NCBI GenBank assembly: GCA_018813285.1
Contig: JAHJBY010000055.1
Location: forward strand, 1-38,006
Direction of reading: 5' to 3'
From: Candidatus Omnitrophota bacterium
GTDB taxonomy: Bacteria; Omnitrophota; Gorgyraeia; Tantalellales; Tantalellaceae
Length of the DNA: 38,006 nt
Part shown: positions 1-38,006 of the stretch, piece after piece
How the letters are laid out: each line of letters begins with the position of its first letter
Position numbering within the stretch: the first letter of the stretch is position 1
Notes under the pieces: generated by a model
What the model was told of the DNA's origin: nothing
What the model saw: the letters and a program-made list of their open reading frames with translations, nothing else
Databases searched by the model: none
Translations under genes and position numbers: made by a program

Positions 1-2
1 AT

Positions 3-914
3 ATGAGAGCATCAAATACTACCGCGTCTAAACGCCCTGTTTGGATGAAAAAGCGGATCTCCTGGGACGCGCGTTCGGGGGAAGTCAGAAGTATTCTGGA
101 TGATCTCGAACTCAACAGTGTATGTGTGTCCGCTGCCTGCCCGAACAGGCCGGAATGCTGGAAAGAGAAACAAGTCACCTTTATGATACTCGGTGAGAAC
201 TGCACACGATCCTGCAAGTTTTGCAATGTACATAAAGACCCTCCGGAAAAAGTGGACATACTGGAACCGGGACGCGTCGCTAAAGCGGTCAAGAAGCTTG
301 AGATAAGATACGCCGTTATAACATCGGTGACCCGTGACGATCTTCCGGACCTTGGTTCGGATCAATTTATCCGAACGGTCCGGTCGATAAAGGAAAAGGT
401 TCCGGTAGTCCCGGTAGAACTCCTGATCCCTGACATGGGCGCCGACGAAAGGTTGTTGAAAGAAATTGCCGTATCGGGCGCCGATGTGATAGGACACAAT
501 ATCGAGACCCCGCGTGAATTATTTAAGACCGTACGTCCGGGCGCCGGGTATGGCAGATCTCTTAAAGTTCTTGAGACATTGAGAAAATATTGCGCGACGA
601 TCCCGATCAAATCTTCGATGATAGTGGGTCTCGGTGAAACAAAGCCAGGCATATCGTCCACAATGAAGGATCTGCGAAACGCCGGTGTGGACATTATCTA
701 TCTTGGACAGTACCTAAGCCCCACGCGGGAGCACTGGCCGGTTGCAAAATATTATACCCCGGAAGAATTTCAATTATTAAAAGATGAAGCTGTAAAGCTT
801 GGTTTTTCTGTTGTTTGTTCGGCGCCCATGGTCAGGAGCTCGTATAGGGCAGAGAATGCGTGGCGTATGACGCAAAACGCAAAACGCAGAACGCAGAACG
901 CAGAAAGAGAATAG
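3..914 (+). CDS. lipA: Lipoyl synthase (radical SAM)
   Basis: CVSAACPNRPEC (CX4CX5C), CTRSCKFC (radical SAM CX3CX2C) and C-terminal VRSSY motif; tail beyond RSSYRAE runs into a 7-bp tandem repeat. Confidence 0.95.
   Translation: MRASNTTASKRPVWMKKRISWDARSGEVRSILDDLELNSVCVSAACPNRPECWKEKQVTFMILGENCTRSCKFCNVHKDPPEKVDILEPGRVAKAVKKLEIRYAVITSVTRDDLPDLGSDQFIRTVRSIKEKVPVVPVELLIPDMGADERLLKEIAVSGADVIGHNIETPRELFKTVRPGAGYGRSLKVLETLRKYCATIPIKSSMIVGLGETKPGISSTMKDLRNAGVDIIYLGQYLSPTREHWPVAKYYTPEEFQLLKDEAVKLGFSVVCSAPMVRSSYRAENAWRMTQNAKRRTQNAERE
870..904. repeat. 7-bp tandem repeat ACGCARA x5 at the 3' end of lipA
   Basis: acgcaaa acgcaaa acgcaga acgcaga acgcaga read directly. Confidence 0.9.
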
Positions 915-991
915 AGGCAAGAGGTAAACACAGTGCGAAACGTGAAAAACTATATGCGGGACAGGCGGGTCAAGGGTCAGGGGGCAAGTAG

Positions 992-1010
992 GGGCGCGGT
1001 TTCCGCGCCC
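992..1010. repeat. REP-like hairpin GGGCGCGG-TTT-CCGCGCCC
   Basis: Perfect 8-bp stem, 3-nt loop, in the lipA-GH65 intergenic region; no following U-tract. Confidence 0.7.
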
Positions 1011-1139
1011 TGATCATGTCGCGGGGCGGGCAAAGGAGATCCGGGATTTCAACCCCACGGATTTCAACACACCTTTTAGCAATTTCGATCGACATGTGGT
1101 ATATTATATTGTTCAAAACAGGATTGTGGAATTTTTTGA

Positions 1140-3521
1140 ATGTTTAACAGAAAAAAGGTATTGAAAATAATGGCGAAAAATGGCAGTCACCTGAAAAACA
1201 CATACGCCAAGTTCACAGAAGATGATCTCTGGCTTATAAAGGAGATGGACTGGAATAGGTCTATCCAGGGCATACGGGAGGCGCAATTTGCCCTGGGCAA
1301 CGGTTATATCGGATCAAGGGCAATACTGGAAGAAGTACCCCTAGACGCGAAATCCGGGACATACATAGCGGGCGTATATGACAAGCTTGCCGCCCAGGTA
1401 TCAGAATTAGTTAATTTCCCTAACCCTTTCAATTTTAAGTTCGCCGTAGACGGTGAAAAGATCGGCGTTACCGCGATGGATATTATTCGGCACCGCAGGG
1501 CTCTTAACATGAAAAAAGGGCTTTTGCTCAGGAATACTCTGTACGCGAATAGTAAGGCCCAGAGGTTCGATTATCAATCCTTAAGGTTCGTTTCCATGAG
1601 CAAAAAGAACTTCGGCGCGATGCAGGTAATTCTCACACCTTTGGACGCGGATTGCACGATAGATGTTCAGACTGGTATAGATACTTCCGTATACAACTCG
1701 GGTACGCTTGCTGAAGGCAACAAAAAGCATTTTCGCATAAAAGAGTTGGGACAGAGGAGCAATGCCGGGTATCTTGTGACGGAAACGTTCGAGAAAAGGC
1801 ACACGCTTGTTTATTGGAGCGGATTTTACTATGAATACAGAGGGAAGAAAATCTATGCCAAAGATAACGTGTTCAAAGTCAAAGTAAAAAAAGACGAATC
1901 TATAGTTCTTACGAAAATATTCAGCATCAATGATTTTCAACCAAGCAGATCACACACAAAGCATAAGGAAGAATCGTTTAAAAAGTTTTACAAGGTTTTC
2001 CATTCAAAGTTCAGCAGTCTATTGGACGCCCATATCAAGGAATGGGATAAGCTGTGGGAGACCTCGGATGTTCAGGTAAAAGGCACAGCGAACCTTCAGA
2101 TCAATATGCGGCTGAATATATACCATATGCTGATATGCGCGCATGTCGATAACGGTTTTTCCAGTATCGGCGCCAGAACATTATCAGGTGAAGGATACAG
2201 AGGGCATATTTTCTGGGATGCCGAGATATTCCTTTTGCCCTTCTATTTGTACACCTGTCCGGAAGCCGCTAAAAATATGCTTATATACAGGCATAGAAGG
2301 CTTAATGAAGCGCGCAAGATAGCGGAATCTTTCGGATATAAGGGCGCCATGTTCCCGTGGGAATCCGCGGAATCCGGATTCGATGAAACACCGACATGGG
2401 CAAAGGATATTAACGGAGAGATAGTTAAAATATTCACCAATCACATGGAACAGCATATCACACCGGACATTGCTTACGCGACCTATAGATACTACACTTC
2501 TACGGATGACGAAAATTTTATGAAAGATTACGGTTATGAGGTCCTGTTTGAAACCGCGAGATTTTGCGCCTCACGGCTTGAGCATAATACGAGCAAAGAC
2601 ATATACGAGATAGGGGGCGTTATCGGCCCGGACGAATTCCATGTGGATGTTAAAAACAACGCGTATACCAACATGATGGTCAAATGGAACCTTATGACGG
2701 CTTATGAAATGTCTAAGAGTTTTAAGGAGAAACATCCGAAAGCATATGAATCTTTAACAAAGCGGCTGAAGCTGAAAAAAGATGAGATAAAAAAGTGGAA
2801 ATCGAAAGCGGAGAAAATAAAAAAATTACATACAAACAAAGAAGGCGTCATTGAGCAATTTGACGGTTATTTTAAAATGAAAGACGCGACTTTTGAGGAG
2901 ATGGACGAGAACGGGATACCGATCTTGCCTGAAAATCTCGGTACGACCGATATGGGGAAAACGCGGCTCATCAAGCAAGGTGATGTTACAGTTATGCTTT
3001 ATCTTTTGTCAGATTTTTTCACCCCGAAAACCGTCCGGATAAATCACTTATACTATATCCCGCGAACCGCGCATAAATCCTCGCTCAGCCCTTCCATAAG
3101 TTCGGTTATAGCCTGCCGGGCAGGCGATCTCTACAGGGCGTATAATCTTTTCAATGTGTCTTTAAGGGCCGACGCGACCAATCTTTATGGTAACACTTCC
3201 GAGGGTGCTCACGCGGCCAGTCTTGGCGGGACGTATCAGGCCCTTATTTTCGGGTTCGCCGGATTAACGGTATCCGGTTCCGGCCTGTCTATAAACCCGA
3301 GAATGCCTAGAACATGGTCCAGTCTTATGTTCTCTTTTTTCTGGAAAGGGCAGTTGCTTAAATTAGAAGTATCCAGGAACAGGGTGAGGGTCAGGATCAA
3401 ATCCGGCGCTAAAAATGAATTAAAAATAAAAATTTTCGGCGAAGAAAAAATCTTAAAAGGAAGTAAAAACTATACTTTTGAAGGCGAAAAAAAACAAGCG
3501 GCAACCGAATTTTATTATTAA
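1140..3521 (+). CDS. Glycoside hydrolase family 65 protein (trehalose/kojibiose/maltose phosphorylase-like)
   Basis: GVIGPDEFHVDVKNNAYTNMMVKWNL catalytic-region motif and overall GH65 layout. Confidence 0.88.
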   Translation: MFNRKKVLKIMAKNGSHLKNTYAKFTEDDLWLIKEMDWNRSIQGIREAQFALGNGYIGSRAILEEVPLDAKSGTYIAGVYDKLAAQVSELVNFPNPFNFKFAVDGEKIGVTAMDIIRHRRALNMKKGLLLRNTLYANSKAQRFDYQSLRFVSMSKKNFGAMQVILTPLDADCTIDVQTGIDTSVYNSGTLAEGNKKHFRIKELGQRSNAGYLVTETFEKRHTLVYWSGFYYEYRGKKIYAKDNVFKVKVKKDESIVLTKIFSINDFQPSRSHTKHKEESFKKFYKVFHSKFSSLLDAHIKEWDKLWETSDVQVKGTANLQINMRLNIYHMLICAHVDNGFSSIGARTLSGEGYRGHIFWDAEIFLLPFYLYTCPEAAKNMLIYRHRRLNEARKIAESFGYKGAMFPWESAESGFDETPTWAKDINGEIVKIFTNHMEQHITPDIAYATYRYYTSTDDENFMKDYGYEVLFETARFCASRLEHNTSKDIYEIGGVIGPDEFHVDVKNNAYTNMMVKWNLMTAYEMSKSFKEKHPKAYESLTKRLKLKKDEIKKWKSKAEKIKKLHTNKEGVIEQFDGYFKMKDATFEEMDENGIPILPENLGTTDMGKTRLIKQGDVTVMLYLLSDFFTPKTVRINHLYYIPRTAHKSSLSPSISSVIACRAGDLYRAYNLFNVSLRADATNLYGNTSEGAHAASLGGTYQALIFGFAGLTVSGSGLSINPRMPRTWSSLMFSFFWKGQLLKLEVSRNRVRVRIKSGAKNELKIKIFGEEKILKGSKNYTFEGEKKQAATEFYY

Positions 3522-3562
3522 CTCAGGATCCGCGTATGGTAAATTACGGAGGTTGAGATCAC

Positions 3563-4750
3563 ATGAGAAAATCCGGCGACAAAAAGATGAATATTGCCCA
3601 TTTGCATTGGGGATTCCCCCCTATCATCGGAGGGGTGGAAACACATCTGACGATCATATTGCCGGAAATGGTGAAACAAGGCCATAATGTAAGCCTTTTG
3701 ACCGGTTCAGTAGAGGGAGTGGACGGTCTTTATGTTTACGAGGGTGCCACGATACATCGCACTCCCCTTATGGACTTGAATTGGCTCGCGAAACGCGGAT
3801 TAGCAGGCCTGGACGAAGAAATATATCAGGTATTCAACACGTTTTTAGAAACAACAAAACCCGATATTATTCACGTTCACAACATGCATTATTTCAGCCC
3901 GGTCCATGCTCACACATTATCAGGCCTGGCGAAAGAGAGGGGCATACCGCTGATAGTGACAGCGCACAATGTTTGGGACGATGTGCTTTTTATGGACCTG
4001 ACCCATAAAATTGATTGGACCCATATCATAGCGGTAAGCCACTTCATCAAAAAAGAAATAATAGGCATTGGTGTGGATGACCGAAAGATCACTGTTATTC
4101 ATCATGGGATAGACCAGGACAAATTTAATCCTGCCGTTAACCCCGAAAAAATCCTGAAAAAATATCCCCAGCTTAAGAACAAGAAAGTTATTTTTCATCC
4201 GGCCAGGATAGGGATGGCAAAAGGTTGTGATGTCAGCATTAAGGCGATCAACATTGTAAAAAGGATATATCCGGACATCATGCTTGTTTTGGCCGGATCA
4301 AAAAATATTGTTGATTGGGCAGGTTCACAACAAAAAGACATAGCCTATCTCGTGAAGCTAATAAAACATTTTGGCCTTACAGACAACATTTTGATAGACA
4401 GTTACACCCTGGATGAGGTCAGCCAGATATATTCCGTGGCTGATGTGTGCCTGTATCCTTCGAGTGGATGCGAGCCATTTGGGCTTACCATGCTTGAAGC
4501 GATGGCATCAGAAAAACCCATTATTGTTACAAAAATGGGCGGTATGCCGGAAATCATTTCAGACGGTATAAACGGTTTTGTTATCCCGGTAAAGGATTTT
4601 GAGTTGCTTGCCGCTAAGATCAATAACCTTTTGGAGGACGAAGCGTTGAGGCGGCGTCTGGGTTATACCGGCAGGCAAATGGTTGAAGCGCAATACACAA
4701 AGGAACATGTTACAGCCAATACTTTGGCAGTGTACAAAAGATTCCTGTAA
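3563..4750 (+). CDS. Glycosyltransferase family 4
   Basis: N-terminal PPIIGGVETH; C-terminal PSSGCEPFGLTMLEAMASEKPIIVTKMGGMPEII; GGAGG upstream of ATG. Confidence 0.9.
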   Translation: MRKSGDKKMNIAHLHWGFPPIIGGVETHLTIILPEMVKQGHNVSLLTGSVEGVDGLYVYEGATIHRTPLMDLNWLAKRGLAGLDEEIYQVFNTFLETTKPDIIHVHNMHYFSPVHAHTLSGLAKERGIPLIVTAHNVWDDVLFMDLTHKIDWTHIIAVSHFIKKEIIGIGVDDRKITVIHHGIDQDKFNPAVNPEKILKKYPQLKNKKVIFHPARIGMAKGCDVSIKAINIVKRIYPDIMLVLAGSKNIVDWAGSQQKDIAYLVKLIKHFGLTDNILIDSYTLDEVSQIYSVADVCLYPSSGCEPFGLTMLEAMASEKPIIVTKMGGMPEIISDGINGFVIPVKDFELLAAKINNLLEDEALRRRLGYTGRQMVEAQYTKEHVTANTLAVYKRFL

Positions 4751-4790
4751 AACACCGGGTTAATCCCAGTTATTCCGGAAAGGGTCTTCC

Positions 4791-5885
4791 ATGTCCATTG
4801 ATACAGCCTTGAAAAAAACACCGCTTTATAATAAACATCTTGAAGCCGGCGCGCGTATGGTGCCGTTTGCGGGCTGGTCTATGCCCGTTCAATACACCGG
4901 CATTATAGAGGAACATCTGCACACACGGTCGAGAGCCAGCCTGTTCGATATTTGTCACATGAGCGAGTTTTTTGTGAAGGGGCCTTCCGCGGAAAAAGAC
5001 GTGGATGCGTTAGTAACATGTTGTATAGATGGTTTGGGTGTCGGGAAATGCCGGTACGGGTTTTTGCTCAACAATGATGGCGTGATTATTGATGACATGA
5101 TCGTCTTTAAGATAACCCCGGAAGAGTTTATGATAGTCGGGAATTCCGGAACGCGCAAAAAAGACAGCGAATGGATTAGAACACATCTTTCTCAAGGATC
5201 GGATCTTTTTGATGATTCAAATAACATTGCCAAGATCGATCTGCAGGGGCCTCGATCTATGGAAGTTATGCGCTTTCTTGCCGGTGATCCTGTTATTCGC
5301 GGGCTTGGACGATTCTCATTCGCGCGGACCAGGCTTACCGGGATAAACACGATGGTAAGCCGGACAGGATATACGGGAGAAAACGGATACGAGATATTTT
5401 TACCGGCCGCGGAAGCCGGAAAACTATGGGATGTGTTGACTAGAGGCGATAGTGTGAAGCCGGCGGGTCTGGGCGCGCGGGATTCCTTGCGCCTTGAGAT
5501 TGGATATTCGTTATATGGCCATGATATTGATGATACTCATACGCCGGCCGAGGCCGGCTTGATGAGATTTGTCCATTTGGAAAAAGAATTCATCGGCAGA
5601 GAACGCTTACTGAAACAATTAAGAAAAGGGATAAAAAGTGTCTTGACCGGTTTTATATGTTCAGGCAGAAGAAGCGCGAGGGAGCATTATCGCGTCACAT
5701 CGAGAGGACGCGAAGTCGGGGTCGTGACAAGCGGAGCGTTTTCACCTTGCCTTAAAAGGGGCATAGGATTATGCTATGTCGATAAAGACGCGGCCGGAGA
5801 AGGAAAAGACGTTGTACTTATAAACGAGAAGATCGAAATAAATGCTAAGCTCAAAACACCTCCGTTCCTAAAGACCGGGAATTAA
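4791..5885 (+). CDS. gcvT: Glycine cleavage system T protein (aminomethyltransferase)
   Basis: KTPLYNKHLEAGARMVPFAGWSMPVQY; SRTGYTGENGYEIF; synteny. Confidence 0.95.
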   Translation: MSIDTALKKTPLYNKHLEAGARMVPFAGWSMPVQYTGIIEEHLHTRSRASLFDICHMSEFFVKGPSAEKDVDALVTCCIDGLGVGKCRYGFLLNNDGVIIDDMIVFKITPEEFMIVGNSGTRKKDSEWIRTHLSQGSDLFDDSNNIAKIDLQGPRSMEVMRFLAGDPVIRGLGRFSFARTRLTGINTMVSRTGYTGENGYEIFLPAAEAGKLWDVLTRGDSVKPAGLGARDSLRLEIGYSLYGHDIDDTHTPAEAGLMRFVHLEKEFIGRERLLKQLRKGIKSVLTGFICSGRRSAREHYRVTSRGREVGVVTSGAFSPCLKRGIGLCYVDKDAAGEGKDVVLINEKIEINAKLKTPPFLKTGN

Positions 5886-5908
5886 AATATCAACAGAGGA
5901 GATAAAAT

Positions 5909-6289
5909 ATGGTGCCTGAGGAACTTAAATACACGAAAGAACATGAATGGGTGAAAATTGACGGGGAAACGGCTTTGATAGGCATAACGGATCACGCGCA
6001 ATCGGAACTTGGCGATATCACTTTTATTGAATTGCCGGTACAAGCGAAACAAGTGAAGCGGGGAGAAAGCGTAGCTACGGTTGAATCAGTAAAAGCTGCC
6101 AGCGATGTCTATTCTCCCATTTCCGGAGAGATCGTCGAAGTGAACGGGCTTCTTGAAGACGCGCCGGAAACCATTAACTTATCTCCGTACGAAAACGGAT
6201 GGATATTTCAGATCAAGATAAGCGATGGCGGTGAAGTAGAAACTATGATGGATGCCGCGGCATATGAAGAATATCTTGGAACATTGTAA
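5909..6289 (+). CDS. gcvH: Glycine cleavage system H protein
   Basis: YTKEHEWVKIDGETALIGITDHAQ; lipoyl-lysine motif VESVKAASDVYSPISGEI. Confidence 0.96.
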   Translation: MVPEELKYTKEHEWVKIDGETALIGITDHAQSELGDITFIELPVQAKQVKRGESVATVESVKAASDVYSPISGEIVEVNGLLEDAPETINLSPYENGWIFQIKISDGGEVETMMDAAAYEEYLGTL

Positions 6290-6307
6290 ACGATTCCGGA
6301 GTTTTAA

Positions 6308-7651
6308 GTGAGTTATATTCCAAACAGCATAGAAGACCGGCAGGAAATGCTTAAAGCCGCCGGTGTGAATTCCGGCAAGATGGCTGACCTTTTTAAAAAC
6401 ATTCCCCGGCGGTTACAGCCTCGGTCCTTTGATCTTGCCCCCGGCAGATCTGAATTTGAGGTTGAGAAGTACTTGCGCGGGCTCGGCAAGAAGAATGTAA
6501 CGGATCTCGTATATTTTATCGGAGGCGGATTTTACGACCACTATATCCCGGCCGCTATCGACGCGCTAACATCAAGATCCGAGTTCTACACCGCGTATAC
6601 GCCGTATCAGCCCGAAGCTTCACAGGGTAACCTCCAGGCGATCTATGAATACCAGAGCTGTATATGCCGGCTGACCGGCATGGAAGCGGCTAACGCGTCA
6701 CTTTACGATGGCGGCACCGCTTTGTATGAAGCGGCAATGATGGCGATCAGGATCACCGGGAGGAACAAGATCATCATCGACGGCGGGGTCAGTCCCATAT
6801 ACCGGAAGATGCTGTACTGTTACACAAGTAACCTCTCCATAGATTTTATTGAAATTCCCGTGAGTCACGGCCAGAGCGATCGGGTGGAGCTGGATAAACG
6901 CCTCGACGAAGAAACAGCCGCGGTTATCCTTCAGAATCCTAATTTTTTCGGAGCAATAGACGATCACGCGGATATTTGCGCCCGGTGTCATAATTCCGGA
7001 GCGCTTGTTATTGAGAGTGTATACCCCATTGCGCTCGGTTTATTAAAAACGCCGGAGGCGATGGGAGCCGATATCGTAACGGGGGAGGGACAAAGCCTTG
7101 GCATACCACTTTCGTTCGGCGGGCCGTATCTCGGGTTCATGGCCACGAAAAAAAAGTATGTTCGTAAAATGCCCGGGCGCATTGTCGGGGCCACGACAGA
7201 TAAAAATGGAAACCGCGGGTTTGTCCTCACGTTGCAGACAAGAGAACAGCACATACGGCGTGAAAAAGCCACCTCGAACATTTGTTCAAATCAGGCGCTT
7301 TGCGCGTTGAGAGCGCTTATTTATATGGCACTTGTCGGAAAAGACGGGTTAAAGGAGGTCGCTTCCGCGTGCAGGGATAAGGCCGAATATACGAAACAAA
7401 AACTTGGAGAAATAAAGGGAGTGGAAGTCAAAAAAAGCTCTCCTACATTCAATGAGTTTACCGTTAAGTTGCCTGAAAATGCCAACGAAGTGATAGGAAA
7501 ACTGATAGGCAAGGGGATAGCGGCGGGATTTCCGCTCGGACGTTATTACGCGGATATGGAAAATTATATGCTTGTAGCGGTTACGGAAAAACGGACCAGA
7601 CACGAGATCGTGAGATTTGCCGACGCGCTGGAGGCGGCCTTATGGAGTTGA
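6308..7651 (+). CDS. gcvPA: Glycine dehydrogenase (decarboxylating) subunit 1
   Basis: MSYIPNSIEDRQEML; YTPYQPEASQGNLQAIYEYQS; GTG start. Confidence 0.95.
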   Translation: MSYIPNSIEDRQEMLKAAGVNSGKMADLFKNIPRRLQPRSFDLAPGRSEFEVEKYLRGLGKKNVTDLVYFIGGGFYDHYIPAAIDALTSRSEFYTAYTPYQPEASQGNLQAIYEYQSCICRLTGMEAANASLYDGGTALYEAAMMAIRITGRNKIIIDGGVSPIYRKMLYCYTSNLSIDFIEIPVSHGQSDRVELDKRLDEETAAVILQNPNFFGAIDDHADICARCHNSGALVIESVYPIALGLLKTPEAMGADIVTGEGQSLGIPLSFGGPYLGFMATKKKYVRKMPGRIVGATTDKNGNRGFVLTLQTREQHIRREKATSNICSNQALCALRALIYMALVGKDGLKEVASACRDKAEYTKQKLGEIKGVEVKKSSPTFNEFTVKLPENANEVIGKLIGKGIAAGFPLGRYYADMENYMLVAVTEKRTRHEIVRFADALEAALWS

Positions 7652-9084
7652 TATTCGAACTGTCCAGAGCCGGAAGGCGCGGCGTAAAAATGCCAACCGG
7701 GGATGTTCCGGAAAGCGCTTCTTTGGATCCGGTGTACACAAGAGAAAAAGACGCCGAACTTCCGTCGCTTTCCGAACCCGAGGTTGTCAGGCACTTTACC
7801 AATCTTTCCAAAATGAATTTTGGTGTTGACTCACATTTCTATCCTCTCGGGTCATGCACAATGAAATATAACCCGAAGATCACGGAAAGGATAGCCGCTT
7901 TTTCGTCTTTCGCGTCGATCCATCCGTTGCAGCCGCAGCTTGTGAACGGCGGAATGTTGACGCAAGGCGCGCTTGAAGTGATAAGTGATCTTGAAAACGT
8001 GCTTTGCGAAATAACCGGTATGGACGAATTCACCACGCAGCCGATGGCCGGCGCGCACGGTGAACTAACCGGGATAATGCTTATTGCCGCGCATCACAGG
8101 GAAAAAGGCGACAGGCGAAAATATATTCTTATCCCGGATTCAGGGCATGGTACCAATCCCGCCAGCGCGGCTATCGCCGGTTATGAAGTTAAAACGATAA
8201 AGTCCGATGATAAAGGCGTTATGGATATGAATGAATTCCGTAAGGAAATGAACGAGGATGTTGCCGGGGTTATGCTGACGTGTCCGAACACTTTGGGTAT
8301 ATTTAATCCGCGTATCAAAGAATTGGCCGATCTTGCACATGCCTCGGGCGCGCTTATGTATTACGATGGCGCCAATTTGAACGCGATTATGGGAAAAGCC
8401 AGGCCCGGAGACCTGGGTTTTGATATTGTGCATTTAAACCTGCATAAGACGTTTGCCACACCGCATGGCGGCGGCGGTCCGGGTGCCGGTCCGGTGGGGG
8501 TAAAAAAACACCTGGCGGAATTTTTGCCCACTTCCCGGGTCGTTAAAAGAAAAGACGGCACTTTTACTCTTGATTATGACAGGCCGAAATCCATAGGCTA
8601 TATATCGCAGTTTTACGGCAATTTCGGCGTATTACTAAAAGCGTACGCGTATATACTTATAGAGGGAAAAGAAGGTCTTATTGAGGTGAGTGAGAACGCT
8701 GTTTTGAACGCGAATTATTTAATGCGCCGTCTCAAAGGGCATTATGATATTCCTTACGGCGAGAATTGTATGCATGAATTCGTGATCTCCTGCTGCCGGC
8801 AAGCGAAAAGGGGAGTTCATGCCGTGGATATCGCTAAAGCGCTTATTGACAAAGGCATCCACCCGCCTACCATATATTTTCCGCTTAATGTAAAAGAAGC
8901 GATCATGATAGAACCCACGGAGACGGAATCCCGGGAAACACTTGATGAATTTGTCCGTGTGATGATCGAGCTTGCCGAACTTGCCGAAAAGGATCCCGTC
9001 GCTTTCAAGGAATTCCCGAAGACCACATCGGTTGGACGGCTTGATGAGGTGAAAGCTGCCAGGGATATGAATATCAGCGCGTAA
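7642..9084 (+). CDS. gcvPB: Glycine dehydrogenase (decarboxylating) subunit 2
   Basis: PLGSCTMKYNPKI; PLP-lysine region LNLHKTFATPHGGGGPGAGPVGV; overlaps gcvPA by 10 bp. Confidence 0.95.
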   Translation: MELIFELSRAGRRGVKMPTGDVPESASLDPVYTREKDAELPSLSEPEVVRHFTNLSKMNFGVDSHFYPLGSCTMKYNPKITERIAAFSSFASIHPLQPQLVNGGMLTQGALEVISDLENVLCEITGMDEFTTQPMAGAHGELTGIMLIAAHHREKGDRRKYILIPDSGHGTNPASAAIAGYEVKTIKSDDKGVMDMNEFRKEMNEDVAGVMLTCPNTLGIFNPRIKELADLAHASGALMYYDGANLNAIMGKARPGDLGFDIVHLNLHKTFATPHGGGGPGAGPVGVKKHLAEFLPTSRVVKRKDGTFTLDYDRPKSIGYISQFYGNFGVLLKAYAYILIEGKEGLIEVSENAVLNANYLMRRLKGHYDIPYGENCMHEFVISCCRQAKRGVHAVDIAKALIDKGIHPPTIYFPLNVKEAIMIEPTETESRETLDEFVRVMIELAELAEKDPVAFKEFPKTTSVGRLDEVKAARDMNISA

Positions 9085-9098
9085 CCCGATGTATGTAT

Positions 9099-9155
9099 TA
9101 TGAATCCTTTCAACACCCCGGGCTGAAGCCCAGGGTTTCCAGGTAGGGATTCATA
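9099..9155. repeat. Compound stem-loop (REP or IS200/IS605-terminus-like)
   Basis: Outer arms TATGAATCC (9099-9107)/GGATTCATA (9147-9155), inner CCCCGGGC-TGAA-GCCCAGGG (9116-9135, one mismatch). Confidence 0.7.
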
Positions 9156-9175
9156 CTGAGGCGGCTCACATGTAT

Positions 9176-9195
9176 CCCCGCCGTAAACGGCGGGG
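9176..9195. repeat. Hairpin CCCCGCCG-TAAA-CGGCGGGG
   Basis: Perfect 8-bp stem with tetraloop, 20 bp after the preceding stem-loop. Confidence 0.75.
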
Positions 9196-9270
9196 TTTAG
9201 CCTGTCATGAGCGATAGCGAAGGACGCCGCCGAATGTATCAGCGAATGCGCCGCATCAAGGGACGAGAGC

Positions 9271-9993
9271 ATGCAATTAATCGAATATCCTTGTAAAACT
9301 CCGGAAGAATTGATCGCCCTCGATGAAGTCCTTTTGTTAAAAGCCGAGAGCGGTGAAATAGGCGAGACGCTGCGTTTTTGGGAAAGCCGTGATCTGTTCG
9401 TTGCGGTTGGCCGGGCTTGCCGGGTAGAAGAAGACTGCTTTCGCGCCTCTTGCGCGGACGACGGGATAAAGATAATAAGACGCATTTCGGGCGGCGGCAC
9501 GGTATTGCAGGGTCCGGGATGCTACAACTACTCGGTTATTCTTGCTTATGGGGAAAACACACCATATAAGAACGTTAATTCTTCTTACCGGTCTATTCTT
9601 GGCGGCATATCAGACCGATTAAAAACAAAAGGGATCCGGGCTGAAGTACTGCCATTATCGGATCTTGCCGTAGAAGGCCTGAAGATATCAGGCAACGCCC
9701 AGGCGCGAAAACGTTCGTTTTTTCTTCATCACGGAACATTTCTGTCAGGGTTTGATATCGGCAAGGTGTCCAGGTATCTTAAACATCCGCTTGTTGAACC
9801 GGAATATCGTCATGGAAGGACGCATGATGAATTTATCGGAAATATTCAAATATCCCCTTTCGAGATCCGGGAGATCATAAAAGAAATGTTCGCGCCTGCG
9901 GGTCGGCGAAAACCGGATGCCGGTGAGCTTCAGGGGATGAAAGCACTTGTAGACAGTAAGTATTCAGTTGATAAGTGGAATTACATTTTTTAG
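9271..9993 (+). CDS. Lipoate-protein ligase / octanoyltransferase family protein (LplA/LipM-like)
   Basis: RRISGGGTVLQGPGCYNYSVIL and LKISGNAQARK motifs; adjacent to gcv operon. Confidence 0.85.
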   Translation: MQLIEYPCKTPEELIALDEVLLLKAESGEIGETLRFWESRDLFVAVGRACRVEEDCFRASCADDGIKIIRRISGGGTVLQGPGCYNYSVILAYGENTPYKNVNSSYRSILGGISDRLKTKGIRAEVLPLSDLAVEGLKISGNAQARKRSFFLHHGTFLSGFDIGKVSRYLKHPLVEPEYRHGRTHDEFIGNIQISPFEIREIIKEMFAPAGRRKPDAGELQGMKALVDSKYSVDKWNYIF

Positions 9994-9995
9994 CT

Positions 9996-10421
9996 TTATG
10001 GCCGCGACTTTTTGTCCAACTCGCCGAATATCATAACGTTTGCTTTTTCCAGCGCGGTAGATGAGAGGGAACTTAACGTTATGGTGGTTTTATTGGTGTT
10101 TGCGGGTTCGAAGAAGATGCCGACACGCGTGGTATCGGTTTGTTTTGGAAAACCCAGAGCTATAATGTAACCCCTCTTTAGATCCTTCTGATATATGTCA
10201 ATTTTGTTTTCCTTGAGGACTTGCAGCACTTTATCAAACGCTTCAGCCTTATCAAGGCCGATCTCTTTTTTTATGCCGGCAGCACGTGCTTTTTCGAGGT
10301 CCGCGTGGGATGTTCCCAAAACGTCACATATGACAGTTGGACAACTTACGCATCCGGCCGATAACAGACAAACCGCGGATAAACACACGAAGAATACGCG
10401 AATAGACAGGTTTACTTTCAT
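9996..10421 (-). CDS. Small putative lipoprotein
   Basis: N-terminal signal peptide with lipobox LLSAGC. Confidence 0.6.
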   Translation of the reverse strand: MKVNLSIRVFFVCLSAVCLLSAGCVSCPTVICDVLGTSHADLEKARAAGIKKEIGLDKAEAFDKVLQVLKENKIDIYQKDLKRGYIIALGFPKQTDTTRVGIFFEPANTNKTTITLSSLSSTALEKANVMIFGELDKKSRP

Positions 10422-10530
10422 TAGAGAACCCTTCAGGTTGATGTATGACGAGAATATAGCACATTTGTCCGCTTGGGGTCAAGAATAAACCCCAAACCCC
10501 GCCCCTGGTATTACCCCATGACCCTCCTGT

Positions 10531-10554
10531 CCCGAGCGAAGTCGAAGGATGACC
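10531..10554. repeat. Dispersed REP-like word (CCCGAGCGAAGTCGAAGGATGACC)
   Basis: Matches a commonly seen intergenic word that translates as PSTSLGTG in the spurious reverse ORF. Confidence 0.55.
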
Positions 10555-10555
10555 C

Positions 10556-10585
10556 TTGTTTGATGAAACGTTGTTTGATGAAACG
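10556..10585. repeat. 15-bp perfect tandem duplication TTGTTTGATGAAACG x2
   Basis: Read directly; followed by CGTTTC (10593-10598), which can pair with GAAACG (10580-10585). Confidence 0.85.
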
Positions 10586-10725
10586 TTTGACACGTTTCGG
10601 TTTGTATTGTAATATGTAGGTTCCCATGCGGTCTGGAGTGAGGGCAATCCGTCCTGTAATGGGGGAGATGGGACGAGAATGTGGTGTTTTTGCCCTGAAT
10701 GAGGTTAAACAAATAGGATGACTTT

Positions 10726-12618
10726 ATGGAAGATCGAATAAAAGACATATTGCTGCCGAAATGCGGCAAAGAGAACTATGAAAAGCTTAAGGCGCTTAAT
10801 AACGCCAAACTTAACGCGTTTGTGGCGAAATATGTGGAATTGTGTGATCCTGCTTCAGTTTTCGTGCGGACGGATTCCGAGAAAGACGCGGAATACATAA
10901 GAAATAGATCTATCACAAATGGAGAAGAACAGTGCTTGGCAATCGAGGGTCATACGGCACATTTCGACGGTTATTTTGATCAGGGGCGAGACAAAGCGAA
11001 CACAAAATACCTATTACGTCCTGATCAGATCCTGGGGTCAGATATCAGCTCGGCGGCGAGGGATGAGGGATTGAAAGATGCGCACGACATCTTGAAAGGC
11101 ATCATGTCCGGTAAAGAGATGTATGTCGCTTTTTTCTGCCTTGGTCCCACTAATTCTGAATTTTCCATTCCTACTGTTCAGATAACAGATTCCAGTTATG
11201 TATCTCATTCGGAAGACATATTGTACCGCAGCGGATATGAGGAATTCAAAAGGTCGGGCGATTCAGGAAAATTTTTCAGATTTGTTCACAGTGCCGGTGA
11301 GTTGGAGAATGGTGTTAGTCGTAACGTGGATAAGCGCAGGGTCTATATAGACCTTGAGAAAGAGATGGTGTTCAGCACGAACACCCAGTACGCGGGTAAT
11401 ACCGTGGGCTTGAAGAAACTGTCTATGCGCTTAGCGATAAAGAGGGCGTCGGAAGAAGGGTGGCTCACGGAACATATGTTTATAATGGGTGTTTATGGCC
11501 CGGGCAAGAAAAGAATAACTTATTTTACCGGTTCTTTCCCGAGTGCGTGCGGTAAGACAGCGACAGCGATGCTTGAAGGCGAAAAGATCATAGGTGATGA
11601 TATCGCGTATCTTCGTGAAAAAAAAGGCAAAATACACGCGGTAAATGTTGAAAGAGGGATTTTTGGGATCATCCAAGACGTGAATGACGCGAACGATCCG
11701 GCTATATACGGGGCGCTAACCAGTCCCGGGGAGGTTATCTTCTCAAATGTGTTGGTTACCGCGGAGAAAAAACCGCGTTGGATTGAAGATGGATTAGAAG
11801 AACCGATGGAAGGAATAAATTTTTCCGGAAAATGGTTTAAGGGGGAAAAAGGCCCCGACGATAAAGAAGTTCTGCTTGCGCACAAGAACGCGAGATACAC
11901 CATTAGAATAAAAAGCCTTGGCAATTGCGATGAAAACCTTGATAACCCCGAGGGCGTAGAAATAAAAGGTGTTATATACGGCGGAAGAGATTCCGATACG
12001 AATGTTCCGGTTGAACAATCTTTTGACTGGGCGCATGGGATATTGACGCAGGCCGCGACCATCGAATCCGAAACGACGGCGGCGACCCTGGGACAGGAAG
12101 GGGTCAGAAAATTCAATCTGATGGCCAACCTCGATTTCCTTTCGGTGCCCATCGGAAGGTATATACAAAATAATCTGGACATAGTCGAAGATGTGAACAA
12201 ACCGCCGTTGATATTTCATGTAAATTATTTCTTACGCGGAAAAGATGGTAAATATCTTAACGGTATCAAAGATAAACATGTGTGGGTGAAATGGATGGAG
12301 AGGCGCGTCCACGGTGAGATAGAAGCGATAAAGACGCCTACAGGGTATTACCCTAAATATGAAGATCTTGTGCCGATATTCAAAGAGATCCTTGGAAAAG
12401 ATTACACCGGGGACGAATATGAGGAACAGTTTATGCTGCGTATCCCCGAGCGTATAGCCAAAAAGGAAAGGATTAAAAAAATATACCACACAAAAGTGTT
12501 TGATACTCCACATGTACTTATGAAGGCTCTTAATGACCAGGTGGCGCGGCTTGAAGAATGCCGGAAGAAATATGGTGATTACGTCTCACCGTTCGTATTG
12601 GAAAAAGACGTATCGTGA
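10726..12618 (+). CDS. pckG: Phosphoenolpyruvate carboxykinase (GTP)
   Basis: TGSFPSACGKTATAM kinase-1a motif; FCLGPTNSEFSIPTVQITDSSYVSHSEDILYR. Confidence 0.92.
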   Translation: MEDRIKDILLPKCGKENYEKLKALNNAKLNAFVAKYVELCDPASVFVRTDSEKDAEYIRNRSITNGEEQCLAIEGHTAHFDGYFDQGRDKANTKYLLRPDQILGSDISSAARDEGLKDAHDILKGIMSGKEMYVAFFCLGPTNSEFSIPTVQITDSSYVSHSEDILYRSGYEEFKRSGDSGKFFRFVHSAGELENGVSRNVDKRRVYIDLEKEMVFSTNTQYAGNTVGLKKLSMRLAIKRASEEGWLTEHMFIMGVYGPGKKRITYFTGSFPSACGKTATAMLEGEKIIGDDIAYLREKKGKIHAVNVERGIFGIIQDVNDANDPAIYGALTSPGEVIFSNVLVTAEKKPRWIEDGLEEPMEGINFSGKWFKGEKGPDDKEVLLAHKNARYTIRIKSLGNCDENLDNPEGVEIKGVIYGGRDSDTNVPVEQSFDWAHGILTQAATIESETTAATLGQEGVRKFNLMANLDFLSVPIGRYIQNNLDIVEDVNKPPLIFHVNYFLRGKDGKYLNGIKDKHVWVKWMERRVHGEIEAIKTPTGYYPKYEDLVPIFKEILGKDYTGDEYEEQFMLRIPERIAKKERIKKIYHTKVFDTPHVLMKALNDQVARLEECRKKYGDYVSPFVLEKDVS

Positions 12619-12688
12619 ACAAGTGAATCGTGATGGGTAACGCAATACGCGATACTAAAATACGCTGACGGTTGACATAGGAGTTCCA

Positions 12689-13582
12689 ATGTGTAGAGCA
12701 TTATTGGATCTGGATCTGCCTCTACCGTTATTCAGGCAGGGGAAAGTGCGGAATGTTTACGATCTGGGGGATAAGCTGCTTTTTGTCGCGACAGACAGGA
12801 TATCCGCGTTCGATGTCATAATGGCGAATGGTATCCCTGAAAAAGGCAAAGTCCTGAACATGATCTCTGTTTTCTGGTTCGATCTCACAAAAAATATCAC
12901 CCCCAATCATGTAATAACCTCTGATATTGACGAGATCATAAGCGTTGAACCGCGTTTATTCGAATATCGCGATATTCTGGACGCGCGGAGCATGCTTGTT
13001 AAAAAAGCGGAACCGATACCGGTTGAATGTATAATCAGAGGGTATATCTCCGGATCCGGATGGAAAGATTATAAAAAAACCGGGAAGGTATGCGATATAG
13101 ATATTCCGGAAGGATTAAAGGAATCGGATAAGCTTGGTGAGCCGATATTTACCCCTTCGACCAAGGCGGATTCCGGACATGACGAAAACATTTCACAGCA
13201 GGAGGCAATGGACAGGGTAGGAGCCGATGTCTTTAAGCTGCTAAAAGAAAAATCTGTCGCGATATATGAGACGGCGCGTGACCATGCTGCTTCCCGCGGA
13301 ATAATCATAGCGGACACGAAGTTTGAGTTCGGGAAGATCGGCGATGAGATAATATTGATGGATGAAGTTCTTACCCCGGATTCCTCGCGCTTCTGGCCGG
13401 CGGCGGAATACGCGGCCGGAGAGCCCCAGAAAAGTTTTGACAAACAATTCGTGAGGGATTACCTGGAGACTCTGGATTGGGATAAGACACCTCCGGGGCC
13501 GGAACTCCCCCTCGATATCGTTCAAAAAACCGCGGAAAAATACCGTGAAGTGTATAAGATATTGACAGGAAAAGAGCTGTAG
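12689..13582 (+). CDS. purC: Phosphoribosylaminoimidazole-succinocarboxamide synthase
   Basis: RQGKVRNVYDLGDKLLFVATDRISAFDVIMANGIPEKGKVL; VECIIRGYISGSGWKDYKKTG. Confidence 0.95.
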   Translation: MCRALLDLDLPLPLFRQGKVRNVYDLGDKLLFVATDRISAFDVIMANGIPEKGKVLNMISVFWFDLTKNITPNHVITSDIDEIISVEPRLFEYRDILDARSMLVKKAEPIPVECIIRGYISGSGWKDYKKTGKVCDIDIPEGLKESDKLGEPIFTPSTKADSGHDENISQQEAMDRVGADVFKLLKEKSVAIYETARDHAASRGIIIADTKFEFGKIGDEIILMDEVLTPDSSRFWPAAEYAAGEPQKSFDKQFVRDYLETLDWDKTPPGPELPLDIVQKTAEKYREVYKILTGKEL

Positions 13583-13584
13583 TA

Positions 13585-13608
13585 AAGTGTCAAAGTGTCA
13601 GAGTGTCA
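13585..13608 (+). repeat. Left arm of inverted repeat bracketing the four-helix-bundle gene (8-bp period GTGTCAAA-type array)
   Basis: aagtgtcaaagtgtcagagtgtca; 13585-13600 identical to 16775-16790. Confidence 0.85.
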
Positions 13609-13612
13609 GGGA

Positions 13613-13978
13613 ATGCAGAATAAAGGATATCGAAAATTAAAAGTTTGGGAGGAATCCCATAAATTTGCCCTTGAAATATATAAAGTGGCCCACGGCTTTC
13701 CTAAAGAGGAACTGTATGGTTTGACTTCTCAATTGAGAAGAGCTGTTTTTTCGATTCCCATAAATATAGTCGAAGGTCAAGCAGACACTAGCAAGAAAGA
13801 GTTTCTCAGGTTTTTAAATATCTCTAACAGATCTTTGGTTGAAGTTGAGTACCTGCTGGAAGTTGTGAAAGAACTGGGTTTTATTGAAAAGAGCGAACAC
13901 GATGTCTTGGAAAAACAGCGCCAGGAAATAGCCATTATGCTTACTGCGTTTATGAAATCCGTAAGAAATAAACTTTGA
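13613..13978 (+). CDS. Four-helix-bundle protein (S23 / 23S rRNA intervening-sequence protein family)
   Basis: YRKLKVWEESHKFALEIYKVAHGFPKEELYGLTSQLRRAVFSIPINIVEGQADTSKKEFLRFLNISNRSLVEVEYLLEV; ATG at 13613 preferred over the repeat-internal GTG at 13595. Confidence 0.9.
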   Translation: MQNKGYRKLKVWEESHKFALEIYKVAHGFPKEELYGLTSQLRRAVFSIPINIVEGQADTSKKEFLRFLNISNRSLVEVEYLLEVVKELGFIEKSEHDVLEKQRQEIAIMLTAFMKSVRNKL

Positions 13979-14016
13979 CACTAGCGAACAAAGTGAGCGA
14001 TGATACTCTGATACTT
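13973..14016 (-). repeat. Right arm of inverted repeat; same 44-bp element as 16775-16818 in opposite orientation
   Basis: Ungapped 38/44 identity by hand alignment to 16775-16818. Confidence 0.88.
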
Positions 14017-14018
14017 GT

Positions 14019-15053
14019 ATGAGATGCGATATGCGACCAAACATTTTACGAATTGACCCCGGAGATATTGACGACGTTCTTATAGGGCAGGCCGCCCGGG
14101 AGATACAAAGCGGCGGGCTGGTCGCCTTTCCAACCGAAACAGTTTATGGCCTTGGCGCGAATGCTATGGACCAGGAAGCCGTCGCCGGGATATTTGAAGC
14201 AAAGAAACGCCCGCTTGACGATCCGCTTATTGTACATATCGCGAATAGGGACGATTTGAGCTGGCTGGTAGAAGAAGTTCCTGATGAAGCCAAAAAACTT
14301 ATAGACCGGTTTTGGCCCGGTCCATTGACATTGATCCTTAAGAAGACCGACAGGGTGCCGGACATCGTTACCACAGGGCTTTCAACGGTGGCTGTTCGCA
14401 TGCCCTCTAATGATATTGCTAAGCGCCTCATAAAAGCCTCCGGTTGTCCGGTGGCCGCGCCTTCCGCGAATCTTTTTGGCCGGCCTTCTCCGACGACCGC
14501 TCAGCACGTTATCGACGACCTTAACGGTTCTGTGGACATTGTTCTTGACGGAGGAAAAACAGATATCGGTGTGGAATCCACTGTAGTGGAAATTGTCAGC
14601 GGGAAAGTTATTGTATTGCGGCCGGGAGGCATAGATGTTGAGGAACTCCGGTCAGTTGTGGGTATGATATGCGTTTATACAGAGAAAGAGGTAATTACGA
14701 AATCACCCGGAAAATACCCACAGCATTATTCACCTCTGGCGGAAGTTGTGATCGTTGATGATGATCCCCAACAGGTGGAAAAAGTTTTATTAGAAGCACA
14801 TGAAGCTTCCGGGCGCGGACTGAGTGTCGGCGTGATGGCAAAAGAAGAGCACGCGCTGGAATACGAAGGGTTTCATTGCAAAGTTTTAGGTCCATCTATA
14901 GACGCAAGGGCTTGTGCTTCAGAGCTTTTCCACGTATTGAGGGAGTTCGATAAAGATGATGTAGATCTTATTATCGCCGAAGCGATACCGGAAGCAGGTA
15001 TCGGTTTGGCTGTTATGAACCGGTTGAAGAAAGCTGCCGGGATCGGGACTTAG
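14019..15053 (+). CDS. L-threonylcarbamoyladenylate synthase (Sua5/YrdC/YwlC)
   Basis: GGLVAFPTETVYGLGANA; KRPLDDPLIVHI; APSANLFGRPSPT; C-terminal Sua5 domain (PGKYPQHYSP); an ATG at 14034 is an alternative start. Confidence 0.93.
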   Translation: MRCDMRPNILRIDPGDIDDVLIGQAAREIQSGGLVAFPTETVYGLGANAMDQEAVAGIFEAKKRPLDDPLIVHIANRDDLSWLVEEVPDEAKKLIDRFWPGPLTLILKKTDRVPDIVTTGLSTVAVRMPSNDIAKRLIKASGCPVAAPSANLFGRPSPTTAQHVIDDLNGSVDIVLDGGKTDIGVESTVVEIVSGKVIVLRPGGIDVEELRSVVGMICVYTEKEVITKSPGKYPQHYSPLAEVVIVDDDPQQVEKVLLEAHEASGRGLSVGVMAKEEHALEYEGFHCKVLGPSIDARACASELFHVLREFDKDDVDLIIAEAIPEAGIGLAVMNRLKKAAGIGT

Positions 15054-16227
15054 TACTCTTCTCCATAAAATCCTGTAATTTTTTACTTTCCGCTATTTCG
15101 TCATACGAGAAAATAACGATTCCACCGGGCGCCAGATCATACAACACGCGCAGTTGTTCTTCGATCATGTCAGGGCTTTCTTTCAATAAATACGCTCCGA
15201 CGCCGATATAAACATTGTCTTTCAATTCCGGCCGCGAGGCTGAATGAGCATTAAGCGTCATGAGGCGCGTGTCGTCAGTGTAGTTCATGGTGACAATATG
15301 ATCTGCCAGGCCGCGAGAGAGCCATTTTGTCCAATCTTGAAAAGACACCAGATACGCGCGCGGAACGGAGGGCGCGACTGCGCAGGATATTTTCATAGAA
15401 GGAGTTAGGCGGCGTATGTTTTCTGAAATAACCTGAAGAAGGCCGGTAACCTGGTCTCTCCGCCAGTCATCCCATTTTTGATAATTTTCCCGTGACAGAT
15501 TCGCACTTTTTATGTTGAGCCCCGTAAACTTTATGCATTTTTTTATATTCACGTCAGAATAACCGTAACTGATGGCGGGATCGTTAAACCTCGATCCGGG
15601 GGCGTAAGGGACGGCAACGGGGTATCTTATGTAATCCAGGTGTAATCCGGCAAGCCCGGGATATTTGCTTGCGATCTCTTCCGTTATGGCGACAAGGTAT
15701 TCCCTTACACGCCAGTCTCCGGGTTCAAGGAATATCTGATCTTCCCGAATAAAATTATCCGGCGGATTCGACACAAAAGAGGGGTCGCCGTGCTGATCAA
15801 GTGTCAGGATCCCTTTTCCGTATTTTTTCAGTATCCCGGCATTTTCATTCTTTGCCAGGGAGAGCAAATTTACCCAGGCATGAACTTCTATGCTATTCTT
15901 TTTTGCCCGGTCGATAATGTATTGAACCGGGTCGCATCCGGCGGCGGCTTTCATTTCGAGAAAAGGTTTCCGGTCGGCAATATCTGAGTCGTAATAGGCC
16001 TTGTTTGCTCTGTATATCTGGAGATAGATATGATCGATACCCGTTTTCCGGCAGATCTCGATCATGTGATCCGTATTCTCTTTTGAATACAGGATCTTTT
16101 CCGGGGCAAAGACGGTCACCCATACACCGGTTGTCGGCCTATCCGATGAAAACGCTTTTGTCCGGGGCAGTAGACTAAAGCCCAACGCGACAAAAAGAAA
16201 GAGAATTAAGAGATGTTTCTTTCGCAA
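15013..16227 (-). CDS. Putative glycosyl hydrolase-like 10 (GHL10) family secreted protein
   Basis: Signal peptide; GVWVTVFAPEKILYS, GIDHIYLQIYRANKAYY, VHAWVNLLSL, GLHLDYIRYP motifs. Confidence 0.82.
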   Translation of the reverse strand: MRKKHLLILFLFVALGFSLLPRTKAFSSDRPTTGVWVTVFAPEKILYSKENTDHMIEICRKTGIDHIYLQIYRANKAYYDSDIADRKPFLEMKAAAGCDPVQYIIDRAKKNSIEVHAWVNLLSLAKNENAGILKKYGKGILTLDQHGDPSFVSNPPDNFIREDQIFLEPGDWRVREYLVAITEEIASKYPGLAGLHLDYIRYPVAVPYAPGSRFNDPAISYGYSDVNIKKCIKFTGLNIKSANLSRENYQKWDDWRRDQVTGLLQVISENIRRLTPSMKISCAVAPSVPRAYLVSFQDWTKWLSRGLADHIVTMNYTDDTRLMTLNAHSASRPELKDNVYIGVGAYLLKESPDMIEEQLRVLYDLAPGGIVIFSYDEIAESKKLQDFMEKSTKSRSRQLSSTGS

Positions 16228-16238
16228 AAGGCCTCCTG

Positions 16239-16760
16239 CTATTCGCCGGCGTAATCGATAAGTGTTGTCGGAGCGTACCTGCCGATCTTTTCCCGGTAAT
16301 TCAGGAATGGCAGTCCGATTATCGAAAATATACCGACAACTTCAGCTCCCTGTTTTTCGATCATCTTTGCCACCGCTTCAAGGGTTCCGCCGGTGGCGAT
16401 CAGATCGTCCACAATGAGCCATTTTTTTCCCGGGGTAAGATCCTCTTTATGTATTTCAAGAGTTGCTTCGCCGTATTCCAGCGAATAACTTTGCGCGATG
16501 GTTTCGCCGGGCAGTTTACCTTTTTTTCGGGCAAGGACAAGAGGTATCGATCTTGCGAGGGCAAAAGGGCTTCCGAGAAGAAATCCGCGGCTTTCTATGG
16601 CAACGATGCCGTCTATATCAGAATCCTCGTAGATTTCTTCCATGCGGCTTAGCACGTATTGAAAAGCTTTAGGGTTAGTAAAAATGCTGGTGATGTCGTA
16701 AAACAGGACGCCCGGTTTCGGAAAATTTGGTATCTTACGGATAGCATTATCAAGATCCAT
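16239..16760 (-). CDS. apt: Adenine phosphoribosyltransferase
   Basis: IPNFPKPGVLFYDITSIF; PRPP-binding LIVDDLIATGGTLEA. Confidence 0.95.
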   Translation of the reverse strand: MDLDNAIRKIPNFPKPGVLFYDITSIFTNPKAFQYVLSRMEEIYEDSDIDGIVAIESRGFLLGSPFALARSIPLVLARKKGKLPGETIAQSYSLEYGEATLEIHKEDLTPGKKWLIVDDLIATGGTLEAVAKMIEKQGAEVVGIFSIIGLPFLNYREKIGRYAPTTLIDYAGE

Positions 16761-16774
16761 GGGAACTCCTTTGT

Positions 16775-16818
16775 AAGTGTCAAAGTGTCATCGCTCACTT
16801 CGTTCGCTAACGTCAAAG
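16775..16818 (+). repeat. Third copy of the 44-bp GTGTCAAA/TCGCTCACTTCGTTCGCT element
   Basis: Hand alignment to reverse complement of 13973-14016 (38/44). Confidence 0.88.
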
Positions 16819-16820
16819 TA

Positions 16821-16848
16821 GTTGTTAGTTGTTAGTTGTTAGTTGTTA
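16821..16848. repeat. 7-bp tandem repeat GTTGTTA x4
   Basis: Four perfect copies read directly. Confidence 0.92.
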
Positions 16849-16888
16849 GAGTTTAATAGATACTCTCAAGAACCGAAAACCAGAAACT

Positions 16889-16912
16889 AAAAGCTGACAT
16901 CTGACAGCTTTT
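16889..16912 (-). terminator. Candidate intrinsic terminator for hppA
   Basis: AAAAGCTG-ACATCTGA-CAGCTTTT stem with A/T tracts just downstream of the hppA stop. Confidence 0.5.
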
Positions 16913-16914
16913 TA

Positions 16915-18903
16915 TTAAAACAGTGAGACGAACGAACTATTAAGTGTCACGAACAAGGAACCGAAGACAAGCGAGACGATACCCATCAACTTGATAAGAA
17001 TGTTCATGGCCGGGCCGGTAGTATCTTTGAATGGATCACCCACGGTATCGCCGACTACTGCCGCCGCGTGAGTTTCTGTTCCTTTCCCGCCGAGGTTTCC
17101 TTCTTCTATCCATTTTTTGGCGTTATCCCACGCGCCTCCGCCGTTAGACATCATAATGCCGAGCAGAACGCCGGTAACCGTAGCACCTGCCAGAAAACCG
17201 CCCAGGGCCTCAACCCCGAGGAATATCCCGACGATCACCGGACCGATCACGGCCGTGAGGCCGGGGAGGATCATTTCATGTAACGCGCCTTTTGTCGCGA
17301 TATCTATACAAGCCTGAGTGTCAGGTTTGGCGGTTCCTTCCAGCAGCCCTTTTATTTCCCTGAACTGCCGGCGGATCTCATGAACCAGTTTATCCGCGGC
17401 TCTGCCGACGGCTTTTAATGTCATGGCCGCTATGGCAAAGGGGACAAGGGCTCCGATAAATAGTCCAACAATGGATAACGGATCGATCAGATTGATCTCT
17501 TTAAGCCCGGTTACTTGTTGAAAAGCGGCAAAAAGCGCCAATGCAGTAAGCGCCGCGGATCCGATAGCAAAGCCCTTACCGATAGCCGCTGTGGTGTTTC
17601 CGAGTGAGTCGAGTTTGTCCGTTATCTTTCTTACGCCGCTTTCGAGTCCGGACATTTCGGCCAGACCCCCGGCATTGTCGGCTATGGGGCCGTATGAATC
17701 AGTGGACATGACTATGCCGATGGTGCAAAGCATCCCGACCGCTGCCAGCCCGATGCCGTACAGGTTGCCGAATTTGTACGCCACAAGTGTCGCCGCGCAG
17801 AGTGTAAGGATAGGCAGGATCGTACTTTCAAAACCTACGGCCAAGCCGGAGACGATAGTCGTTGCCGGGCCGGATTTCGAGCTTTTGGCGATATCTTTGA
17901 TCGGCTTACCGGAAGTGAAGTATTCACTTTCAATCCCGATAAGTACGCCGGCCATGAGACCTGCCAGGATCGACCAGAAATAATTTACTCCGCCGAACAT
18001 TCTTTGAGCCGTAAAATACGCGCCGGCCAAAAACAATATGCCGGCGACATAAGTGGTATTCCGCAAAGCGGTTTGAGGGCTAAGTTTTTTCAGGAATCGC
18101 ATTGATAGCACGCTCACCATTGATGCTACAAGGCCGATGGTAATGAGCACGATAGGGAAGGACATATGAGCCAGGTGGTTTGTCCCCATTGAAACACCAA
18201 TAGCCATGGTAGCGACAACAGACCCTACATAGGATTCAAAGAGATCCGCTCCCATGCCGGCCGTATCGCCGACATTATCGCCGACGTTATCAGCTATGAC
18301 ACCGGGGTTACGCGGGTCATCTTCCGGGATACCGGCTTCTACTTTACCTACCAGGTCGGAGCCCATGTCTGCCGCTTTTGTAAAAATACCTCCGCCGACA
18401 CGAGCGAACAAAGCTATGGAGCTTGCCCCCAAAGCGAAACCGGTGATAACTGAGGTGTCCGGCATATCCTTTGTGATCAGGTACCATGTGCCGATACCTA
18501 TGACGCCAAGAGCCGCTACGGTTATACCCATTACGGACCCGCCCCTAAAAGCGATGTCGAGGGCTTCCGAGGTTCCTTTCGCGCGAGCTCCTTCACAAGT
18601 CCTTGCGCTTGAACGAGTGGAGGCTTTCATTCCTATGAAGCCGGCCAGCATTGATGAGAAAGCGCCCGAGATATAAGCGATACCGGTTTCCAGGGAAAGA
18701 AATTTCGCGATAACAATAAACATGACGATCACGAAGACAAAAATGACCCGGTATTCTCGCGCAAGAAAAACCATAGCACCCTTGTGAACCTCATGGGATA
18801 TTTCCACCATAAGGTCGTTACCTTCGGGTTTTTTCATCAGCATAAAAAATGTGATGAGAGCAAAAGCGATCCCGATAACGCCTATTATGGGGATGAACAC
18901 CAT
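16915..18903 (-). CDS. hppA: Membrane-bound pyrophosphatase, K+-dependent, probable Na+-pumping type
   Basis: [99 protein letters not shown]. Confidence 0.95.
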
Positions 18904-19057
18904 AATGAATCAGCCTCCTGACAATTTTAGTTTTTATACAACAACGATGAAATGAAAAAACAGGGGTCAAGTTATCACATTTACAGTGATTTTTCAACAG
19001 AAAAGGGTGGGTTGTCAAGCCGAGTACGGTCAGGTGAACTGCCCGGGGAGGGTGAAC

Positions 19058-19086
19058 TTGCCTATAACCGTTTAAAATGCTACAAT
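19058..19086 (+). promoter_or_regulatory. Candidate sigma70 promoter TTGCCT-17-TACAAT for the nucleotidyltransferase/TPM genes
   Basis: -35 at 19058-19063, 17-nt spacer, -10 at 19081-19086. Confidence 0.5.
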
Positions 19087-19163
19087 GTTGCGACGTGCGG
19101 GATGTGGCCGCGAACACACATATCTAATGTTCAGTAATGTTATGATAGATAACGGAGGGGATA

Positions 19164-19907
19164 ATGGAGCTGAAAAATCTTGATAAACTTCCGGACGGTG
19201 CAGGGAAAGTTCTTACGCCGTACCTGGAGAAATTGTTAAAAATATTCATGAACGATATTGTCTCCGTCTTTGCTTACGGTAGTGTCACCGGGCCGGATTA
19301 TAATGCCAAGAGATCGGATATTAGTATTGCCGTTATCCTCAAAGACGCCTCCTGCCGGACGCTGAGGCCGGCGCTCAAATTATTAAGATCCGGGCTGAAG
19401 AAAAAGATAATTGTTCCGCTTTTTCTAACGCGCAAATATATCGAAATGTCGATGGATACTTTTCCCATGGAATTTATGGAGATGAGGGATACGCAGCTTA
19501 TTCTTTTCGGTGAAGATGTTCTTGAAAAAATAACCGTTACTGATGAGGATATAAGAAGGGAATGTGAGTATCAGATCAAGGGCAAACTTCTTACGCTGCG
19601 TCAAGCCTACCTCGAACAGGCGTTAAGGCCAAAGGCGCTGGAAAGGCTCATAAAGACGGCCATGCGGGTATTGTTCCCCGTATTTCGGAGCGTTCTCAGG
19701 ATAAAAAGCGGAAAAGCACCGTCTCTCGACAAGGCGGAGATCCTCCGCGGCCTTTCGGAAGAGCTTGGCATTGATGTCGATCCGTTTCTTGCAGTGCTCC
19801 GGGACGGGCGGGCAGACGGACGCATAGGGACGCATTCCGCGGAGTTGTTCATAGACGCGTTTGTAGCACAACTGGAACGTCTATCTAACGCTGTAGATGA
19901 AATGTAA
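19164..19907 (+). CDS. Nucleotidyltransferase-fold protein with altered catalytic motif
   Basis: FAYGSVTGPDYNAKRSDISIAVIL resembles GS...SDIDLAV, but the second Asp is Ser. Confidence 0.65.
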   Translation: MELKNLDKLPDGAGKVLTPYLEKLLKIFMNDIVSVFAYGSVTGPDYNAKRSDISIAVILKDASCRTLRPALKLLRSGLKKKIIVPLFLTRKYIEMSMDTFPMEFMEMRDTQLILFGEDVLEKITVTDEDIRRECEYQIKGKLLTLRQAYLEQALRPKALERLIKTAMRVLFPVFRSVLRIKSGKAPSLDKAEILRGLSEELGIDVDPFLAVLRDGRADGRIGTHSAELFIDAFVAQLERLSNAVDEM

Positions 19908-19918
19908 GGATACGTGAT

Positions 19919-20665
19919 ATGAAAAAAACAACAACAATTATTGCCGGTGCATTCATTTTTTGCCTGGCTGTGGGAGTGTCCTCGGGTGCCGAAGTCAGGC
20001 TCCCCGCATCCAAGGGATTCATTAACGATTACGCGCGGGTGATCCCAGAAAATTCCGCGGTTGCACTGGAAAATATGCTTACCGTTATTGACGAGAAAAC
20101 TTCCGCTGAAGTGGCAGTTGTCACTGTTCGTACCACTTCACCGCTCACTATAGAGCAATACGCGGAGGCCCTGTTTCAAAAATGGGGTATAGGCAAAAAA
20201 GGTTCCGATAACGGCATCCTGATACTTGTCGCTACGGTGGACAGAAAGGCCAGGATAGAGGTAGGGTACGGGCTTGAAGGCACCGTTACCGATCTAAAAA
20301 GCAAGCTGATCATCAACGAACAGATGATCCCTAATTTCAAAACGGAGAATTACGCCGGTGGAATATACGCGGCTGTCGCGGCGATCGCGGGGTTGCTGGA
20401 GAAAGAATACGGTGTCAAGATCGATCTTGCGGGGGACGGAGCGGCAATTCCGGCGCATTACAGGTCCAAAAAATCACGCGGGTCACCTTTGTTAACATTG
20501 TTGCTTTTTATAATAATCTTCGGATTCAGGTTCGGAACAATGTTTTTTCTTGTGAGCCGTAGAGGCGCGTACTGGTCGGGTGGTTCAGGCGGATCGTTCG
20601 GCGGAGGCTTCGGAGGGTTTGGTGGAGGGTTTTCCGGAGGAGGCGGCGCGTCCGGGGGTTGGTGA
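19919..20665 (+). CDS. TPM-domain protein (YgcG family) with Gly-rich C-terminus
   Basis: GFINDYARVIPENSAVALENML...AEVAVVTV; IEVGYGLEGTVTD; SGGSFGGGFGGFGGGFSGGGGASGGW. Confidence 0.9.
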   Translation: MKKTTTIIAGAFIFCLAVGVSSGAEVRLPASKGFINDYARVIPENSAVALENMLTVIDEKTSAEVAVVTVRTTSPLTIEQYAEALFQKWGIGKKGSDNGILILVATVDRKARIEVGYGLEGTVTDLKSKLIINEQMIPNFKTENYAGGIYAAVAAIAGLLEKEYGVKIDLAGDGAAIPAHYRSKKSRGSPLLTLLLFIIIFGFRFGTMFFLVSRRGAYWSGGSGGSFGGGFGGFGGGFSGGGGASGGW

Positions 20666-20681
20666 AGAGTATTGAGTCATG

Positions 20682-20797
20682 AGGCTGTGTCATAACGCGA
20701 GAAAAGCCATTGTTTATGTCGTTTATAAGATCTTATGGATCCCCGCTTTCGCGGGGATGACAATTATTGGGTTGAAATGTGTATTATGACACAGCCT
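20682..20797. repeat. MITE-like 116-bp element with 14-bp perfect terminal inverted repeats
   Basis: AGGCTGTGTCATAA (20682-20695) / TTATGACACAGCCT (20784-20797). Confidence 0.7.
20739..20758. repeat. REP hairpin ATCCCCGC-TTTC-GCGGGGAT nested in the MITE-like element
   Basis: Perfect 8-bp stem; translates as VIPAKAGIH in the reverse ORF, a common REP signature. Confidence 0.85.
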
Positions 20798-20834
20798 GAA
20801 TACGATATACACAATACGAAAAAAGGGGGTAAAT

Positions 20835-21401
20835 ATGAAGGCTTTATGGATAGCTTTAATTGTGATCGTGGTTGTGGTGCTTATGATCGGCGGTTGGTTG
20901 ATCAACGGACTGAATCACGTAGTTCGTCTGGACGAAGCCGTTAATTCCGCATGGGCGCAGATCGACAATCAATTGCAGAGAAGAAATGACCTTATTCCGA
21001 ACCTTGTTAATACGGTAAAGGGATACGCGGCCCAGGAGAAAGACGTTTTTCTAAAGGTAACGGAGCTTAGGAGCCAGTGGGGAAAAGCGGATACCCAGGC
21101 CGAAAAAATGGAGAACGCCAATCAAATGTCAGGCGCTCTTGGCAGGCTTCTTCTTGTCGCGGAGAATTATCCGCAGCTTAAGTCTAATCAGAACTTCCTA
21201 GCCCTGCAGAGCCAGCTTGAAGGGACAGAGAACAGGATAGCGGTTGAAAGAATGCGGTACAACCGGGATGTAAAGGTGTTCAACGCGTACAGGCGCACGG
21301 TCTTTGGTTCGATATTCGCGTCGATGCGCGGGTTGACACAACCACGGGAATATTTTGAAGTGGATGAGTCGGTGAAGGCCGTACCTGCAGTCAAGTTTTA
21401 A
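20835..21401 (+). CDS. LemA family protein
   Basis: N-terminal TM helix; NGLNHVVRLDEAVNSAWAQIDNQLQRRNDLIPNLVNTVKGYA. Confidence 0.95.
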   Translation: MKALWIALIVIVVVVLMIGGWLINGLNHVVRLDEAVNSAWAQIDNQLQRRNDLIPNLVNTVKGYAAQEKDVFLKVTELRSQWGKADTQAEKMENANQMSGALGRLLLVAENYPQLKSNQNFLALQSQLEGTENRIAVERMRYNRDVKVFNAYRRTVFGSIFASMRGLTQPREYFEVDESVKAVPAVKF

Positions 21402-21422
21402 GGGCCCGATCTCATCTCCGGG

Positions 21423-22154
21423 GTGGGACCGGGTAAAGGTGGCAAGATGGAGAGAAAGACGGTCGCGATAATACTTGCCGGCGGGGAAGGTGTACGTATG
21501 GACGCTGATTGTCCTAAACAGTTCCTTCCGCTTGCCGGCCGGCCGGTTATCGCGCATAGCCTTGCCGCATTCGAAAGGAGCGGATGTGTAACGGACATTG
21601 TGGCAGTTTGTCACTCTGCGTACATTGACCGCTTGAAAGGCATCATAGAGGAGTACGGTATGAAAAAGGTTCGTACCGTGGTTGCCGGCGGCAGGACACG
21701 TCAGGAATCTTCTCTTATTGGTGTGAAAAATTGTCCGACTGGAACAGAATACGTTGTGATACATGATGCCGTGCGGCCGTTGGTCGGGATGAATACAATA
21801 GAACGTACGGTTGAGGCGGCCGCTAAAAAAGGCGCCGCGGCTTCCGCGGTCAAGGCCGCGGATACGATAGTGGAAGTCGCGGATGGGTGTATAATCGGGA
21901 TTCCTTCACGGGATACCATGATGAGGGTCCAGACCCCGCAGGGATTCAGGTATGATCTTATCCTGGAAGCGCATGAGAAGGCCCTTTCAAGCGGTATCGC
22001 CGGCGCCACTGACGATTGCGGCCTGGTGTTGGGCATGGGCGCGCCCGTCGCGGTGATAACGGGCTCAACACGAAATATAAAACTCACCGATCAAGCCGAT
22101 CTCGAGTTCGCGGAAAAACTTTTTCTGCGACAGAAAGATCCGGGCGAAGGGTAG
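21423..22154 (+). CDS. ispD: 2-C-methyl-D-erythritol 4-phosphate cytidylyltransferase
   Basis: AIILAGGEGVRMDADCPKQFLPLAGRPVI; VVIHDAVRPLV; VQTPQGFR; ATDDCGLV; alternative start at 21447. Confidence 0.93.
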   Translation: MGPGKGGKMERKTVAIILAGGEGVRMDADCPKQFLPLAGRPVIAHSLAAFERSGCVTDIVAVCHSAYIDRLKGIIEEYGMKKVRTVVAGGRTRQESSLIGVKNCPTGTEYVVIHDAVRPLVGMNTIERTVEAAAKKGAAASAVKAADTIVEVADGCIIGIPSRDTMMRVQTPQGFRYDLILEAHEKALSSGIAGATDDCGLVLGMGAPVAVITGSTRNIKLTDQADLEFAEKLFLRQKDPGEG

Positions 22155-22160
22155 AGATAA

Positions 22161-23600
22161 ATGAAAAGAGCCGCGGCGGCTATTCTCATAATCCTTGTAG
22201 TGGTCTCGTTCATCGGGCGTGTTAACAATTTCAAGAACCGGAACGTTTTAAGCTGTGACGAGGTCGTTTATTTCACACTTGCGGTCCAGGTTGCGCGAGA
22301 TCCGGCCGCGTACAACACAGCAGAGCTTTATCAGACCGGCCGGCCGGAAGGGCGGAAACTTCCACCTTATCTCAATAAACCGTTATTCAAACATCCGCAT
22401 TTCAATAAACCGTTATTCAAACATCCGCCGTTATTTACATCCATGATAGTCCTCAGCCATATGCTATTCGGAACTACATATAATTCCGCTTTTCTGGTAT
22501 CGTTGTTTTTTGGGCTTCTCCTGATAATAACAGCGTATTTTTTAGGCGCGGCATTATTCGATGGTAAAACAGGAATATACGCGGCCCTTATCATGGCGAT
22601 AGAGCCGGTCATCTGGATAAGTTCGCAGAAAATATGGATGGAGACGACACTGGCTTTTTTTGCTGTTCTATCGTTGTGTTTGTTCGCGATTGCAGTGAAA
22701 CGGTACAATGCGGTGCTTGTGATAGCAAGCGGGGTCGCGGCAGGCTTCGCGGCGCTTACAAAATATCCGGGCGCGTTGGCCACCATGATCATATTCATCT
22801 ATGCATTATGCTGTGACCGACGTTTTTTTAAGAAAAAAGCGTTTATTGCCAGCTTATTCATACCGTTCATAATGCTCCTGCCGTGGTTTTGGTGGAACCA
22901 TGCGGTGTACGGTAATGAAATGTTCACCGCTAACGTTGAGGTCATGAAAGCCGTGAATGGGATGCGGCGCTTAGTAGGGGTAGCGTGGGTTCCGGCGTTG
23001 ATCGCGGCAGCAGCGGCAGGGGCTGCTGTATTGATAAAACGAAAATACATGGATCCGCGAGGTCGACATTTTTCCCGAACCGCCGCGAGCTTCGGCGCAA
23101 TCGTTTCTATCTGCCTGTTTTGCGCTATTATTTTTATTCTGCGGAAACATATCGCGAACACTTGCAGTATCTTTTTTATACCCGCGGCAGGATGGGATAT
23201 GGGGATGTTCAAAGGCGAGCCATGGTATTTTTATATGGGCAGGCTCACGGAACTCTCTCCTTTTTATGTGTTCTCTTTTGCGGCGGTGTTATTCCCGATC
23301 TTTGATAAAAAGCGCCTGAAAGAATATTCGTTTCTGCTCATCGCGGCCATGTTAACTTTTGTTCCCTATATTTTATGGCAGAACTATCAGAGCAGATACA
23401 TCGCCTCTGCTATTGTTCCGCTCGTCGTATTATCTTCGAGGGTTCAGATCTCACTTGCCGAGAGGGCCGGATGTATCCGGAAGGAGTACCCCCGGTACGC
23501 GGCGACAGGCGTTTTAGTGATGATAGTATTGTATGCTGTTATGAGGACTTTGTATATCGATATTGTTCTGGTGGCCCCGGATGTTGCGTGTTATTTTTAA
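22161..23600 (+). CDS. Glycosyltransferase family 39-like (ArnT/PMT-like) membrane protein
   Basis: Multi-TM; CDEVVYF after first TM; NKPLFKHPPLF loop motif. Confidence 0.82.
   Translation: MKRAAAAILIILVVVSFIGRVNNFKNRNVLSCDEVVYFTLAVQVARDPAAYNTAELYQTGRPEGRKLPPYLNKPLFKHPHFNKPLFKHPPLFTSMIVLSHMLFGTTYNSAFLVSLFFGLLLIITAYFLGAALFDGKTGIYAALIMAIEPVIWISSQKIWMETTLAFFAVLSLCLFAIAVKRYNAVLVIASGVAAGFAALTKYPGALATMIIFIYALCCDRRFFKKKAFIASLFIPFIMLLPWFWWNHAVYGNEMFTANVEVMKAVNGMRRLVGVAWVPALIAAAAAGAAVLIKRKYMDPRGRHFSRTAASFGAIVSICLFCAIIFILRKHIANTCSIFFIPAAGWDMGMFKGEPWYFYMGRLTELSPFYVFSFAAVLFPIFDKKRLKEYSFLLIAAMLTFVPYILWQNYQSRYIASAIVPLVVLSSRVQISLAERAGCIRKEYPRYAATGVLVMIVLYAVMRTLYIDIVLVAPDVACYF
22372..22428 (+). repeat. In-frame 30-bp tandem duplication inside the GT39-like gene
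   Basis: 27 bp identical: 22372-22398 and 22402-22428, encoding NKPLFKHPHF-NKPLFKHPPL. Confidence 0.93.
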
Positions 23601-23625
23601 TGCGACTCTCTCGAAAATTCAGAAG

Positions 23626-25107
23626 ATGATAAAAGGCGTTGAAATGAGCGCGATAAGATTAAAGTCGCTTTTTTTGAAAAATAAAACATTCAGACAAATT
23701 ATTTTTAAGAACACATTTTGGCTGGTGATCTCCGCTATAATTCGGCAAGTAGTGAGTTTTGTTGTTGTCATCTTGATAGCCCGTCATTTCGGGCCTGTAA
23801 TTTACGGTAAGCTGGTGTTCGGTTTGAGTTTTGTCGGGTTGTTCGCGGTCGCCATGGATTTCGGGTTCAGTTATTTGGTAGTACGTGAGGTAGCCCGGCA
23901 TAAGGAGAAGAGTTCCCAGTATATTGATAACATAATTTTGATAAAATTTATTTTAAGTTTGATCGGTTTAAGTTTAATAGCTGTTGTGATCAATTTGCTG
24001 GGCAAAGAAGCTGACGTTATCAGATTGGTCTATTTTTTGGGGATTTACACAGTCATCAATACTTTCACTGTGTTTTTTTACTCTATTTTTCGCGCTAATG
24101 AACAGATGCAGTATGAGACCGTCTGTGCCGTGTTTCAGAGCCTGGGCTTGCTGGGTCTGGTGGGATTTTTGATAGCAGGTAGTGGTTCTCTTGTAAGCAT
24201 CAGTTTTGCTTACATAGGATCGACCGTAGTCGGCATCGTTCTTTCTTTGATTTTTGTACGGAAGTATTTTTCTAGATTCTTATTGAAAGTTAATCTTTCA
24301 ATTTGTTGGAAGCTCCTGAAGCAAGTCTGGCCGTTTGGATTAACTTTTATTTTCATATCAGGGTATTATCATACGGATGTGATCATGTTGTATGTCATGA
24401 AATCAGATATCGCTGTAGGATGGTACGGGGCCGCCCATCGGTTTTTATTGTTATTGATAGGAATTCCTTCGCTTTTACAAGGTGTTTTCTTCCCGCGCTT
24501 GTCACATGCTTTTATAAGTTCGAAAGACAAATTCAAAAATGTTTTCAATCATTTTCTTAGGTATATATTCATAATCAGTTTTCCGATATGCATAGGTGTA
24601 ATGTTGCTGTCCGGAAGGTTGATATTGCTGGTTTATGGGCGTACATTCGAGCAGTCCATTTTGGTGCTTCAGATGCTGATCTGGTCGTTTCTGTTTGCCG
24701 CGATCGGAGGGGCGTTCGGTAGCGCTTTAAATTCTTCCGATAGACAAATCGCGCTGATGAAGATTACCGGGGCGGCTTTTGGGGCCAATATTTTGTTAAA
24801 TCTTATGCTTATACCAAGGTTTAGCTATATGGGCGCGGTATTTGCCACTAACCTGACAAGATTTTTTGTGATCTCGATTGAAGCTGTATTGCTGTACCGG
24901 ATCGGTTTTCTGCCGGGGGCTATAAATTATTGGAAGATCTGGATCAAAATAATCTCATCAACGGCTGTGATGGGGATATTTATAGTGTTGTTTAAAGAGA
25001 TAAATCTTTTTATTTTGATGCCTTTCGCGGCGCTTATATATTTCAGTCTATTATATCTGATGAAAGGTTTAAATATTGCCAGAACTGTAAAGGATCAAAA
25101 TGGGTGA
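23626..25107 (+). CDS. Polysaccharide flippase (Wzx/MATE-like oligosaccharide transporter)
   Basis: About 14 TM; VISAIIRQVVSFVVVILIARHFGPVIYGKLVF; start could be 23626 or 23644. Confidence 0.85.
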   Translation: MIKGVEMSAIRLKSLFLKNKTFRQIIFKNTFWLVISAIIRQVVSFVVVILIARHFGPVIYGKLVFGLSFVGLFAVAMDFGFSYLVVREVARHKEKSSQYIDNIILIKFILSLIGLSLIAVVINLLGKEADVIRLVYFLGIYTVINTFTVFFYSIFRANEQMQYETVCAVFQSLGLLGLVGFLIAGSGSLVSISFAYIGSTVVGIVLSLIFVRKYFSRFLLKVNLSICWKLLKQVWPFGLTFIFISGYYHTDVIMLYVMKSDIAVGWYGAAHRFLLLLIGIPSLLQGVFFPRLSHAFISSKDKFKNVFNHFLRYIFIISFPICIGVMLLSGRLILLVYGRTFEQSILVLQMLIWSFLFAAIGGAFGSALNSSDRQIALMKITGAAFGANILLNLMLIPRFSYMGAVFATNLTRFFVISIEAVLLYRIGFLPGAINYWKIWIKIISSTAVMGIFIVLFKEINLFILMPFAALIYFSLLYLMKGLNIARTVKDQNG

Positions 25108-26875
25108 TGAAAAAAAAGAAATAGTATTATCTTTTTCGGATTTTAAACATGAGGGAAATTCCGATCTTTTTGTCCCCAAGGAGGGCACAGGTTGTTCTCC
25201 GGGCAAATTTATTTATTCGGATGGATTTTCTGAAGAAAAATATATCCTGGGAACTATTAAAAAAACAGATGATATAAAAAATAACTCCGGAGATCTAATG
25301 AAAGCAGCTCGGAGCTGGGCCTCGCTATATCATTTAGGCGCGGGGAGATCCAATATCATCAAAGCTCTCGACTTGCCACCGGATTTGAATGTTTTAGAAC
25401 CTGGATCCGGATGTGGAGCGCTAACAAGATATTTAGGCGAAACATTCAGAGCTGTGGATGGAGTTGAGGGCAGTTATCTTCGAGCGAAAATAGCGCGTGC
25501 GAGATGTAGGGACATGAAAAACGTCAGGATATTCTGTTCGGATATCAAGGTCATAAAACCGGAGCCCATTTATGATGTTGTTGTCTTGGCGGGGGTTCTT
25601 GAATATGCTCCCGTGTATTTTGGCGGGAATGCTTATGAATCGTGCTCATTAATATTAGAAATGGCAGGAGCGGGTTTGAAACCAGGAGGTATCCTTATAC
25701 TGGCCATTGAGAACAAGATCGGTTTGAAGTACTGGTCGGGTTGCAAGGAAGATCATACGGGTAGGATTTACGAAGGAATACATGGGTACCCGTCCGAAAA
25801 GGTGCCTGTAACATTTTCAAAAAAAGAAATAAATATGATACTATCCGGCAAGGGTTTCGATAATGTTAATTACCATTACTGTTTTCCGGATTACAAATTC
25901 GCAACAACGATTTTCAGTGGGGCAGGAGATGAAGGGGATTTTTACTTACATAATTGGGTGACGGTCCCCTTTAGCAGTTACGGTTCTAAACGGGCGTATA
26001 CTTTTCACGAAGGGCTCGCGGCAAAAACCTTATCACAAGCCGGTTTGTTGCGAGAATTCGCTAATTCCTTTTTGATCGTTGCCAGCCGGGGAGTTTCCAA
26101 ATATAACATTTCTCCGGATTGGATCGCTAAAAGATTTCCCCCATGCGATTTGCGTGATCAGTATAAATGTGTTACAACCCTGAAGACGGAACCTGGTTTG
26201 CATGTGAGTAAAAGTAGAATGATCGAGAATAGTGACGGAGACAATAAAAGCATTTTAAAATTATCGCATAAAGTTTATGATGCATCTTGGTACAAAGGGG
26301 ATCTTTTGATCTTTGACCTGTTTAAGATATCCACAGGAAGGAATTTCAAAAACGACCTTAAAACACTAATGAGAGAATATTATCGAGAACTGATTGGGTG
26401 TTACTCTGCCGGGCGCGCGGATCAGGAAGGATTCCCTCTTTTGCGCGGCGATTCCATTGATTTTATATTCAGGAACATTATCAGACAAAATAAGAAGTTG
26501 ATTCCCATTGACATGGAATGGTCGATGGCGCGGGAGTTGACAGCTGACTATGTATTGTACAGGTGCAGTCTCGATATTATCAGTGCTCAATACCCTCGAG
26601 TGAACAACAATATTATGGTTGGTGGAATATTTTCTTATATGGTGATAAAAAGTATTTTCCCCAGATACGGGATAAGAAGGCATCAAAAGAACAGGAGGAT
26701 GGAAAAAGTATTCCAAAATTCAGTCAAAATAAATTTCAATCTTAAAAAAATACACAATCCTTCATTAAAAGTGCGTTTCAAGGGGAAAATAGCCCAGGTA
26801 ATGGGCAGGTTTATCCGGGGTGGGTTTGGCCAGGGGCGAGCAAAGGGCAGAACAAAGCAAAACAGAGCAAGATAA
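25100..26875 (+). CDS. Class I SAM methyltransferase with long C-terminal domain of uncertain function
   Basis: LNVLEPGSGCGALTRYLGE motif; YDVVVLAGVLEYAP; C-terminal LIPIDMEW motif. Confidence 0.75.
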   Translation: MGDEKKEIVLSFSDFKHEGNSDLFVPKEGTGCSPGKFIYSDGFSEEKYILGTIKKTDDIKNNSGDLMKAARSWASLYHLGAGRSNIIKALDLPPDLNVLEPGSGCGALTRYLGETFRAVDGVEGSYLRAKIARARCRDMKNVRIFCSDIKVIKPEPIYDVVVLAGVLEYAPVYFGGNAYESCSLILEMAGAGLKPGGILILAIENKIGLKYWSGCKEDHTGRIYEGIHGYPSEKVPVTFSKKEINMILSGKGFDNVNYHYCFPDYKFATTIFSGAGDEGDFYLHNWVTVPFSSYGSKRAYTFHEGLAAKTLSQAGLLREFANSFLIVASRGVSKYNISPDWIAKRFPPCDLRDQYKCVTTLKTEPGLHVSKSRMIENSDGDNKSILKLSHKVYDASWYKGDLLIFDLFKISTGRNFKNDLKTLMREYYRELIGCYSAGRADQEGFPLLRGDSIDFIFRNIIRQNKKLIPIDMEWSMARELTADYVLYRCSLDIISAQYPRVNNNIMVGGIFSYMVIKSIFPRYGIRRHQKNRRMEKVFQNSVKINFNLKKIHNPSLKVRFKGKIAQVMGRFIRGGFGQGRAKGRTKQNRAR

Positions 26876-26893
26876 TGGGTTAGATGCAGGATT

Positions 26894-28015
26894 ATGAAAA
26901 TAGCGGCAGAAATAGGATGGGCGCAAAAACACGGTGGGGCCAGGCAGGCCGCGATAAATATACTGCTTGAAATGGCCCGTTTGTGCCCGAAAAACCGATA
27001 TACGGTTTACAGTAACTCTGCGCATCCCCGGCTGAAAACGGCCGGTATACTCCAGGCGGAGCTGAAAGCTCCCCCGATGGTGTCTCGGGTGCTCTGGGAC
27101 CAGTTCATATTTCCACATATCGCCCTGCCGTTGGCTGTCAGAAAAGCATCCCCGGATGTCATCTATTACACCAATAATATTGTGTCGTATTTCGGCAAGA
27201 TCCCCGCTGTTGTTACTATTCACGACATGACCCCATTTATCATGCCGGAATCGTTCGTCGGGTGGCACGGAGCTTATCAGAGATCTTATTTTCGTTTCGC
27301 CGCGAAAAAAGCGGCCAAGATCATCACCGTATCCCAAAACTCTAAAGGCGATATATGCCGGATATTGAAAGTTCCGGATGAGAAGGTCGTGGTAATTCCG
27401 AACGCGGTAGATCCGGCGATAAAGCAAAAACAGCCTGACGGATCTTTTGAACACCTGAAAAAGAAACATGGCATCGATGGCCCCTTTATTCTTTACGTCG
27501 GCGCGATACATCCCAGAAAGAACATCAGAAGGCTTTTAGCGGCGTATTGCCAACTTAAAGCATCGAACTCACTGCCGCACAAATTGGTTATTGCCGGTTC
27601 GATGCGATGGAAATCTAAAAAAACCATACAGTTTAAAGGTTTTGATAAGATAAAAGCGGATGTGATATTTACCGGCGCGGTTTCAACCGGAGAATTATCT
27701 GGTCTTTACGAAAACTGTGAAGTGTTCGTTTATCCGTCACTTTACGAGGGGTTCGGTATTCCGGTCTTGGAAGCCATGGCATGGAGTGCCCCTGTAGTAA
27801 CTTCGAATACTTCGGCTTTGCCGGAAGTAGCTGGCGAGGCGGCGGTACTGGTGGATCCGGCCTCGGTAAATGATATTTGCCGGGGTATATGGAAAGTACT
27901 GGAAAATAAAGAACTGGCGAATACAATGCGAAAGAAAGGGCTCGAACGCGTCGCGGAATTTTCGTGGTCTTATGCCGCGCAAAAAGTTCTGGAAACACTT
28001 GAGTCTGTGGTGTAA
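26894..28015 (+). CDS. Glycosyltransferase family 4
   Basis: ITVSQNSKGDI; YPSLYEGFGIPVLEAMAWSAPVVTSNTSALPEVAGEAAVLVDP. Confidence 0.93.
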   Translation: MKIAAEIGWAQKHGGARQAAINILLEMARLCPKNRYTVYSNSAHPRLKTAGILQAELKAPPMVSRVLWDQFIFPHIALPLAVRKASPDVIYYTNNIVSYFGKIPAVVTIHDMTPFIMPESFVGWHGAYQRSYFRFAAKKAAKIITVSQNSKGDICRILKVPDEKVVVIPNAVDPAIKQKQPDGSFEHLKKKHGIDGPFILYVGAIHPRKNIRRLLAAYCQLKASNSLPHKLVIAGSMRWKSKKTIQFKGFDKIKADVIFTGAVSTGELSGLYENCEVFVYPSLYEGFGIPVLEAMAWSAPVVTSNTSALPEVAGEAAVLVDPASVNDICRGIWKVLENKELANTMRKKGLERVAEFSWSYAAQKVLETLESVV

Positions 28016-28038
28016 CACGCTGACCAAAGGTTGTTAAC

Positions 28039-28947
28039 ATGGAAAAAGACCCAAAAGTAGCGATAATTATTCTGAACTGGAACGGATTCAGCGATACTAT
28101 TAGATGTCTTAACTCACTTGTAAAGTTGAACTACAGCGATTTCAGGGTGGTTTTAGTCGATAACGGTTCGGACGGCGACGAAGGCGATCGTATTAAGGAA
28201 ATGTTTCCGGATGTACATCTTATCAGAAACTCGGTTAACAAAGGGTTTGCGGAAGGTAATAACGACGGCATAAAATGGGCGGTTGAAAACAATTTCGGTT
28301 ATGTATGGATATTAAATAACGACACCGTTGTAGATAAGAATTCACTAAAAAAACAGATCGCCTGTTTTAGCGGGAAAAATGTCGGGGTAGTAGGCTCGAA
28401 GATAAAGATCACCGGCGGCGAGCGCATATGGTCTAAAGGGATAGATCTTATAAGAATTTCCATCGTTCCGCCCGGGATCGCGTTTTTCTCAAATATCGAC
28501 GAAGGTAAAAAAGATACTGCCGATAGATCCAGGAGGGAAATGAAATATATTTCCGGTTGTTCTATGATGTTCAGGACCGATCTTGAGAATATTTTTTTCA
28601 GTGACAAATTTTTCGCGTATTGTGAAGACATGGAACTTTGTCTGCGTATCAGGCGCGAAGGCTGCCGCCTGGTCTATGAACCCGGATCGGTTGTATATCA
28701 CAAAGCCACGCGAAGTTCCGGTGGGCATAAATTCAATGAAATAACGGCGTATTACGGTTACAGGAATAAGATCATCTTTATCAGGGATGCGTTCGGATTA
28801 TATGTGTTATTGCTGCTTATGCCTTTTTATGCGGCCTGTTTTCTCAGAGACATTGCCAAGACGGTACTGTTTTATGATAGGAAGAAGATCCTTATTAGGG
28901 CAATGATGAAAGGGTTCATTGACGGAGCGAGATATATTTTAAGATGA
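28039..28947 (+). CDS. Glycosyltransferase family 2 (rhamnosyltransferase-like)
   Basis: VAIIILNWNGFSDTIRCLNSL; VLVDNGSDGD; WILNNDTVVD. Confidence 0.93.
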   Translation: MEKDPKVAIIILNWNGFSDTIRCLNSLVKLNYSDFRVVLVDNGSDGDEGDRIKEMFPDVHLIRNSVNKGFAEGNNDGIKWAVENNFGYVWILNNDTVVDKNSLKKQIACFSGKNVGVVGSKIKITGGERIWSKGIDLIRISIVPPGIAFFSNIDEGKKDTADRSRREMKYISGCSMMFRTDLENIFFSDKFFAYCEDMELCLRIRREGCRLVYEPGSVVYHKATRSSGGHKFNEITAYYGYRNKIIFIRDAFGLYVLLLLMPFYAACFLRDIAKTVLFYDRKKILIRAMMKGFIDGARYILR

Positions 28948-30005
28948 CGAAATTAAAGATATGTTATTTGCCGGGCAGGGAGTTTTCTTATTCCAGGACG
29001 AGGATCTTCCTCAAGGGAATGACCGAAGCCGGTATCGATGTTTATGATTGCTCGGGATCCGGGAAGGGCTTTTTCGCGTATGTATCGGGTTTTCTCAAGT
29101 TCCTGATGAAAAAAGGCAAATGCGACATTGTTCTTGTCGGTTTCATGGGCCACACATTGATGCCGCTGGTTAAGTTATTTACCCGCAAGAAAATAATTTT
29201 TGACGCGTTTATATCGATTTACCAGACACTGGTCTTCGACCGTGGAGTTCTGGCTCCGGGAAGTTTGTTTGCCGGAGCGGCAAGGTTTATAGACAGGTTT
29301 GCCTGCAGTATTGCGGATCTGGTGCTACTCGACACGGACCAGCACATAGAATATTTTGTCAGAGAATTCAAATTGGACAAGAATAAATTTCGCAGGATAC
29401 CGGCAGGCGCGGACGATTCGGTGATGTATCCGCGGAATGATACCGAAGGCGGAGAATTCCTCGTGCATTTTCACGGTGAATACCAGGCTTTGCATGGGGC
29501 CGGATATATCATAGAAGCTGCTTCTATGTTGTGGGAAGCCAGGTTCCAGCTTATAGGCAGGGGCAGGGAATTTGAAGCCTGCAGGAAGGAAGCTGAAAAA
29601 CGCGGACTGAAGAACGTAACGTTCGTTGCTCCGGTAAGTTACGATCGCCTGCCCGAGTATATGGCACGTGCGACGGTTTGCCTGGGTATTTTCGGCGGTA
29701 CGGAGAAAGCGGCAATGGTCATTCCCAACAAGGTGTATGAGGCGCTTGCGATGGGTAAGGCGGTCATAACATCCGATACGCCGGCGGTTCGGGAACTTTT
29801 GACCGATGGTGAGAACGTCTTGCTGTGCGGCTCGCGAGACGCGGAAAGTCTTACGTTGTGTATAAAAAAACTTAGAAATAACGCGATATTACGGCAACGG
29901 ATAGCGGATGGTGGATACGATCTTTTCAGGAAAAAATGTTTACCGCGGCATGTTGGCCGAGAGATAATTGCGGCTTGTGAAACAATAAAACGATCTCAAT
30001 CTTGA
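28944..30005 (+). CDS. Glycosyltransferase family 4
   Basis: C-terminal IPNKVYEALAMGKAVITSDTPAVRELLTDGENVLLC. Confidence 0.88.
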   Translation: MTKLKICYLPGREFSYSRTRIFLKGMTEAGIDVYDCSGSGKGFFAYVSGFLKFLMKKGKCDIVLVGFMGHTLMPLVKLFTRKKIIFDAFISIYQTLVFDRGVLAPGSLFAGAARFIDRFACSIADLVLLDTDQHIEYFVREFKLDKNKFRRIPAGADDSVMYPRNDTEGGEFLVHFHGEYQALHGAGYIIEAASMLWEARFQLIGRGREFEACRKEAEKRGLKNVTFVAPVSYDRLPEYMARATVCLGIFGGTEKAAMVIPNKVYEALAMGKAVITSDTPAVRELLTDGENVLLCGSRDAESLTLCIKKLRNNAILRQRIADGGYDLFRKKCLPRHVGREIIAACETIKRSQS

Positions 30006-30985
30006 GATGGTTTGTCTTCGGTTAACGCATTTGACGTGTTCAGTTCCATTCTTTTGATCCTGTTCAATGTATTTTCGGCCAATCTTCTGTTGGCGGCGAT
30101 CAAGTCGGCAAGCATCCCCAGAAGGATTATCTGGAAGCCCACTATTAAGAGGACCGCGGATAAGATCAGCGACTGGATATGTCCCGCGGCGCCTTTATTC
30201 ACGATAAAAAAATAAAGAAAACGCGTTCCTAACAGGATCCCTCCAAGAAAGATCACAGCGCCCATTCTCGCGAATACCTTGAGCGGACGGTACATCGTGT
30301 AAACACGGATAAGGGTAGCGATGGATCTTGTGATGTATTCAGGGATGTTCCGGAAAAGACGAGATTTTCTTGTCTGGGGGTTTGTCGAGATCTCTATGTT
30401 TTCCACAGCGATGCCGTTGTTGCCCGCCGCGATGATCGTTTCAAGCGTATATGTGAACTCGGATATGACGTTAAGCCCGATGGCGGCGTCTCTCGAATAG
30501 GCCCGGAAACCCGTGGTGGCATCAGGTATGTCCAGTCCGGAAAGGTATCGCACAACTCGGCTGCCGATGCGCTGAAGTTTCTTTTTGATGAAAGAGAAAT
30601 GTTTTATTTCCTCGATCTTTCGATTACCGATAACCAGATCCGCTTTTCCTTCGATAATAGGTTTTACAAGCCGTCCGATGTCTTCGCCCCGGTACTGGTT
30701 ATCCGCGTCCGTATTCACGATAATATCGGCGTCTAGCTTGAGAGAAGCGTCGATCCCGGCCGAAAAAACAGCGGCGAGGCCTTTTCTCTTTGTAAGGCTG
30801 ACGATATGTTTGACGCCGTTCCCGCGGGCCACATCTACGGTGTTATCAGTACTTCCGTCGTTTATCACAAGCACCTCTATGGAGGTGATCCCGGGAAGCT
30901 CTTTCGGGAGATCGGCAAGCATTTCGGGCAGGGTTTTCTCCTCGTTGTAACAGGGTATCTGGATCATCAATTTGCAGGTTTCCAT
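29996..30985 (-). CDS. Glycosyltransferase family 2 (dolichyl-phosphate mannosyltransferase-like) with C-terminal TM helices
   Basis: METCKLMIQIPCYNEEKTLPEML; VLVINDGSTDNT; NTDADNQY; start set at METCKLM (GGGAG upstream) instead of the longer ORF start. Confidence 0.9.
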   Translation of the reverse strand: METCKLMIQIPCYNEEKTLPEMLADLPKELPGITSIEVLVINDGSTDNTVDVARGNGVKHIVSLTKRKGLAAVFSAGIDASLKLDADIIVNTDADNQYRGEDIGRLVKPIIEGKADLVIGNRKIEEIKHFSFIKKKLQRIGSRVVRYLSGLDIPDATTGFRAYSRDAAIGLNVISEFTYTLETIIAAGNNGIAVENIEISTNPQTRKSRLFRNIPEYITRSIATLIRVYTMYRPLKVFARMGAVIFLGGILLGTRFLYFFIVNKGAAGHIQSLILSAVLLIVGFQIILLGMLADLIAANRRLAENTLNRIKRMELNTSNALTEDKPSQD

Positions 30986-31228
30986 CCTATTTCTCCCGTT
31001 GGTAATTGTACAAACTATCGGTGCAACAGAGTGAAGTCCGAATAAAGGTATCATATCCGGCCGTAAAAAGCAAGGCAGGGATAAAAAGTGCTTTCAGCCA
31101 TCAGTCTTCAGCTGTCAGCTAAAAAAAGAATTAAGAAGGGGGTAATGATGTGTTTACCAATCCCAAAGGGTCAAGAGAGAAATAGAAATCTATCGACAAA
31201 GATCACAGAGTGGTGTAAAATCAGCACT

Positions 31229-31372
31229 ATGGTTAAAGAACACAACATCCTTATCGTGGACGATAACAAAGATTTTGCCGATGTTTTTCGCGACATACTC
31301 AAGGTCAATAATTGTAAGTTAGAAAGTTGTTACGGGGCTAAGGTTCTGGGCCTCCTGCAAACCGGCGCATGA
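31229..31372 (+). pseudogene. Truncated response-regulator receiver domain (47 aa)
   Basis: HNILIVDDNKDFADVFRDILKVNNCKLESCYGA then stop; lacks the phospho-acceptor Asp strand. Confidence 0.7.
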
Positions 31373-32139
31373 TGATATTCCTAAAGAAAAAGATCCTTTA
31401 TTCCGCTTGTTTTTTTATCCTTACCCTGTTGCTATTGTGTTCTTCGGTGCCACAAATATACGCGGATGCCGATCGGGTTTCTTCCGACGATAGCGGGTTT
31501 TTTTCCTACAGGCGATTCCTGCTGGACACAAAATCTATAGATGCGATGTCGGCGACCAGCGGCACCGGAAGGGATCTGAAAAAATTTGTAAAAGATCTCA
31601 CGGATGGAGTTTATTTAATCTCAGGCGGACAGAATGAAAAGGCCAGAGAGAAATTTTTTGCCGCGCGAAAGTTATGGCCGGAATATTTTGGCACGGATTT
31701 TCTGATCGCCATGGCATATGAAGGGTCAGGCGATATTGACACGGCCGCCAGATTTTACAAAAGTTATCTGATCAAACTCCGGGATTTTCATAACGGTAAA
31801 AACAGGATATCCGCTCCGATAATACGTTTTCTCAGCCGGGGGGAAATAGAAAGATATTCACCCGCCGAGAAACTCGTTGAAGGCCATCTGGCTGATCTGG
31901 GGGTACAGCTTTCGGCGGTGCGTCCCGCTCCGGTAACCGCGAACTTGCTGGTATATTTTGTGGTGCTTCTCTTGCTCATCGCGGGTTATCTCGCGATAAC
32001 ATACGTTTTAGTACCGCGTCTAAAAAGACGCCGCCGCCGCAAACTTGTTCCGGAGGGGTTTTGGCTTTGTGAACACTGCGGGGTGTTAAGCCCCGAGCTT
32101 AGCAATGTGTGTGTCGAGTGCCGGAAACCGCGACTATGA
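31369..32139 (+). CDS. Exported/membrane protein with TPR-like region, one TM helix and C-terminal zinc ribbon
   Basis: Signal peptide; AREKFFAARKLWP...AMAYEGSGDIDTAARFYKSYL; TM; CEHCGVLSPELSNVCVEC. Confidence 0.7.
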   Translation: MMIFLKKKILYSACFFILTLLLLCSSVPQIYADADRVSSDDSGFFSYRRFLLDTKSIDAMSATSGTGRDLKKFVKDLTDGVYLISGGQNEKAREKFFAARKLWPEYFGTDFLIAMAYEGSGDIDTAARFYKSYLIKLRDFHNGKNRISAPIIRFLSRGEIERYSPAEKLVEGHLADLGVQLSAVRPAPVTANLLVYFVVLLLLIAGYLAITYVLVPRLKRRRRRKLVPEGFWLCEHCGVLSPELSNVCVECRKPRL

Positions 32140-32888
32140 ACAAAGAAAAATTATTCAGATTCTGTTTTGGCTGCGATCCTTCAGATCTTTCCGAGAAGGT
32201 CATAATAACACCATTTCTGCCTATCAAACATTTTAAGGAATATCTGGTCCCCGACAGGGATTTTAGCGGCAGGCTGTATTCCGGATTTACAACGAAAAAG
32301 AATATCACAGTGGTCCGATGCGGAGTCGGCGATCGTCTTATGGGTGATGCCGTTTTGCTTATGGGATGCGGCAGGACGCGTAAAGCCGTATTCGCCGGTA
32401 CATGTGCCGGTCTTAAGGATTGTGAGATCGGAGATTTCATGGTGGCCGAAAGCGCGTTTAACGGTGAAGGGTTCTCTAAATATTACGCCCCGGGATTTTC
32501 GATCGCGAATGAAATGGCAACAGCAGAGACGATCGAAGCGGATAATGGATATACCGGATCTCTATTCGAATTTATGGAAGAGCGTTTATATGCCGGATGC
32601 GCTTTGCGCCGCGGTTCTGTTTTTACAATAGGTTCCATTGCGGCCGAACATGAAAGAAACCTCGTCCGTATACAGGAGGAAGGGTTTCTGGGTATAGATA
32701 TGGAGCTTTCCGCGGTTTATCGAGCCGCTTCCGCGGCCGGGATCGTCTCGACCGGTCTTCTTGTCGTGAGTGATAAGCCGCTTGTCAAAGGGCTTGGTGA
32801 GGATATTCCCGATGGCGAAAAACGGGCGCTTGCCGCGGGTATCAGCGAACTTGTGAGGCTTTCGGTCGAATTCGCGTTAGAGGCGTAA
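32136..32888 (+). CDS. Nucleoside phosphorylase family protein (PNP/UDP superfamily)
   Basis: FLGIDMELSAVYRAASAAGIVSTGLLVVSDKP; ATGA overlap with previous gene supports start at 32136. Confidence 0.82.
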   Translation: MNKEKLFRFCFGCDPSDLSEKVIITPFLPIKHFKEYLVPDRDFSGRLYSGFTTKKNITVVRCGVGDRLMGDAVLLMGCGRTRKAVFAGTCAGLKDCEIGDFMVAESAFNGEGFSKYYAPGFSIANEMATAETIEADNGYTGSLFEFMEERLYAGCALRRGSVFTIGSIAAEHERNLVRIQEEGFLGIDMELSAVYRAASAAGIVSTGLLVVSDKPLVKGLGEDIPDGEKRALAAGISELVRLSVEFALEA

Positions 32889-32908
32889 ACGAAGCACGTT
32901 GAAAATGC

Positions 32909-32919
32909 GGGGGGGGGGG
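32909..32919. repeat. Homopolymer G x11
   Basis: Read directly, between ATG 32905 and ATG 32920. Confidence 0.9.
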
Positions 32920-33471
32920 ATGTCGAAAAAAGCAATAGTTGTTCTGGCTGAAGGCTTCGAAGAAATAGAAGCGATCACTCCTATAGATATTTTGCGCAGA
33001 GCCGGGGTGGACGTAATAGTGGTCGGCCTGGAGGCGATCTCAATAAGGGGCGCGCACGACGTTATTGTTAATGCCGACGCGCGGTTGGATGACATCGATT
33101 TTATGCCTGATGCCATCGTTTTTCCAGGAGGGTCTCTTGGGGCAAAAAATCTTGCTCGTTCTAATAAGCTCAAAGACCTGATAATCGTTATGAACGCCGA
33201 AGGCCGCCTTATCGCGGCGATCTGCGCGGCGCCCGCGCTTCTTCTCGCGCCGCTTGGCATATTAGACGGGAAGCAGGCAACGTGTTATCCGTCTATGGAA
33301 GAAGAATTCTCCGCGTTTGTTCAACCTGTGGATGAACAAGTGGTTCAGGATGAAAACATTATAACGAGCAAGGGGCCGGGCACATCCGCCGCGTTCGCTT
33401 TAAGGATAGCCGAGGATCTTCTCGGCACGGAAAAAGCCGAAGCTGTCAGACGCGCGATGCTTCTTCCTTAA
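32920..33471 (+). CDS. DJ-1/PfpI family protein
   Basis: KKAIVVLAEGFEEIEAITPIDILRRAGVDVIVVGLE; nucleophile elbow AAICAAPALLLAPLGIL. Confidence 0.93.
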   Translation: MSKKAIVVLAEGFEEIEAITPIDILRRAGVDVIVVGLEAISIRGAHDVIVNADARLDDIDFMPDAIVFPGGSLGAKNLARSNKLKDLIIVMNAEGRLIAAICAAPALLLAPLGILDGKQATCYPSMEEEFSAFVQPVDEQVVQDENIITSKGPGTSAAFALRIAEDLLGTEKAEAVRRAMLLP

Positions 33472-34643
33472 ACCCCTCGAAAACCGATCGCCCCGTCACC
33501 GAACTTATCTTTGATCCGGTCAAGGGTCTTGTGTAACTCTTCTTTCTTTTTGGATCTATCAGTATTTCCGTCGAAAAGATCAGTTTCCCACAGAGAGTCC
33601 GACAGGTTTGAGGCGCGAACGCCGAGGAGTCGCACAGACTTCTTATGGATATCAAAATTTTCGACATGCCGAAGACAATTCTCATAGAGATCCGCGATAA
33701 AATTTGTAGGGTGATCTATTGTAACCGCTCGCGTGAATGTGCTGAAATCGCTGAACCTGATCTTCAGCGTAATGGTCTTGCATTTGAAACCGTATTTTCT
33801 TAAACGACGGGAGACTTTCTCGCTCAAGGACATAAGCGTATTTTTAATGAGATCGGCGTTCTTGGTGTCTTCCTCGAACGTATGTTCGTTACTGACCGAC
33901 CTTGTTGTGCCATCTGTTTTCACATCACGGATGTCTATCCCGTTGGCGAGTTCCCATATGTGTGATCCGTTCTTGCCGAGGAGTTCTGTAATTTTCGCCC
34001 GGTCATATGAAGCCAGGTCGCCAATGGTTCGTATTCCCACCGCGGTAAGAGCTTCTTTCGTTTTCGCGCCAACACCCCAGATCTTGCTTACCGGCATCGG
34101 ATGAAGGAAATTAAGAAGATCTTTTTCGTGTACGGTTACAAATCCGTCAGGTTTATTGAGGTCGGAGGCGATCTTTGCCGTCATTTTATTCGGCGCGAGG
34201 CCGATAGACGCCATCAACCCGGTTTCACGTTTAACGGTGTTTTTTATTTTCCGGCACATTTCGGCAGGAGTGCCGAATACGCGGTAACTGCCGGAAATAT
34301 CCATGAAAGCTTCGTCTATACTTATTGGCTCGATATCGGGCGTGAACTTCTCCAGAATGTCAAGGATCTTGTCGGATTCGCGCGCGTATTTTTGCATAGA
34401 ACCCCGCAGAAAAACGGCCTGCGGACATTTTTTATAGGCGATAGAGATCGGCATGGCGGAATGTATACCGAACGCGCGGGCTTCGTAAGAACAGGCGGCT
34501 ACGACACCTCTGCCTTTACCGCCTTTTGGGTCAGAGCCGACAATAACAGGCTTTCCGCGCAGGGCGGGGTTATCCCTTTGCTCTACGGATGTAAAGAAAG
34601 CATCCATATCAACATGGATTATATATTTTTGCGCGTGCGGCAT
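33468..34643 (-). CDS. dinB: DNA polymerase IV (Y family)
   Basis: IIHVDMDAFFTSVEQRDNPALRGKPVIVG; SYEARAFGIHSAMP; EPISIDEAFMDISGS. Confidence 0.96.
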   Translation of the reverse strand: MPHAQKYIIHVDMDAFFTSVEQRDNPALRGKPVIVGSDPKGGKGRGVVAACSYEARAFGIHSAMPISIAYKKCPQAVFLRGSMQKYARESDKILDILEKFTPDIEPISIDEAFMDISGSYRVFGTPAEMCRKIKNTVKRETGLMASIGLAPNKMTAKIASDLNKPDGFVTVHEKDLLNFLHPMPVSKIWGVGAKTKEALTAVGIRTIGDLASYDRAKITELLGKNGSHIWELANGIDIRDVKTDGTTRSVSNEHTFEEDTKNADLIKNTLMSLSEKVSRRLRKYGFKCKTITLKIRFSDFSTFTRAVTIDHPTNFIADLYENCLRHVENFDIHKKSVRLLGVRASNLSDSLWETDLFDGNTDRSKKKEELHKTLDRIKDKFGDGAIGFRGV

Positions 34644-34673
34644 GATAGTTTTTGTCGAGGCATGCAGACCATA

Positions 34674-34991
34674 TTACACTTTATCCGCGGCTATCGTAAG
34701 CATTATGCCGGTATCGGAACTGTTGAAATCGATCTTTTCTTCCGCGAGGAGCTTCTTAAATTTAGGTAAAAACTCTTTTTCATCTATAAAAGTCAATATA
34801 GTTTTGCAGACAGACCGGGTTTCGCCCATGATCTCTCTTAGTCCGGCAAAAATTGGCACTTTGTTTGCCAGGAATTGCTCTAACTTTTCACTTTCGATAA
34901 TAGTTGCATTGGGAGCATCCAATTCCGTAAGTATCGATAGTATGGTCTCAAAATGTTCTTCCGCGTTTAGTATTATGATTAAAAGTTTCAC
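34674..34991 (-). CDS. Small PII-like (ferredoxin-fold) protein
   Basis: MKLLIIILNAEEHFETILSILTELDAPNATIIESEKLEQF; aligns by pattern with the N-terminal domain of 36224-37042. Confidence 0.6.
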   Translation of the reverse strand: MKLLIIILNAEEHFETILSILTELDAPNATIIESEKLEQFLANKVPIFAGLREIMGETRSVCKTILTFIDEKEFLPKFKKLLAEEKIDFNSSDTGIMLTIAADKV

Positions 34992-35005
34992 AACTTCCTC
35001 CGTTG

Positions 35006-36205
35006 TTATCGTTTCAGTTTACCTATCTCGCCGGCTTTAGATATGGCGAATTTTGTTGCCATAGGCCCTATAATCTCGAATACTATAGTTGTCGCCGCTA
35101 TGGTGTTTATGACGACCACTGCCATCTGTTGTCCTTCCGGACCTAACACACTGAATTCTCTGGTTGCCAGGATAGCAAGTCCGATCGCTACTCCGGCTTG
35201 TGAAAGAATACCGAGACCCAGATACTTTCGAATTATGGGATCGGATCTTGATATAGTCGCTCCCAGATAGGATCCTCCCATAAGGCCGAGCGTTCTGCAG
35301 AATATATAGATCAAACCTAATACCCCCATGGCAGGCAGGAGGCTGATCTGGAGGTGCGCACCTGCTGTCACGAAAAATATAATGTAGATCGGCAGTGCGA
35401 CACCTTGCAACGCCTGATAGGTTCTACGGTTCGCCAGAAAGAAAAAGTTCGCGAATACCATCCCTAAAGCCAAATTAGATAGTATAAGCGAAAAATTTAA
35501 ATATCTTGCCAAACCTGAACATATCAGTATTCCGCCTAATGCTACGGCTAAGATCTCACTTCTATTATACAGTTTGCGTATGAAATATCCAAGGATAACA
35601 CCCATGATGCCGCCTGTTATGATAGCCCCGAAGATCTCAAAAAGAGGTTTTCCCAAAACAGCCATGAAGGACATGGGTTCTTTTATCATTAACATTTTGG
35701 CGAGAACAGCGGCGAACGCGTATATTATGATGGCTAACCCATCATCCAATCCAACCACCGCGTATAGAGCATTAGTGAGAGGCCCTTTGGCTTTATATTC
35801 CTGCAATACTATGGCTGTTCCCGCCGGAGCGGAGGCCGGCGCCATCGCTCCGAATATAAGGGCCCAGTGCAGTTTGTGCGTTAAAAAATAAACCCCGAAA
35901 GCTACACAGAAGAATGCTCCGAATGATTCCGAAAAAATTATAGCGGCAAGGCCTTTCCCCATTTTTCTAAGTACGCTCATCCGCATTTCACTTCCAATAA
36001 TGAAAGCCACGATACCCAGAGCCACATCATTTAAAATGCCGATCAAGTCAAGGCATTTTGCGTCAAGAATATTTAGAAAAGACGGCCCTAAAAGAACCCC
36101 GGCAAAGAGGTAGCCTACGACGGCCGGTAGTTTGAACCTATTGCTGAACCTTCCGCCTATAAATCCTAAGATGATCGTTATGCCTATGAGAACCAGGATA
36201 CTCAT
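35006..36205 (-). CDS. Cation:proton antiporter (CPA2/KefB-type membrane domain)
   Basis: About 12 TM; KLPAVVGYLFAGVLLGPSFL; APASAPAGTAIVLQEY; VGLDDGLAIIIYA. Confidence 0.88.
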   Translation of the reverse strand: MSILVLIGITIILGFIGGRFSNRFKLPAVVGYLFAGVLLGPSFLNILDAKCLDLIGILNDVALGIVAFIIGSEMRMSVLRKMGKGLAAIIFSESFGAFFCVAFGVYFLTHKLHWALIFGAMAPASAPAGTAIVLQEYKAKGPLTNALYAVVGLDDGLAIIIYAFAAVLAKMLMIKEPMSFMAVLGKPLFEIFGAIITGGIMGVILGYFIRKLYNRSEILAVALGGILICSGLARYLNFSLILSNLALGMVFANFFFLANRRTYQALQGVALPIYIIFFVTAGAHLQISLLPAMGVLGLIYIFCRTLGLMGGSYLGATISRSDPIIRKYLGLGILSQAGVAIGLAILATREFSVLGPEGQQMAVVVINTIAATTIVFEIIGPMATKFAISKAGEIGKLKR

Positions 36206-36223
36206 ATGAAAAACCCGTTTTGC

Positions 36224-37042
36224 CTACTCGTCAGATCTTGTTAATTCCGCCAAAATTTCTTCAGGGTCTTGAGCGGCAAGCAATGATTCCCTGAATTCTG
36301 GTCTTTTTAACAACCTGCTCAACTGGGCAAGTATTTTAAGGTAATCGGTTAAACCCTCTTTTTTAGGAGTCCCCATCAGGAAGATCAGTTTTACAGGTGT
36401 TTTATCGACAGATCCAAAATCTATACCGGCCTGTGACCTGCCAAAGGCAAGAATAAAATCTTCTGTAGCGTTTGTTCTTGCGTGCGGTATAGCGACTCCA
36501 TGACCGATGCCGGTTGTTTGAAGATTTTCTCTCGCAAAAACATCCAGGAGGAACTGATCAAAATTAGTTATGGCAGGGGATTTCCTTAAAAGTTCCGCCA
36601 TCTCCTTGATCGCATCCTCTTTTGTCCGCGAGTTAAGATCAAGCAACATCTGATCTTTTGTGACATATTTTTTCAGTTTCATTTTTGTTTCTCCTTTCTC
36701 CATATTGAGGAGATTTTTATTTAGGCCCTCAAATCTTTTCCAAGGCACTGTGCATATAAAACCGGAATCGGCAAAATTAAGCCAGCGCAAAGATGGGTGA
36801 TCATCCATCAACCGCTTAATGCGTATAATTTTGCCTTCGTCATTTGTAATAGCCAAAAGCGCTTTATCGTAATTTTTCAGTATTTTTTTATTTTTAGAAC
36901 GCGGAGCATACTGTTCGCCAGGCATAAAACACCCAAGTTTCTCACGATTGATAAAACTGGTTTCCACTATACGCTCTTTTTTGATCAAGCCATGAAGCGT
37001 CATAAGATAATCCTGGCTGTTATGCAGTATGATAAGTAACAT
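36224..37042 (-). CDS. PII-like domain fused to PTS fructose/nitrogen-type EIIA domain
   Basis: EIIA active site TTGIGHGVAIPHARTNATEDF; N-terminal ~105 aa PII-like; internal ATG at 36682 preceded by AAAGGAG. Confidence 0.82.
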   Translation of the reverse strand: MLLIILHNSQDYLMTLHGLIKKERIVETSFINREKLGCFMPGEQYAPRSKNKKILKNYDKALLAITNDEGKIIRIKRLMDDHPSLRWLNFADSGFICTVPWKRFEGLNKNLLNMEKGETKMKLKKYVTKDQMLLDLNSRTKEDAIKEMAELLRKSPAITNFDQFLLDVFARENLQTTGIGHGVAIPHARTNATEDFILAFGRSQAGIDFGSVDKTPVKLIFLMGTPKKEGLTDYLKILAQLSRLLKRPEFRESLLAAQDPEEILAELTRSDE

Positions 37043-37059
37043 ATCGCTCCCGGATATTG

Positions 37060-37752
37060 TTAAGCATTTATGCGTTCCTGTTTCAGGAGGATGCGCATAA
37101 TATCGTTCTTGGAAATAGCCTTCATAAAGTTTTCAAAAATACTATCTACGTTAAGCAAGACGGCTATTTTTGATAGAAGCTTGAGATGTAAAACTACGTC
37201 CGGCGCGCATGTCATAAAGAATAAGTGAACTTTTTTCCCGTCCGGTGCCGAAAAATCCACCCCTTTCATTGTTCGTCCGATTATGATACCCGGTTTTTGA
37301 AATAACTCATCGTTTGGATTCCTGGGGTGGGGGATAGCTATGCCGTTCCCGATGGCGGTACTAAGCATTTCTTCACGTTTTTTTAGTTGATTTATCAATT
37401 CGTCAGAAGAAACGGCTATTTTCGATTTTTTCGCGGTTTCCACCAGCTCAACGAGTACATCATCTTTGGTCTCGGATAGCATGTGCAAATTTATACAATC
37501 TGGATGCACCAGCCTGGATAGAGGCAGAATGTCCGGGGATTTGAGAAATTTTCCAAAATCGTACTTTGAGAACTTAATGATCTTATCCTGCATATATTCA
37601 TCTATGGAGGATAAGTAGAAGCGCCACTGGTTAGCTATCTTTACAGCGGGGATCTCCCCCGATTGAGCCATTTTTAAAACTGTTTTTTCATTCAATTTTA
37701 AATAAGTAGCAACTTCTTTTGTAGTAAGGACATTGTTTAGGGGCATACTCAT
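37060..37752 (-). CDS. Excisionase/MerR-type HTH fused to PTS EIIA domain
   Basis: LTTKEVATYLKLNEKTVLKMAQSGEIPAVKIANQWRF; EIIA motif IGNGIAIPHPRNPNDELF. Confidence 0.88.
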   Translation of the reverse strand: MSMPLNNVLTTKEVATYLKLNEKTVLKMAQSGEIPAVKIANQWRFYLSSIDEYMQDKIIKFSKYDFGKFLKSPDILPLSRLVHPDCINLHMLSETKDDVLVELVETAKKSKIAVSSDELINQLKKREEMLSTAIGNGIAIPHPRNPNDELFQKPGIIIGRTMKGVDFSAPDGKKVHLFFMTCAPDVVLHLKLLSKIAVLLNVDSIFENFMKAISKNDIMRILLKQERINA

Positions 37753-37763
37753 TCCTTAATATT

Positions 37764-37793
37764 AACTCAAACTAACCCAAACTAACTTATTTA
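37764..37793 (-). promoter_or_regulatory. Candidate operator: 10-bp-period direct repeats
   Basis: + strand AACTCAAACT / AACCCAAACT / AACTTATTTA (third degenerate) between -10 and start codon of the HTH-EIIA gene. Confidence 0.45.
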
Positions 37794-37797
37794 CGCT

Positions 37798-37826
37798 ATT
37801 ATCCCCACATCTTCTGATCTTGTCAA
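37798..37826 (-). promoter_or_regulatory. Near-consensus sigma70 promoter for the HTH-EIIA operon
   Basis: Reverse strand TTGACA (37826-37821), 17-nt spacer, GATAAT (37803-37798). Confidence 0.75.
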
Positions 37827-38006
37827 GTATAATTTTACCCAGTTCCACCCTCCCCGGGCAGACGTCTGACTGCGCCTCAATTCGCTATGAATTCCGCATA
37901 GAAGTCCTTAGAACCATCAGGAATCACGCCAGAATACGCCTGATTTCGACGGATTCCGAGGATCCGGAGCAAAGCTCCGCCTTTGCCCTTGAAGCCCAAG
38001 GGGGCC

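Follow-up and report, generated by a model that had tools for sequence, protein, structure and literature searches.

Does a cation antiporter that is encoded between two PTS EIIA genes and a gene for a small PII-like protein take its regulation from those neighbors? An earlier note on this DNA had proposed that four closely spaced genes on one strand couple a phosphorylation state and a small-molecule signal to antiporter activity. The window, meaning the whole 38,006-nucleotide stretch analyzed, is the entire contig C146 of an Omnitrophota genome (1.76 Mb, 96.7% complete). In the reading that we consider likely, the phosphorylation state of EIIA and the ligand state of the PII-like protein gate the antiporter, and the HTH-EIIA protein autoregulates the operon. 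All four open reading frames are present on the minus strand, with intergenic gaps of 17, 18, and 14 bp in operon order. From 5' to 3', they encode an HTH_17-EIIA protein, an N-domain-EIIA fusion, the antiporter, and a free 105-aa PII-like protein. The features and the evidence for each are as follows.

37798..37826, minus strand: sigma-70-type promoter TTGACA-17-GATAAT ahead of the operon (consensus match, relatives)
37758..37787, minus strand: proposed operator, three tandem 10-bp direct repeats (five genomes, pattern search)
37060..37752, minus strand: HTH_17 plus PTS EIIA protein, proposed autoregulator (Pfam, phospho-His kept)
36224..37042, minus strand: putative PII-like N-domain and PTS EIIA in frame (Pfam, same fusion in locus L035, AF2)
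36224..36682, minus strand: probable free EIIA from an internal ATG (AAAGGAG ahead, starts of stand-alone EIIAs in G016 and G017)
35006..36205, minus strand: cation/proton antiporter (Na_H_Exchanger), 399 aa (Pfam, tree, DD motif)
34674..34991, minus strand: free PII-like protein, GTG start (motif, Pfam on relatives, hhalign, AF2, Foldseek)

A dinB gene (DNA polymerase IV family, 33468-34643) follows on the same strand, 30 bp downstream of the PII-like gene. Because it is absent from that position in the relatives read, it probably lies outside the module.

When 85,462 species genomes were searched with the PII-like family, 50 loci emerged, all from metagenome assemblies and together covering about a dozen phyla. 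They come from Omnitrophota, Clostridia, Latescibacterota, Aerophobetes, Sumerlaeota, Aminicenantes, Caldisericota, WOR-3, KSB1, Planctomycetota, Acidobacteria, Gemmatimonadaceae, and Deltaproteobacteria. A same-strand antiporter gene lies within 1 kb of the PII-like gene at 43 of the 50 loci, a same-strand EIIA gene lies within 3 kb at 40, and both are found at 36. The stretch examined holds no EIIA at 10 loci, and several of the loci missing a partner lie near a contig end or are cut by one. With just four EIIA domains spread over the 1.76 Mb of the window's own genome, the chance of one lying within 3 kb of any given locus would be roughly one percent. Some of the 50 loci come from close relatives and are not independent, but the linkage still spans many phyla, and the genes flanking the module vary from locus to locus among those read. 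The earlier note had named a neighborhood not conserved in relatives as the outcome that would speak against its proposal; the neighborhood is kept across about a dozen phyla.

Both EIIA domains are well defined by Pfam. The HTH-EIIA protein (37752-37060) matches HTH_17 (9e-15) and PTS_EIIA_2 (1.4e-31), and residues 126-268 of the fusion protein (37042-36224) match PTS_EIIA_2 (3.5e-36). Against PF00359, the two domains score 125 and 110 bits. The active-site IPH motif that had been read in both is there, including the phosphorylatable His, which is kept in all 45 EIIAs inspected in and around module loci. Neither domain passes the PtsN equivalog model TIGR01419 (68.8 and 62.7 bits versus a cut-off of 138.7). 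The second EIIA exceeds the cut-off of the fructose-IIA model TIGR00848 (110.6 versus 103.5 bits), as it might if the EIIAs served a sugar PTS whose EIIB and EIIC lie elsewhere in the genome. However, PF02378 EIIC and PF02302 EIIB, the two permease families covered by the search, are both absent from the 96.7%-complete genome. As far as these two families go, the sugar-PTS explanation, which the earlier note had also listed as a way to overturn its proposal, is thus largely refuted, and we regard it as hardly tenable.

Phosphate for the EIIAs could come from the host. The window lacks EI, HPr, EIIB, and EIIC, as had been noted, and the genome's HPr and EI lie on other contigs, with contig C69 carrying a ptsN-like gene, yvcK, HPr, and EI together. 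EI is encoded in 48 of 52 module genomes. As a co-occurrence test this count is uninformative, because 141 of 147 relatives also have EI; it shows only that phosphate can be supplied. Two further PTS-related genes were seen in this genome. Contig C117 (L034:4813-6657) encodes a 614-aa APC-like permease with a C-terminal EIIA, another link between an EIIA and a transporter, and a very long open frame of 2971 codons on contig C94 (L019) contains a second HPr-like domain (41 bits).

The second gene had been described as a PII-like-EIIA fusion, and this description stands for its EIIA half more firmly than for its N-terminal half. Residues 1-119 have no Pfam match at cut-off and lack the PIFAGL signature that marks the free PII-like protein. 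Against a relative of that protein they score E = 2e-5, and the AF2 model (pLDDT 76) matches SbtB in Foldseek with E ~7e-3. Sequence and model together point, with moderate confidence, to a degenerate, weak PII-like paralogue. The fusion has so far been found only in the window and in L035, and the two N-domains are 38-39% identical. The gene likely yields two products, one of them a free EIIA starting at an internal ATG (residue 121), because this ATG is preceded by a ribosome-binding site and coincides with the start of the free EIIA in two other genomes. The ribosome-binding site is AAAGGAG in the window and GAGAGGAG in L035, and the stand-alone EIIAs of G016 and G017 begin at the position corresponding to M121 of the fusion. 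In G016, a broken second EIIA and antiporter remnants also lie upstream of the intact module (L022:7453-8777), resembling a decaying duplicate.

The antiporter matches PF00999 Na_H_Exchanger (7.6e-28, 97.9 bits) and carries the Asp-Asp pair D154-D155, equivalent to the TM5 acidic pair of CPA antiporters. This pair is present in all CBS-type sister antiporters and in most module antiporters. The CPA2 label given to the protein earlier is uncertain, since the CPA2 model TIGR00932 scores 46.2 bits, far below its cut-off of 238.3; the family is Na_H_Exchanger. The Aminicenantes-type modules have antiporter genes in tandem pairs (L055, L060, L064, L065, L071, L073, L075, L077, L079, and L082). The first member of such a pair lacks the TM5 acidic pair (having, e.g., TS, SG, GG, or NG), and the second mostly has Lys-Asp. 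These sequences suggest that a pseudo-antiporter and a catalytic subunit form a heteromer.

The window antiporter consists of the 399-aa membrane domain only, without a cytoplasmic regulatory domain. Its nearest relatives outside modules are either ~550 aa long with a C-terminal CBS pair or ~395 aa long and encoded directly behind a 158-aa CBS-pair gene. The CBS pair was confirmed by Pfam in the copy from the window's own genome (contig C125, L144) and was seen by eye in five other sequences. The Omnitrophota CBS-pair antiporters, this copy included, belong to the same family as the window protein and are 34-41% identical to it. Where the window has EIIA and PII-like proteins, they have a CBS pair, either fused or in an adjacent protein. 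In the antiporter tree, the CBS-linked groups stand apart from most EIIA/PII-linked antiporters, a clustering that is descriptive because the rows were picked partly by genomic context. One module (L048) contains a CBS-EIIA fusion. Around one transporter family, regulatory modules thus stand in for one another, and this replacement argues for the antiporter as the target of the EIIA and PII-like proteins.

A precedent for such action is found in E. coli, where unphosphorylated PtsN (EIIA-Ntr) binds and inhibits the K+/H+ antiporter YcgO (PMC11808508). In both cases a fructose/Ntr-class EIIA is linked to a CPA-type cation/proton antiporter, and phosphorylation-dependent control would be expected. 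YcgO, however, has its own RCK and CorC domains, which are the target of PtsN and which the window antiporter lacks. The window EIIA, moreover, is encoded in the operon, falls below the PtsN equivalog cut-off, and has a PII-like partner. By analogy with this system, and with the CBS-fused and CBS-adjacent paralogues in mind, the proposal that the antiporter is controlled by the EIIA and PII-like proteins has gained support. The EIIAs might instead act on other targets, in a global PTS-Ntr role or on TrkA/KdpD-like partners, with the antiporter merely a co-transcribed ion-homeostasis gene. Several targets are known for E. coli PtsN (PMC13104625), and the genome encodes further EIIAs, on C69 and fused to the APC-type permease. 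Yet the EIIA of the module is a copy of its own, retained next to divergent antiporters across phyla, and the general ptsN gene lies elsewhere with yvcK, HPr, and EI. We therefore find action on other targets quite improbable and retain the antiporter as the favored target.

The free 105-aa protein has no Pfam match by itself, and PDB sequence searches with it returned chance matches only, so that fold comparison was needed. The description of this protein as PII-like nevertheless holds well. Pfam P-II (PF00543) is matched by 27 of 48 relatives (best 2.1e-9), and hhalign of the family against canonical PII gives E = 3.8e-4, but with a probability of 36%. The AF2 model (pLDDT 89.2, pTM 0.78) is predicted to have the beta-alpha-beta/beta-alpha-beta, ferredoxin-like fold of the PII superfamily. 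Its top 50 Foldseek matches are all PII, GlnK, or PII-like proteins, with a TM to target of up to 0.71; the best PDB matches are Thermus TT1020, PotN, and GlnK. Sequence and model identify it as a divergent PII-superfamily member distinct from GlnB/GlnK, and a separate canonical PII is encoded on contig C91 of the same genome. The family signature is PIFAGLR, at residues 46-52, and P46-I-F-A-G-L51 is invariant in the alignment of a tight family of 48 relatives. We found no description of this subfamily in the open-licence literature searched.

In the alignment of this family with canonical PII proteins, both the uridylylated tyrosine of the T-loop YRG(A/S)EY and the C-terminal nucleotide signature GDGKIF(V)...RIRTGE are absent. 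Nucleotide binding is, therefore, not predicted from sequence. PII proteins typically form homotrimers that bind an adenine nucleotide or 2-oxoglutarate. A diadenylate cyclase is encoded in 51 of 52 module genomes and also in 11 of 14 control genomes; c-di-AMP is a possible ligand. The missing nucleotide-binding residues and the invariant PIFAGL would also fit a fixed protein contact. The PII-like protein would then belong constitutively to the antiporter as a structural subunit, or act as its assembly factor, instead of sensing a ligand, and only EIIA would signal. Its gene directly abuts the antiporter gene at many loci (gap below 60 bp at 37 of 50), in keeping with such a role. However, in Aminicenantes, Latescibacterota, and WOR-3 it often abuts or overlaps the EIIA gene (gap below 60 bp at 21 of 50 loci overall), and ligand binding does not require the complete canonical signature in PII-like proteins such as SbtB. 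A purely structural role is unlikely in our estimation, and we favor a ligand-sensing one.

The promoter region bears on the role of the HTH-EIIA protein, which had been proposed to control expression. Because of the ribosome-binding-site spacing, translation more likely starts at the second ATG (37746) than at 37752. The promoter TTGACA-17-GATAAT matches 11 of 12 consensus positions, and TTGACA boxes occur at the same place in four relatives. Just downstream of the -10 box lie three tandem repeats, AGTTAGTTTG GGTTAGTTTG AGTTAATATT. The HTH-EIIA genes of five genomes share this arrangement, with a TTGACA box followed by 3-4 tandem 10-bp repeats just past the -10 region (family consensus RGTTARNNTR). 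A two-repeat pattern derived from these five promoters was scanned over 17 genomes (~31 Mb), and matched the five source promoters, two arrays in genome G010, and one site in G147. A reversed-pattern control gave zero matches in the same scan. The window's array is the sole occurrence in its own genome. Both G010 arrays directly precede HTH-EIIA genes that were not used to derive the pattern, and the prediction thus succeeded. The arrays therefore stand in front of seven HTH-EIIA genes, with just one further place in ~31 Mb, which adds evidence for control of expression by this protein. That other place (G147 C14:21109) has two repeats only, with no HTH-EIIA gene behind it, and is probably a chance match.

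The G010 genes lie at L170:1851-4834 and L171:4252-6023. One heads an operon, behind the same array, with EIIA-CBS and a CitMHS/ArsB-type transporter unrelated to the antiporter; the other is near a broken Na_H_Exchanger gene. Among the module loci seen, HTH-EIIA is confined to some Omnitrophota. Autoregulation through the array is the natural reading of these sequences. Repression, as opposed to activation, is a guess from the position of the array relative to the promoter. A parallel is BldC, a MerR-like HTH protein whose copies bind head to tail on 9-bp direct repeats (PMC5859096). The two systems have in common an HTH of the MerR-like/excisionase type and a promoter with direct repeats in tandem. 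The window HTH differs in being fused to EIIA and in its 10-bp repeat period; a BldC-like action is suggested by the repeats, and the protein falls far below the cut-off of the BldC family model NF033787 (20.1 bits versus 77).

Our studies allow a mechanism to be proposed. Its direct basis is the gene content, the linkage, the predicted PII fold, the conserved phospho-His, a genome that encodes EI and HPr, and the array of repeats; from these we infer the physical interaction, the ligand, the sign of control, the transported ion, and repression over activation. In place of a regulatory domain of its own, the antiporter would receive two regulatory inputs in trans. Phosphorylation of the EIIAs by host EI and HPr would follow the PEP/energy state. 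EIIA, in its unphosphorylated (or phosphorylated) form, would dock on the short antiporter and change its activity, as PtsN does on YcgO. The small ligand bound by the PII-like protein would most likely be an adenine nucleotide or c-di-AMP, and the protein's PIFAGLR loop would serve to gate that same antiporter, much as GlnK and SbtB do with their own transporters. Both of these controls would be post-translational. Binding of HTH-EIIA to the 10-bp repeat array past the promoter, in a BldC-like manner, would repress the operon, and phosphorylation of HTH-EIIA itself would be the switch.

PII proteins are known to lock transporters in the SbtB-SbtA and GlnK-AmtB pairs (PMC10710835), where, as here, a small PII-fold protein is encoded beside a transporter. 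Where such proteins usually have their T-loop sequence, the window protein has PIFAGL, its proposed target is a Na_H_Exchanger-family antiporter, and an EIIA is also present. CPA antiporters are dimers. This counts against the favored mechanism, because transporter gating by PII seems restricted to transporters that work as trimers, according to a review (PMC10710835). Also against it are the 10 loci with no EIIA in the stretch examined, the missing nucleotide signature, and the confinement of HTH-EIIA to some Omnitrophota. In its fullest form, the proposal is that the PII-like protein and EIIA jointly gate a dimer-family antiporter, that HTH-EIIA is a phospho-switched repressor on the 10-bp repeats, and that the cassette is interchangeable with CBS pairs. 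We advance this form tentatively, as a possibility that falls somewhat short of even.

The components are of known kinds, and each step has a precedent in PtsN-YcgO, SbtB-SbtA, or BldC. No description of the combination of EIIA, PII, and antiporter was found in the open-licence literature. The conserved linkage suggests that one ion pump is placed jointly under a phosphate relay and a small-molecule sensor. If this is true, the remark that PII control is confined to trimeric transporters (PMC10710835) would be challenged, and the unnamed PII subfamily marked by the PIFAGL motif would gain a function. The module would also offer a simple test system for the action of EIIA on antiporters. The PTS and PII, the two great metabolic relays of bacteria, would then meet at a single ion transporter, and would do so in phyla with almost no cultured members.
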